From: Lachnospiraceae bacterium
GTDB lineage: Bacteria; Bacillota; Clostridia; Lachnospirales; Lachnospiraceae
DNA length: 54,399 nucleotides
Direction: 5' to 3'
Assembly: GCA_017480565.1 (NCBI GenBank)
Contig: JAFVAL010000022.1
Location: 1 to 54,399, forward strand
Under the pieces are notes generated by a model that was given only the letters and a program-made list of their open reading frames with translations, had not been told where the DNA came from and did no database searches. The translations under genes and the position numbers were made by a program. The first letter of the stretch is position 1; each line of letters opens with the position of its first letter. Shown one piece after another: positions 1 to 54,399 of this stretch.

Positions 1-1
1 G

Positions 2-406
2 GAAATGAGTGACTATAACGAATTTATCGGCAAGCCCCGCATGGAAGGCACGATCGGCAGCGTGACCGGCCTGATGGACAGGATCGGCAGCGCCCTCGGC
101 GGCTTTATCCTCGGCCTGCTGCTCAGCGCCTCCCATTACGACGGCGCTCTGGATGTTCAGCCGGATAGTGCGCTGATGATGATCCGGCTCCTGTTCAGCC
201 TGATCCCGGCAGTCTGCTACATCGTTGTGATTCTGCTCTTCCGTGCCTATAAGCTCGACAAGAAGGCGCCTGAGATCAAGGCTTATCTGGATGCCAAGCG
301 CGGCAACGAAATGAATCTGCACGAGGAAACGGCAGAGGCTGCTACTGCGGAGACCGTTTCTGAAGCCGCAGAGGCCGTTGAGTCCCTGGAAGACTATAAA
401 GAATAA
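2..406 (+). CDS. GPH-family sugar:cation symporter, C-terminal fragment
   Basis: This is the last 135 or so codons of a 12-helix glycoside-pentoside-hexuronide symporter; the frame is open to the left edge, so the 5' part lies outside the window. Two membrane spans are visible (around GGFILGLLL and the LIPAVCYIVVILLF stretch), followed by a charged Glu/Ala-rich cytoplasmic tail. The segment DYNEFIGKPRMEGTIGSV aligns by eye with the VEYNEWKFGKRLLGMSNS region of the complete GPH transporter at 8707-10101, which supports the family call. It is followed after 64 bp by a GH2 glycosidase with its own strong ribosome binding site. The likely role is import of the glycoside cut by that enzyme. The substrate is unknown. 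Confidence 0.8.
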   Translation, partial: EMSDYNEFIGKPRMEGTIGSVTGLMDRIGSALGGFILGLLLSASHYDGALDVQPDSALMMIRLLFSLIPAVCYIVVILLFRAYKLDKKAPEIKAYLDAKRGNEMNLHEETAEAATAETVSEAAEAVESLEDYKE

Positions 407-470
407 TACCGGCAATTTAACACGGCAGCGTCAATCCTTTGGCGCTGCCGCTATTATTAAAGGAGGCAAT

Positions 471-2627
471 ATGAGAAGAATCATCAATTTTAACGAGAGC
501 TGGCAATTTGCAAAGGGCGATGTGCCTGCCGAAGTCGTGACACTGCCCCATACCTGGAACGCTGTGGACGGGCAGGACGGCGGCAACGACTATTGGCGTG
601 GTACCGCGTCCTATTGCAAGAGCTTTCAGAAGCCTGTTTTAAACACGGGTGAGCGGCTCTTTATTGAGTTCAAGGGCGCTGCCATGACGGCGGATGTCCG
701 TCTTAACGGCGTTTCGCTTATCCACCACGAAGGAGGCTATTCCACCTTCCGTGCAGACATGACCGACGAGCTTCAGGAGGAGAACTTACTGGTCGTGTCG
801 TTGGATAACGGCGAAAACGACCGGGTCTACCCGCAGAAGGCGGACTTTACCTTTTACGGTGGCATGTACCGGGACGTGAATCTGATCGTCGTACCCGCCG
901 AGCACTTTGAACTGCTCAAGGACGGCACACCCGGCATCAAGGTCACGCCGGTGGTGGATCTGGAGCATAAAAAAGCCGCAGTCACGGTGGAGACCTGGCA
1001 CAACGCGGATGCGGTTGCCATCACGGTCAACGGCGAGACCAAAACCGTCGAGCGCTGCGCGGAGTTTGTAATTGAAAACGTGCACCTCTGGGACAGCGTG
1101 AACGATCCCTTCCTCTACACCGCCACGGCAAAGCTGGAGATCGGCGACGAGGTCTGCACCCGCTTTGGCTGCCGGGAATTCCACTTCGATAAGGAGCAGG
1201 GCTTCTTCCTCAACGGACGCAGCTACCCCTTGCGGGGCGTTAGCCGCCATCAGGACCGCGCCGGAATCGGCAACGCCCTGACGCTCAAGGAGCATCAGGA
1301 GGATATGGCCATCATCCGGGAGATCGGGGCCAATACCGTGCGTCTGGCTCACTACCAGCAGGCGCAGGAGTTTTACGATCTCTGCGACGAAAACGGTCTG
1401 ATCGCCTGGGCGGAGATCCCTTACATCACCCAACACATGCCGAACGGTCGGGAGAACACCCTCTCCCAGATGCGCGAGCTGATCACCCAGTGCTATAATC
1501 ACCCCTCCATTGTCTGCTGGGGCCTCTCCAACGAGATCACCGCAAGCGGCACAGCAACCGAGGATCTGATGGAGAACCACCGGCTCTTAAACGACCTCTG
1601 TCACCACATGGACAGCACACGGCCCACCACCATGGCGCATGTCTTCATGCTGGAGACGGAGAGCCCTCTGATCGACATTGCCGATATCGGCAGCTATAAC
1701 CTGTACTTCGGCTGGTATCTGGGTGAGCTCACACAGAACGACAGCTTCTTTGACGAGTACCACGAAAGATTTCCGAACCGCGTGATCGGCTTTTCGGAAT
1801 ATGGCGCGGACGCCAACCCAAAATTCCATTCCCCGGAGCCGGACAAGGGCGATTATACCGAGGAATACCAGTGCGTCTACCATGAGCATATTTTGAAATG
1901 CATTGACGAGCGGCCGTATCTCTGGGCCACTCATGTGTGGAACCTCTTTGACTTCGCCGCCGACGGACGCGACGAGGGCGGCGAGCATGGCGTGAACCAG
2001 AAGGGCCTTGTCACCATGGACCGTCAGCTCAAGAAGGACGCTTTCTATCTCTACAAGGCTGCGTGGAGCAAAGAGCCCTTCGTGCATCTCTGCGGAAGGC
2101 GCTATGCCGACCGCGCCGAGGAGACGACCCAGATCAAGGTCTACTCCAACTGCGATACCGTCGCGCTGTTTGTGGACGAACAACTGCTGGAGGAAAAGAA
2201 CGGAAAGCGGGTATTCACCTTTGCCGTACCGCTTACCGGCAAGCACGAGATCAAAGCTGTATCCGGGAGTCTGAGCGACGAAATGACGATCTACAAGGTC
2301 AACGAGCCGAGAGTAGATTATATGTTCCGCAAGGCCCCGGTGGTCAACTGGTTTGACCGGGATACCTTTAAGCCTGATCACTACTCCATCAAGGACACCA
2401 TGGGCACCCTTCAGCAGAATCCGGCCACTGCCGCGATTCTCGGCAAGGTGATGGCGAAAGCCGCCGCCAGCCGGGGCGATGTGGCCGCCAGTACGGCGGG
2501 AAATGCTAATCTCCAAAAGATGATGGCGGGCATGACCTTGGAAAGCCTTCTCAAGCAGGCAGGCGATGCGGTTCCCGCTGAGATGGTCAAGCAGTTCAAC
2601 GCCGCCCTTCAGCAGATCAAAAAGTGA
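471..2627 (+). CDS. GH2 family glycoside hydrolase (beta-galactosidase/beta-glucuronidase type)
   Basis: The 718-residue protein has no signal peptide, so it should act in the cytoplasm on imported glycosides. The N-terminal jelly-roll and immunoglobulin-like domains (about 1-270) precede a TIM barrel. Acid/base Glu355 lies in GLSNEI and nucleophile Glu443 in IGFSEYGAD; RGVSRHQD is the usual GH2 barrel entry. The start at 471 is chosen because AAAGGAGG precedes it at good spacing; the frame itself opens at 378, inside the upstream transporter gene. The last 75 residues are an Ala/Met-rich helical tail absent from classical GH2 enzymes, and the GH78 enzyme at 5948-8704 ends in a similar tail. 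Linkage specificity (galactoside, glucuronide, mannoside) cannot be read from the sequence. Confidence 0.88.
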   Translation: MRRIINFNESWQFAKGDVPAEVVTLPHTWNAVDGQDGGNDYWRGTASYCKSFQKPVLNTGERLFIEFKGAAMTADVRLNGVSLIHHEGGYSTFRADMTDELQEENLLVVSLDNGENDRVYPQKADFTFYGGMYRDVNLIVVPAEHFELLKDGTPGIKVTPVVDLEHKKAAVTVETWHNADAVAITVNGETKTVERCAEFVIENVHLWDSVNDPFLYTATAKLEIGDEVCTRFGCREFHFDKEQGFFLNGRSYPLRGVSRHQDRAGIGNALTLKEHQEDMAIIREIGANTVRLAHYQQAQEFYDLCDENGLIAWAEIPYITQHMPNGRENTLSQMRELITQCYNHPSIVCWGLSNEITASGTATEDLMENHRLLNDLCHHMDSTRPTTMAHVFMLETESPLIDIADIGSYNLYFGWYLGELTQNDSFFDEYHERFPNRVIGFSEYGADANPKFHSPEPDKGDYTEEYQCVYHEHILKCIDERPYLWATHVWNLFDFAADGRDEGGEHGVNQKGLVTMDRQLKKDAFYLYKAAWSKEPFVHLCGRRYADRAEETTQIKVYSNCDTVALFVDEQLLEEKNGKRVFTFAVPLTGKHEIKAVSGSLSDEMTIYKVNEPRVDYMFRKAPVVNWFDRDTFKPDHYSIKDTMGTLQQNPATAAILGKVMAKAAASRGDVAASTAGNANLQKMMAGMTLESLLKQAGDAVPAEMVKQFNAALQQIKK

Positions 2628-2822
2628 TCAAAGACAACGATTTATGTCAGAAGGACGAGATCTTTACTTAGGTGCGTAATCTCGACCGTGTTCGCATTGT
2701 TGTGGAATAACAAATCGCGTTTTGGACAAAGAACACGAATTCTTTCATAGAATTCAACCCGCAAATCTGTAAAATAGAATCAGACAAGCCCAAACGGAAG
2801 ATTTTAGAGAGGAGCACACACC

Positions 2823-2903
2823 ATGAGCGAAGAGAGCAAAGAAATGGCCCAGGTGGCCGAAAACGAGACGAATCATAGGGACTGTCGCATTAAAGAAAAA
2901 TGA
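2823..2903 (+). pseudogene. Truncated reading frame: 5' end of a gene cut by an insertion sequence
   Basis: A GAGAGGAG ribosome binding site precedes an ATG and 18 plausible codons (MSEESKEMAQVAENETNH). Then the frame enters what looks like an IS end (GGGACTGTCGCATTAAAG, from 2878) and stops at 2901. The good translation signals and abrupt change suggest the beginning of a real gene whose remainder was lost after an IS insertion. The parent gene cannot be identified from so few residues. In this context another transporter or glycosidase of the same locus is a reasonable guess only. Confidence 0.5.
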
Positions 2904-3249
2904 TCGATAGCTCAAAAAACCGAGAGAAACCATCATTTTTGTGGATTCTCTCGGTTTTTTGTTGATAGGTGTATATTTCTTGCTTCTTAAAAAAGCTCTG
3001 TTGCGAATAATGTAGACAGTTGACCAGGGCTTCCTCTCGAAAGCCCTCACGATATGCTTTTCTTATTTGGCTGCGCTAAATTTATGCGCTTTCCTTCAGC
3101 CCACTTAAGTGACTTCCGGTGCGTTTGCTTTGTATTTTAAAATGCAGTTTGTTGATGTTATAGGCAAATGCTATGAGGATGCATTGGGCCAGCACGTTTT
3201 CATATCCGCGGTAAAGGGTCTGACGAAATCTGTCAAACCCTTTTGTTAT
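2878..3249 (-). mobile_element. Decayed IS1182-type insertion sequence, 3' end only
   Basis: On the minus strand, positions 3249 to 3082 translate to about 50 residues containing FRQTLYRGYENVLAQ, ILIAFAYNINKLHFKIQ and RTGSHLSGLKESA followed by a stop. This is the typical C-terminus of IS1182-group DDE transposases. Upstream of this the frame runs into stop codons, so the catalytic part is gone. Between transposase end and IS edge lies a 15-bp perfect stem (2914-2928 with 2946-2960), probably the element's terminator. The presumed terminal repeat begins at 2878. The left end of the IS is missing, so a deletion has joined this remnant to the wall-hydrolase region. Confidence 0.72.
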
Positions 3250-3332
3250 GGAACTTAGTCTTTACTATGGAATTTAAGTTTACACGTAGAATTTACTTTT
3301 TCACTCAAGCCCTCTCTGCGTTATTTGCAAAA

Positions 3333-4679
3333 TCAATACTTAAAGAAGACGTGATTCCCTTCTTCCGCACACTTCTTGTAGCGGCTCTCGAAATTACCGA
3401 CACTGGAGCTTGTCTTCATACAGAAGAACACCGCACCGTTCGAATAATCAAGACCACTCAGCGCAACATCCACTGCTTCTTTGACCTTATCACTGTAAGT
3501 CAAGGTTGCGAAAGAGTCCTTGGTCACCGGGTTAAACTGGTTCTTCTCATAGATGACATCATAGATGGTGTTCGGGAACCGATTGCTTGCCACACGGTTT
3601 AACACGACATTCGCCACCATGATCTTACCCTTGTGGGACTCACTTCCGGCCTCTGCCTGCACGATTCTGCATAACAGATCGTACTCTTCCTCTGTGACCG
3701 TCACAGGATCTCCCTGGATCGGCTCAGTCGGCAACGGATCCTCAGTCACCGGAGGCTCTGCCGGGGTCTCATCCTTCGGAGGCTCCTCATACTTGCTGAC
3801 GCTTCCGCTCACACTCAGATAATCACCGCTCACATAGCCAGTATAGCTATTGCCACTCTTGGTAAATGTCACCTTATACCAGTTCGTGCTGCCAACCGTC
3901 TTATACTCCACTGCGGTCACCTTCGCGCCCTTGGCAAGCTGTAGCTTGCTGCCGCCGACGTAAATGATGTCGTAACTTGTACCGTAGCCCTTACGCACAT
4001 TCAACGGACCACCCGTTACTTTTGCATTGGTCGTATCAGAGCCGGAAGAATTGTCACTGCCACCGCTGTTATCAGATCCACCGGAACTGCCGGAGCCCAC
4101 CTTAACATAATCTCCACTCACATAACCCGTCACGGTCTTGCCGCTTCTCGTAAAGGAAACCTTATACCAGGTGGTTCCACTTACATTCTTCGACTCCAGG
4201 ATCGTCACCTTCGTACCCTTGGAAAGCTGCACCTTGCTGCCGCCATCCTTCATGATCGAATTGCTCGTCCCGTAGCCGGTTCTGACATTGAGCGGCCCCG
4301 CTGTCACCGTTCCGGAATCTCCGGAAGTACTCGGCGTCTCACTCGAATTATTCGAGACAGAAAGGTAATCTCCGGAAACACAGCCGGTAAACTCCTTGCC
4401 ATTCTTCGTAAACGTCACCTGATACCAAGTCGTACTTCCCACCTTCTTGGAATCCTTCACATCGACCTTGGTACCCTTCGATAACTGCACCTTGCTTCCG
4501 CCATCCTTAAGCACCGGATTATCTGTTCCGTAACCGGTTCTGACATTGAGCGGCCCCGCAGTCACAGTTCCTGTCTGGCCGGCAGCCTTCGCCTCCCCGG
4601 CACCAAGCAACACCGCAACCACCACGGCAAAGCAGGCAAGCATCGCAAATATCCAAATGTTCTTACGATTTTTCTTCAT
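3333..4679 (-). CDS. Secreted cell-wall hydrolase: three SH3b repeats plus SleB-type (Hydrolase_2) domain
   Basis: The 448-residue protein starts with a basic segment and hydrophobic signal peptide ending near GEAKAAG. Three bacterial SH3 repeats follow, each beginning with G-P-L-N-V-R-(T/K)-G-Y-G-T and ending in (T/S)G(Y/C)VSGDY(L/V). A Pro/Glu-rich linker leads to a C-terminal domain of the SleB/CwlJ type (LCRIVQAEAGSE, MVANVVLNRV, NQFNPV), known in spore cortex-lytic and vegetative wall hydrolases; the Glu of QAEAG is the expected catalytic acid. ATG at 4679 is chosen because AAAGGAG lies nine bases upstream, whereas an in-frame start at 4715 lacks a site. It is monocistronic. It may serve in spore germination or general wall turnover; the sequence does not decide. 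Confidence 0.88.
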   Translation of the reverse strand: MKKNRKNIWIFAMLACFAVVVAVLLGAGEAKAAGQTGTVTAGPLNVRTGYGTDNPVLKDGGSKVQLSKGTKVDVKDSKKVGSTTWYQVTFTKNGKEFTGCVSGDYLSVSNNSSETPSTSGDSGTVTAGPLNVRTGYGTSNSIMKDGGSKVQLSKGTKVTILESKNVSGTTWYKVSFTRSGKTVTGYVSGDYVKVGSGSSGGSDNSGGSDNSSGSDTTNAKVTGGPLNVRKGYGTSYDIIYVGGSKLQLAKGAKVTAVEYKTVGSTNWYKVTFTKSGNSYTGYVSGDYLSVSGSVSKYEEPPKDETPAEPPVTEDPLPTEPIQGDPVTVTEEEYDLLCRIVQAEAGSESHKGKIMVANVVLNRVASNRFPNTIYDVIYEKNQFNPVTKDSFATLTYSDKVKEAVDVALSGLDYSNGAVFFCMKTSSSVGNFESRYKKCAEEGNHVFFKY

Positions 4680-4910
4680 AAAAGGGTTCTCCTTTGCTGA
4701 ATATTCTTCGTTCACATAAACTATGCCTAATACACAAATGATACAACTATACTATAGCAAATTATTTCCTAAAATGCAAGAAAAATTCACATTTTTGTAA
4801 CATTTTCGTAAAACTAGTGCCTTCCTAGCGAAAATGTCCTCGAAAAGCACAAAATGTGGTAGTTTTCCGCCTCACAAACTCCAGAAAACGTTACGAATCA
4901 AGGCGTTCTA

Positions 4911-5294
4911 GGCTGTCCCCGGCTCGCATTTTGACTCTCACATAGCGCAATTCCCCGCTCGGAGTCATAAGCTAGGCTGTCCCCGGCTTGGCTTTTTACT
5001 CTCACACCACGCAATTCCCCGCTCGGAGTCACTTGCAAGGCTGTTCCCGGCTAGCATTTTGACTCTCACACTACGCAATTCCCCGCTCAGAGTCACTTGC
5101 AAGGCTGTCCCCGGCTTGGCTTTTGACTCTCACTCCACGCAATCTCCTGCTCGGAGTCACAAGCTAGGCTGTTCCCGGCTCGCCTTTTTACTCTCACACC
5201 ACGCATTCCCTCGCTCGGAGTCACTTGCAAGGCTGTCCCCGGCTCGCCTTTTTACTCTCACACCACATATTCCCTCGCTCGGAGTCAATTGCAA
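4911..5294. repeat. Six tandem copies of an exact 64-bp repeat
   Basis: Units start at 4911, 4975, 5039, 5103, 5167 and 5231, each opening with GGCTGT(C/T)CCCGGCT. All six are exactly 64 bp long although individual bases vary. Each unit carries GACTC or ACTC about 25 bases before GAGTC, a weak inverted repeat. Since 64 is not a multiple of three, no continuous protein repeat is encoded. The 4716-4910 stretch before it holds only AT-rich promoter-like sequence for the wall hydrolase. The function is unknown. Confidence 0.93.
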
Positions 5295-5378
5295 GCCCAA
5301 TCACCGGTTTTACCCGCATCTCTCCCTCCTCCAATCAATAATCTTCTCATCTTTTCCAGAAATAATTTCAAATAAAGC

Positions 5379-5407
5379 TTGATTTTTCTCTTCCCATCCA
5401 GTATAAT
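5379..5407 (+). promoter_or_regulatory. Housekeeping promoter of tRNA-Thr
   Basis: TTGATT at 5379-5384 and TATAAT at 5402-5407 are separated by exactly 17 bases. They place the start of transcription about 25 bases before the tRNA. Confidence 0.85.
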
Positions 5408-5437
5408 CGCATATGTTCGCAGGAAAACTGTGAAGAT

Positions 5438-5510
5438 GCTGCTGTGGCTCAGTCGGTAGAGCGTCGCATTGGTAGTGCGGAGGTCACGGGTCCGATTCCC
5501 GTCAGCAGCT
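5438..5510 (+). tRNA. tRNA-Thr (anticodon GGT)
   Basis: The 73-base cloverleaf can be folded by hand. Acceptor arms are GCTGCTG and CAGCAGC with discriminator T. The D arm is GCTC/GAGC, the anticodon stem TCGCA/TGCGG encloses loop TTGGTAG (anticodon GGT), and the T arm is ACGGG/CCCGT. The CCA end is not encoded. A terminator follows 31 bases later. Confidence 0.95.
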
Positions 5511-5541
5511 TACGCGAATAGAGGCCGCGAAGGCCGAAAAG

Positions 5542-5582
5542 AAAAGATCCTCGTGTTTACACGGAAGGATCTTTTTCTTTTT
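5542..5582 (+). terminator. Rho-independent terminator after tRNA-Thr
   Basis: AAAAGATCC (5542-5550) pairs with GGATCTTTT (5567-5575), with an inner CGTG/CACG stem, followed by a T-rich run. Confidence 0.85.
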
Positions 5583-5587
5583 GTGCC

Positions 5588-5945
5588 TTCAGGCGAAGCA
5601 ACGCGAGCCGGACGAATCCGAAGGATTCGGCGGCCTGCCTTGTGCTTGCACAAAAGGCTGTTCTTTTTTCTTATCTCAAGTGAGGCAACGCGGATCGGAC
5701 ACACGTAGTGTGGCGATCTAAGCGTTGTCACACAGGCATGCGTAGCATGACTGGGGATCTCTTTATATTAAGCAAACAGCGAGCAAAGCACGAAGTGCTT
5801 CTGACGAATCCGAAGGATTCGGCGGCCTGCCTTGTGCTTGCACAAAAGGCTGTTCTTTTTTGTTATCTCAAGTGGGGCAACGCGGGTCGGACGAACATGC
5901 GTAGCATGGACGGCGACCTAAGCGTTACTTTCTTTATCTTTACTT
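5588..5945 (+). repeat. Cluster of triloop hairpins with a 90-bp direct repeat
   Basis: A 90-base segment occurs twice, at 5611-5700 and 5803-5892, with about three differences. Each copy contains a perfect hairpin with loop GAA (5613-5629; 5805-5821), then a terminator-like stem ending in TTCTTTTTT, then a GGCAACGCG block. Between and after the copies are further perfect hairpins with three-base loops: CACAC-GTA-GTGTG (5700-5712), CATGC-GTA-GCATG (5737-5749 and 5896-5908) and AAGCAC-GAA-GTGCTT (5786-5800). No gene is visible here. The block TTCAGGCGRAGCAACGCG at 5588 recurs inverted near 42924. Confidence 0.85.
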
Positions 5946-5947
5946 TC

Positions 5948-8704
5948 TCATCCCGCGGCGTTCATCACACCTAGAATCATCTCATACAGAGGCTTCGCCT
6001 CCGGCGCATACGCAAGCATTGCAGAGATCGGCTCATTCATCACATACTGAATCATCGGATTATCTAACATCTCCGGCATGTACTGCCGCAGCAACGGCTG
6101 TGCAGCCGGATGTTCCAGCATCACATGCAGCGGAATCTCCATTGTGTAGCGATCCTGCTCGAGGCGTGTCTGCGTCTCATACTCAAAGTGATAGTCCCCA
6201 CTTCCAAGCACTACACTTCCCTCTTTTTCCGGGAGCCACAGCTCACAGCTTGTATTTGCCGGTACAGTCACATCCATCACGATGGTGCCATTTTCACAGC
6301 GCCACGCAGTCTTGATCGTTCCATACACACTCTCAAAGCAAAGCTCAGTATGCGTGATGCCTTTCATAAACTGCGGCTTGATCGCGAACTTCCGGTATCC
6401 TGGTTCCACAATCTGCAGACCGCAGAGTCTGCTGTAGAGCCAATCCCCGATCGAACCATACGCATAGTGGTTTAAGCTGTTCATATTGGCGGGGTTAAAC
6501 CTTCCGTCCGGCAGGATCGAATTCCAGCGCTCCCAGACCGTTGTTGCACCCATCTTCACCTCGTAAAGCCAGCCAGGGGTTTCCTCCTGCAAAAGAAGCT
6601 TGCCGGCGACTTCATGCTTCCCGTTATCACTCAGCGCAAGGCAGGCATAAGGCGTTCCGATAAATCCAGTCGTAAGATGTGTCTTGTGAGCCGCAATATT
6701 TTGCTCCAGCCGCTCAGCAATCCCCATACGATCCTTCTCTTCCACCATGTGGAAATGCAGCGCCAACGTCAAGGCGGTCTGCGTCTCGCTCACCAGACGT
6801 CCGGTCTTTGTTACGTATTCGTCACGGAAGGCATTCATCACCTGTTCTCTGAGTTCACAGTACTGCTGCGCTTCCTCTTCGTAACCCAACAGCTTCGCAC
6901 TCTCAGAAAGAATCTCCAGACTCCAAGCGTAGCAGACATTTGCCACGAAATAGTCATCTGTCGCGCCTTTTCTCTCATCTCCCAGCGCATTGCTCTCAGA
7001 ATCAAGTCCCAGCCAGTCACCGTACTGGAAACCGGTCTGCCACAGGCCGTTCTCCCCGCAGTGGCGGCGGATAAACTCTACCCAGATCTTCATGCTTTCA
7101 TACTGCTCCAAAAGCACTCGCTTGTCCCCGTAGACGCGGTACAAGGTCCAAGGCACCACGGTCGCAGCATCGCCCCAGTAAGCAGCGCCATCTTGTCCGC
7201 CAGTCGCCCCGTCAGAGAGTACGTCCGGCACAACCTGTGCCATGCCAGTCTCCGGATTCTGATCTGCCTTTAAGTCGCGCAGCCATTTGCGCATAAAAGG
7301 CATGATATTTTGGTTAAATGCAGCCGTCGGAGTAAATGCAGTCGCATCACCGGTCCAACCGAGGCGCTCGCTACGCTGCGGGCAATCGGTCGGCACATCC
7401 AGATAATTGTCTCTCTGGCTCCAGACGATGTTCTCCCACAGGCGATTCACGCGCGGATTGGAGCAAGAGAAGAAGCCGGTCTCCGCTAGATCACTTGACA
7501 GATGGCAGCCCACAAGCTCTATCTTCTGGCCCTCGATAAGCCCATTAAGACACACATAGCGGAAGCCATGGAAGGTAAAATGCGGCCGCAGAATCTGTGT
7601 CTGTCCATTCAAAACATACGTGTCCGTCGCTTTTGCAAAGCTTAAGTTGCCAGTGTAAAAGTTCCCATTCTCATCCAGCGCTTCCGCGTGGCGGAGCACC
7701 AGCTTTTGCCCGGGTCTTCCCGTGATCTTTACTTCCACCCAGCCGGTCAGATTCTGTGCAAAATCAAAGAGATGTTCTCCGTTTGGCGCGGTAAATTCCT
7801 TCGCCACCGGGAGTCTCTGTAAGCAGCGTACGGGTTCATTTTCCTGCGCTACGATCGTCTCAAATCCGTACTCGAACGCCTTTGCCTGCCCAGCCACTTC
7901 AAGTGCCAAAGTGGTATCTTGCGTCTCTCCGTCATAAATTTCGGAGAAGCAGATGCTTCCGGTGCTCACCTGCCAGCTTTCATCCGTACCGATGATCTCT
8001 TCGGTGCCATCTGTATAACGGATCACCAGCATCGCAAGCAGCGCGGTCGTATCTCCATAATGGTTCGGTGTAGGCGTAAAGCCCAGTGCACCGCAGTACC
8101 AACCCTTGCCGAGCGTGAATCGAAGCTCATTTTTCCCAGCCTTCAGGCCTTCCACCGCATACGTCTGATACTGCAGACGCTTACGATAGCTGGTCCAGCC
8201 AGGCGCAAAATACGTGTCATCTACCTTCACACCGTTTAACTCCGCCTCATAAAGGCCAAGGGCAGTTGCGTAAAGCCGAGCATATTTCACAGGCTTTTCT
8301 ACCGCAAATGTCTTCGCAAGGATTGGGCTTTTCGTCTCTTCCTTTGCAAAGCCGTGCGTAATCCAGCGTGCATTTCCCTCAAATGCGCTGCCTGAGAGCA
8401 GACCAGTCTCAAACCAGGAAGAGGACACTGCCTCTTCGCCATGATTGTCCCAGACCGTCACTTCCCAGGTGTAGGCAGTGCGCGCCTGGAAGGCTGCGCA
8501 AAGGCATTCCACAAGAATGCTCTGCGCACTTTCCACCCTGCCACTGTCCCAGACAAGATCTTCCCCAAAAACTTTCAACTGATAAGCTGCCTGAAGGGTA
8601 TCTTTTTCCTCGCTTTGCAACTTCCAGCTAAATCTTGGCTGCACTTCATCGATTCCCAACGGGGTTTTCTTATATTCAATGGTCAGATCGTATAACGTTA
8701 ACAT
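5948..8704 (-). CDS. GH78 family alpha-L-rhamnosidase
   Basis: The 918-residue protein lacks a signal peptide and is therefore probably cytoplasmic. The N-terminal beta-sandwich domains (KKTPLGIDEVQPRFSWKL, ARLYATALGLYEAELNG) and the (alpha/alpha)6 barrel are typical of GH78. The signature PTDCPQRSERLGWTGDA lies near residue 440, and the C-terminal beta domain begins around YAYGSIGDWLYSRLCG. The last 70 residues (about 849-918) form a Met/Pro/Ala-rich helical tail resembling that of the GH2 enzyme at 471-2627. The gene starts two bases after the stop of the upstream GPH transporter, so the two are translated from one message. It should release rhamnose from imported plant or host glycosides. 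Confidence 0.9.
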   Translation of the reverse strand: MLTLYDLTIEYKKTPLGIDEVQPRFSWKLQSEEKDTLQAAYQLKVFGEDLVWDSGRVESAQSILVECLCAAFQARTAYTWEVTVWDNHGEEAVSSSWFETGLLSGSAFEGNARWITHGFAKEETKSPILAKTFAVEKPVKYARLYATALGLYEAELNGVKVDDTYFAPGWTSYRKRLQYQTYAVEGLKAGKNELRFTLGKGWYCGALGFTPTPNHYGDTTALLAMLVIRYTDGTEEIIGTDESWQVSTGSICFSEIYDGETQDTTLALEVAGQAKAFEYGFETIVAQENEPVRCLQRLPVAKEFTAPNGEHLFDFAQNLTGWVEVKITGRPGQKLVLRHAEALDENGNFYTGNLSFAKATDTYVLNGQTQILRPHFTFHGFRYVCLNGLIEGQKIELVGCHLSSDLAETGFFSCSNPRVNRLWENIVWSQRDNYLDVPTDCPQRSERLGWTGDATAFTPTAAFNQNIMPFMRKWLRDLKADQNPETGMAQVVPDVLSDGATGGQDGAAYWGDAATVVPWTLYRVYGDKRVLLEQYESMKIWVEFIRRHCGENGLWQTGFQYGDWLGLDSESNALGDERKGATDDYFVANVCYAWSLEILSESAKLLGYEEEAQQYCELREQVMNAFRDEYVTKTGRLVSETQTALTLALHFHMVEEKDRMGIAERLEQNIAAHKTHLTTGFIGTPYACLALSDNGKHEVAGKLLLQEETPGWLYEVKMGATTVWERWNSILPDGRFNPANMNSLNHYAYGSIGDWLYSRLCGLQIVEPGYRKFAIKPQFMKGITHTELCFESVYGTIKTAWRCENGTIVMDVTVPANTSCELWLPEKEGSVVLGSGDYHFEYETQTRLEQDRYTMEIPLHVMLEHPAAQPLLRQYMPEMLDNPMIQYVMNEPISAMLAYAPEAKPLYEMILGVMNAAG

Positions 8705-8706
8705 AG

Positions 8707-10101
8707 TTATTCTTTTCCTTCTCTGCGTGCACGGATTTCTTCGATAATCTGCGGATAGATGGCTTCCAGATCATATTTGCTAAATAAGATTGCCATGATG
8801 ACGAAGAGTGCAAGCGGAATATAGATCGCGAAAGCAAAGATTGCTGTGTTGACAGAAGCAGGCTGTACAGCAGCCGCTGCCTGGTATCCTGCCAGAGCAA
8901 GCAGCCAGCCGATCAAAGAACCGCCGATACCGGAGCCGACCTTTGCACCGAAGGAACTTGCACTGTTGCTCATGCCAAGGAGACGCTTGCCAAACTTCCA
9001 CTCGTTGTACTCGACACAGTTGTTGACCATTGCGCCGCTCACGCACATGATCGGCATCGTCGCAAAGGACTGGAATGCACCTCCGATGACGCAGGAGTAA
9101 AAGCTGTAAGGGGTAAACACACGCACGATGCATGCAACAATGCCGATCACACAGCCGATCAGGCAGGTCTTCGCCATACCAAATTTCTTCGTTAACGGTC
9201 CGACCACGATGAAGCCGATGAAGGTCGGGATCAGACCGATCGCGCCAAGCAGTGCAACGATGTTGTCATTTCCGAGGATGTACTTTGCATAGTAGGTACC
9301 GCCGGATGCACCAAGACCGTAGGAAATGTTGACAAACAGGTTCACGATCAGCATGATCACCCAGTATTTGTTCTTAAATAAAAGTTTCAACTCTTCAATG
9401 AAGGCACCCTTCTCAGCATTTGCGCCGTCATCCATCCGCACAGTTTCCTTGGAGGAACGATACAGAATCAAGAGTGCAGCGCAGGAAAGCACCGCGAAAA
9501 CCACAGCCACTTTGATCCAGGCTGCCTGGTCTGCCACACCATCAGGTCCTAACATATTGGTGATCGGAATCAATAAAATCGCGATGACCATACCGATCAG
9601 ATAACCGAAGACCGTACGAGCGATACCCATCTTACCGCGCTCTTCCACACTTTCTGTGCGCACAGCCATCATGGCGCCGTAAGGAATTGCGATTGCAGTG
9701 TAGATGACTGCGGAGATCAGGATGTTCGTGATCAATACGTAAGCCATCTGTAAGCCACTGGAAACATGAGGTACAGTAAACATCAGGATGATGATTGCAG
9801 CTGCTGGTGCTGCCATCCATAAAAACCAGGGACGACATTTCCCCTTCGGGGAATTGGTCTTATCCATGATCTTTCCCATCACCAGATCGGAAAATGCATC
9901 CGCAATCTTTGCGATCAAAAGCATCGTTGCCACGGCACCTGCCGCAAGTCCCACTTTCTCTGTGTAGAAGTAGGTCAGCTGACCCACCAGAGTGGACATG
10001 ATATTTAACGGAAGCTGTCCAACACCATCACCTAAATAGTCTTTTAAGCGCATCGTTTTCTGGATGCCCATGCTGTCTAAGCCAAGGGGTTTCTTTGCCA
10101 T
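8707..10101 (-). CDS. GPH-family glycoside:cation symporter
   Basis: The 464-residue, 12-helix major-facilitator protein shows GPH hallmarks: DALSDLVMG-like KIADAFSDLVMGKIMDKT after helix 2, PKGKCRPW after helix 3, and EYNEWKFGKR in the second half. It shares its message with the downstream GH78 rhamnosidase and is divergent from the AraC regulator at 10248. It most likely imports a rhamnose-containing glycoside. The substrate is inferred from the neighbour, not from the transporter itself. Confidence 0.9.
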   Translation of the reverse strand: MAKKPLGLDSMGIQKTMRLKDYLGDGVGQLPLNIMSTLVGQLTYFYTEKVGLAAGAVATMLLIAKIADAFSDLVMGKIMDKTNSPKGKCRPWFLWMAAPAAAIIILMFTVPHVSSGLQMAYVLITNILISAVIYTAIAIPYGAMMAVRTESVEERGKMGIARTVFGYLIGMVIAILLIPITNMLGPDGVADQAAWIKVAVVFAVLSCAALLILYRSSKETVRMDDGANAEKGAFIEELKLLFKNKYWVIMLIVNLFVNISYGLGASGGTYYAKYILGNDNIVALLGAIGLIPTFIGFIVVGPLTKKFGMAKTCLIGCVIGIVACIVRVFTPYSFYSCVIGGAFQSFATMPIMCVSGAMVNNCVEYNEWKFGKRLLGMSNSASSFGAKVGSGIGGSLIGWLLALAGYQAAAAVQPASVNTAIFAFAIYIPLALFVIMAILFSKYDLEAIYPQIIEEIRARREGKE

Positions 10102-10186
10102 AACATTGTTCTCCTCTCAAATTGTTGTTCGGGTTGTTTTGATGATTCCAATCTAACAGGAAAACAGCACCCCATATATAAATTTA

Positions 10187-10224
10187 TTGATTCTTTTGTC
10201 TTTTTTATGATATATTGATATCAA
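10187..10224 (+). promoter_or_regulatory. Promoter of the AraC regulator with palindromic site
   Basis: TTGATT (10187-10192) and TATATT (10211-10216) are 18 bases apart. The palindrome TTGATATCAA (10215-10224) overlaps the start region and could be an operator. The 146-base gap to the divergent transporter must hold both promoters; the minus-strand one is not clear. Confidence 0.5.
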
Positions 10225-10247
10225 GAGGAATGACAGGAGGAACGACC

Positions 10248-11447
10248 ATGCATACGACCGAAGAAATCTTAGAAAAAGTGCACAGTATCTCGCATGTTTT
10301 GATCACCGAGATGGACACAGAAGGCATCTTGCGCCATACCTGGCCGCAGGCACCGGGCAACTCGGTCGAAGCATTTGCCCCACAGACCATCATCCATGCG
10401 TTTTATGCGCTTCACCGCGACTGCGATCATCCGATCATCCATTTTGTCGAACCTGGGTTTTTCCTCGCTGTGATGCAGATGGATCCCGACACATTTGTCA
10501 TGATCGGCCTTGTCAGCCCTTTTTCACAGACCAGAGAAGACATTTTGAAACTGGCCGGTGGGGTGATTCATCCAATCTATCTAAGCAATTTCTGCGACCT
10601 CATGCTCCAGCAGCCGTCTATTAATCTGGAGCAAATGCAGACCCTGATCCAGCTCATTTATCAGCTTTCCACCGGTGAGGAACTTTCTTCCGGCAATATC
10701 CTTTTTCTGGATCAGGTTGCCTCAGGGCAGTTTGCCCCGTCCCCGCTTGAACAGAGCATGTTTGAACTCAGGGAAGACCCCGGGTTACATGTCTCCACCG
10801 ATTTTGAAGCAGCTCTCTGCGATGCGATCGAGATGGGCAACCGCGCCATGTTGGAGCGACGCCTGTTTGCGCCACATAGCGGGCATGTCGGACGCATGTC
10901 GATGAGTGATCTGCGCCAGGAAAAGTACAGCTTCATCTGTCTGGCAACGCTTGCAACGCGTGCTGCCATCCGCGGCGGACTCCCCTCTGAGACCGCATTT
11001 AGCCTGAGTGATCTCTATTGTCAGCGTGTTGACCTCTTAACGGATATTTCCTCGATCCAGAACCTGGTCTTTACGATGCTCACGGACTTTTGCCGCCGCG
11101 TTCAGGAAGGAAAGAAACTCCCGCTAGTTACGCCTGTCATCCTGCATGCACTCGACTATATCTCCGTGCATCTTCATGAACAGATCAACATGGACGATCT
11201 CTCCAAGCACTGCGGCCTGTGCACCAGAAGCCTCTCCCTGCGGTTTCGCAAGGAGGTTGGAATGGGCGTCCCCGAGTATATTCACCTGGAGAAGCTAAAA
11301 GAAGCCAAATATCTACTGCGCCACACAGACTACTCTCTTGCGGAGATTACGACCTACCTAAACTATCCCTCGCAGAGTTATTTCACGCAGATCTTTAAAA
11401 AGTATACTAAACTGACACCGCAGCAATATCGGATGTCTGCCAAATAA
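10248..11447 (+). CDS. AraC-family transcriptional regulator of the rhamnoside locus
   Basis: The 399-residue protein has a long N-terminal sensor region of unrecognised fold (about 1-290) and a C-terminal AraC/XylS double helix-turn-helix (about 295-397). INMDDLSKHCGLCTRSLSLRFRK is split between the first motif and SLAEITTYLNYPSQSYFTQIF in the second. ATG at 10248 is preceded by CAGGAGG at seven bases and is preferred over the upstream in-frame ATG at 10215. It is divergent from the GPH-GH78 pair, the usual position for a local activator. The inducer is presumably a rhamnoside or rhamnose. Confidence 0.88.
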   Translation: MHTTEEILEKVHSISHVLITEMDTEGILRHTWPQAPGNSVEAFAPQTIIHAFYALHRDCDHPIIHFVEPGFFLAVMQMDPDTFVMIGLVSPFSQTREDILKLAGGVIHPIYLSNFCDLMLQQPSINLEQMQTLIQLIYQLSTGEELSSGNILFLDQVASGQFAPSPLEQSMFELREDPGLHVSTDFEAALCDAIEMGNRAMLERRLFAPHSGHVGRMSMSDLRQEKYSFICLATLATRAAIRGGLPSETAFSLSDLYCQRVDLLTDISSIQNLVFTMLTDFCRRVQEGKKLPLVTPVILHALDYISVHLHEQINMDDLSKHCGLCTRSLSLRFRKEVGMGVPEYIHLEKLKEAKYLLRHTDYSLAEITTYLNYPSQSYFTQIFKKYTKLTPQQYRMSAK

Positions 11448-11450
11448 AAT

Positions 11451-11486
11451 AGACGGTGCCCGCCTCGGGGTACCGTCTCTCTTATT
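11451..11486. terminator. Terminator between convergent AraC gene and sigH
   Basis: GACGGT-GCCC and GGGG-TACCGTC form a stem around GCCTC. The T-rich TCTCTTATT follows on the plus strand and ATTTTATTT on the minus strand, so it may serve both genes. Confidence 0.7.
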
Positions 11487-11492
11487 CTAAAA

Positions 11493-12014
11493 CTACTTCT
11501 CAATCTCCGCGAGCACCTTCCTCGCCTTCGCCCGAATCCTCTGCAGCGCATTATCGATCGTCTTAGGACTCCGATCTAGCGCATCCGCGATCATCAGATA
11601 ATCCATATCCTTCATGTAAAGATCCATCACCTGCAGCTCAAACTCGCTTAAGCGCTTTCTGATCTCCTCTTCGATAAACTGCGCCATCTTCTGATCCAGA
11701 ACGATCTCCTCAGGGCTTGTCGCGGTTCTTTTTACATTTTCCTCGTCAAGCTCCACCCGGTCGTTAAGCGGCGCATTCTTCTTCGCGGTATCTGAACGGA
11801 TCGCAGAATACATTTGCCTCGTGATACAGATCTCCGCAAATGCCGGAAACGGCAGCCCTGCCGTCTCGTCAAAATCACGGATCGCCTTGTAAAGCCCGAT
11901 CATCCCTTCCTGGATCAGATCGTCCTTCTCCCCGCCCGCAAGAAACAGTGTCTTCGCCTTTTTTAGCACCAATGGTTTGTACTGCTCCAGGAGCATATCC
12001 ATACTAGCCTGCAT
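11493..12014 (-). CDS. sigH: RNA polymerase sigma factor, SigH-like
   Basis: The 173-residue sigma-70 family protein contains region 2 (DLIQEGMIGLYKAIRDFDE, PFPAFAEICITRQM) and region 4 (FELQVMDLYMKDMDYLMIADALDRSPKTIDNALQRI). These are close to Bacillus SigH, which directs early sporulation and competence genes. It is shorter than the roughly 218-residue Bacillus protein because the N-terminal extension is nearly absent. It follows rlmB, mrnC and cysS in the same order as in Bacillus, which supports orthology. AGGGGATT upstream of the ATG is a moderate ribosome binding site. Confidence 0.85.
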   Translation of the reverse strand: MQASMDMLLEQYKPLVLKKAKTLFLAGGEKDDLIQEGMIGLYKAIRDFDETAGLPFPAFAEICITRQMYSAIRSDTAKKNAPLNDRVELDEENVKRTATSPEEIVLDQKMAQFIEEEIRKRLSEFELQVMDLYMKDMDYLMIADALDRSPKTIDNALQRIRAKARKVLAEIEK

Positions 12015-12044
12015 GTAGCAATCCCCTATCTTTTTGCAAATGAA

Positions 12045-12833
12045 TTACCAGTGATCCGGGAAGACGCCCCCGAGCTTCTTCTTCGCCTCCATGCGCTGGC
12101 GCACCACCTCGTAAGAGAGTACCCCCGCGGCGACGGATGCATTTAACGAATCGATGTCGCCCTGCATCGGGATCCTTGCGATGAAGTCACACTTTTCCGT
12201 CACAAGGCGGCTCACGCCTTCGCCTTCGTTGCCGATCACAAGTCCCAGCGGACCAGTCAGATTCACGTCATACATCAGGTCTCCGTCCATGTCCGCGCAG
12301 GCAAACCACAGCCCACGCTTTTTGAGGTCTTCGATCGTCTGGCCGATGTTTGCCACACGCACAACAGGCACATAATGAATCGCGCCGGCAGACGTTCTGG
12401 CCACCGTCGCGGTCAAGCCCACCGCGCGCCGCTTCGGAATGACCACCCCGTGGGCACCCGCCTGATTCGCGGTACGTAAAATTGCGCCGAGATTATGCGG
12501 GTCTTCGATCCCGTCCAGAATCAAAATAAACGGATCCTCGCCCTTTTCCTCTGCCTTTTTGAAAATGTCTTCGATCTCCGCATAGTCGCAGGCTGCCACG
12601 ACTGCAATCACGCCTTGGTGATGCCCGGTCTCAGAAAGCTGATCTAAGCGCTCTTTCTTGACAAACTGCACCTGCGTATCGTGCTTTTTTGCCTCTCTTA
12701 AAATAGTCTGCACCGGGCCATCCTTGCAGCCGTCCAGCACAAAAAGCTTATCGATCACCTTGCCGGAGCGAAATGCTTCCAACACCACATTGCGCCCTTC
12801 TAAGCGGCTTTCATTTACTTCATCCTTCGCCAT
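12045..12833 (-). CDS. rlmB: 23S rRNA 2'-O-methyltransferase RlmB (TrmH/SpoU family)
   Basis: The 262-residue SPOUT methyltransferase has an N-terminal substrate-binding domain (LEGRNVVLEAFRSGK) and a knotted C-terminal domain. The motifs LDGIEDPHNLGAILRTANQAG, VIGNEGEGVSRLV and IPMQGDIDSLNASVAAGVL are all present. The family methylates the ribose of G2251 in 23S rRNA (Escherichia coli numbering). ATG at 12833 is chosen because it lies one base after the mrnC stop with AGGGAG upstream; an in-frame start at 12854 would overlap mrnC and add seven residues. Confidence 0.93.
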   Translation of the reverse strand: MAKDEVNESRLEGRNVVLEAFRSGKVIDKLFVLDGCKDGPVQTILREAKKHDTQVQFVKKERLDQLSETGHHQGVIAVVAACDYAEIEDIFKKAEEKGEDPFILILDGIEDPHNLGAILRTANQAGAHGVVIPKRRAVGLTATVARTSAGAIHYVPVVRVANIGQTIEDLKKRGLWFACADMDGDLMYDVNLTGPLGLVIGNEGEGVSRLVTEKCDFIARIPMQGDIDSLNASVAAGVLSYEVVRQRMEAKKKLGGVFPDHW

Positions 12834-12834
12834 C

Positions 12835-13302
12835 TCACTTCGCTCCCTCACCACTTTTTACGCCCGCAAGGCCTGCCTTTAATAGCTCTACCACTCGCTC
12901 CAGCCGTCCGTCCAGATACAGATATCCGCACAGGGCCTCCAGGCCTGTCGCGGTACGGTAATCCTGAATTGGTGCATTCTTCGCACTGGTATAGGACTTG
13001 GCGTTGCGGCCACGCTTAAAGACACCGTGCTCTTCTTCTGTGAGCATCGGCTCGATGACCGCCATCATCTTGCACTGGGTCACGGCATTGACCAGTTTGC
13101 TCGCCTTTTTATTGAGCTGATTGACCGGTGCATTTCCACGCTCCACCAACATTGTTCTCATAATCAGGTCAAAAACATCGTCCCCGATATACGCCAATGT
13201 CAGAGGAGAATAACTGCGTAAATCGGCTTGCGGGAGGCCGAAGCTCTCCCGCAGATAAGACGCCAGATCCGGCGCAGATGTTTGATTTATGCTCGTTTCC
13301 AT
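12835..13302 (-). CDS. mrnC: Mini-ribonuclease III
   Basis: The 155-residue protein is an RNase III catalytic domain without the double-stranded RNA-binding domain. LAYIGDDVFDLIMR holds the acidic metal-binding motif and ATGLEALCGYLYLDG the second acidic motif. In Firmicutes the enzyme matures 23S rRNA ends. It overlaps the end of cysS by 16 bases and is followed by rlmB, so three translation and rRNA-processing genes form one operon. Confidence 0.93.
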   Translation of the reverse strand: METSINQTSAPDLASYLRESFGLPQADLRSYSPLTLAYIGDDVFDLIMRTMLVERGNAPVNQLNKKASKLVNAVTQCKMMAVIEPMLTEEEHGVFKRGRNAKSYTSAKNAPIQDYRTATGLEALCGYLYLDGRLERVVELLKAGLAGVKSGEGAK

Positions 13303-14681
13303 TTGACTCCTTCACGAGTATCTTCAAGAAGAATGCCCTTGGCCTTTAACTCGTCACGGATCTCATCCGCTCTCGCAAAGTTTCTTGCCTTTCTGGCAGC
13401 CTGGCGCTCTTCAATCAGTGCCTCGATGTCCGCATCCAAAAGCTCCTCTTTCGGCTCCGTGATCACACCGAGCACGTCAGAGAGCTTCTTGATCTGATCC
13501 GCCACCATCGTGACAACTTCCTTCGAATTGCTCTCATTGATCGTCGTATTCGCATACTTGACAAGCTCAAAGATCACAGAGATCGCATCCGCGGTGTTAA
13601 AGTCATCATCCATCGCGTCTTCAAACTTCTTGGTGTATGCAGCAAGCTCCGCCGCCACAGCATCCTTCTTCTCGTCCTCAAATTCCTTCGCATTCTGTGC
13701 CAGGTAATCGAGGTTTTTCACCGCTGTGATGATGCGGTCAAGGCCTGCCTTCGCAGATTCCATCAGCTCACGGCTGAAGTTGAGCGGATTGCGGTAATGT
13801 GCGGAAAGCATGAAGAAACGCAGTACCTGCAGGTCATAGACTTCGCTGATCTCACGCACCGTAAAGAAGTTGCCCTCGGACTTACTCATCTTTCTATTGT
13901 CGATGTTTAAGAAGCCGTTGTGCATCCAATACTTGGAAAAAGTCTCGCCGTTGGCCGCTTCCGACTGTGCGATCTCATTCTCATGGTGAGGGAAGATCAG
14001 GTCTTCGCCGCCGGCATGGATATCGATCTCGCCGCCCAGATACTTCTTGCTCATCACGGAGCACTCAATGTGCCAGCCCGGACGGCCCTCGCTCCACGGA
14101 GACTCCCAGTAAGGCTCTCCTTCTTTTTTCGGTTTCCAGAGCACGAAATCTAACGGATCTTCCTTCTCGTCATCGACCGCCACACGGAAGCCGGACTCCA
14201 GCTCGTCTAAGTTCTTGCCGGAGAGCATACCGTATCTTGAGAACTTGCGGACACGAAAATAGACGCTGCCGTTTTTCTCATACGCATAGCCCTTCTCGAT
14301 CAGCGTCGTAATCATATCGATCATGCCAGGAATCTCCTGGGTCGCAAGCGGATGCGTCGTTGCGGGCTTGATGTTCATGCCTGCCATATCCTTCTTGCAC
14401 TCTTCGATATAATGCTCGGTCAACTCCTTGGTCGTCACGCCCTCTTCGTTGGCCTTCTTGATGATCTTGTCGTCGACGTCCGTGAAGTTCGAGACGAAAT
14501 TCACGTCGTAGCCCTTGTACTCCATGTAGCGGCGCACCGTATCAAAAACGATCATCGGACGCGCATTACCGATATGAATCAAGTTGTAGACCGTCGGGCC
14601 GCAGACATACATCTTCACCTTGCCGGGCTCGGTCGGTACAAACTCTTCTTTTCTTCTGGACATTGTGTTATATAACTTCAT
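13287..14681 (-). CDS. cysS: Cysteinyl-tRNA synthetase
   Basis: The 464-residue class I synthetase has the CGPTVY zinc-site start (Cys27), the HIGNARP nucleotide motif (from His36), [20 protein letters not shown] for zinc and amino-acid binding, and KMSKSEGN. The C-terminal helical and anticodon domains are complete. AAGGATTT precedes the ATG. No T-box leader fits in the 83-base upstream gap. Confidence 0.96.
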
Positions 14682-14764
14682 ATGTAAATCCTTCTTTCTT
14701 TCCTTAAGGGTACGCCCCGAAGTGATCTTATTGTATGAAAAACCCCACGCCTTGTCAAGTTGAC

Positions 14765-15793
14765 TCAGACGATTTCATTGATACAAATCCGGGATCCGAG
14801 CCTTTGAAAAATCCACTCCGCCAGATCGCCCGGTGAAAGCACCGGAAGTTCCCCTGACGCCTCGATTTTTCGTGCGCTGCACTGCTCCTTTCCAAGCACC
14901 ACCTCATAGCAGCCATCATTTTCCGGAAGGAAGGGATCTATAAGCGCAAATGTCATCGCATTTTCTGTCTTTGACCGTAACATTGAGACAAATCCGATCG
15001 GATCTAAGATTCTGACCATGATAATCGGTTTCTCGTAGCGTTCCCCCTCACCTGCACACCATCTCGCGTCCAGGATTTCCACCTTCTGGTACTTTCCTTT
15101 GAGCGCACCAAGGAGTTGCCGGTAGACCGTCTCATCCTCGCAAAATGCGTCCAGTAATGTCAGTGTCTCGTCCTCTAAAAAGTACGCAAACGCACCGATC
15201 ACGCGCTCCTTTCGAAAGACAAACATCACATCCCCGCCGCACGCATTGCACTCTGCGGTCAGGTCATCGTAATAAGCCGCATCCCTCGCGGTGTAGACGT
15301 CCATATTCTGATACAAAAGGAAATTGACCCACGAAAGCGCAATCAATTTCTGAATGTCCGTCATCGTCGACCAGAAGTTCCAGTCATCCACAAACCAGTC
15401 TTCCTCCACCGGCAGATGCGGCTCAAACCGCTCCTGTGTATACCAAAACCGGTAATCAAACGGCAGATAGATCGCAGGATCCGCAGGCATCAGATACTGG
15501 AAGGTTCTTCCCTTCTCTCTTTCTTTCCTTGCGGCATGTCTTAGATGATCCCGCATCAGCCCCTGGTGTCTCGCCTCCGGCCTCGTCGCAACGCCTACGA
15601 TATAAGAAGCAGGCACTTCCTTTCCGTACAAATGAATCCGGTAAGGATTTAGCTGCAGCATGGACACAGGCACACCCTCGCGGTAGGTTGTAAAAACTTC
15701 GTTCTTTGAGATTTTATACTCCTGATAGTACTCTAAATATTCCTCGGAATCTTCCGGGAAACAGATATTCCAAAGCTCTCTCCACGCACTCAT
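14765..15793 (-). CDS. GNAT-family N-acetyltransferase (Eis-like two-domain type)
   Basis: The 342-residue protein begins [15 protein letters not shown]. The acetyl-CoA loop is in [19 protein letters not shown], with a second GNAT-like half and a C-terminal sterol-carrier-like region. This arrangement resembles the Eis family, which acetylates amines such as aminoglycosides or peptides. The start at 15793 is set by an ATGA overlap with the ispF stop and GGAGAAGAG upstream; the frame is open further into ispF. The substrate is unknown. Confidence 0.75.
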
Positions 15794-16263
15794 CTCTTCT
15801 CCAATAAGCAGACCGCATGCACCGCGATCCCTTCCTCTCTTCCGGTAAAGCCAAGGTGTTCCTCGGTCGTCGCCTTGATGCTCACACAAGACAAGTCCAC
15901 GTTTAAATCCTCTGCGATATTCTCTCTCATTTTTAAAATGTGCGGGGCAAGCTTCGGCTTCTGCGCAATCACCGTCGCGTCCACATTTCCCACAACGTAA
16001 CCGGCTTCTCCGATTAACCGTACGACTTCTCGTAAGAGCACCCTCGAATCGGCCCCTTCATACTTCGGATCAGTATCGGGAAAATGTTTCCCGATGTCTC
16101 CCAGTGCAGCCGCTCCCAAAAGCGCATCCGAAACCGCATGCAAAAGCACATCCGCATCCGAGTGGCCTAGTAACCCCAGTTTATGCTCGATCTTGACACC
16201 GCCTAAAATCAAGTCTCTTCCTTCTACCAGTTTGTGTACATCATATCCGTGACCAATTCTCAT
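15790..16263 (-). CDS. ispF: 2-C-methyl-D-erythritol 2,4-cyclodiphosphate synthase
   Basis: The 157-residue protein opens [20 protein letters not shown] and has the zinc ligands Asp8, His10 and His42, then [12 protein letters not shown] and the C-terminal [15 protein letters not shown]. It makes the cyclic diphosphate of the MEP isoprenoid pathway. ATG at 16263 has AGGGAGA upstream; a GTG one codon earlier is less likely. It overlaps the acetyltransferase gene by ATGA. Confidence 0.96.
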
Positions 16264-16324
16264 CACCCATTTCTCCCTTCCGAAGCATTCTAAAATTTGC
16301 GAAAAAAAGTTGTTGAAAATATCC

Positions 16325-16353
16325 TTGACAAAACAACATCCTCTTACTATAAT
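16325..16353 (+). promoter_or_regulatory. Consensus promoter of the tRNA-Val/tRNA-Met pair
   Basis: Perfect TTGACA (16325-16330) and TATAAT (16348-16353) stand 17 bases apart. They predict a start about 20 bases before tRNA-Val. Confidence 0.92.
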
Positions 16354-16379
16354 ATCAAAGTGACTTCACGAAGTCCACC

Positions 16380-16452
16380 GGATTCTTAGCTCAGCTGGGA
16401 GAGCACCTGCCTTACAAGCAGGGGGTCACAGGTTCGAGCCCTGTAGGATCCA
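16380..16452 (+). tRNA. tRNA-Val (anticodon TAC)
   Basis: Acceptor arms GGATTCT/AGGATCC with discriminator A, D arm GCTC/GAGC, anticodon stem CCTGC/GCAGG around CTTACAA, and T arm ACAGG/CCTGT give a normal cloverleaf. CCA is not encoded. Confidence 0.95.
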
Positions 16453-16457
16453 TATAT

Positions 16458-16531
16458 GGCGTAGTAGCTCAGTTGGCGAGAGCACACGGTTCATACCCGT
16501 GGTGTCGAGAGTTCAAATCTCCCCTCCGCTA
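16458..16531 (+). tRNA. tRNA-Met (anticodon CAT), with two stem mismatches
   Basis: The 74-base gene follows tRNA-Val by five bases. Anticodon stem CACGG/CCGTG encloses TTCATAC. The acceptor arm GGCGTAG/CTCCGCT has a T-C mismatch at its fifth pair, and the T stem GAGAG/CTCCC has an A-C mismatch at its second pair. It lacks the three G-C pairs of an initiator anticodon stem, so elongator Met, or Ile read through a modified C, is more likely. Confidence 0.85.
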
Positions 16532-16536
16532 CTTAT

Positions 16537-16575
16537 AACCCTTGGAATCATTTGTTTCCAAGGGTTTTCTTTTTT
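16537..16575 (+). terminator. Terminator of the tRNA pair
   Basis: AACCCTTGGAA (16537-16547) pairs with TTCCAAGGGTT (16556-16566), followed by TTCTTTTTT. Confidence 0.9.
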
Positions 16576-16624
16576 ATGTTTCTGCGATATACTAAAGGTA
16601 AGTAAGGACGTGAGGTATTTCGTG

Positions 16625-17539
16625 ATGTATTATTTTATTGTAAATCCCAGTTCGCAGAGCGGCAGCGGCAAGAAGATCTGGCACCAGATCGAAGCAGAAT
16701 TAAAGAGGCAGGACATCGCCTACAAGCACTTTTTTACGCGTTATGAAGGCCACACGGTGGAACTCGTGCGCCAGATCTGTAAAACTTATCCCGGTGAGAA
16801 GAATCTGGTCTTCTTAGGCGGGGATGGCACGATCAACGAAGTATACAACGCGGTCCCGGATCCCTCCGAAGTGGTGCTAGGCTGCATCCCGACCGGCTCG
16901 GGGAATGATTTTGCAGGCTCTCTTGGCATCCCAACCGATCCGATCAAAGCGCTCTATCGCATTTTAAATGGTACGGTGCACACCTTAGATTTCGGCACCG
17001 TCACGATGAATGGCTTTACCCGAAGGTATGCGGGCAGTGCCGGCATCGGCTATGATGCGGCAGTCTGCAAAGAGATGATGGATTCCCCGATCAAGGATTT
17101 CTTAAACAAGATCCATCTGGGAAAGTTAGGCTATCTGGTCATCGCAGTGAAGGAATTCCTCTCCTTCCCGCTCACCACATTTACCTCGACGTTAGATGAC
17201 GGGCCAACAATCTCCTACCCGAAGACCATCTTCATTTGCCCGATGAATCAGCCAAGGGAAGGCGGGAGCATGATCATGGCGCCGGCAGCCAAGTTAGACG
17301 ACGGTGAGCTGACCGTTTGTACCTTCTACGGGATGCCCAGGATGAAGGCGATGACACTGCTTCCTCTGACGTATCTAGGTAAACATATTGGCTTTTCCGG
17401 CACCAGACAGGAAAACGCGAAACGTGTTGAGATTACAACAAATGTTCCGATGCCGGTCCATGTAGACGGCGAATACATAGGAGAGACGAAACATGCCATT
17501 TTTGAGCTTGCACAGTCTAAAATCCGTGTCAGATATTAG
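16625..17539 (+). CDS. Diacylglycerol kinase family lipid kinase (DgkB/YegS type)
   Basis: The 304-residue protein begins YYFIVNPSSQSGSGKK and contains the nucleotide motif FLGGDGTINEVYNAV followed by IPTGSGNDFAGSLG, the catalytic signature of the DAGK family. A beta-sandwich C-terminal half contains VHVDGEY. The frame is open much further upstream, through the tRNA terminator, so ATG at 16625 next to the conserved first strand is chosen; its ribosome binding site (GTGAGG) is weak. It probably recycles diacylglycerol or phosphorylates a sphingoid-like lipid at the membrane. Confidence 0.88.
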   Translation: MYYFIVNPSSQSGSGKKIWHQIEAELKRQDIAYKHFFTRYEGHTVELVRQICKTYPGEKNLVFLGGDGTINEVYNAVPDPSEVVLGCIPTGSGNDFAGSLGIPTDPIKALYRILNGTVHTLDFGTVTMNGFTRRYAGSAGIGYDAAVCKEMMDSPIKDFLNKIHLGKLGYLVIAVKEFLSFPLTTFTSTLDDGPTISYPKTIFICPMNQPREGGSMIMAPAAKLDDGELTVCTFYGMPRMKAMTLLPLTYLGKHIGFSGTRQENAKRVEITTNVPMPVHVDGEYIGETKHAIFELAQSKIRVRY

Positions 17540-17591
17540 TATTACGCGAAAATTCTTTTAGTAATAATTGAAGCGATTCCAAATAAAGGGA

Positions 17592-17658
17592 TTTACTTTT
17601 TTTTAAGAAGATGCTAAGATGAAATTGTACTAAACACGAAACAAGAGCATTTTAGTAC
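17592..17658 (+). promoter_or_regulatory. Promoter and candidate operator of the TetR-family gene
   Basis: TTTACT (17592-17597) and TAAGAT (17615-17620) are 17 bases apart. At the predicted start point an inverted repeat, GTACTAAA (17627-17634) and TTTAGTAC (17651-17658), is separated by 16 bases, just before the ribosome binding site. It is a good candidate for self-repression. Confidence 0.55.
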
Positions 17659-17672
17659 TTAAGGAGGATCCC

Positions 17673-18215
17673 ATGAAAATTACGAATAACCCTACTGCAC
17701 TGCGGTCGCAGCGGGCTATTAAAGAATCGTTACGATCTTTGATGAAAGAGGATTCTTTTTCGCATATTTCCGTAACTGAGATCTGCCAGCAGGCTAGTGT
17801 GACGCGCCAGGCATTTTATACAAACTTCCGTTCCAAAGAGGATGTACTTGCCTCCATTCTTCAGGACATTCAGCACGAGTGGACCGAGGAGCTTCGCAAG
17901 CACCCTGCAGACTCTTTGACAGATCAAACCCTTGTCTTATTTGAGACATGGTATGATCATCGTGAGCTTCTGGATTTACTGGTTCGCGATCGTCTGTCCA
18001 CTCTTTTGGTCAGCAATCTTCTGCCGGAGAATTTCCAGATCCGCTTCGTCGGTGACATTCCTTCCCGCAAGCGCAGACAATTAGAGCCGATGGCACGTGC
18101 TATGATTATCGGAGGCATCTCCAATGGACTTTGGGCATGGTCACAGAATCAGTATCGCTACTCCTGTGAAGATATGGCCTTGGTATGTACCAATCTGGAA
18201 GTGACAGACGACTAA
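17673..18215 (+). CDS. TetR/AcrR-family transcriptional regulator
   Basis: The 180-residue protein has an N-terminal DNA-binding domain (RAIKESLRSLMKEDSFSHIS, then VTEICQQASVTRQAFYTNF) and a short C-terminal ligand domain of the kind seen in DhaS-like regulators. AAGGAGG precedes the ATG. A terminator separates it from the ECF transporter gene downstream. Its ligand is unknown. Confidence 0.88.
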   Translation: MKITNNPTALRSQRAIKESLRSLMKEDSFSHISVTEICQQASVTRQAFYTNFRSKEDVLASILQDIQHEWTEELRKHPADSLTDQTLVLFETWYDHRELLDLLVRDRLSTLLVSNLLPENFQIRFVGDIPSRKRRQLEPMARAMIIGGISNGLWAWSQNQYRYSCEDMALVCTNLEVTDD

Positions 18216-18235
18216 ACGAGTTTCATGGCAAATTT

Positions 18236-18268
18236 GACCGACACCAGGCGAGGTGTCGGTCTTTTTTT
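18236..18268 (+). terminator. Terminator of the TetR-family gene
   Basis: GACCGACACC and GGTGTCGGTC form a ten-base stem around AGGCGA, followed by seven T. Confidence 0.93.
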
Positions 18269-18280
18269 CAAAAAAAATGC

Positions 18281-18309
18281 TTGCATTTTCCCGTTTTCTG
18301 ATGTATGAT
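18281..18309 (+). promoter_or_regulatory. Promoter of the ECF S-component gene
   Basis: TTGCAT (18281-18286) and TATGAT (18304-18309) are spaced by 17 bases directly after the preceding terminator. Confidence 0.75.
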
Positions 18310-18345
18310 TTCCAAAATCCTAGTAGAAAGGTAGGAATTAAGCAA

Positions 18346-18879
18346 ATGAAACGCGGATTATATGTTACCGACGACCCTGTCAAGAAATTGGTTTTCTCCA
18401 GTATGATGGCTGCACTGACCTGTGTTTTCACGATGGTCATCCATATCCCCTCTCCGACCAATGGTTTTGTCAACCTTGGCGATGGAATGGTGATCCTTTG
18501 TGGCATTTTGCTGGGTCCCTACTACGGCGGCGCGGCTGCCGGCATTGGCTCTGCCCTCGCAGATCTTCTGCTCTCTTATCCGCACTACATCCCTGGCACA
18601 TTTCTGATCAAGGGCGGTGCGGCTGGTTTGGTCTCTTTCATTTACCATGCTGCCAGCAAAAAGAGTGCCGGCGCAGGCAAAGTAAAAGAGAGCCTTCCCG
18701 TGATCTTCTCCGGTCTTGGCTCTCTCGTGGTTGTCGTGGTTGGATATTTCCTCTACGCCTCTATCTTCTTAGGAAAAGGCGTCGCTGCGATCAGTTCGAT
18801 TCCCGGCAACATCGTGCAGGGCATCTTTGGTCTGATCATGGCTTTGATTTTGATGCCGCTTCTAAAGCGCGTCCTTTAA
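18346..18879 (+). CDS. ECF transporter substrate-binding (S) component
   Basis: The 177-residue membrane protein has about six hydrophobic segments. The pattern VFSSMMAALTCVFTMVIHIP, GFVNLGDGMVILCGILLGP and GGAAAGIGSALADLL is typical of S components of energy-coupling-factor vitamin transporters (resembling the PF07155 group). ATG at 18346 follows AAAGGTAGG. The energising EcfA/EcfT proteins are not in the window, so a shared module elsewhere is expected. The vitamin is unknown. The last four bases overlap hisC, which converges. Confidence 0.8.
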   Translation: MKRGLYVTDDPVKKLVFSSMMAALTCVFTMVIHIPSPTNGFVNLGDGMVILCGILLGPYYGGAAAGIGSALADLLLSYPHYIPGTFLIKGGAAGLVSFIYHAASKKSAGAGKVKESLPVIFSGLGSLVVVVVGYFLYASIFLGKGVAAISSIPGNIVQGIFGLIMALILMPLLKRVL

Positions 18880-19949
18880 TCCTTTACTGCATTCTCATTT
18901 AGAATCTCTGCAAGGGCCTTCATCAGGCAATCCATCTCTTCATCGGTTCCGATACTGATGCGCAGATAGTTGTCGATGCGGGCCTTTTTAAAGTACCGCA
19001 CAAAGATTCTTCGCTCCCGCAGCTTGGCAAAAAGGTCTCCCGCGAGCATCTCAGGGTGCGTCGCAAAGACGAAGTTGGTCTGCGAAGGAATCACGTCAAA
19101 TCCCAACACCTCCAAGGCCTTCGTCGTACGCTCTCTCGTCGCGATCACCTTCGCAACGTTCTCTTTAAAATACGCATCATCTTCAATAGAAGCGACCCCG
19201 GCCGCGATTGTCACCGCATTCATCGTGTACGAATTGTAGGAGAACTTTACATCCAACATCGCACGAATCAGCGCCGGCGATCCGATTGCGTAGCCGATGC
19301 GCATGCCTGCCATCGATCTCGATTTGGAAAATGTACGCACCACCAGCAAGTTATCATACTGATCTACAAGCGGCAGCGCGCTCTCCTTGCCATAATCCAC
19401 ATACGCCTCATCGACGATCACAACGCTTGCCGGATTGCCTTTTACGATCTCTTCCACCACGGAAAGAGGTTCCGCAATCGAGGTCGGTGCGTTCGGATTG
19501 GCGATCACGATGCCTCCGTTTTCTTTTAAAAATGCATTGACGTCCAGATGAAAATCTTCTAAAAGTGCCGGACGCTCATACGGAATGCGAAACAACTCCG
19601 CCCAGACATCGTAGAAGGAATACGTGATCTCCGGGAAGAGGATTGGCTTACCTCCCGCAAAGAAGGTTAAAAACGCCATCGCGAGCACGTCATCCGAGCC
19701 CACGCCGACAAAGACCTGCTCCTTTGCGACACCGTGATAGTTCGCGATCGCTTCCACCAGCGCACTCGCATCCGGATCCGGGTAGCGTCTCATCGCATCC
19801 TCGCTCACGCCAGCGATGGCCTTCTTTACCCCAGGCGCCGGCGGATATGGGTTTTCATTCGTGTTTAGCTTGATCATCTCCGCAAACTGCGGCTGCTCTC
19901 CGGGCACGTAAGGCACGACCCGGCGCACATTCATTTCCCAGGCAGACAT
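18876..19949 (-). CDS. hisC: Histidinol-phosphate aminotransferase family enzyme
   Basis: The 357-residue fold-type I PLP enzyme has KLNTNENPYPP at the start, VGSDDVLAMAF, ANPNAPTS, VDEAYVDYG and the PLP lysine in VRTFSKSRSMAGMRIGY. This pattern fits HisC-type enzymes, which make histidinol phosphate. It starts four bases after the stop of another aminotransferase, with AAAGGATGA upstream, so the two are coupled. Its neighbours do not include other his genes; hisA lies 33 kb away. A role on another amino acid remains possible. Confidence 0.82.
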   Translation of the reverse strand: MSAWEMNVRRVVPYVPGEQPQFAEMIKLNTNENPYPPAPGVKKAIAGVSEDAMRRYPDPDASALVEAIANYHGVAKEQVFVGVGSDDVLAMAFLTFFAGGKPILFPEITYSFYDVWAELFRIPYERPALLEDFHLDVNAFLKENGGIVIANPNAPTSIAEPLSVVEEIVKGNPASVVIVDEAYVDYGKESALPLVDQYDNLLVVRTFSKSRSMAGMRIGYAIGSPALIRAMLDVKFSYNSYTMNAVTIAAGVASIEDDAYFKENVAKVIATRERTTKALEVLGFDVIPSQTNFVFATHPEMLAGDLFAKLRERRIFVRYFKKARIDNYLRISIGTDEEMDCLMKALAEILNENAVKD

Positions 19950-19953
19950 CGTC

Positions 19954-21147
19954 TCATCCTTTCAGGCCGTAGCTTTTTGCAAGCGACTCCCACGAAGGAA
20001 TCGAGCGCTCGATCATCTCATAGCTGACACAGTACGCCACGCGGCAATAGCCTGCGCAGGCAAAGGAAGAACCCGGCACGATTAACAGACGCTCTGCTTT
20101 CGCCCTGTTCGTAAATGCCTTGTCATCCCCATCCGGTGCCTTCACAAAGAGATAAAATGCTCCGTCCGGTTTTGCACAGGTAAAGCCATTGTCCGTCAGT
20201 GTCTTGTAAAGCAGATCGCGGTTCTTGCGGTACGTATCGACATCCACCTTTGCATCGAGGCACTTTGCGACCACGCGCTGCATCAGAGAAGGTGCATTGA
20301 CATAGCCAAGGATGCGGTTTGCGATCGTTGCAGCCGCGATGACATCGTCTGCATCATCGACGGTATCCGGAATCACCAGATAGCCGATGCGCTCACCGGG
20401 CAGGGAGAGCGATTTACTAAACGAATAGCCGACGATCGTATTGTGATAATACTTGGTCAGATACGGAGGCTCCACATCCGTGTAGACAAGCTCTCTGTAG
20501 GGCTCGTCAGAGATCAGATAGATGGAGGTTCCAAGCTCTTTTTCCTTCTCGCAGAGCACCTTTGCCATCGCCTGGATCGTCTCTTCGGTGTAAACCACGC
20601 CCGTCGGGTTGTTTGGCGTATTGACAATCACTGCCTTGGTCTTTGGCGTAATCTTCTCGGCAAGCTCAGCAAGGTTTGGCTGGAACGTCTCGGTGTTCGG
20701 GGAGATCTCCACGATCTCACCGTCGTAGTTGCGCACATAGCTGCGGTACTCGACAAAGTACGGTGCAAACGCAATCACTTCATCGCCCGGGTTTAACAAG
20801 GTTTTGAAAATGACATTCAGACCGCCTGCTGCACCAACCGTCATCAGGATGTTCTTCTGCGTAAATGTGGTGCCAAACCGGCCATTTAACGACTGCGCAA
20901 TCGCTTCTCTGACATCCTCATAGCCACTGTTGCTCATGTAGCCGTGCACGAGGTTTGGCTCTTCCTTTGTCGCGATCTCCACGATCGCCTCGGTGATCTC
21001 CTTCGGCGGTTCCACACTGGGATTGCCCAGGCTGAAATCATAGACATTTTCCTTACCATACTTGGCCGCCATGATCTTGCCTTCCTCAAACATCGCGCGA
21101 ATCACGGAATTGTTCTGCACAAACCCTACCATCTTCTTAGAAATCAT
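19954..21147 (-). CDS. Pyridoxal-phosphate aminotransferase (class I/II, aspartate type)
   Basis: The 397-residue enzyme shows FSLGNPSVEPP, GAAGGLNVIFKTLLNPGDEV, VNTPNNPTGVVY, LISDEPYRELVY and the PLP lysine in GYSFSKSLSLPGERIGY. The family transfers amino groups between aspartate or other amino acids and 2-oxoglutarate. AAAGGGG precedes the ATG. It sits between a ClpX-like gene and hisC on the same strand and probably shares their message. Confidence 0.88.
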   Translation of the reverse strand: MISKKMVGFVQNNSVIRAMFEEGKIMAAKYGKENVYDFSLGNPSVEPPKEITEAIVEIATKEEPNLVHGYMSNSGYEDVREAIAQSLNGRFGTTFTQKNILMTVGAAGGLNVIFKTLLNPGDEVIAFAPYFVEYRSYVRNYDGEIVEISPNTETFQPNLAELAEKITPKTKAVIVNTPNNPTGVVYTEETIQAMAKVLCEKEKELGTSIYLISDEPYRELVYTDVEPPYLTKYYHNTIVGYSFSKSLSLPGERIGYLVIPDTVDDADDVIAAATIANRILGYVNAPSLMQRVVAKCLDAKVDVDTYRKNRDLLYKTLTDNGFTCAKPDGAFYLFVKAPDGDDKAFTNRAKAERLLIVPGSSFACAGYCRVAYCVSYEMIERSIPSWESLAKSYGLKG

Positions 21148-21174
21148 TGTTCTGCCCCTTTCATCCCATTTGCT

Positions 21175-22554
21175 TTAATTGACACCCCGCATGTAAATCC
21201 GCGGCGCCCCGGTTCCTCTGATATAATCTCCGGTGATCTCGACCGACCCGATCGCATCATCCTTCGGAATCTCATACATGATATCTAACATAAATTCCTC
21301 GATGATCGCCCGCAGCGCTCTCGCACCGGTATCCTTTTCCATCGCCTTCTCCGCGATCGCTTCGAGCGCACTCTCATCAAAGGTCAGCTTCACCTCATCG
21401 AGCGCCAGAAGCTTCTCATACTGCTTTAAGATCGCATTTCTCGGCTCTTTTAAGATCTTGACGTACATTTCCTTCGTGAGTGGCTGCAGGGTGCACACGA
21501 CCGGCAGACGTCCGATAAACTCCGGAATCATGCCGAACTTGCGCAGATCCTCGGTCGTCACCTTCGAGAAGAGGTCTTTGTCGTTGTCGAACTGATCCTT
21601 CAGACTGGAACCAAATCCGATCGAAGCCTTCTTCGTCAGACGTTCCTTGATGATATCGTCAAGATCCGGGAACGCGCCACCGCAGATAAAGAGGATGTTC
21701 GTCGTATCCACGGTCGTCGTACGCATCATCGGATTGCGTGTCAGACCGTCCATCGGCACTTCCACTTCGCTGCCTTCAAGGAGCTTTAAAAGTGACTGCT
21801 GCACGGATTCACCGCTCACGTCGCGGCTTCTGACACTATCCTTCTTTGCAATCTTATCAATCTCATCGATGAAAATGATGCCGCGCTCCGCCTTCTCAAC
21901 GTCGCCGTCCGCGTTCATCAAAAGCTTCGCAACCACAGTCTCAACATCATCGCCGATGTAGCCGGCTTCGGTCAGCGACGTCGCATCGGTGATCGCAAGC
22001 GGTACCTGTAGGATTCTCGCCAGCGTCTTTACCAGATAGGTCTTGCCGACACCCGTCGGCCCGATCATCAGCATGTTCGACTTATCGATCTCGATATCCG
22101 TCACGCCGGAGAAGACACGTTTATAGTGATTGTAAACCGCGACCGAAAGCTTCTTCTTCGCACTCTCCTGACCGATCACGTAGGCATCTAACTCTGCCTT
22201 AATCTTGTGCGGTGCCGGCAAATGCTTTGGATCCAAGACCGGATAAGCATCCTTCTCTTCTCCATTTTCTGCCTTCTGCGCTTTCGCTTTTTTCTTCTTT
22301 TCCTTCACCTGAGGCTGATTTCCCCCGTTCATCATCCCCATCACTTCTTTGATCAGCTCCGGATCCAGCTGCGACAAATCGATCACACCGTACGGATTGT
22401 TCTGATTAAACGACTCAAAGTTCTTCTGCATGCAATCGCCGCAGATGCACATCGTGGGCGTCAGGTGAAACATTTTATCGACTTCGCTGCGCTTCCTGTG
22501 GCAAATGATACAGGTCTCCGCAGAGGTATCGATCGTATCTTTTTCATTACTCAT
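21175..22554 (-). CDS. clpX: ClpX-like AAA+ unfoldase (divergent)
   Basis: The 459-residue protein has an N-terminal zinc domain (Cys15, Cys18, Cys38, Cys41), a Lys/Ala-rich linker, Walker A in GPTGVGKT, Walker B in IIFIDEIDKIA, sensor motif GARALR near the C-terminus, and an IGF loop (KKASIGFGSS) for docking to ClpP. Pore-loop 1 reads GYIG instead of GYVG. The stretch where standard ClpX has the Arg-Lys-His pore loop reads LTRNPMM. No clpP is adjacent. ATG at 22554 is chosen for its spacing to CACAGGAG; another ATG at 22560 is too close. It probably feeds selected proteins to ClpP, perhaps as a second ClpX with different substrates. Confidence 0.82.
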   Translation of the reverse strand: MSNEKDTIDTSAETCIICHRKRSEVDKMFHLTPTMCICGDCMQKNFESFNQNNPYGVIDLSQLDPELIKEVMGMMNGGNQPQVKEKKKKAKAQKAENGEEKDAYPVLDPKHLPAPHKIKAELDAYVIGQESAKKKLSVAVYNHYKRVFSGVTDIEIDKSNMLMIGPTGVGKTYLVKTLARILQVPLAITDATSLTEAGYIGDDVETVVAKLLMNADGDVEKAERGIIFIDEIDKIAKKDSVRSRDVSGESVQQSLLKLLEGSEVEVPMDGLTRNPMMRTTTVDTTNILFICGGAFPDLDDIIKERLTKKASIGFGSSLKDQFDNDKDLFSKVTTEDLRKFGMIPEFIGRLPVVCTLQPLTKEMYVKILKEPRNAILKQYEKLLALDEVKLTFDESALEAIAEKAMEKDTGARALRAIIEEFMLDIMYEIPKDDAIGSVEITGDYIRGTGAPRIYMRGVN

Positions 22555-22573
22555 ATACATTTGCTCCTGTGAT

Positions 22574-22604
22574 AAAAAGCAGACGCACCGCAAGCGGCGC
22601 GTCC
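22574..22604 (-). terminator. Hairpin terminator between htrA and the clpX-like gene
   Basis: On the minus strand GACGC and GCGTC enclose an inner GCCGC/GCGGT stem, followed by TGCTTTTT. It ends only 20 bases before the clpX-like start codon, leaving no room for another promoter. Confidence 0.75.
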
Positions 22605-22645
22605 GGTTTCATTTAACATACCATATTTTTCGTGGGAGTGCAACG

Positions 22646-24022
22646 TCATGGACGATTGCGTCTGCCACCGTTTTGGTTGTTATTGTTGTTGGAATTATTA
22701 TTGAGGTTTAAATCATTGACGGACGTTAACACCACTTCGACCGTAAACTCCTGATATTCACCGCCAATGTTGCGGTAATACGAGACATTGACCGTAGAGC
22801 CTGCGCGGTAAGAATTGACCTTCGCCCGCAACTGCTCCATCGTGCTCACTGAACTATCATTGATCTTGAAAATGATATCTCCCGTCACAATGCCTGCTCT
22901 TGCGGCAGGGCCGTCCTCGGTCACCGAGTAGACGTAAATGCCTGTAGGCATCCGGTAAGCCTGAGACATCTGTTCACTGATATCTTCACCGACGATGCCA
23001 ACGTAACCCTTCTCTTCGTCGCTTAAGATCTCGCGGCTCTTTAACTCCTCGATGATCGGCTCCGCGGTTGTGATCGGGATCGCAAATCCCATGCCTTCCA
23101 CATCTTCATCGACGTACTTGACCGAATTGATGCCGATGACCTCGCCCTTGACATTTAAAAGCGCACCGCCGGAATTGCCGGGATTGATCGCCGCATCTGT
23201 CTGGATGAGCGCAAGTTTCGTCCCTTCGTCGGACTCGACCAGACGATCCTTCGCGCTGACATAGCCGACGGTCACGGACTGACCATAACCTAAGGCATTG
23301 CCGATTGCAACCACCATCTCACCCATCTTGATCGCGTCAGAATCTCCCATCTTCGCCATCCGGATGGCATCCATCGTACCAACACCGAGATCGGTTAACG
23401 GCACTGAAAGCACCGCAAGATCCGCGTCTTTATCATATCCCTTGATGACCGCCTGGGATGTCTCATCGTCCACATAGGTCACCGTAATATTCTTACCATC
23501 CTCCACGACATGATAATTCGTCAGAATCAGTAACGATTCATCGGTTTGATCAATGATGATGCCGGAACCCGCACCGGTTCCTTCCTGGCTGTAAAGCTGT
23601 CCGAACCAGCTGTAAGTCGTTGTGATCGTGCTCGTAATCGAAACGATCGAAGGCAGCGCACGTTCCGCAATCTCTGCCACCACCTGCGTATCCGCAGGCA
23701 CCGTCTCTAAGATCGCTGTAGAGGGAATCTTGACATTGCCAACATCCGCTCTCTGCGTCTCGGTTTCAGTCTCCATCTCCTCCTGCTGCGTCTCATTTCC
23801 AAAGAACATCCGCGTCGACGGTTCTTCCGCCGCTTCCTGCGACTGTGTCAGCCTGCTCACAAACTGATTTGTCGCGTGAATCAGCACTCCTGCCGCACCG
23901 GCAATCACGCCAAGGCAGATCACCAAAATGACGATAAACAAGCGCTTACGGCGCTTTCGGTCGTTCTCATCCGGATCTTCGTAAGGATTATAGTTGTAAT
24001 TATATGGATCATTTTCATACAT
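22646..24022 (-). CDS. htrA: HtrA/DegP-type membrane-anchored serine protease
   Basis: The 458-residue protein has a Tyr/Asn-rich cytoplasmic start, a basic stop-transfer and one membrane helix (about 28-48). A trypsin-like domain follows with His in TNYHVVEDG, Asp in KDADLAVLS and Ser in INPGNSGGALLN, then a PDZ domain (GIYVYSVTEDGPAARAGI). The C-terminus is a low-complexity Asn run ending GGRRNRP. ATG at 24022 has AGGGAG upstream; the frame opens earlier but without signals. It should degrade or sense misfolded proteins outside the membrane. The adjacent ClpX-like gene makes this a protein quality-control cluster. Confidence 0.93.
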   Translation of the reverse strand: MYENDPYNYNYNPYEDPDENDRKRRKRLFIVILVICLGVIAGAAGVLIHATNQFVSRLTQSQEAAEEPSTRMFFGNETQQEEMETETETQRADVGNVKIPSTAILETVPADTQVVAEIAERALPSIVSITSTITTTYSWFGQLYSQEGTGAGSGIIIDQTDESLLILTNYHVVEDGKNITVTYVDDETSQAVIKGYDKDADLAVLSVPLTDLGVGTMDAIRMAKMGDSDAIKMGEMVVAIGNALGYGQSVTVGYVSAKDRLVESDEGTKLALIQTDAAINPGNSGGALLNVKGEVIGINSVKYVDEDVEGMGFAIPITTAEPIIEELKSREILSDEEKGYVGIVGEDISEQMSQAYRMPTGIYVYSVTEDGPAARAGIVTGDIIFKINDSSVSTMEQLRAKVNSYRAGSTVNVSYYRNIGGEYQEFTVEVVLTSVNDLNLNNNSNNNNNQNGGRRNRP

Positions 24023-24255
24023 GATAGACCGATCTCCCTTCTTGTCACACACTCCAGATCCCTTACCGAAAGGCATTTTAACAGGCAAATGTGACCTCTT
24101 TGTGAAATCATAGCACAACAATTCACGCAATGAGCCATTCAAAGCGCGTTCTTAAGACATTTTTCATAAATTAAACAGTAGCTTTCTAAGCACTTTCGTG
24201 TTATCTTAATTCATTGTAATTGGGAATTTTATCAATGAAATGAATGGAGATTTAT

Positions 24256-25290
24256 ATGGCTAGAAAGAAAAAGAAAAAAGCGAATGCGCTTATCATTATA
24301 CTTGAGGTGCTGATCGTCCTGCTTTTAGTTATCGCAGGCTACCTCTTCTATCAATACAGCAAGATTAAAAAAGCGACCACCAGCGATTTCGACACCTCTT
24401 CCGTGACGGTTGATTTGCCGGAGGAAGAAGAAAAAATCATGGAAGAAGGTTACATCAACATCGCGCTCTTCGGCGTGGACTCCCGCTCCGATCAGCTCAA
24501 AGAAAAGACCCGCAGCGATTCGATCATCATCGTGAGCATCAATAAGAAGACCAAAGAGATCCATCTTCTCTCGGTCTACCGCGATACCGTGCTCTATACG
24601 AATGAGAACCACGGCTATGATAAGGCAACACACGCCTACGCGTACGGCGGTGCAGAACTTGCCGTACAGACGCTTAACCAGAACCTGGATCTGAATATCA
24701 CCGAATTTGCGACAGTCAACTTTAACTCCCTCGCGGACATCATTGATCGTCTCGGCGGTGTGGAAGTAGAGCTTTCCCAGGAAGAGATCGATGACATGGC
24801 AGAGCATGGCCCGGAGACCGGACGTGTTGTCGGCCGTGAGTATGTTGCCCCGGCAGCCCCTGGCGTACAGACTCTGGACGGTGTACAGGCAGTCTCCTAC
24901 TGCAGAATCCGTCACGTGGCAGGCGGTGATTATAAGCGCTCCGAGCGTCAGAGAATCGTCTTATCACAAATGTTTTCGAAGCTCAAAGCAGCCGGCCCGA
25001 TCAAGCTCGCCCAGATTGCGCAGGACGTCTTCCCGAATGTCTATACCAGCATGAATCTGGCAGACATTTTAGCCCTCATCCCGGGCGTTAGCTCTTACTC
25101 AATCGCCTCCTCGGAGGGCTTCCCGTTTGAGACGAGAGACGGCAGACTGGAAAAGATGTCCGTGGTCTATCCAGCCCCGAACCTTTATCAGAACGTCATC
25201 AAGCTTCACGAGAAGCTCTTTGGCACAGAGGATTACACACCAACCTCCCGCGTGGAGAACTACAGTATCGAAATCAAGGCACTGCACTAA
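24256..25290 (+). CDS. LytR-CpsA-Psr (LCP) family cell-wall glycopolymer ligase
   Basis: The 344-residue protein has a very basic start (ARKKKKKAN), a membrane helix (about 10-33) and an extracellular LCP domain: NIALFGVDSR, RSDSIIIVSINKKTKEIHLLSVYRDT, HAYAYGGAELAVQTLNQN and YCRIRHVAGGDYKRSERQR. The family attaches teichoic-acid-like or capsular polymers to peptidoglycan. ATG at 24256 follows TGGAG at seven bases. It diverges from htrA across about 110 bases and ends in a strong terminator. Confidence 0.92.
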   Translation: MARKKKKKANALIIILEVLIVLLLVIAGYLFYQYSKIKKATTSDFDTSSVTVDLPEEEEKIMEEGYINIALFGVDSRSDQLKEKTRSDSIIIVSINKKTKEIHLLSVYRDTVLYTNENHGYDKATHAYAYGGAELAVQTLNQNLDLNITEFATVNFNSLADIIDRLGGVEVELSQEEIDDMAEHGPETGRVVGREYVAPAAPGVQTLDGVQAVSYCRIRHVAGGDYKRSERQRIVLSQMFSKLKAAGPIKLAQIAQDVFPNVYTSMNLADILALIPGVSSYSIASSEGFPFETRDGRLEKMSVVYPAPNLYQNVIKLHEKLFGTEDYTPTSRVENYSIEIKALH

Positions 25291-25296
25291 AACACA

Positions 25297-25338
25297 GGAG
25301 CATATCACATTTTTTTCAGTGTGATATGCTCCTTTTTT
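25297..25338. terminator. Terminator of the LCP gene
   Basis: GGAGCATATCACA (25297-25309) pairs with TGTGATATGCTCC (25320-25332), followed by six T. The reverse strand also carries T-rich flanks, so it may also act for the opposing gene. Confidence 0.92.
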
Positions 25339-25356
25339 CTATCCATCTCTGCATTA

Positions 25357-26223
25357 CTATTTTATTCTCTGCATCCTTGCCTGCTTGACATTATAGTACA
25401 AAATCCCACAGACCACGATGACCGCCCCTACAAGCGATAGCCTGCCAAGCATTTCTTTATAAAAAACGGCTACCAAAACCGGATTTAAAATCGGCTCGAT
25501 TCCGTTGATGATCGAAGCTGTCACCGGATCGGTATACTTCGTACCCGTGGTAAAGAAAATGTATGCGAGTCCGACCTGTACCGCACCGAGCACAAACACT
25601 GCCGTCAGAGTAGGCCCCGTAAAGACCGTCTCCTTCATCACCAAGGGCGAGAGAAACACCCCGCAGGCCAGCTGTCCGAAAAAGACCGACGAAAGCGCGT
25701 CTCCCTTCTCGAAACTATTTAACATAAAAACGCCCGCATAGAAAATGCCGGAAAGCAGGGCGATCAGGTCGCCCATCCATTTGCCCGTGGAAAGCCCTTC
25801 AAAAAAGAAGCAGAGAATTCCCACAAACACAAGGCCAATACAGATCACAGCGGTTCGGTTTGGCTTCTGCCCAAAGATCAGAAACATCAAAATCACGATC
25901 CAGATGGGTGCGGTACACTGCAAAATGATCGTATTGCCGGCGGTGGTCAGTTTATTTGCCACCGCATACATTGTCGTGACACCTGCCATACAGATCGCAC
26001 CGACAAGTACCGTTCCGTTAAACTTTAACTTATGGTGCGTCGTGATAATGTAACCGCCGATCACTACGCAGGCAATCAGATTACGCACCCCGTTGATCGC
26101 CAACGGATTCCAGGGAATCAGCTTCATCAAAAGTCCGCCAAGCGAAAAACAGATCGATGCCAAAAGCACCATCACCGTGCCAAGCGTGCGTGTACTCTGC
26201 TCTGCCCCCTTACGACCATTCAT
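25357..26223 (-). CDS. EamA/DMT-superfamily transporter
   Basis: The 288-residue protein has about ten hydrophobic helices in two similar halves (MVLLASICFSLGGLLMKLIP and LIALLSGIFYAGVFMLNSF), as in drug/metabolite exporters. The second half contains the usual EPILNPVLVAVFYKE. ATG at 26223 overlaps the stop of the nuclease-helicase gene as ATGA, with GGGGGAG upstream. The substrate is unknown. Confidence 0.87.
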   Translation of the reverse strand: MNGRKGAEQSTRTLGTVMVLLASICFSLGGLLMKLIPWNPLAINGVRNLIACVVIGGYIITTHHKLKFNGTVLVGAICMAGVTTMYAVANKLTTAGNTIILQCTAPIWIVILMFLIFGQKPNRTAVICIGLVFVGILCFFFEGLSTGKWMGDLIALLSGIFYAGVFMLNSFEKGDALSSVFFGQLACGVFLSPLVMKETVFTGPTLTAVFVLGAVQVGLAYIFFTTGTKYTDPVTASIINGIEPILNPVLVAVFYKEMLGRLSLVGAVIVVCGILYYNVKQARMQRIK

Positions 26224-28610
26224 TGTTCTCCCCCATCTCGATTCCAAAACTGCGTCAGCGCTTCCGCTAACCGCTCTCCGTTCGTCCGTCCGATCGGCAG
26301 CCACTCTCTCGGAAAGAGCGCTTCGTACCGGCTCTGGAAGAACCGGTCATCCAATAGCAAAATCACGCCGCGATCCTTCATCGTGCGGATCACACGTCCG
26401 CCGGATTGCAGCACTTTGTTCATACCAGGGAACCGGTAAGCATAGTCAAATCCATCCTTGCCCATCCGGTCGAAATATCGCCTGAAAAGCTCCTGCTCAT
26501 TGCAGACTTTCGGAAGTCCGGGGCCCACAATTACTGCCCCGATCAGGCGGTCTTCGGTCAGGTCAATGCCTTCTCCAAAGATCCCTCCCATGACGCAAAA
26601 TCCGACCTTTGTCTGCTCCGGTTCGCGCTCAAATTCCCGCAAGAACGCTTCTTTCTCTTCCTCCCGCATATTGCTCTTTTGCGTGAGCAAGATATAGTCC
26701 TCTTTCTCCGCAAGCGCCGCGGTCTCCTCTAACATCTGATACGAAGGAAAGAACACCAGATAGTTGCCCATCTTCCCCTGCACCAATGCCCTGATATACC
26801 GCAAAATACGATGGTATAGCTCCGGTCCTCTCTCCTTATAGCGGCTCGACACATCCGCCGCGCCCAGCACAAGGCGATTTTCCGGATCAAACGGTGACGG
26901 TGCATAGATTGCATAGTCTTCCTCCGTTCCGCCAAGCTGTTCCTTGTAATAATTGACCGGAAGCAGAGTTGCCGAAAAAAGCACCGCGCTGCGCACTTTC
27001 TCATAGACACGCGAGAGGTTTCTCGAAGGATCCATGCACTGCACTTTCACATGGAAATGTCCCTCCGCCGTGTAATCCGTATAAAGCGTGTAATGATCGT
27101 CAAACAGCCCGTACATTTCCACAAAATGGCGCACGTCAAAGTAAAGCTGCATGAACGCATCATCCCCGTGAAACTGCGCATACTCTTCTAGGAAATCCTC
27201 ACACTCACTCATATATTCGAGCAAATGTAAGGGCAAGCTTCCAAGCGAAGCGATCTCCTCAAACTCATCGCACTCACGCTTTAGTGCCAGCAAATCTTTA
27301 TTGCAACGCTCGATCGCTCTCTGCAGCCGCTTGCTGTGAGCATTCGTATAGGTGTTTAGCGATCGCTTCACTGCCAGAAAATCTTCCTTGTAAAGCTCGG
27401 CAGAGAACATCTCTCTGGCACGGTCCACCAGATTGTGCGCCTCATCCACCAAAAGCACATAGTCCTGGCGCTTTTCGTTCTGGAAGAAACGCCGCAGATA
27501 CACCACCGGATCGAAGACATAATTGTAATCTCCGATGATCACATCAGCAAACAGTGAGACGTCAAGCCCCATCTCAAACGGGCAGACCTCGTGCTTCTCT
27601 GCGTAAAAAAGAATCTTCTCTCTCGATATAAACTGCTCACTCGTTAACAGATCATACACCGCATCGTTGACCCGGTCATAATGCCCCTTCGCCCGCGGGC
27701 AGGTCGTCGGATTGCACTCTGGTTTTTCCAGAATGCACATTTTCTCCTTCGCAGTGATCGTCACGGACTTGATCCGATTGCCTGCATGTTCCAGTATCCG
27801 CAGGGTCTCCTCCGCCACAAGCCTGGTGCTTGTCTTCGCGGTCAAGTAAAAGACTTTCTCCGTCAAGCCCTCCCCCATCGACTTAAGCGCCGGATACACC
27901 GTGGAAATGGTCTTGCCGACCCCGGTCGGTGCCTGCAAAAACAGCTTCTTTTCCCGCAATATCGTCCGGTAGACATCCATCGCAAGCTCCTTTTGTCCCG
28001 GACGATAGTCGAACGGAAACTCCATTTGCTTTAAAGAGGCATCCCGCAGATCCTTCCACTCGGCCTGGTAGAATGCCCACTTGCCATACTCATGTAACAA
28101 GTCCTCATACCAGGCGGATAATTCTGCAAATGTATAGTACTGCTCAAAATATCGCACATCCTCGGTCACCATGTGACAGTAGGTGATGCGCACACCGATC
28201 TTAGCAAGCTCCCACTTTAAGCAGTACATGTAGGCGTAGCACTTCGCCTGCGCCAAATGCAGCGGCTCTGGCTCCTCAAACGAGGCAAGCTCGCGGTAGA
28301 CGCCCTTGATCTCATCGATCCAGGCAAGCTCTCCGTTCTCGTCAATAGTTGTAAAAATGCCGTCCGCGCGGCCTTCCACCCGCACCGCAAGCGTGCGATC
28401 TTCCTTAATGAGGATCGTCGTGTGCGTAAGAGGCACTTCCGCCTGATAACTAGGCCCACCCAGGCGCTGCAGCTTCCTGTGAATCTTCGCCCCCAGCTGC
28501 ATACTCTCAATCGAAGGCAGTCCGCCACCGCTCTCAATATCACCGTGGCGCAGAATAAACTCCACGAGTGATCGCGCGGAAATCTTCACTTCTTCGCTTT
28601 TTACGTCCAT
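26220..28610 (-). CDS. RecB-type nuclease fused to XPD/DinG-type DNA helicase
   Basis: The 796-residue protein has an N-terminal PD-(D/E)XK domain: His44, Asp83 in GRADGI, Glu100-x-Lys102 in IDEIKG, and Gln121 in HLAQAKCYAYM. A superfamily 2 iron-sulphur helicase follows, with Walker A at 227-234 (APTGVGKT), four cysteines at 292, 299, 304 and 343 for a 4Fe-4S cluster, and a DEAH box in VLLVDEAHNL. The C-terminal motifs are FSATLLP and GVILLLDDRFFQ. ATG at 28610 follows AAAGGAGG at seven bases. A DNA repair or replication-restart role is likely. Confidence 0.9.
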   Translation of the reverse strand: MDVKSEEVKISARSLVEFILRHGDIESGGGLPSIESMQLGAKIHRKLQRLGGPSYQAEVPLTHTTILIKEDRTLAVRVEGRADGIFTTIDENGELAWIDEIKGVYRELASFEEPEPLHLAQAKCYAYMYCLKWELAKIGVRITYCHMVTEDVRYFEQYYTFAELSAWYEDLLHEYGKWAFYQAEWKDLRDASLKQMEFPFDYRPGQKELAMDVYRTILREKKLFLQAPTGVGKTISTVYPALKSMGEGLTEKVFYLTAKTSTRLVAEETLRILEHAGNRIKSVTITAKEKMCILEKPECNPTTCPRAKGHYDRVNDAVYDLLTSEQFISREKILFYAEKHEVCPFEMGLDVSLFADVIIGDYNYVFDPVVYLRRFFQNEKRQDYVLLVDEAHNLVDRAREMFSAELYKEDFLAVKRSLNTYTNAHSKRLQRAIERCNKDLLALKRECDEFEEIASLGSLPLHLLEYMSECEDFLEEYAQFHGDDAFMQLYFDVRHFVEMYGLFDDHYTLYTDYTAEGHFHVKVQCMDPSRNLSRVYEKVRSAVLFSATLLPVNYYKEQLGGTEEDYAIYAPSPFDPENRLVLGAADVSSRYKERGPELYHRILRYIRALVQGKMGNYLVFFPSYQMLEETAALAEKEDYILLTQKSNMREEEKEAFLREFEREPEQTKVGFCVMGGIFGEGIDLTEDRLIGAVIVGPGLPKVCNEQELFRRYFDRMGKDGFDYAYRFPGMNKVLQSGGRVIRTMKDRGVILLLDDRFFQSRYEALFPREWLPIGRTNGERLAEALTQFWNRDGGEQ

Positions 28611-28701
28611 GAGACTGCCTCCTTTCCCGGATGCTTCCAGCGCATCCGAACATATGTTTCTTTTAAATATACCATAAACTCTAAGAAATGGAACCTCTCT
28701 C

Positions 28702-28730
28702 TTGCATTTTCCCTGCAAATGAGGTAGTCT
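28702..28730 (+). promoter_or_regulatory. Promoter of the DUF1292 gene
   Basis: TTGCAT (28702-28707) and TAGTCT (28725-28730) are 17 bases apart, about 43 bases before the start codon. The helicase promoter must also lie in this 162-base divergent gap. Confidence 0.65.
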
Positions 28731-28772
28731 GAAGAAAACAAACCAATCCATTTATGTTTAGGAGAAGAAACC

Positions 28773-29057
28773 ATGGATGATGAAATTATTGTAACATTGA
28801 CACTGGACGACGGATCTGAACTTGATTGCGAGATTTATGCGATCTATGAAGCCGGCGGGCGTGACTACATTGCACTGGTTCCGATCGACAGCGACTCCGA
28901 AGAAGTCTTCTTTTATCGTTACATCGAAGATGAGGATGGCAATCCTTCCCTCGAGAACATCGAAGATGACGATGAATACGAGATTGCGCTGGATGCGTTC
29001 GATGAGATTTTAGACGACGAAGAGTTTGCAGAGACGTTCGGGGACGACGAAGAATAA
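28773..29057 (+). CDS. DUF1292 family small acidic protein
   Basis: The 94-residue protein is strongly acidic (about a third Asp/Glu). It shows IIVTLTLDDGSELDCEIYAI and YIALVPIDSDSEEVFFYRY, the pattern of the widespread Firmicutes DUF1292 (YrzB-like) family of unknown function. In many relatives it sits near ruvX and alaS; here it stands alone. TTAGGAGAAG precedes the ATG. Confidence 0.9.
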   Translation: MDDEIIVTLTLDDGSELDCEIYAIYEAGGRDYIALVPIDSDSEEVFFYRYIEDEDGNPSLENIEDDDEYEIALDAFDEILDDEEFAETFGDDEE

Positions 29058-29148
29058 CGCCCCTTCTTAAGGTTTTCTAAAGATACATTTTGTACTTCTT
29101 TTAGATTTTGGACACACTTTGTTCATAATTCCTTGTTATGATATAAGT

Positions 29149-29245
29149 GTCTTAAAGAAAAGCAGACTTTAAGACTCCCGGGAGACCGGGAACCCCTCCC
29201 TTATTGTTATTATAATACAAAAAGCCGCTCACGCGGCTTTTTGTA
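29149..29245 (+). ncRNA. Candidate small RNA
   Basis: A possible promoter, TTGTTC (29119-29124) and TATAAG (29142-29147) at 17 bases, is followed by hairpin GTCTTAAAG/CTTTAAGAC (29149-29157 with 29167-29175). Next come a GC-rich CCCGGGAGACCGGG element and a terminator AAAAAGCCGC/GCGGCTTTTT (29219-29242). No open frame lies between. The first hairpin overlaps the predicted start point, so the exact 5' end is uncertain. No known RNA family was recognised. The piece could instead be a long 3' UTR of the DUF1292 gene. Confidence 0.35.
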
Positions 29246-29279
29246 GTTTATGGAACTTATGGTTTTAGAACCGTTAAGA

Positions 29280-29310
29280 AAAGCCGGAGCATTATCGCCC
29301 CGGCCTTCTA
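29280..29310 (-). terminator. Terminator of the SH3b-glucosaminidase gene
   Basis: On the minus strand GCCGGGGC and GCTCCGGC form a stem around GATAAT, followed by TTTTCTT. Confidence 0.7.
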
Positions 29311-29325
29311 CATTTCTAAAAGATC

Positions 29326-32181
29326 TTATTCGATTACAATCTGTACCGTATAAACCTTCACATCTCCGTTCTGCGCGGTCGCCTTTAACTGTACTTCCGT
29401 CGTCTGCCCGGTCAGTGTAATATTTCCTACGCCTTCAATCGTCGTATATTCAACCACCGGCCATGCAGAGACCGTCACCTGTTTGGTTCCCTGCGGCACC
29501 TTCACAACGTAAGGCACGGTGTTTCCGTAGCTCTTATCAAAGGCATCTCCAACCTTGTCTCCATTCGCATATACTTCGATGCGTCCGATCCAGTTGTTCG
29601 GATGTTTAATTGATGTCATCTGGCAAGCGCTCGCCGGCATATTTTTATAGACCGGAATCGAGAAGGTAAGCGGCATCTCAGAGATCTTCGCGTACGCTTG
29701 CTTGATCTTGGACGACTCAGACATCGGAGCCTGCACATTTTGCATGTACTGATGACCGTAACGCTTTGTCGAAGTCACGTTGTACTTCTGCAGATAAACC
29801 GTGTTCTGACCAACATTAATGTACTGCGAGCCAATGTAGTACGCACCGCCTAAAATCGCATCGTACCGATTGTCCCAAGGAAGCAGGTACTTCGGATCCC
29901 CGTCGGTCTTCTTTGCATACGCCAGGCCTCTTGCAATCGCACTGCCAGCCCCGGAAGTTGCACCGATGTTGTAGAAGTTATAATACCCTTCATAGCCCGG
30001 ATATGTTCCGGTCACGGACCCTGATAAGCTGGAGCCGGAAATGACTTCCTGCTTGATGCGGCTCGCCAAATGGTAAGGGTTCACGCCAGAGTACACGGCT
30101 GCATCCAGGATTGCCTGTGCATACGTCGTGGTCTTTGTGACACCATTTTTCGTGTAGGTAAAGGAACCGGACAAAGGCGTACCCGCAAGGATCGCGCTGA
30201 TGCCCTTGATCGACTGGACATTCATCTCATAAGAGAGCGTCTCAAACTGGTAAATGTACGTCTCATTCATCCAGGTTCTCGGATCCATGTAGTAGGCGAT
30301 GGCCATCTCAGATGCATGAATCCAGTTGGTTCCGTCATAAACGATAAACTTGTTCGTCGACCAGTTGTACGCATATGAAGCAAATGACTTATACTGAATA
30401 CCTAGACTGGTCGTATTCTGAATCAAGTTGTTGTTCTTAACATTCTCTCCTGCAATCGCCGCATTCCAATCCAGTCCGGTCTGGTATGCCTTAAAGATCC
30501 AGGTCGGATGACTCTTATGCAGCGTGCGAAGCGAAGCTTTGTAGCTCTCCGGGAAGCCCTGTTCCGTCAGATAAGCATCGAACTCTTCGTCCGTCATGCC
30601 AGGCTGCTCAACCGGCTCTTCTACCGGATCCGGATCTGTGCCCGGTGTGCCGGGATCTTCCTCGTCATCCAGCTTCACATAGTCGCCGGAGACATAGCCT
30701 TCCAGGGTTTTCCCACTGTAGGTAAATGTCACCTTATACCAGGCAGTGCTTCCGATCTTCTTCGTGGCGGAAATCGTCACCTTCGTATTCAGGCCGAGAC
30801 TTACTTTCGATCCGTTGTAGGTTAACTGATCCTGATCGGTGCCGTAGCCGGTGCGCACACGCAGGCTGCTGGTGGTCACCTTGCCGGTTGCGCTCATCGC
30901 AGTCTCCCCGTCATTGTTGCTCGGTTCCGGATCGGTGTTCGTTCCAGGATCGGTCGTATTCTCAGAATCCAACGTGACGTACTGTCCGGAGACATAACCT
31001 TCCATGGTCTTTCCACCATAGGTAAATGTCACATGATACCAGTCGACACTGCCGACCTTCTTCTTCGCAGAGATCGTCACCTTCGCGCCGGTATTTAACC
31101 GAATCTCAGAACTGCCCGACATCAGCGGATCATAGCTCGTACCATAGCCGCTTCTTACACGCAGGTTATTCGCGTTGACCGTACCCGTCGCGCTAAATGC
31201 AGTTCCTTCATCCGTATTGGTCCCAGGATTCGGATCCGTCGTCCCGCCAGACGTCGTCTGATCAACGGTCACATACTGACCGGAGACATACCCATGTAAC
31301 GTCTTGTTATTCCATGTAAAAGTAACCTGATACCAAGGCACGTTGCTCACTGTCTTCGTCGCAGAGATCGTTACCTTCGTTCCGGTCTTTAACTTGACTT
31401 CACTGCCGCCCTCCGTCAGAACCGGGTTGCTCGTGCCATAGCCGGTACGCACACGGAGGTTATTCGCATTGACCGTTCCGGTCGCATTCATCGCCGTATC
31501 GCCAGCGCTGCCAGGGTTGGTGTTGGAATCACCGCCACCAGAGTTGTTATTCGAGCCACCGTCTGATGTTACGGTCACATAATCTCCGCAGACGTAACCG
31601 GTTAACGTGGTATTGCTATAGGAAAATGTCACCTGATACCAGGTGCTGCTTCCTACCTTCTTCGACTCCAGAATGTTGACTTTCGTCCCCTTCGAGAGCG
31701 TCACATTCTTCCCATTGTGGGTTAACTTCGCATAAGAAGTACCGTAGTTGGTACGCACATTTAACGTGCTGACATTCACGGTGCCTGTCCCGGTGGCCGT
31801 ACTGCTGCCGCCACCTTCCGAGCCTTCCTCGACCTTGATATAATCACCGCTCACATAGCCCTGCAGGGTCTTGCCGTTTCGCGTAAAGGAGACCTGATAC
31901 CAGGCAGAACTACCCACCGCCTTAGAATCCAGGATCGTCACCTTCGTGCCCTTCGTCAGAGACACGTACGATCCTCCGTCCTTTAACTGATCATAGTTCG
32001 TCCCGTACCCCGTCCGGACACGCAAAGACGTACACGTCACCGTTCCGGTCTTCGTATCTGCATTCGCAAATCCAGGTCTTAAAAAGATTGCCGCAGCAAT
32101 CATCACGCAAAGCACAAGCGCAAGCATCTTAAGCCTGCCGCCTCTTTGCCTCTCTCCCATCTGTCTTTTTGTGTCTTTCAT
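29326..32181 (-). CDS. Secreted peptidoglycan endo-beta-N-acetylglucosaminidase with five SH3b repeats
   Basis: The protein of about 950 residues has a signal peptide (LKMLALVLCVMIAAAIFLRP) and five SH3b repeats. Each repeat contains L-R/N-V-R-T/S-x-Y-G-T, a KGTKVTI-like strand, WYxVTF and GYV(S/C)GDYV. A glucosaminidase domain follows, with YAQAILDAAVYSGVNPYHLASR and the probable catalytic Glu in IKQEVISGSS. A cadherin-like beta-sandwich ends the protein. The longest frame opens with GTG at 32193; ATG at 32181 is preferred though the binding site GTGAAGG is close. The SH3b units resemble those of the SleB-type hydrolase at 3333. It acts on glycan strands outside the cell. Confidence 0.9.
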   Translation of the reverse strand: MKDTKRQMGERQRGGRLKMLALVLCVMIAAAIFLRPGFANADTKTGTVTCTSLRVRTGYGTNYDQLKDGGSYVSLTKGTKVTILDSKAVGSSAWYQVSFTRNGKTLQGYVSGDYIKVEEGSEGGGSSTATGTGTVNVSTLNVRTNYGTSYAKLTHNGKNVTLSKGTKVNILESKKVGSSTWYQVTFSYSNTTLTGYVCGDYVTVTSDGGSNNNSGGGDSNTNPGSAGDTAMNATGTVNANNLRVRTGYGTSNPVLTEGGSEVKLKTGTKVTISATKTVSNVPWYQVTFTWNNKTLHGYVSGQYVTVDQTTSGGTTDPNPGTNTDEGTAFSATGTVNANNLRVRSGYGTSYDPLMSGSSEIRLNTGAKVTISAKKKVGSVDWYHVTFTYGGKTMEGYVSGQYVTLDSENTTDPGTNTDPEPSNNDGETAMSATGKVTTSSLRVRTGYGTDQDQLTYNGSKVSLGLNTKVTISATKKIGSTAWYKVTFTYSGKTLEGYVSGDYVKLDDEEDPGTPGTDPDPVEEPVEQPGMTDEEFDAYLTEQGFPESYKASLRTLHKSHPTWIFKAYQTGLDWNAAIAGENVKNNNLIQNTTSLGIQYKSFASYAYNWSTNKFIVYDGTNWIHASEMAIAYYMDPRTWMNETYIYQFETLSYEMNVQSIKGISAILAGTPLSGSFTYTKNGVTKTTTYAQAILDAAVYSGVNPYHLASRIKQEVISGSSLSGSVTGTYPGYEGYYNFYNIGATSGAGSAIARGLAYAKKTDGDPKYLLPWDNRYDAILGGAYYIGSQYINVGQNTVYLQKYNVTSTKRYGHQYMQNVQAPMSESSKIKQAYAKISEMPLTFSIPVYKNMPASACQMTSIKHPNNWIGRIEVYANGDKVGDAFDKSYGNTVPYVVKVPQGTKQVTVSAWPVVEYTTIEGVGNITLTGQTTEVQLKATAQNGDVKVYTVQIVIE

Positions 32182-32263
32182 AACCTTCACCACTAATTAT
32201 CTAAAACCTTACAACGGGTCATAAACCGCCAAAATACGCGATTTTTCGCGCTTTCTAGCTCCT

Positions 32264-32291
32264 AGTATACTATGAATTTACAGAATTGCAA
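32264..32291 (-). promoter_or_regulatory. Possible promoter of the glucosaminidase gene
   Basis: Read on the minus strand, TTGCAA (32291-32286) and TATACT (32269-32264) are 16 bases apart, about 80 bases before the start codon. The rest of the 32194-32527 gap holds only AT-rich sequence and the MATE terminator. Confidence 0.5.
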
Positions 32292-32460
32292 CAGTTTTTT
32301 ACGTTTTGTAATAAATTATACTATGTTTGTAGAAACCCGTTGCCTTTCCGTCAATTACAATCGAACCGATGTGTCCATTTCTCTTTGTCAAATGGACACG
32401 CTTCCACTTACCAGTATACAGTATTTTCCAGAAAATGCAATCATTTTCTTCTATAATAGT

Positions 32461-32503
32461 AGAAAGAAGCAATTTCGAGCTTTTTCCGAAATTGCTTCTC
32501 TTT
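32461..32503. terminator. Terminator downstream of the MATE gene
   Basis: GAAGCAATTTCG (32466-32477) pairs perfectly with CGAAATTGCTTC (32487-32498). T-rich flanks exist on both strands. Confidence 0.85.
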
Positions 32504-32527
32504 TCATTTTCCTTATCTGAGGTATTT

Positions 32528-33904
32528 TTAGGCCTGATTCCTCTCTTTTCGCTTCCCCAGAAGCTCCGGGTACACTGTAAATAACATCGTGATAAAACAA
32601 GCCGCGCCACCCACGAAATTGGACACCGGTTCTGCGATATAGACACCGTCAACGCCCAGCTTCCAGAGTGTCGGCAGCAGATATGTCAGTGGTACAACAA
32701 TGATGATCTTGCGGAACAGTGAGAAGAATACCGCCTGCTTCGACTTGCCGAGGGAGACGAAAACATTTTGCCCGGCCATCTGAAAACTCATCATAAAGAT
32801 GCCCCAGAAGTACAGATGCATGCCTTTCACTCCGGCGGTAAGTAACGCTGTATCGCTGTTGAAGATGCGGATAAAGAAGCCTGGGAACCGCTCTAAGAGT
32901 GCCCACATCAGGCAGGCATAGACCACGCAGACGATCGTCATAAAGCGGATGCCCTGCCGCACTTTCGTGTAATTGCGTGCCCCGTAATTGTAGCTTAACA
33001 CCGGGATCGCACCCTGCGCCAGGCCCTGAACCGGCATCATAATGATCTCTCGCACCGAATTTAAGATGGTCATGACACCGACGTAAAGATCGCCGCCGTA
33101 GTGCGCCAGATTCGCATTGCAGGCGACCTGCACCGCAGAGTTCGTAAAACCCGCCACAAAGCCCGCAAGTCCGAGCGTCATGATTTTCCCCACTCTCCTG
33201 CCAGAAAGCGCAAATTGGCTGCGATTTAGCGGAATCACGGCACGTTTGCCCGTCAGGAACTGCAGTACCCAGAGGGCCGATAACATTTGCGATAAAATCG
33301 TGGCAAGCGCAGCGCCTTTCGCGCCGATGTCAAGCACAAAGATAAAGATCGGATCCAGGATGATATTCGCCACCGCGCCAAGGGTCACGGTCAGCATTCC
33401 GATCGTGCCAAATCCCTGCGCGTTGATAAAGCCATTCATACCGAGGCTTACCATCATAAACAGAGTGCCAAGCAAATAGATTAAGATATAATCTTTCGCG
33501 TAAGGGAAGGTCTCCGCGCTTGCCCCGAAGGCAAATAAAATCGGCCGGTAAAACAGATAGCCGATGATCATAAGGATCGCCCCGCAGATGAGCAAAAGCA
33601 ACAGGCAGTTACCCATAATCTTGCCGGCCTCTTCCTCATGGTGCTTGCCCCGCTCCATAGAAAAAAGAGGTGTGCCGCCGGAGCTAAATAGATTCGCAAA
33701 CGCCGAAATCATCGTGATGATCGGAAAGCAAAGCCCCAGGCCAGTTAACGCCGTCGCACCGACCTCCGGGATACGCCCGATGTACATCCGGTCGACCATG
33801 TTATAAAGGAGGTTTAAAAGCTGCGCAAATATCATGGGCACAGCAATAGAGAGCGTGTTCTTAATCACGCTCCCCTTTGAAAAATCCGTTGCTTTTGCTG
33901 CCAT
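32528..33904 (-). CDS. MATE-family multidrug/cation antiporter
   Basis: The 458-residue protein has 12 predicted helices in two repeats. The start GSVIKNTLSIAVPMIFAQLLN, then VDRMYIGRIPEVGATALTG and NIILDPIFIFVLDIGAKGAA, is typical of NorM/DinF-type MATE exporters. AAGGGGCGA precedes the ATG. It stands 14 bases from the TPR gene upstream on the same strand. Substrates cannot be predicted. Confidence 0.93.
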   Translation of the reverse strand: MAAKATDFSKGSVIKNTLSIAVPMIFAQLLNLLYNMVDRMYIGRIPEVGATALTGLGLCFPIITMISAFANLFSSGGTPLFSMERGKHHEEEAGKIMGNCLLLLLICGAILMIIGYLFYRPILFAFGASAETFPYAKDYILIYLLGTLFMMVSLGMNGFINAQGFGTIGMLTVTLGAVANIILDPIFIFVLDIGAKGAALATILSQMLSALWVLQFLTGKRAVIPLNRSQFALSGRRVGKIMTLGLAGFVAGFTNSAVQVACNANLAHYGGDLYVGVMTILNSVREIIMMPVQGLAQGAIPVLSYNYGARNYTKVRQGIRFMTIVCVVYACLMWALLERFPGFFIRIFNSDTALLTAGVKGMHLYFWGIFMMSFQMAGQNVFVSLGKSKQAVFFSLFRKIIIVVPLTYLLPTLWKLGVDGVYIAEPVSNFVGGAACFITMLFTVYPELLGKRKERNQA

Positions 33905-33918
33905 GACACTCGCCCCTT

Positions 33919-34494
33919 TTATGCTTTTTCGTTCTCTGCTTCCTGTGCCGCTTCACTCTCTCGGATCTTGCGTCCGATCACGTCCCCGTGATCCATAAAT
34001 CCGGCCTTCTTCGCCTCTTCAAGCAACGTCCTTGCCCGCTCATTTTCCCCAAATAAGGCACAAGTATACGCAAGATTTGACGTCACATACGGATGATCCG
34101 GGCGAATCTCGTAAGCTTTTTCCAGCACTTCCTTCGCCTTCTCATTCTCTTTCTGATTCAGATAAGCCGTGCCAAGATTGTTATAAGCCATGTAAAATGT
34201 GGGATCCACCTCAACGGCTTTCAGATACGAATCGATGGCGCGCCCGAACTCTTTATTGAGCTCGTAGCAGCGCCCGAGCAGATAATGATTTTGCGCCGAA
34301 GGATTGATGCCCACAAGCCGATAACCCGCCTGAATCGCACCGTTAAAATCCCTGCGGTTTGCCAGATTCTCCATCTGCTTCCTCGCGGTCTCCTCCGGGG
34401 TCTTTCCCGTAATCTTTCCCGCCAATTTATTGTAAATGAGTGCGACCGGGATCGCAATCGCAACGACCAAAAGCAGCCAACCAAGTGTCTTCAC
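33919..34494 (-). CDS. Membrane-anchored TPR-repeat protein
   Basis: The 191-residue protein has one N-terminal membrane helix (GWLLLVVAIAIPVALIY) and three to four tetratricopeptide repeats, for example QNHYLLGRCYELNKEFGRAI and YNNLGTAYLNQKENEKAKEV. No ATG is present; GTG at 34494 lies seven bases after GGAG and is preferred to TTG at 34500. It lies between the amidase and MATE genes and may scaffold an envelope complex; the partner is unknown. Confidence 0.78.
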   Translation of the reverse strand: MKTLGWLLLVVAIAIPVALIYNKLAGKITGKTPEETARKQMENLANRRDFNGAIQAGYRLVGINPSAQNHYLLGRCYELNKEFGRAIDSYLKAVEVDPTFYMAYNNLGTAYLNQKENEKAKEVLEKAYEIRPDHPYVTSNLAYTCALFGENERARTLLEEAKKAGFMDHGDVIGRKIRESEAAQEAENEKA

Positions 34495-34510
34495 AATCAA
34501 ACTCCAACTC

Positions 34511-35215
34511 TTACTTCATCGCCTGTGCAACATCTTCCTTAAATGTCTCCCAGGCATCTTCATGATCGACAAAATACAGCGGACACAGCTTTCCGGTCAC
34601 ATCATAATGCCGGATCACATGTTCCTCATTCAGATGATACACCTTACACAAATCCGCTGTCAATTGCACCAGCGCCTGATACGTCTCGTCTGTGAATTTT
34701 CCGTCCTCTTCCGGGTGGCAGCACTCGATCGAAATCGTATCCGAATTGCGGTTGTTCGACGCATAACTGATCTCGTTAAGCGGAATGCACTGCACGATCT
34801 CACCGTTTAGCCCGACCACAAAATGCGAGCTCGCATACCTTCCCGACGTTCCAAACCGAAGATTGTCAAAATAATCGCGGTTTGCCTGTGCAGAAGAACC
34901 GGGATTTGCCACATAATGGATCACGATATCGTTGACCTCAGTGAGCGGTGTCTGCGGTCTCGAGTACTTATTCGGTTTGATAAAGTCTTCTTTAATCTCA
35001 AGATCCGTCTGAAACTCCTTGTATTTATTCGATTCTATAACTGTAGAATCATTCTCACCCTGTTTCCCCGCTTTTGTGATCGCAATCCCTGTCACAACCA
35101 CCAAAATCACAAAGCCCAGGATCGCAAATCGCCGGATCTGCCGCTCTCTTCTCGCCTTCTTACTGTTTCGGCTGCGCTGTCTATAACTACTGGTTCCCTT
35201 TGTTGCCACAATCAT
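34511..35215 (-). CDS. Membrane-anchored N-acetylmuramoyl-L-alanine amidase (Amidase_2)
   Basis: The 234-residue protein has a basic cytoplasmic start, a membrane helix (RRFAILGFVILVVVTGIAI) and an extracellular amidase domain with zinc ligands in DIVIHYVANPG (His) and VIRHYDVTGKLCP (His and the Cys position). FVVGLNGEIVQCIPLNEISYAS is typical of T7-lysozyme-like amidases. GGAGGAGG lies only four bases before the ATG, so GTG two codons later is an alternative start. It cleaves stem peptides from glycan strands. Confidence 0.9.
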   Translation of the reverse strand: MIVATKGTSSYRQRSRNSKKARRERQIRRFAILGFVILVVVTGIAITKAGKQGENDSTVIESNKYKEFQTDLEIKEDFIKPNKYSRPQTPLTEVNDIVIHYVANPGSSAQANRDYFDNLRFGTSGRYASSHFVVGLNGEIVQCIPLNEISYASNNRNSDTISIECCHPEEDGKFTDETYQALVQLTADLCKVYHLNEEHVIRHYDVTGKLCPLYFVDHEDAWETFKEDVAQAMK

Positions 35216-35332
35216 ACCTCCTCCGGTTTCCGCTCTTTCCTTTACCCTAACAAAGAAAAGCAGAAAAACCGGAGAATGAATTCTGAATATTCTATGAATC
35301 TGACCGACAACCCGTTGTCGACCAATCTGACG

Positions 35333-36331
35333 TCAGCCGACCTTCGGTCCTTTCGCCAAATGTTCACAGAGGATCTCCATGAACCGCACGCGGTCTCCTT
35401 TGTAAGCCACGCATGCATTTGGCGTAAACTCATATCCTCTTCTGTGATCCACGACCATCTGTCCGTCGCAGATCCCACCATTGATGTCGATGTCGCACTT
35501 CTCCATGCGAGACTCCATGATCACCGAAGGATCTAACGCCCAAGCCACCGCAAGCGCGTCATGGATTGGCTCTCCCTGGTCTGTTCTCCATCCCATAAAT
35601 GCACTCGCTTCGGTTCGCATCATGACAAGCTCTGCCGCAAGCTTCCCGGCCTCGGTTCCAAGACTCATCAGACGCTCGGCATCTTCTTTTAACAAGCCCG
35701 CAGAATGCGTCGCATTTAACGGAACAACCCGCACTTTCGCCCCGGAATCAAAGATAATCTTCGCGGCCTCCGGATCGTGGAAGAAATTCGCCTCCGCGAC
35801 CGGGCTTGCATTGCCCATGCCAACCGCACCGCCCATCAGCACGATCTCCTCAATGTTCGTTGCAATCGTCGGATCCATCCGAAGCGCCATCCCGATGTTG
35901 GTCATCGGCGCGGTCGGAATGATCGTCACCTTCTCCGGCGAATTCTTGATCGTCTCCACGATAAATGTCACCGCATGCTCTTTTTGCTTCTTGCTCGTCG
36001 CAGGAGGAATCGGCAGGGTATTCGGATGCATTTTCACAGTCTTACCGTCCTTCGTCTCCGACGTCTTATTCTTCGGATTATTCATCACACGTCCGACCGT
36101 CATCTCGCGCACCATCGGTCCCGGGCACCCCTGATACACCGGAATATCCGCGCCCAGAAGGTCCACCACCTGCAGCGTATTATTCACGCACGTCTCGACG
36201 TCTGAATTACCCCAGCTTACCGTGATGCCAAGGATATCAAACTTCCCGGATAAAATGGCAAGCAAAACCGCCACCGCATCATCCGATCCGGTGTCCACAT
36301 CCATGATCAGCTTTCTCTTTTTCTCTTCCAT
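35333..36331 (-). CDS. Inosine-uridine preferring nucleoside hydrolase family
   Basis: The 332-residue protein begins with the signature LIMDVDTGSDDAVAVLLAIL, whose aspartates bind calcium and the ribose, followed by GITVSWGNSDVETCVNN and LMGGAVGMGNASPVAEANFFHDPEAA. The family splits nucleosides into base and ribose for salvage, which fits the guaB gene upstream. ATG at 36331 follows AGAGG at seven bases. One oddity is a 50-residue Lys/Thr-rich stretch around NPKNKTSETKDGKTVKMHP. Confidence 0.9.
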   Translation of the reverse strand: MEEKKRKLIMDVDTGSDDAVAVLLAILSGKFDILGITVSWGNSDVETCVNNTLQVVDLLGADIPVYQGCPGPMVREMTVGRVMNNPKNKTSETKDGKTVKMHPNTLPIPPATSKKQKEHAVTFIVETIKNSPEKVTIIPTAPMTNIGMALRMDPTIATNIEEIVLMGGAVGMGNASPVAEANFFHDPEAAKIIFDSGAKVRVVPLNATHSAGLLKEDAERLMSLGTEAGKLAAELVMMRTEASAFMGWRTDQGEPIHDALAVAWALDPSVIMESRMEKCDIDINGGICDGQMVVDHRRGYEFTPNACVAYKGDRVRFMEILCEHLAKGPKVG

Positions 36332-36357
36332 ACATTTTCCTCTATCAAACAAAGATA

Positions 36358-36384
36358 GCCCTGCGCCTAAGCACAGGGCTTGTC
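36358..36384 (-). terminator. Terminator of guaB
   Basis: GCCCTGTGC and GCGCAGGGC form a near-perfect stem around TTAG on the minus strand, followed by TATCTTTGTTT. Confidence 0.7.
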
Positions 36385-36390
36385 TCCACC

Positions 36391-37875
<1,485 letters not shown>

Positions 37876-37902
37876 TTAAAACAGATATCTAAAAACCAAA
37901 CA

Positions 37903-37972
37903 AGCACAGGCTAAAAAGTGCCTGTGCTCGTTCACTTTTGGATAGACTACTACACCTCAGAATCATTGTCAA
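37903..37972 (-). promoter_or_regulatory. guaB promoter followed by attenuator-like hairpin
   Basis: On the minus strand TTGACA (37972-37967) and TAGTCT (37949-37944) are 17 bases apart. Just after the predicted start, AGCACAGGC (37928-37920) pairs with GCCTGTGCT (37911-37903) across eight bases, followed by TGTTTGGTTTTT. The hairpin is thus inside the guaB leader, 55 bases before its start codon. The alternative is that it terminates the upstream glnS message, which has no other visible terminator. Confidence 0.65.
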
Positions 37973-38068
37973 GTCTAAATTCAAGGGATATCCGCATTTC
38001 ATTTCTTTGTGGAAAAAACACCTCAATCCAATGTTTCTTGCCTTTAATATTGATGAATGATTCTCTTT

Positions 38069-39739
38069 TTATGCCGGCTTATATGAACTCTTCAGCGATA
38101 CAATCCGGTTAAACACGGGCTCTCCCGGCTTGGAATCTTTTCCGTCCACGCAGAAGAAACCATTTCGTAAGAACTGGAACGAATCGATGTCGTGTCCGAC
38201 TGCCTTTGCCTCTGCGAGGGCAGGCTCGACGTAGCAGTTGTCAAGCACGGTCAGGGAGTTCGGATTTAAGTTCACGGAGCCATCCTCGTTGTAGACGCCG
38301 AGCTCTTCGTTGACCAGATTCTCGTACAGGCGGACAGTCACTTTCTTTGCGGTCGAAGCCTCCACCCAGTGGATCGTTCCCTTGACCTTGCGGCCGGTAA
38401 AGCCGGAGCCGCTCTTCGTCTCTGGATCGTAGGTGCAGTGAATCACACTGACCTCACCGTTCTCATCAAGCTCGTAGCTGACACATTTCACGAAGTAAGC
38501 GTACATCAGACGCACTTCGTTGCCCGGGAAAAGTCTGAAATACTTCTTCGGCGGATCGATCATGAAGTCTTCTCTCTCAATCCAAAGCTCTCTGCTAAAT
38601 GGAACTTTACGGCTGCCAAGCGCTTCATTTTCCAGGTTGTTCGGCGCATCCAGATACTCAATCTGCCCTTCCGGATAGTTGTCGATGACAAGCTTGACCG
38701 GGTTTAATACCGCAAGCATTCTCGGTCTCTTGGTCTTTAAATCCTCACGGATGCAGTACTCAAGCATCGCATAATCCACGGAAGAATTGGCCTTCGAGAT
38801 GCCCGTCAGATCCATGAAAAGCTTTAAGCTCTCCGGCGTAAATCCTCGGCGGCGAAGCGCTGCGATCGTCACCAGTCTCGGATCATCCCAGCCATCCACA
38901 GTACCATTGTCCACCAGACGCTTGATGTAGCGCTTACCGGTGATGACGTTGGTCAGATACATCTTCGCAAATTCAATCTGCTGCGGCGGGTTCTCGTACT
39001 CAAGCTCCTGTACGACCCAGTTGTAGAGCGGTCTGTGATCCTCAAACTCCAGGGTACACAGCGAATGCGTCACACCCTCGACCGCATCCTCGATCGGATG
39101 CGCGAAATCGTACATCGGATAGATGCACCACTTATCGCCGGTGTTGTGATGGGTCATTCTCGCGATGCGGTAAATGACCGGATCACGCATGTTGATGTTA
39201 GGCGAAGCCATATCAATCTTCGCACGGAGCACCTTCGAACCATCCGGGAACTCTCCGTTCTTCATGCGCTCAAAGAGATCTAAGTTCTCCTCGATCGAAC
39301 GATTGCGGTAAGGGCTCTCCTTGCCAGGCTCGGTCAGCGTCCCGCGGTACTCGCGGATCTCGTCTGCCGTCAGATCGCAGACAAATGCCTTGCCCTTCTT
39401 GATCAGCTTGATCGCACCTTCATACATCGCATCAAAATAGTCCGAAGCAAAGTAGCAGCGATCCTCAAAATGTCCGCCAACCCAGTCAACATCTTCCTTG
39501 ATCGACTCGACAAACTCGGTCTTCTCCTTGGTCGGGTTGGTATCGTCAAAACGAAGATTGAACGTACCACCGTACTTCTGCGCCATTCCGTAGTTTAACA
39601 GAATCGACTTTGCATGTCCGATATGTAAATACCCGTTCGGCTCCGGAGGAAAGCGGGTGACAACCTTCTTCACCTTCCCCTCAGCCAGGTCCTTCTCGAT
39701 AATCTGCTCAATAAAATTTCTGGAGACAACTTCTTCCAT
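38069..39739 (-). CDS. glnS: Glutaminyl-tRNA synthetase
   Basis: The 556-residue class I synthetase has the nucleotide motif [29 protein letters not shown], the specificity region [21 protein letters not shown] and the beta-barrel anticodon-binding C-terminus. Its presence shows that Gln-tRNA can be made directly in this organism, unlike most Bacilli which use transamidation. AGGAAGG precedes the ATG. Confidence 0.96.
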
Positions 39740-39891
39740 GTCTTTAACCTTCCTAATCCATTTGCCCTATTGCTAGGTAAAATTTTACATTTGACATGGT
39801 AGCACATAATTTGCAATCTTTCAATGTTTCATTCGACTTTCCCGCAAAGAAGTGAGATAATGAAGGCATGACCTTGTGAAAGGAGTTTTCC

Positions 39892-41373
39892 ATGAGTACG
39901 AATACATCCAACCCTCGCATCGCAGGCGTCTTAATGCCGATCGCTTCCCTCCCCTCGAAGGAAGGCATCGGAAGCTTTGGCATGGAAGCCCGTACATTTG
40001 CGAGATATTTAAGCGAAGCCGGCGTCCGCATCTGGCAGATTCTGCCGCTAAATCCAGTCGGTTTCGGCAACTCCCCCTACCAGCCATTCTCGTCCTTCGC
40101 TGGCGATGAACATTATATCAGCCTCGCTTTGCTCTATGAAGAAGGGCTTCTTACTGAGAAGCCGGAGGCCTTTTTGCAAATGCATCCCTCCCGCATCGAT
40201 TACGAGTCGATGAAGCTCTTTAAAGAAGCGTATCTGCGTGAAGCAGCTGCAAATTTCTTCGCGAGAAGCCTTCTCCCGGCCGATTACGACGCATTTCTGG
40301 CACTCGACTGGGTTTATCCGTATGCGGTCTTTCGCGCGCTGAAAGCGCAAAATAATGGCCGTTCCTGGACCGAATGGCCGAAGGAGCAGCAAGGCTGGAT
40401 TTATGATCACGCCTACGACCTTTCGCACCTGACGGAAGAGATCAACTATCATCTGTTTGTGCAATACATGTTTCGCAAGCAGTGGGCTGCGCTCAAAAGT
40501 GACATCAACGCCCTGGGCATCGAAGTCATGGGCGATCTCCCATTCTACGTTGGGCTTGACTCGCTCGATGTCTGGATGCATCGCGAGGACTTTATGCTGG
40601 ATGAAAATAACCAGCCAGCTTTTGTTGCAGGCTGCCCGCCGGACGGCTTCTCTAAGGACGGTCAGCGCTGGGGCAATCCGGTCTATGACTGGGATCACAT
40701 GCAGGAAGATGGCTTCTCTTTCTGGGTCAACCGTCTCCGCTACAGCAATGAACTCTACGACATCCTTAGGATCGATCATTTCCGCGCTTTCGATACCTAC
40801 TGGAAGATCCCCGCACAAGATCCTACCGCCCGTTCAGGCAAGTGGATCGAAGCCCCTGGCTATGCGCTGTTTGAGACCGCATTTGCAGAGATTCCAAACC
40901 TCCATGTCATCGCGGAAGACCTCGGAAGCGAGCTGCGTCCGGAACTCTTTGAATTGCTTGACCACTTTGGCCTGATTGGCATGAATGTTGCGCTCTACAC
41001 GATTTCAAATGATTGGGAAAGCCCCAAAAAGCATCAGCTCATCTACTCTTCCACCCACGACACGAACACCGTGCGCGGCTGGTATGACGGGATGGATGCG
41101 CACTGGAAAAGCGACTTTCTGCGAAGACTCCGCCCTTACGGCAAGCTTTTTGACCCTGTCTCTAAAAAGATGCTTCGCTACGTCTTTGGCTCGGTCTGTG
41201 ACTACGCGATCGCACCCTTGGCAGACATCTTAAACCTTCCGGAGGAAGGCACAATCAACCATCCAGGCACGGTCGGAAGCCCGAACTGGGAGTGGCGGAT
41301 CGATGACTTTACCGCGGTGCGAGTACATTTGCGTGCGCTAAAAAAGCTGCTTGAAGAGACTAGGCGCGTTTGA
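39892..41373 (+). CDS. malQ: 4-alpha-glucanotransferase (GH77, amylomaltase)
   Basis: The 493-residue cytoplasmic enzyme shows the start GVLMPIASLPSKEGIGSFG, IWQILPLNPVGFGNSPYQP, PFYVGLDSLDVW, the nucleophile Asp in ILRIDHFRAF, the acid/base Glu in VIAEDLGSE and the third Asp in STHDTNTVRGW. It rearranges imported maltodextrins for phosphorolysis. GAAAGGAG precedes the ATG. It lies 3 kb from the ABC importer genes on the opposite strand. Confidence 0.96.
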   Translation: MSTNTSNPRIAGVLMPIASLPSKEGIGSFGMEARTFARYLSEAGVRIWQILPLNPVGFGNSPYQPFSSFAGDEHYISLALLYEEGLLTEKPEAFLQMHPSRIDYESMKLFKEAYLREAAANFFARSLLPADYDAFLALDWVYPYAVFRALKAQNNGRSWTEWPKEQQGWIYDHAYDLSHLTEEINYHLFVQYMFRKQWAALKSDINALGIEVMGDLPFYVGLDSLDVWMHREDFMLDENNQPAFVAGCPPDGFSKDGQRWGNPVYDWDHMQEDGFSFWVNRLRYSNELYDILRIDHFRAFDTYWKIPAQDPTARSGKWIEAPGYALFETAFAEIPNLHVIAEDLGSELRPELFELLDHFGLIGMNVALYTISNDWESPKKHQLIYSSTHDTNTVRGWYDGMDAHWKSDFLRRLRPYGKLFDPVSKKMLRYVFGSVCDYAIAPLADILNLPEEGTINHPGTVGSPNWEWRIDDFTAVRVHLRALKKLLEETRRV

Positions 41374-41435
41374 GTCGTTGACATTTTGCTTTATAAGGTT
41401 ACAATTGCCTTTAGAAAATAACAAAGGAGAGGTCT

Positions 41436-42371
41436 ATGCTTACTCAAAAATTAATCGATACGTTACTGGACGGCAGACTGACAGACCAACAAACATTTGT
41501 CTGCGGCAATTATCGCGGTTACTATCTTCTGCTTCAGCAGGTCTATGGCAAGGCAGCGCCTTATGCCCTGACTCTTCATGCACATGCGGAACACGATCCG
41601 GGCAATGCTTCCTTGGCTGCACAGCTCAACACTATTAAGCTTGCCAGCAAAAACTTAAAGGAAGTGGAAGTAGGCCCGTATGCATGCACCCTGTATCTGC
41701 AAGCTGCCACATTAAAAAAGCTTGTCGCTGTCATCAATGAGATTGTTCCTCAGATTACATCCTATCTGGAGACCGGAAACTATCGCACCGGCTGTGCCAA
41801 CTGCGGCAAAGAGGCAGATCTTGCCAACTACTGCATCAATGGCTGGAACACGTATCTTTGTTCTGATTGTGCCAATGAAGTCGCTGCGCAGCTAGAAGAA
41901 AACAAGGCATACGTGCAGGCGCAAAACTCCAATATCATCGCTGGCGCTGTTGGCGCATTTCTTGGTGCCTTGGTTGGTGCAGCGGTCTATGTACTGATGT
42001 ATCGACTCGGATATATCTCCGCACTCGGCGGACTTGTCATGGCAGTCCTTGCACTGCTCTTATACGAGAAGTTTGGCGGATGCCTGGATAAGAAAGGTGT
42101 CATCTGCTGCATCGTCATCCTGGTTTTGATGGTCTACGTAAGCAATCGCCTCGCTTGGGCCTGGGAAGCCTACGATGCACTGAAGGACTATGGCTGGTCC
42201 TTCACGGATTGCTTCCGCGATCTGAGCTACATTCTTGAAGAAAGCGAGCTCACAGGCTCCTTCTATAAAGATCTTGCCATCGGACTTGCATTCACAGCGC
42301 TAGGCGCGGCAAGAAAGATCATCGATGCGTTCCGTCAAAGCTCCGGAAGCTATACCATGGTAAAGAAGTGA
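41436..42371 (+). CDS. Uncharacterised membrane protein with treble-clef-like cysteines
   Basis: The 311-residue protein is not assigned to a known family. The N-terminal half (1-118) is soluble. A four-cysteine motif follows (CANCGK, YLCSDCANE), probably binding zinc. Three or four membrane helices come next (NIIAGAVGAFLGALVGAAVYVL, ISALGGLVMAVLALLLY, VICCIVILVLMVYV), with a possible fifth near the C-terminus. The arrangement recalls membrane proteins with a small zinc ribbon placed before the helices. AAAGGAGAGG precedes the ATG and a strong terminator follows. It might be co-transcribed with malQ. Confidence 0.75.
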   Translation: MLTQKLIDTLLDGRLTDQQTFVCGNYRGYYLLLQQVYGKAAPYALTLHAHAEHDPGNASLAAQLNTIKLASKNLKEVEVGPYACTLYLQAATLKKLVAVINEIVPQITSYLETGNYRTGCANCGKEADLANYCINGWNTYLCSDCANEVAAQLEENKAYVQAQNSNIIAGAVGAFLGALVGAAVYVLMYRLGYISALGGLVMAVLALLLYEKFGGCLDKKGVICCIVILVLMVYVSNRLAWAWEAYDALKDYGWSFTDCFRDLSYILEESELTGSFYKDLAIGLAFTALGAARKIIDAFRQSSGSYTMVKK

Positions 42372-42387
42372 TAGGCTAACATGACGC

Positions 42388-42424
42388 AGGCAGAGATTGC
42401 CACAGCAATCTCTGCCTGTTTTTT
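42388..42424 (+). terminator. Terminator after the zinc-motif membrane protein gene
   Basis: GGCAGAGATTGC and GCAATCTCTGCC pair perfectly around CACA, followed by TGTTTTTTG. Confidence 0.93.
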
Positions 42425-42475
42425 GATGTTTAGAACGTGATCTGTGCAGTCATATGAGCGACTCGCTAGCTAGAA

Positions 42476-42825
42476 TTGATCCATGCTTGGTGTTTTCGTC
42501 CTATTGGATAAACATACAATTTCATTCTTGGCGTCTTTTGATCTCGGACCATGAATTCTTCACAAAAGGATAAAGCGAGTAGGATGTCTTTTTCTGCACC
42601 TTGATCTTGAAAGCAAGTTTCTCACAGAATGGATAAAACAAGCTTTCTTCCTTAAAACGGGGATTGATCAAAAAGACAATTCTTGCCTTAATTGGATAAA
42701 GCTTCCTCAAGGCACCTCTTGCACGCTTGATCCTTCTTCCGTGTTTTTGTTTTATTAGATCAACCCAAAGGCTCAGACAAGAAAGCAAGTTATCCAAAAG
42801 CAAGGAAAAGACGTGGAGAGATCAA
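42476..42825. repeat. Phased array of TTGATC and GGATAAA motifs, 62-63 bp period
   Basis: TTGATC occurs at 42476, 42538, 42601, 42664 and 42727; GGATAAA at 42506, 42568, 42631 and 42694. Distances within a unit are always 24 bases from TTGATC to GGATAAA and 25 or 26 back to the next TTGATC, while the intervening sequences differ. After 42750 the motifs continue in the opposite orientation (AGATCAA at 42757 and 42819, TTATCC at 42790). On the minus strand one frame (42819-42522, no ATG) reads as 21-residue repeats starting Y-P-(I/F). A one-base loss at 42513-42537 breaks that frame, so it may be a decayed repeat protein. Confidence 0.8.
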
Positions 42826-42923
42826 TTTTCCTGCGCCCAAGCCCGCCAAGCACATAGGCCGCCGCCCGCTTCGCGTAGGCAGGCGCCGTAGCCTCGCAGA
42901 ACCTCACTCCGCTCGGTTCTACA

Positions 42924-42945
42924 GGCTCGCGTTGCTCCGCCTGAA
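42924..42945 (-). repeat. Post-terminator repeat element shared with 5588-5609
   Basis: Read on the minus strand this 22-base block starts TTCAGGCGGAGCAACGCG and differs by one base from the block at 5588-5609. Both directly follow the T-run of a terminator read in the same direction. The surrounding 42835-42945 segment contains more small hairpins and no gene. Confidence 0.8.
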
Positions 42946-42946
42946 A

Positions 42947-43003
42947 TAAAAAACAATCCCAGATGCTTGAGAATAAATTCTCGCATCTGGGATTGTTTTT
43001 TTA
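42947..43003. terminator. Long terminator of the maltodextrin importer operon
   Basis: ACAATCCCAGATGC (42953-42966) pairs with GCATCTGGGATTGT (42983-42996), and an inner GAGAAT/ATTCTC stem extends it. A-runs and T-runs flank both sides, so it can stop transcription in either direction. Confidence 0.92.
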
Positions 43004-43025
43004 TTTCGCGGCCTCTATCGCGCAC

Positions 43026-44150
43026 TTATGCGTAGATCAAGTTCAACTCGCTCTCTTTATCAAAGAAGTGCATAATCTTGCTCTCAAAGGCAAGGTTGAC
43101 TTTCTTGCCCTGCTTTAAGCTTTCTCTCTGCTCGTTGGTGAGGTTCATGGTAGGTACGCGAACCACGAGTCTGGTTCCGTCCTCGGTGTACACATGTAAA
43201 TGTACCTCAGAACCCATCATCTCGTTGACTTCCAGCGTGCAAGGGATTGTGCCATCAGTGCTTTCGCTGAGCACGATGTGCTCCGGACGTGCGCCTAATA
43301 CGATGTCGCCGGGCTCTACCTGCTTTGCTGCAAGCTCTTCGCCCTTTGCATCGTCAACAGGCATCTTCACGCCAAACGGATGTACATAGTACTTTCCATT
43401 CTCTTTCGTGAGCTTGGTGTTGATGAAGTTCATCTGCGGTGCGCCGATGAAGCCTGCTACGAACAGATTGTTCGGGCGGTCAAATACTTCTGCCGGTGTA
43501 CCAACCTGCATGATGTAGCCATCCTTCATGATGACAATACGATCGCCCAAAGTCATAGCCTCGGTCTGGTCATGGGTGACATAGACGAAGGTGGTATCTA
43601 ACTTCTGACGCAGTAAGATGATCTCAGCTCTCATCTGGTTACGAAGCTTCGCATCCAGGTTAGAAAGAGGCTCATCCATCAGGAAGACCTTCGAATCACG
43701 AACCATGGCACGGCCGATCGCAACACGCTGTCTCTGGCCACCGGATAATGCTCTCGGCTTTCTGGTCAGATACTCGGTGATGCCAAGAATCTCAGCAGCA
43801 TTGGTGACCTTATCATAAATGACATCCTCCGGTACCTTCTGTAAACGAAGGGAGAATGCGATGTTATCATAAACGGTCATATGCGGATACAGTGCATAGT
43901 TCTGGAAAACCATGGCAATGTTTCTGTCCTTCGGCTGTAAGTCATTGACGACCTCGCCGTCGATCTCTACGGTACCGCCGGAGATCTCTTCCAGACCTGC
44001 GATCATACGAAGCGTTGTGCTCTTGCCGCAGCCGGAAGGTCCTACAAATACAACAAACTCTTTGTCCTTGATATCCAGATTAAAGTCATGGACGGCAACG
44101 ACGTTATTATCGTAAACTTTCTTTACGTCGGTTAATTTTACGTTAGCCAT
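43026..44150 (-). CDS. msmK: Sugar ABC transporter ATP-binding protein (MsmK/UgpC type)
   Basis: The 374-residue ATPase has Walker A GPSGCGKST, signature LSGGQRQRVAIGRAM, Walker B VFLMDEPLSNLD, and a C-terminal OB-type regulatory domain (GARPEHIVL, VHLHVYTEDG). It energises CUT1-class sugar importers and often serves several of them. ATG at 44150 follows AAGGAG at nine bases. It closes the malE-malF-malG-msmK operon. Confidence 0.93.
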   Translation of the reverse strand: MANVKLTDVKKVYDNNVVAVHDFNLDIKDKEFVVFVGPSGCGKSTTLRMIAGLEEISGGTVEIDGEVVNDLQPKDRNIAMVFQNYALYPHMTVYDNIAFSLRLQKVPEDVIYDKVTNAAEILGITEYLTRKPRALSGGQRQRVAIGRAMVRDSKVFLMDEPLSNLDAKLRNQMRAEIILLRQKLDTTFVYVTHDQTEAMTLGDRIVIMKDGYIMQVGTPAEVFDRPNNLFVAGFIGAPQMNFINTKLTKENGKYYVHPFGVKMPVDDAKGEELAAKQVEPGDIVLGARPEHIVLSESTDGTIPCTLEVNEMMGSEVHLHVYTEDGTRLVVRVPTMNLTNEQRESLKQGKKVNLAFESKIMHFFDKESELNLIYA

Positions 44151-44175
44151 TAATCTCAACTCCTTCCTTTCATCG

Positions 44176-45048
44176 TTAGCCCTTAACGGCTCCGCCGGTG
44201 ACGCCTTCTACGTAATACCTCTGTAAGCACATGAATAAGATTGTAACAGGCAAGGCAACAACAACACCGCCTGCGCAGAATGTGGTATACCAGCTGGTGA
44301 TCATATCCTTGTTCAGCCAGTTATACATACCGACGGCCACGTTCATACCGGCCGAGGTACCAAAGGAAATGTAGCGGGCAAATACGAAATCGCCCCAAGG
44401 TGCCATGAAGGCTGTCAAGATGGTGTAAATAACGATCGGCTTCGCCAGAGGCAGGATGATCTTGGTTAAGACCTGAGCTCTGGTCGCGCCATCCACTCTC
44501 GCTGCTTCATCCAGAGACTTCGGAATCGTATCGAAGAAGCCCTTGGATACGTAGTAGCCCATACCGGAGGAAGCCACATAGACTAAGATCAAGCCAGGAA
44601 CTGCATTTGCCTGGGTCATGCCCAGATCCTTCAGTACACGGTAGAGGATAATCATGGTAAGCATTCCGGGGAACATGCCAAGGATCAGCATGAACTGCAT
44701 CAGAGCCTTACGCATTTTAAAACGGAATCTGGAGAGTGTGTAACTCATACAAAGAACGATGATGGTCTGAATCACTGCCACTGCCACCGCAATGATAAAT
44801 GTATTCAGATACCACTTCGTAAAGTCAGAGTGGAACAGACGCACATAATTGTCGAGGCCCCACTGCTGAGGGATAACATAACCTACCTGCCAGGTGGACT
44901 CCACACGGAATGACTGCAACACGATGCAGATAAACGGTGCCAGCCAAATGATCGAAATGAAGATCAGCAGGATGTAAATAATCGTATTACTGATGCGGGC
45001 AGAGGCTTTTAAGCCCATGTGCCGCTTCGGGGTCTGATTCGTACTCAT
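44176..45048 (-). CDS. malG: Maltodextrin ABC transporter permease, MalG type
   Basis: The 290-residue membrane protein has six helices and the EAA loop DEAARVDGATRAQVLTKI that contacts the ATPase. It begins within the stop codon of malF (TAATG), so the two subunits are translationally coupled. It forms the importer channel together with MalF. Confidence 0.92.
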   Translation of the reverse strand: MSTNQTPKRHMGLKASARISNTIIYILLIFISIIWLAPFICIVLQSFRVESTWQVGYVIPQQWGLDNYVRLFHSDFTKWYLNTFIIAVAVAVIQTIIVLCMSYTLSRFRFKMRKALMQFMLILGMFPGMLTMIILYRVLKDLGMTQANAVPGLILVYVASSGMGYYVSKGFFDTIPKSLDEAARVDGATRAQVLTKIILPLAKPIVIYTILTAFMAPWGDFVFARYISFGTSAGMNVAVGMYNWLNKDMITSWYTTFCAGGVVVALPVTILFMCLQRYYVEGVTGGAVKG

Positions 45049-46577
45049 TACTGGAAATCCTCCTCATTCTTGATCGAAGGCAGCACGTTATAAACAATCA
45101 ACGAGATCACCGCGACAACCACGAAGACCATGATACCGACAACGGAAGCTAGGTAGTACTGCGCTTCTGCGCCCGTGGTGATCTTAAAGAGCCATGTAAT
45201 CAACAGGTCGGTATAGCCCGCCGTACCCGCGGCAGACGAAGCTGCGGCGTTCGTCGGCGCACCTCCTGTTAACAGGTAGATGACGTTGAAGTTGTTCATA
45301 TTGCCCGTGAACTGTGTTAACAGATACGGTCCGGTGATGAAAAGCATGTAAGGCAGGGTAATCTTGGTAAACTGCTGCCAAGCATTTGCACCATCGATAC
45401 GGGAAGACTCATAAAGGTCTGCCGGGATATTCATCAAGATACCGGTGACGATTAACATCAGGTAAGGAATACCGATCCAGATGTTGATCACGATAACCAT
45501 GATACGTGCCAGGGTCGGGCTATCCCAGAACGGGATGGCTTCTTTGATCCAGCCAAGGCTTAAGAACAGACCGTTGACGATACCATTTTTCGAGAACATC
45601 TTCGATACATACAGTAAGGAGATGAACTGCGGGATTGCGATCGTCATGACAAGGATGGTTCTCCAAACCTTCTTTAACTTGATTCCCTTCTTGTTGATCA
45701 TCATAGCGACGAACATACCAAGGAAATAGTTGGTGAAGGTTGCAAAGAATGCCCAAATGAGTGTCCAGGTTAAGATCTCACCGAAGGTCGCAGCGTAGAC
45801 ATTGTTGCCGCTCGACCAGTTCAGTAACGTGTTGAAGTTCTGCAGTCCAACCCAGGTAAAGAGGTTGCTGTAGTAGCCGTCATGCGTTCCGTCATAATTG
45901 GTAAATGCAACCAGAATCATGAATACGATCGGAAGCACGGTAAAAATCAAAATACCGGTCAAAGGAAGCGCAAGCAGAGTCTTGTGGAACTGATCGTCCA
46001 CCAAAGACTTTAAATCGTCCTTGCCGCTCTTTAACGGCTTGCCGGTTGCCAGAATCTCTTCTGCAATCTTGTTCTGCTTTACATTCATTCTCCACGTATA
46101 GATAAACGCGATGATGAAGAAGATCGTAAGCACGCCATAAAGCAGAATCTTAAAGGAGTTATCGTTGTACTGATAGACATAGGTATCGAGGACTTCGTTG
46201 TAGACTTCGCCAGGGCCAACCTTGCCGAGGGAAGGAAGCATGGAGAGCCAATAACCGCCTGCTACCACCATGTACATGATAAATACGGCTTCAAAGGCCA
46301 GGAACAATAGTCCTCTTAACCACTGACCGCGGGCCATGTTGCCAAAGCCCATGATGACGTAGGAGATTTTCGTCTTCCAGTCACCCTTTGCAAATGTGCT
46401 TCCCAGGTCTGCGAACTCTTTTCCGATGCCGACAAAGAGATTCTTAAAGAACCGTCCGATGCCGAGGAAAAGGTTTTTAAAGAAAACAGGGATGCTTGCA
46501 AAAAAACTGGCCAGTCCGTATGTGAATTTCTGCCCCTTGGAAAGTCGCAGATATTCCAGATCACTGTATTTTTTCAA
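45048..46577 (-). CDS. malF: Maltodextrin ABC transporter permease, MalF type, with long N-terminal extension
   Basis: The 509-residue protein has the MalF-like core with six helices and EAA loop ESSRIDGANAWQQFTKI. Before it is an extension of about 200 residues holding two more helices (LLFLAFEAVFIMYMVV and ILLYGVLTIFFIIAFIY). An 11-residue tandem duplication, FFKNLFLGIGR and FFKNLFVGIGK (32-53), looks like an amphipathic membrane-surface helix. AGGGAGG precedes the ATG. A palindrome lies between this gene and malE. Confidence 0.92.
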   Translation of the reverse strand: MKKYSDLEYLRLSKGQKFTYGLASFFASIPVFFKNLFLGIGRFFKNLFVGIGKEFADLGSTFAKGDWKTKISYVIMGFGNMARGQWLRGLLFLAFEAVFIMYMVVAGGYWLSMLPSLGKVGPGEVYNEVLDTYVYQYNDNSFKILLYGVLTIFFIIAFIYTWRMNVKQNKIAEEILATGKPLKSGKDDLKSLVDDQFHKTLLALPLTGILIFTVLPIVFMILVAFTNYDGTHDGYYSNLFTWVGLQNFNTLLNWSSGNNVYAATFGEILTWTLIWAFFATFTNYFLGMFVAMMINKKGIKLKKVWRTILVMTIAIPQFISLLYVSKMFSKNGIVNGLFLSLGWIKEAIPFWDSPTLARIMVIVINIWIGIPYLMLIVTGILMNIPADLYESSRIDGANAWQQFTKITLPYMLFITGPYLLTQFTGNMNNFNVIYLLTGGAPTNAAASSAAGTAGYTDLLITWLFKITTGAEAQYYLASVVGIMVFVVVAVISLIVYNVLPSIKNEEDFQ

Positions 46578-46620
46578 GGTTTAAACCTCCCTTTTACTGT
46601 TACAGTTTTTTGAAAAGGCG

Positions 46621-46646
46621 ATTGGAGTCAGACGTCTGACTCCAAT
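46621..46646. promoter_or_regulatory. Perfect 26-bp palindrome between malE and malF
   Basis: The half-site ATTGGAGTCAGAC is followed directly by its exact reverse complement. On the operon strand it is followed by CGCCTTTTC, so it can act as a weak terminator or a stabilising 3' hairpin for malE mRNA. This would give more binding protein than permease. Confidence 0.75.
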
Positions 46647-46726
46647 CTTTTCACGTTTTTCTTTGAGAATTCCAAAACGAAACTAAATTATAATAATTGA
46701 TATTCTCAAAGGTTTGTAAAATTCAA

Positions 46727-48295
46727 TTACTTCAGTGTAACTTCACCGGATACAGGATCCAGAACGATGGTGTAGGTACCAGCGGTCTCTACAACAAAGT
46801 TGTCAGCCGGGAATGCATTGTCCCAGGAAAGTCCCTGACGAACCTTAAACTCATCGCCTGCAGCAAGCTCCATGGGCTCAACAAGCTCCCACTTGCCATC
46901 AACTTCCTTCATCTCGAAGTCAGTATCCCAGTTGGTTCCGCCAACAGCACCGATCACGGTCCAAGCGTTCTTCACGGAATCATCCATGTTGAACAGCTCG
47001 TTCATCTTTGCAGAATAGTTATCCAGTGCAGTCTGAAGGCCTGCATCGTCGGTAGCAGCCTTGATATCGTCAGCGATAACCTTTGCGATATCCCACCAAG
47101 AACCATGGATCTGGCCCTGAGGTACAGAGTACGGAGACTGTGCAAGCAGAGCTGCAAGACCAGGGTTGGACTGAACAGCTTCGGACTGCTGATCAGCAGT
47201 GTTGGAAGGACCCCAGGAAAGAGCCTCGAAACGCTCCATCTGGCACTCTTCACCGGTCAGATACTGAGCCAGCTTATGAAGAACTGCCTGCTTGGTTGCA
47301 TCGGTCTGAGGCTTAACGCCCATCAGCTTGCAGCCATTGAAGGAACCGATATGATACTGCTGTCCGTCAACCTCGAAGGAAGGAAGATCGGTAACGCCCA
47401 TGTTGTCGCCAAGGATAGCCTTCACGTCTTCAAATGCCCAGGTACCGGTAACAACAATTGCTGCATCAGAAGCAAATGCATCCGCTGCAGAAGAGCTTAA
47501 GTTTGCCTTGGAATCCACTAACTTCTTGATTCCCTTAGCAGCGATCAGACCCTTGTCGGAATTGAAGGTATCATTCACGCTTACGAAGGCACCGTCATCA
47601 TCGGTAACCCACTCAGATACGCAGCCGGTTCCGAAGAAGAAGCCTGCCAGATACCAAGCAGAGGTGTTGGTCTCCATTGCGAAATACTTGTTCGCAGCTT
47701 CGCAGTCAGCGATCAGCTTCTCAAGGCTATCAACGTCTGCATCCGGGATGACACTCTTATCATAGTACATGAAATAGCCGTTATCAGAAGTTAACGGATA
47801 AGCATAAAGCTCACTGCCAGCGGTAGCAGCGGAAACAACGGAAGGGTCATTCGCGCTGGTTACGGTCTCAGCAGCCTTGGTTCCAAGCTTAGCAAGTGCG
47901 CCAGCCTGTACCAGACGAGCAAACTGATCCTGAGCGAAGCAGTACAGGTCGCCGCCTGCCTCAACGTCAGTGATCATGTTCGTTGCAGCATCCGACTCGG
48001 AAACTGCTTCGATCGTTGCGTTAATGGTAACCCCATCTTCATTGGTCTTGTTGTAGTTGTCGATCTGAGTCTTGGTCAGTTCAACAGCTGCATCAGCAAC
48101 CCAAACAGTGATGTCATAGGTGCCTGCAAGCTCGCTGCCAGAAGCGCCGCCCTTGTTATCGTCGGTCTTCTTGGTTGTGGTCTCAGCACTGTTGCCGCCC
48201 TCGTTGCCGCTGTCCTTGCCGCCTGCGCAGCCCGCAAGCGAGACAACCATAGCAACTACCAGCAACAGCGCCAGTAATTTTTTCATCTTTTTCAT
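46727..48295 (-). CDS. malE: Maltodextrin-binding lipoprotein with C-terminal carbohydrate-binding-like domain
   Basis: The 522-residue protein has a lipoprotein signal (MVVSLAGCAGG) and a Thr/Lys/Asp linker. The solute-binding domain runs from about 60 to 435 (TYDITVWVADAAVELTKTQI, SDNGYFMYYDKSVIPD). The last 83 residues (440-522: VIGAVGGTNWDTDFEM, AAGDEFKVR, GTYTIVLDPVSGEVTL) look like the starch-binding or SusE/F-like beta-sandwich of amylases, which standard MalE lacks. AGGAGGAG precedes the ATG. It collects maltodextrins released by the nearby surface amylase. Confidence 0.9.
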   Translation of the reverse strand: MKKMKKLLALLLVVAMVVSLAGCAGGKDSGNEGGNSAETTTKKTDDNKGGASGSELAGTYDITVWVADAAVELTKTQIDNYNKTNEDGVTINATIEAVSESDAATNMITDVEAGGDLYCFAQDQFARLVQAGALAKLGTKAAETVTSANDPSVVSAATAGSELYAYPLTSDNGYFMYYDKSVIPDADVDSLEKLIADCEAANKYFAMETNTSAWYLAGFFFGTGCVSEWVTDDDGAFVSVNDTFNSDKGLIAAKGIKKLVDSKANLSSSAADAFASDAAIVVTGTWAFEDVKAILGDNMGVTDLPSFEVDGQQYHIGSFNGCKLMGVKPQTDATKQAVLHKLAQYLTGEECQMERFEALSWGPSNTADQQSEAVQSNPGLAALLAQSPYSVPQGQIHGSWWDIAKVIADDIKAATDDAGLQTALDNYSAKMNELFNMDDSVKNAWTVIGAVGGTNWDTDFEMKEVDGKWELVEPMELAAGDEFKVRQGLSWDNAFPADNFVVETAGTYTIVLDPVSGEVTLK

Positions 48296-48334
48296 TTTAA
48301 TCTCCTCCTAAAAAAGATCGTTTTTATATTCCCA

Positions 48335-48411
48335 GGGGCTTCGCCCCGTAAGGTTCGGAAGATGATTTGTATATCTACTGAGATATACAGAAACAGGGGT
48401 ACCCCTGTTTC
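48335..48411 (-). promoter_or_regulatory. Structured malE leader with three perfect hairpins
   Basis: Three perfect inverted repeats lie in a row: a 22-bp loop-free palindrome at 48390-48411 (half-site GAAACAGGGGT), TGTATATCT/AGATATACA around ACTG at 48368-48389, and GGGGC/GCCCC with three-base loop at 48335-48347. A possible promoter (TTATCA, 17 bases, TATAAG on the minus strand) lies upstream near 48445-48475. They could be operator, mRNA stabiliser, or both. Confidence 0.6.
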
Positions 48412-48554
48412 GGCCGCAAAAACTTATAAATAATACTACCTATTCATGAGTTACTTATAAGTTACACTTATTCACTTGATAATATTTTATCACAAAGCAC
48501 GGCAAATGTCACTAGAAAAACCGATAATTCTCCTCTCTTCCTGAAAAATTGTCA

Positions 48555-49100
48555 TTACGGCAAGCAAAGTAAATGATTTGCAATCTCATAAGCCGCCTCA
48601 TCGAGTGACCCCGTATGCAGCGAATAGATCCCATAGAACAAATAGTAGTCCTGCGAGTCGTCCTTGTCCGTCGTATACGTGATAAATGTCTTCGCAGGTC
48701 CCTCTTTCGTCGCGGCATCGTAGATCTTCTTTCCATATGCCACGCCGTCGACTTCGTAGTAGGTCTCGCCCTCTTCCCGCTCCATCGGCGCAAAGGTATC
48801 AAGAAGCTCTTCGATCTCATTTTCCGGAACGATAAAGACATCTGCGTTCACCAGCAGGTTCTCGTTAAAAATCACATAGGAAAATGGATGCGCCTGCACC
48901 ATGCGGATACCTTCGGGCATCTCCTCTTCCAGCTTCGCAGAAAGTCCGACCTCATCCATCGCATCGACGTCTGCAAAGACCATCACCTTTTTCTCCGCCG
49001 AGGTATCCGTCTTCAGGCTGAAAATCCAGCCCCAAAACATCACGGCCACAATCAGCCAAAGCAAATATAAATAAATCTGTGAGAAGAACCGCCTGATCAT
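48555..49100 (-). CDS. Uncharacterised membrane-anchored protein
   Basis: The 181-residue protein has one N-terminal membrane helix (LYLLWLIVAVMFWGWIFSL) and an extracellular domain rich in acidic residues (VMVFADVDAMDEVGLSAKLEEEM, FIVPENEIEELLDTF). No family was recognised. It overlaps the upstream 163-residue gene as ATGA, so they act as a pair. The position between malE and the amylase gene suggests, without proving, a link to starch use. Its terminator is not obvious. Confidence 0.7.
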   Translation of the reverse strand: MIRRFFSQIYLYLLWLIVAVMFWGWIFSLKTDTSAEKKVMVFADVDAMDEVGLSAKLEEEMPEGIRMVQAHPFSYVIFNENLLVNADVFIVPENEIEELLDTFAPMEREEGETYYEVDGVAYGKKIYDAATKEGPAKTFITYTTDKDDSQDYYLFYGIYSLHTGSLDEAAYEIANHLLCLP

Positions 49101-49588
49101 GCTTCCTCCTCAAATCCGACGATGTAATTGCCAACCGTATAAACAGTGACCTCTCCCGTCAGATCCTTCAGATATTTTTTGCGAGATTCATTGAGATTGA
49201 GCCTGACCTTCTCGTTCTCATTTTCCAAAATCACCTTGCGAATCAGAATACTGCCGCGGATCTGCACCAGATCCTTTGTCAGCGTCAGACGCCCGCGCCT
49301 GACCTCCGGCTCCGATTCTATCATATTCATCGCGTGGGTAACTTCCCGTCTCCCGGGCAAGAGCACATTAATGTAAAGTGCGATGATGACCCAACCGCTT
49401 ACGACCGCAGCGATGATCGCCTGCTTCTCCATCTCACCCACGGTTAGAGTCGTGGCAAGAATTACCCTGGATACGCAGAAAATCAACGACAAAACCGCGA
49501 TAACGCCCAGTAGAATCTGCCAGATATGATTACGCTTTTTCAGCTCATTTACCCCATCCAAACTATAAAAATTCGTTCTCTTCATCAT
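49097..49588 (-). CDS. Uncharacterised two-helix membrane protein
   Basis: The 163-residue protein has two membrane helices (IWQILLGVIAVLSLIFCV and AIIAAVVSGWVIIALYINVLL) and a C-terminal soluble domain with a PH-like beta pattern (GRLTLTKDLVQIRGSILIRK, VTVYTVGNYIVGF). No family was recognised. It is translationally coupled to the following 181-residue protein and divergent from the amylase gene. Confidence 0.7.
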   Translation of the reverse strand: MMKRTNFYSLDGVNELKKRNHIWQILLGVIAVLSLIFCVSRVILATTLTVGEMEKQAIIAAVVSGWVIIALYINVLLPGRREVTHAMNMIESEPEVRRGRLTLTKDLVQIRGSILIRKVILENENEKVRLNLNESRKKYLKDLTGEVTVYTVGNYIVGFEEEA

Positions 49589-49666
49589 GAAGACATTATA
49601 CCACTCTTCTCCGAGGATTCAATGAAAATTTGCTGTAAAATGGAGAATTTTCTCTCGCATAATTCA

Positions 49667-49695
49667 TTGACAAATCAGAAATCTTTGACTAGAGT
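49667..49695 (+). promoter_or_regulatory. Promoter of the alpha-amylase gene
   Basis: TTGACA (49667-49672) and TAGAGT (49690-49695) are 17 bases apart, about 50 bases before the start codon. Confidence 0.8.
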
Positions 49696-49745
49696 GGACG
49701 TATGAAATGAGTGCGAACTCAAAAAGAATAGGGAGGTTTATCATC

Positions 49746-51425
49746 ATGAAACGAGCACGTTACGTTTCACTCTTTGCTCTATTTCTCCTCTTCACGCTCC
49801 TCTTTGCAGGGTGTGCGAAAACACAGGAAAATGAAGCAGAGACCTCTGAAGTAAGCGATGAGATGGATGCTTCCGGCAACTATCATCTCTCTGCTTCCGG
49901 TGAGGCGATCATCGATGACGCATCGACAAGAACACCGGTGGCTTCACAAGACAACGCAAGGGTCTTTTACGAAATCTTTGTAGGATCCTTCTCCGACTCC
50001 AACGGAGACGGGATCGGCGATTTACGCGGCATCATCAACCGCATGGACTATTTAAACGATGGTGATCCGGCTTCGGGACAAAGCCTCGGCATCGAAGGCA
50101 TTTGGCTCACCCCGATCTTTAAATCACCAAGCTACCACAAGTACGATATCACCGACTACTACGAAGTCGACCCGGATTTCGGTACGATGGACGACCTGAA
50201 GGAACTTGTGGATCTCTGCCACGAACGCGGCGTCAAGGTCATCTTAGACCTGCCGATCAACCACACCGGACGCCTCAACGAATGGTTCGCCAGATTCTGC
50301 AACGCGCACCGCACCGGCGACACGACAAATGAATACTATGATTTTTACAGTTGGTTCGGACCCGGAGAATCCTCCGGCGGCCTGACCACCCAGCAGATCA
50401 ACGGTTCCTCTGACTACTACGAGTGCAATTTCTCCGGAGATATGCCAGAGCTGAATTTCGACAATCCTGCGGTTCGTCAGGCGGTTCTTGATGTGGCTGC
50501 CTACTATCTGGATCTCGGGGTCGATGGCTTCCGCTTCGACGCCGCCAAGTACATCTACTTCGGCGATGATCAGACCTCCGAGAATTTCTGGTTCTGGTAC
50601 ATTCACAGACTGAGAAACCTCAAATCCGACATCTACACGGTCGCAGAGGTTTGGTCCTCCGACGGTGTGACCGACATCTACTATCCGGCCATGAACTGCT
50701 TTAACTTCACGACCTCGCAGACCACCGGTCTGATCGCAGAGACCGCGAAGAAGGGAAATGTAAACGCCTTCACTTCCTACGTCGGCAACTTTATTTCCCA
50801 TGTCCAGAAAATGAATACCAAGGCGATGTATGTACCGTTCATCGCCAACCACGACACCGACCGCGCCGCAGGGTATCTGACCGTTGCGAGCAATCAGATG
50901 CAGATGGCAGCTAACCTCTACATCCTCTGCCCCGGATCTCCGTTCATTTACTATGGTGAAGAGATCGGCATGAAGGGTTCTCGCGGCAGCGCAAATACCG
51001 ATGCCAACCGGCGTCTTGCGATGGTTTGGGGGGACGACGATACGATCGCAGATCCGGAGGGAACCACCTACGATCCCACGAAGAAAGTCGATGCTTCTGT
51101 CGCAGACCAGCTCGCAGATGGAGACAGCCTCTTAAGCTACTATAAGAAGCTGATCATGATCCGGAAGGCAAACCCGGAGATCGCCCGCGGCGATTATGCG
51201 GCACTGCCGTTTGAGAACACGAAGATCGGAGGGTTCACTTCGACACAGGATGGAAGCACCGTGGCTGTGATTCATAACACGACTGGGTCGGAGGTCACTG
51301 TGGATCTTGCGGATGTGACGGATTTGAGCTTCACGGAGATTACGGCAGTGATTGGACTGGAGGATGCGAGTCTGGAAGGCACGAAGCTCACGATTGGGTC
51401 CAGTACAAGTGTAGTGCTGAGGTAG
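49746..51425 (+). CDS. Cell-surface alpha-amylase lipoprotein (GH13)
   Basis: The 559-residue protein has a lipoprotein signal (LLFTLLFAGCAK) and an acidic linker. Its GH13 barrel shows FYEIFVGSFSDSNGDGIGDL, DLPINHTG, nucleophile Asp in VDGFRFDAAKYIYF, acid/base Glu in IYTVAEVWSS and the third Asp in FIANHDTDRAAG, followed by an all-beta C-terminal domain. ATG at 49746 follows GGGAGG. It should trim starch or maltodextrin at the cell surface for the MalEFG importer. Confidence 0.93.
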   Translation: MKRARYVSLFALFLLFTLLFAGCAKTQENEAETSEVSDEMDASGNYHLSASGEAIIDDASTRTPVASQDNARVFYEIFVGSFSDSNGDGIGDLRGIINRMDYLNDGDPASGQSLGIEGIWLTPIFKSPSYHKYDITDYYEVDPDFGTMDDLKELVDLCHERGVKVILDLPINHTGRLNEWFARFCNAHRTGDTTNEYYDFYSWFGPGESSGGLTTQQINGSSDYYECNFSGDMPELNFDNPAVRQAVLDVAAYYLDLGVDGFRFDAAKYIYFGDDQTSENFWFWYIHRLRNLKSDIYTVAEVWSSDGVTDIYYPAMNCFNFTTSQTTGLIAETAKKGNVNAFTSYVGNFISHVQKMNTKAMYVPFIANHDTDRAAGYLTVASNQMQMAANLYILCPGSPFIYYGEEIGMKGSRGSANTDANRRLAMVWGDDDTIADPEGTTYDPTKKVDASVADQLADGDSLLSYYKKLIMIRKANPEIARGDYAALPFENTKIGGFTSTQDGSTVAVIHNTTGSEVTVDLADVTDLSFTEITAVIGLEDASLEGTKLTIGSSTSVVLR

Positions 51426-51446
51426 AACGTCGCAGTTTCGATCTTG

Positions 51447-52215
51447 GCAGGGACACCTCGCGGTTTCGTTTAGCCAGTAGCGGACACGTAAGCGGCCTTC
51501 CATAGTCACTCCCGCGAATATAGTATCATACATAAAGCTTGGGGCGTTGCTTACGCAACGAACGCCACAACTCAGACCCGCTATCATGCAAGCATGAGCG
51601 GCTCTGAGAATTGTGTCGTTATAACCCCAAGCTTTTTCAATTCACTCTATCCCCGCGAGTCGTAGCCGATGCGCGCCCGCCAAGTGCCGACTGTCTCAAA
51701 AACCCTGCAGATCGAAGCCTGCTCCTCCGTGGAGTGGCTACACAAACATGTGCTCCAGGGATTCACTTCTGGGAGAGCAAGTCGTTCGAAAACTTAGGTC
51801 ATAGCCCGAGGTTATTGAAGTCTTCGTCAATTTGTTTATCTGTCTTTACGTTTCACTTCCCGGGGGATGCACCTCACCTCTTGAGGGCTGGAAGGCTCGC
51901 GCAAGCCTACGAGCGAGGCGAATCGCAACCGGCTGCGGGGTCTTTGAGACAGTCGGCACTTAGCGTGGCGGGACTTCTCGCGGCGATAAACTACAAATGG
52001 ACTTGAGGGAAAAACAGCTTGCCTGGTTTGCTCGCTCACGCTTGCGTGAATGCGAGTCAAACTGACAAGCTGTTAGTTGCCGTAGGCAACGCCTCAAGTC
52101 CATATTATTATACTTATTCGCGGGAGTCACGGCCGCTTACGTGTCCGCTACTGGCGGCGTAAGAAATTGCTTGCAATTTCGTCGCGAGCGAAGCCCGAGA
52201 GGCGTCCCCGCACAC
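51447..52215. other. Gene-free region of nested inverted repeats (large structured RNA or MITE-like element)
   Basis: Outer arms 51475-51498 and 52131-52154 are exact reverse complements (24 bp, starting CCAGTAGCGGACACG). Inside them a second pair (51506-51521 with 52113-52130) matches except for small differences. Three separate folded domains follow: 51535-51636 (closed by AAAGCTTGGGG/CCCCAAGCTTT), 51654-51983 (closed by CCGCGAG/CTCGCGG and an exact 19-bp pair 51682-51700/51943-51961), and 51997-52103 (closed by ATGGACTTGAGG/CCTCAAGTCCAT). Open frames here are short and have no family resemblance. The arrangement is that of a multi-branch junction. Confidence 0.85.
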
Positions 52216-52238
52216 GGAAAGATTCGACGAGCCCATTG

Positions 52239-53030
52239 CTACATTGTTTCCCTCATCACATCTTCCAGCGCAACCTCTCCTCCAAACAGATCCAGTGCGC
52301 TTCCGATCGTCACATCAACCATCCCCTCCGTCAGCCTCCGAAACCTTCTCAGATCCTCGATCGACCCGATCCCTCCGGCGTACGTCACGGGATTCCTCCC
52401 TCCTCTGCTCCGATACTCTCTCAGTACTTCCAGCAGCTCCTCATCCATACCTGCCCCGGTTCCTTCTCGGTCCACGCCATGAATCAGATACTCATCGCAG
52501 GCATCTTCAAACGCAAGCAACAGCTCCGGGGTCACCGTGAGATCCGTATACGTCTGCCAGCGATCGGTCACGACATAAAACGCTTCCCCTTTTCTTCGGC
52601 AGCTAAAATCCAGTACCAGGTGCTCTCTTCCGATAGCACTTACGAGTGCTTCCAAGCGCTTCTGACTTAATTTTCCACCATCAAACAGCCAAGACGTCAC
52701 GATCACATGGGTCGCACCAAGTGCGAGCAAAGAAGCCGCATTTTCCCCATTCACACCTCCGCCGATCTGAAACCCGCCGGGGAATGCTTTCAGCGCAAGT
52801 TTTGCCTGCGCAAGGTCAGCTGTGTAAGCCTCTGTTCCTGCCGGATTTAGCAAAATGATATGGCCGCCGGCAAGTCCTTTTTCTCGGTACAGCGCTCCAA
52901 AAAAGCCGCCGTCCTGCTCGGAGACAAAGTTTTCTTTGGCAACACTCACACCAGCTTGTTCTGCGAGACTTCCGCCGACAATCTGTTTCACTTTTCCGTT
53001 ATGAATATCAATACAAGGCCGAAATCTCAC
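52239..53030 (-). CDS. hisA: Phosphoribosylformimino-AICAR ribotide isomerase, eukaryote-type HisA
   Basis: The 263-residue TIM-barrel protein begins FRPCIDIHNGKVKQIVGGSL and shows IGGGVNGENAASLLALGATHVIVTS split over two strands, YLIHGVDREGTG and YAGGIGSIEDL. These fit the longer eukaryote-type HisA (yeast HIS6-like) rather than the usual bacterial form. It catalyses the fourth step of histidine synthesis. No other his genes are adjacent. The start at 53030 lacks a strong binding site in view. Confidence 0.85.
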   Translation of the reverse strand: MRFRPCIDIHNGKVKQIVGGSLAEQAGVSVAKENFVSEQDGGFFGALYREKGLAGGHIILLNPAGTEAYTADLAQAKLALKAFPGGFQIGGGVNGENAASLLALGATHVIVTSWLFDGGKLSQKRLEALVSAIGREHLVLDFSCRRKGEAFYVVTDRWQTYTDLTVTPELLLAFEDACDEYLIHGVDREGTGAGMDEELLEVLREYRSRGGRNPVTYAGGIGSIEDLRRFRRLTEGMVDVTIGSALDLFGGEVALEDVMRETM

Positions 53031-53048
53031 GGGGCTACCTCATTTCTC

Positions 53049-54399
53049 TCAAAGCCTCTGCTCACCAAGCGCAGCGACCATCTCTTCCAGTTCCATCCAG
53101 CGTTCCATCCGCTCTTCCAGACGCGCATCCACATCGTTTTTCTTTGCCAGAAGTTCCGACAGTTTTGCGGAATTGGTTGCATTTTCTTCCATCTCGGCTT
53201 CTAACGCGGCAGATTCTTCCTCCAGACTGGCGATGACGTCTTGAATCGTGTCGTACTCACGCTGGTCTTTATAGCTTAACTTCGCCTTCTTCGCATGTGT
53301 TCTCGGCTGGGAGGGCTTTTCTTTCGCAGGCTCTCGCTCCTTCTCTGTCGCAACCGGATGCCGCAGACGATAGTCCGTAAAGCCGCCTTCATTCTGCTGG
53401 ATCACGCCATTTCCCTCAAAAGAAAACAGCCGGCTGCAGACGCGGTCCAGGAAATACCTATCGTGCGAGACTGAAATCACGATCCCAGTAAAACCATCCA
53501 GATAGTCTTCCAGAATCTGCAGTGTCTGAATGTCCAAGTCGTTGGTCGGCTCGTCCAGGATCAGTACATTGGGCGATTCCATCAAGACTTTTAACAGGTA
53601 CAGACGACGCTTCTCCCCGCCGGAGAGTTTTTCGATCCGTGCATACTGCATCGTCTTGTCAAATAAAAACCGTTCGCACATCGCAGACGCAGTCACAATT
53701 CCGTCCCCGGTGCGCACATATTCTGCGGTGTCGCGGATGTAATCGATGACGCGCTCGCTCTCGTCGAGGGCTTCATTTTCCTGCGAAAAATAGCCGATCT
53801 GCACCGTCTGTCCGGTCTCGACCATGCCGGTGTCTGCCTCTTCGAGCCCTTGTAGGATGCGCACCAGCGTGGTCTTTCCGCAGCCGTTCGGGCCGAGAAT
53901 GCCGATCCGGTCATCTTTCAGGAAAATGTACGAAAAGTCCTTAAAAAGCACCTTTTCACCGAAGCGTTTGCTAAGGCCTTCCACCTCGATCGTCTTGCCG
54001 CCAAGTCTTGTCACCGCGGAGCCAATCTCCACCGATTTTTCCGTAACGGGCCGCTCGCGGTCTCGCAGTGCTTCAAAGCGCTGAATGTGTGCTTTTTGCT
54101 TGGTCGAACGTGCCCTTGCCCCGCGCATCATCCACTCCAGATCCTTCAGATACAAGGCTCTCTTTTTGCGCTCCGTAGCGATCGCCATCTCTTCGCGCTC
54201 CGCCTTCGCCTGCAGATACCCGGTGTAATTGGTCTGATACCGGTAGATCTTGCCACGGTTTAGTTCAAAGATCTTGTTGGTCACACGATCCAGAAAATAA
54301 CGGTCATGCGTTACCAAAACGATTGCGCCCTGATAGCTTCGCAAATGTTCTTCCAGCCACTCCACCATCTCACTGTCCAGATGGTTGGTCGGCTCATCA
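53049..54399 (-). CDS. ABC-F family ATPase (Uup type), N-terminus outside the window
   Basis: The visible 449 residues start in the Walker B region of the first ATPase domain (DEPTNHLDSEMVEWLE). They continue through the linker with KDLEWMMRGARARSTKQKAH and the complete second domain (Walker A GPNGCGKTT, signature LSGGEKRRL, DEPTNDLD). The end is a coiled-coil domain typical of Uup. ABC-F proteins act on ribosomes rather than in membranes. The frame runs through the right edge, so the gene is partial. It is followed 18 bases later by hisA. Confidence 0.92.
   Translation of the reverse strand, partial: DEPTNHLDSEMVEWLEEHLRSYQGAIVLVTHDRYFLDRVTNKIFELNRGKIYRYQTNYTGYLQAKAEREEMAIATERKKRALYLKDLEWMMRGARARSTKQKAHIQRFEALRDRERPVTEKSVEIGSAVTRLGGKTIEVEGLSKRFGEKVLFKDFSYIFLKDDRIGILGPNGCGKTTLVRILQGLEEADTGMVETGQTVQIGYFSQENEALDESERVIDYIRDTAEYVRTGDGIVTASAMCERFLFDKTMQYARIEKLSGGEKRRLYLLKVLMESPNVLILDEPTNDLDIQTLQILEDYLDGFTGIVISVSHDRYFLDRVCSRLFSFEGNGVIQQNEGGFTDYRLRHPVATEKEREPAKEKPSQPRTHAKKAKLSYKDQREYDTIQDVIASLEEESAALEAEMEENATNSAKLSELLAKKNDVDARLEERMERWMELEEMVAALGEQRL

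Follow-up and report, generated by a model that had tools for sequence, protein, structure and literature searches.

A dispersed palindromic hairpin repeat of Lachnospiraceae, probably a mobile element

Introduction

The described systems closest to the element reported here are the REP, REPIN and BIME sequences (GTAG and CGTC super-families), which the passages of PMC3733652 and PMC3116915 consulted present as dispersed, intergenic hairpins arranged head to head, often as heterodimers. The same passages of PMC3733652 describe them as non-autonomous and partly organized in tandem clusters, with copies between convergent genes lying <20 bp from both stop codons, and report a proposal that they serve as 3'-end structures acting as RNA. 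The Lachnospiraceae repeat shares this general organization but is much larger, with a core of 67 nt and a dimer of ~800 bp compared with 20-40 bp for a REP. It differs further in having few G-T pairs, which are frequent in REP stems, in having 9-12 bp target duplications (in one lineage) with no RAYT association, and in its tetranucleotide tag, which is unpaired at the hairpin foot of GTAG REPs (GYAG, GTRG) and partly paired in the core described here (these REP features again as given in the consulted parts of those papers).

Three other groups invite comparison. Like MITEs, the repeat is non-coding, has terminal inverted repeats and target duplications (here in genome G119 only) and lacks a transposase of its own; unlike them, it combines a constant core, conserved across genera, with variable ends, and no parent transposon was found. 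The BOX, RUP and SPRITE repeats of pneumococcus are small, interspersed and structured, reside in a Bacillota host and in some cases form large composites, but they are nearly confined to S. pneumoniae and S. mitis, whereas the Lachnospiraceae repeat spans many genera (a distinction drawn from their description in part of PMC3049150). The likeness to OLE, GOLLD, ROOL and other large bacterial RNAs is one of size and multi-branched appearance only; the repeat has no Rfam match, is dispersed in many copies and is practically devoid of G-U pairs.

The hairpin family is apparently undescribed. No account of a Lachnospiraceae hairpin repeat was found in the portions of the literature searched, including PMC3116915, PMC3049150, PMC1525189 and PMC6006769; term searches of PMC3733652 and PMC3116915 found no such repeat, the words Firmicutes, Clostridi and Lachnospir being absent from the text of PMC3733652, and in PMC12306157 a term search likewise found none, one table passage naming three Bacillota species.

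Structure of the element

The element extends over about 51426-52238 of the window (the whole stretch of 54,399 nucleotides analysed here) and fills the entire gap between two convergent genes, whose stop codons bound it on both sides: the left-hand gene, with an alpha-amylase domain, ends at 51425 (+), and the right-hand gene, with a His_biosynth domain, at 52239 (-). Copies in the same genome, located by BLAST, start near 51422-51428 and end near 52235-52248 in window coordinates. The window copy is composed of two head-to-head units, in each of which the short tip loop of a core hairpin is replaced by a multi-hairpin module; the right unit is of a different subtype from the left, making this copy a heterodimer. 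Its features are as follows.

51426-52238, no strand: whole compound repeat, two units head to head between convergent genes (BLAST copies and stop codons; exact ends inferred)
51428-51727, + strand: left unit (similarity of L012, L017 and L020 stops near 51727)
51455-51464, + strand: small hairpin at the side (ACC-TCGC-GGT), corresponding to CACGCTYGCG in relatives (by eye)
51465-51701, + strand: left core hairpin with expanded tip loop (model R2, 28.0 bits, E 2.2e-6)
51473-51497, + strand: outer arm holding the 5' side of the left core, exact complement of 52131-52155 (inverted-pair search)
51534-51635, + strand: left tip module, with closing stem, short hairpin and long hairpin (inverted pairs, minimum-free-energy [MFE] fold, compensatory changes among 18 units of this genome)
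51678-51710, + strand: inner arm forming the 3' side of the left core, with 91% complementarity to 51933-51965 (inverted-pair search)
51728-51879, no strand: spacer separating the two units (end of BLAST similarity, folding of pieces)
51880-52238, - strand: right unit, other subtype (copies in this genome; inner edge approximate)
51933-51965, - strand: inner arm, 3' side of the right core (inverted-pair search)
51942-52166, - strand: right core hairpin with expanded tip loop (model R2, 16.1 bits, E 0.031, weak)
51997-52103, - strand: right tip module (inverted pairs, MFE fold, compensatory changes in this genome)
52131-52155, - strand: outer arm, 5' side of the right core (inverted-pair search)

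A sequence-only reading of this DNA had proposed a gene-free, multi-branched structure of about 700 bp built of nested inverted repeats, and its architecture is borne out. The outer arms are fully complementary, as it had said, although they span 25 nt rather than 24. The inverted-pair search recovered the second pair (51505-51520 with 52115-52130; 16 nt, 94%) and the three closed domains, with closing pairs at 51534-51544/51625-51635 on the left (11 nt, 100%), 51678-51710/51933-51965 in the center (33 nt) and 51997-52008/52092-52103 on the right (12 nt, 100%). The stacked stems at 51568-51616 and 52026-52062, and the outer similarity near 51447-51470 and 52170-52215, are all present in the MFE fold. 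The limits given above are wider than it had placed them, and ORFs of >=60 aa exist within or across the element; three of these (51611-52003 +, 51839-52060 - and 51135-51587 -) have no Pfam family at E 0.1, and we rejected the idea of a protein encoded inside the element.

The folding energy of 51426-52238 is -405.7 kcal/mol, compared with -271 +/- 6.6 for shuffled versions (n=20; z -20), and the opposite strand gives -412.4 (z -18). All of 40 random 811-nt stretches of the window fold more weakly (mean -247, lowest -312). As RNA, the best fold pairs unit with unit over long range rather than folding the units separately, the pieces alone giving -111, -36 and -159.

Copies in the same genome

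A BLAST search of 51430-52230 against its own genome gave 73 matches including itself, at 22 further places, and the window element is therefore not a unique RNA gene. Fourteen of the 23 places lie <=100 bp from a contig end and look cut, so that a single copy may appear twice, as two halves, and the number of places does not fix the number of copies; the hairpin repeats probably break the assembly, as copies coincide with contig ends. With genes taken as ORFs of >=80 codons, seven of the eight copies with both neighbors visible lie between convergent genes, the exception being a short copy in L013. The gaps run from -6 to 100 bp, apart from 826 bp at L012 (the right ends of the L012 and L014 copies were guessed). 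At the 15 places with a single visible neighbor, 12 copies face its 3' end and three do not. A recurrent neighbor gene was rejected, the families found being general ones (ABC transporters, regulators and the like).

Left and right units differ in subtype across this genome. Among 18 long units, 31 of 50 predicted pairs show compensatory changes, tip modules included, and the stems do not simply drift; random drift was what the sequence-only reading had said would refute function. BLAST found no match in 60 relatives, including the genus-mate G001 (83% complete), and for an empty-site comparison by synteny the His_biosynth neighbor is unmatched in G001 and reaches <=59% identity elsewhere. Comparison by eye of L013 with the window, a single case, suggests that a short sequence (CCGCG, 5-6 bp) may be duplicated around the tip module.

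A conserved core across the family

A degenerate pattern of the arms matched 39 loci in genomic contigs, of which 35 were dropped as chance and four contain the whole hairpin, closed by a short tip loop. All four are Lachnospiraceae sequences, 'Lactobacillus' rogosae ATCC 27753 contributing three and Lachnospiraceae bacterium YSD2013 one. A covariance model built from these (R1) detects the core hairpin in 52 of 200 genomes of the family (one per genus), 40 of them with >=2 matches and 14 with >=10, in a search that scored at most 25 candidates. G000 is counted among the 148 hairpin-negative genomes because its long tip loops hide its hairpins from R1. With a model rebuilt from 61 matches (R2), a more sensitive search is positive in 17 of 38 genomes, with 1 to 104 matches each, and R2 detects both cores of the window, the left on the + strand and, weakly, the right on the - strand. 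The highest count observed, at least 104 matches, is that of G017.

In a sample of 398 genomes from across the phylum, five are positive; among the rows listed, these are four of the five genomes of the same family and one of the 393 others (G583). The copies of G583, which belongs to another class (L185, L189), look genuine and keep the side hairpin; they could reflect either transfer or deeper ancestry. Plasmids searched with the window copy gave nothing, nor did viral contigs searched with three exact patterns, which miss variants, and with that proviso phage or plasmid carriage was rejected.

The core consensus is CG-T-(AR bulge)-CGG-(optional A)-YAC-(RUA)-AG-variable stem-tip loop-stem-CU-(AA)-GUR-CCG-A-CG. 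It adjoins the small side hairpin and is wrapped in inverted repeats that vary by lineage. In its tag (GTAG, GTAA, GCAG or GCAA) the second base pairs and covaries, leaving the AR as a bulge with a further stem below; in 78 of 88 rows read, the pair at this base is T-A (60), C-G (17) or T-G (1). Outside the window's genome, the orientation of copies relative to genes is mixed (n=43: +|+ 16, +|- 13, -|- 8, -|+ 6), and 37 of the 43 copies lie between convergent or unidirectional genes.

Among the matches listed for six other genomes, all 15 pairs of inverted neighbors separated by <=700 bp are head to head, and the sole opposite arrangement listed has a gap of 850 bp. The partner in one of the 15 pairs, L198, is weak (E 0.16), and the count omits two antisense hits of L121 that overlap with sense hits. 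In the window's own genome the window copy, L009 and L020 are also head to head. Same-direction neighbors occur too, chiefly as tandem arrays in G135. Two such arrays are at L121 1648-2205 (four copies, 164-bp spacing) and L122 1454-1893 (three copies, 187-bp spacing).

The explanation that we consider probable for the window element as a whole is that it represents one copy of a mobile repeat of Lachnospiraceae that is dispersed, palindromic and non-coding.

DNA or RNA

A rival explanation, which we regard as unlikely although it fares best of the alternatives, is that the repeat acts as RNA, either as 3'-end structures (terminators or mRNA stabilizers) or as a small RNA family, while also being mobile. 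Strong stems, compensatory changes and conserved loops favor it, as does the placement of copies at gene 3' ends in the window's genome, and the same role has been proposed for REPs in the part of PMC3733652 consulted. The compensatory changes also count in favor of the mobile repeat. In 51 distinct core sequences, 95.5% of cells are paired (24-46% in slid controls), changes on both sides are seen in 21 of 22 pairs (9-12 in slid controls), and the covariation score is 0.662 compared with 0.05-0.10, in an alignment fitted to the structure and with kinship ignored in the statistics. Further standard pair types are not in excess (51, with a shuffle mean of 48.3; 102 of 500 shuffles reach 51).

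The composition of the pairs argues against an RNA. In MFE folds the G-U share is 1.5% for the cores and 2.0% for the units of the window's genome, compared with 12.6% in a reference set of 30 TPP riboswitches from the same bacterial family. The antisense folds give 6.1%, 6.8% and 10.4%, respectively, the value for the cores indicating that their two strands are not alike. Within the inner helices of 88 distinct cores (1265 cells) there are 14 T-G and no G-T cells, compared with five A-C and five C-A, with little strand asymmetry. Pairing that nearly lacks G-U suggests that the palindrome is kept as DNA; copying of one arm onto the other would also fit the low share. Also against an RNA role are the mixed gene orientation in other genomes and the Rfam results: the window at gathering scores gives three tRNAs only, and with E values as high as 5 allowed nothing matches over the repeat in L001 (the element locus) or in four related loci, so that any Rfam family was rejected as its identity. 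The sequence-only suggestion of a large ornate RNA of the OLE, GOLLD or ROOL type thus finds no support, given also the many dispersed copies.

Mobility

Evidence of movement comes from G119, where an inverted repeat (AGGCGATTGCGAAACTCTTC) forms the ends of the element. In 17 of 24 stretches examined the pair of ends could be measured; 13 of these contain the core and four lack it. Direct repeats of 9-12 bp flank six of these 17 copies, compared with two of 272 mismatched flank pairs, and duplications of >=8 bp flank eight, compared with 10 of 272; 11 of the 17 lack a duplication of 9 bp or more. The 9-12 bp target duplications indicate that copies transpose, and the mobile-element reading of the window repeat is supported. 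The core-less copies (56-130 bp) retain the ends and, judged from their sequences, look like internal deletions. A pattern search of the draft assemblies of G119 and of the window's genome found no autonomous element with the same ends. At about 430-825 of L171 in G119, four extra hairpins follow one another within the core, as though such sites gather hairpins, a small parallel to the tip expansion in the window.

A further rival explanation is that the repeat is a plain MITE, with a core lacking any function and stems that look conserved only because template switching copies one arm onto the other. The very low G-U share and the G119 copies that lose the core and keep their ends agree with this, and template-switch correction of quasipalindromes is known, as set out in part of the literature consulted. 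However, arm copying would erase bulges and asymmetric loops, and yet these are the most conserved columns of the core across 52 genera, from which we infer selection on a bulged DNA hairpin. Moreover, terminal repeats that vary between genomes around a constant core are the reverse of a MITE family. We therefore consider a plain MITE slightly less plausible still than an RNA. A non-autonomous mobile element with inverted repeats, the second possibility that the sequence-only reading had raised, accords with the many sites and the duplications in G119, but since compensatory changes and target duplications, which the test proposed with that reading had set against each other as signs of function and of a simple MITE, are both found, with stems maintained and unpaired bases conserved across genera, it is not a simple MITE either.

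The remaining alternative, a member of the GTAG REP/REPIN group moved by a REP-associated tyrosine (HUH) transposase, is very improbable: head-to-head dimers, heterodimers, intergenic placement at gene ends and tandem clusters all match the consulted account in PMC3733652, and of 82 rows in which a tag was read, 77 carry a GYAR tetranucleotide at the hairpin. However, in the core both G and T of this tag form pairs, and Y1_Tnp is found in 26 of the 52 genomes scored positive for the hairpin and in 90 of the 148 scored negative (p 0.19 by Fisher's test, assuming that both searches drew the same 200 genomes). With no association between the two, a Y1 transposase or RAYT was rejected as the mobilizer. 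G119, in which the target duplications were measured, is absent from the Y1_Tnp positives listed, and the window's genome has one 32-position Y1 stretch, below the cut-off. Target duplications are not generally expected of HUH enzymes, which also counts against this alternative.

Returning to the mobile repeat of Lachnospiraceae, we suggest that a transposase with its gene elsewhere, cutting in a staggered fashion, would move the copies in trans, and that the core may persist because it is recognized by a protein as folded DNA, either single-stranded or as a cruciform. Selection, perhaps together with template-switch repair of palindromes, could keep the arms matched. Copies may survive mainly at gene 3' ends, where they would do the least harm and might end transcription from both sides, and in the window's genome the tips appear to have gained further hairpin modules, giving the ornate form of ~800 bp. 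A broader and more tentative proposal is that the family as a whole is a DNA parasite, a bulged hairpin read as folded DNA independently of HUH/RAYT enzymes, with genus-specific terminal repeats and hairpins grown at the tips; it would be a Bacillota counterpart of REPINs with a different mobilizing enzyme.

A structured repeat present in a quarter of the sampled genera of a major bacterial family, with up to ~100 detected copies per genome, allows a direct test of whether dispersed bacterial hairpins are kept as DNA or as RNA, and offers a search handle for a putative hairpin-dependent transposition system. We note lastly that in G012 (L102, about 105-345) a direct repeat of ~80 bp holding CAAAGCGCTTGGATTTATT lies between two inverted cores.
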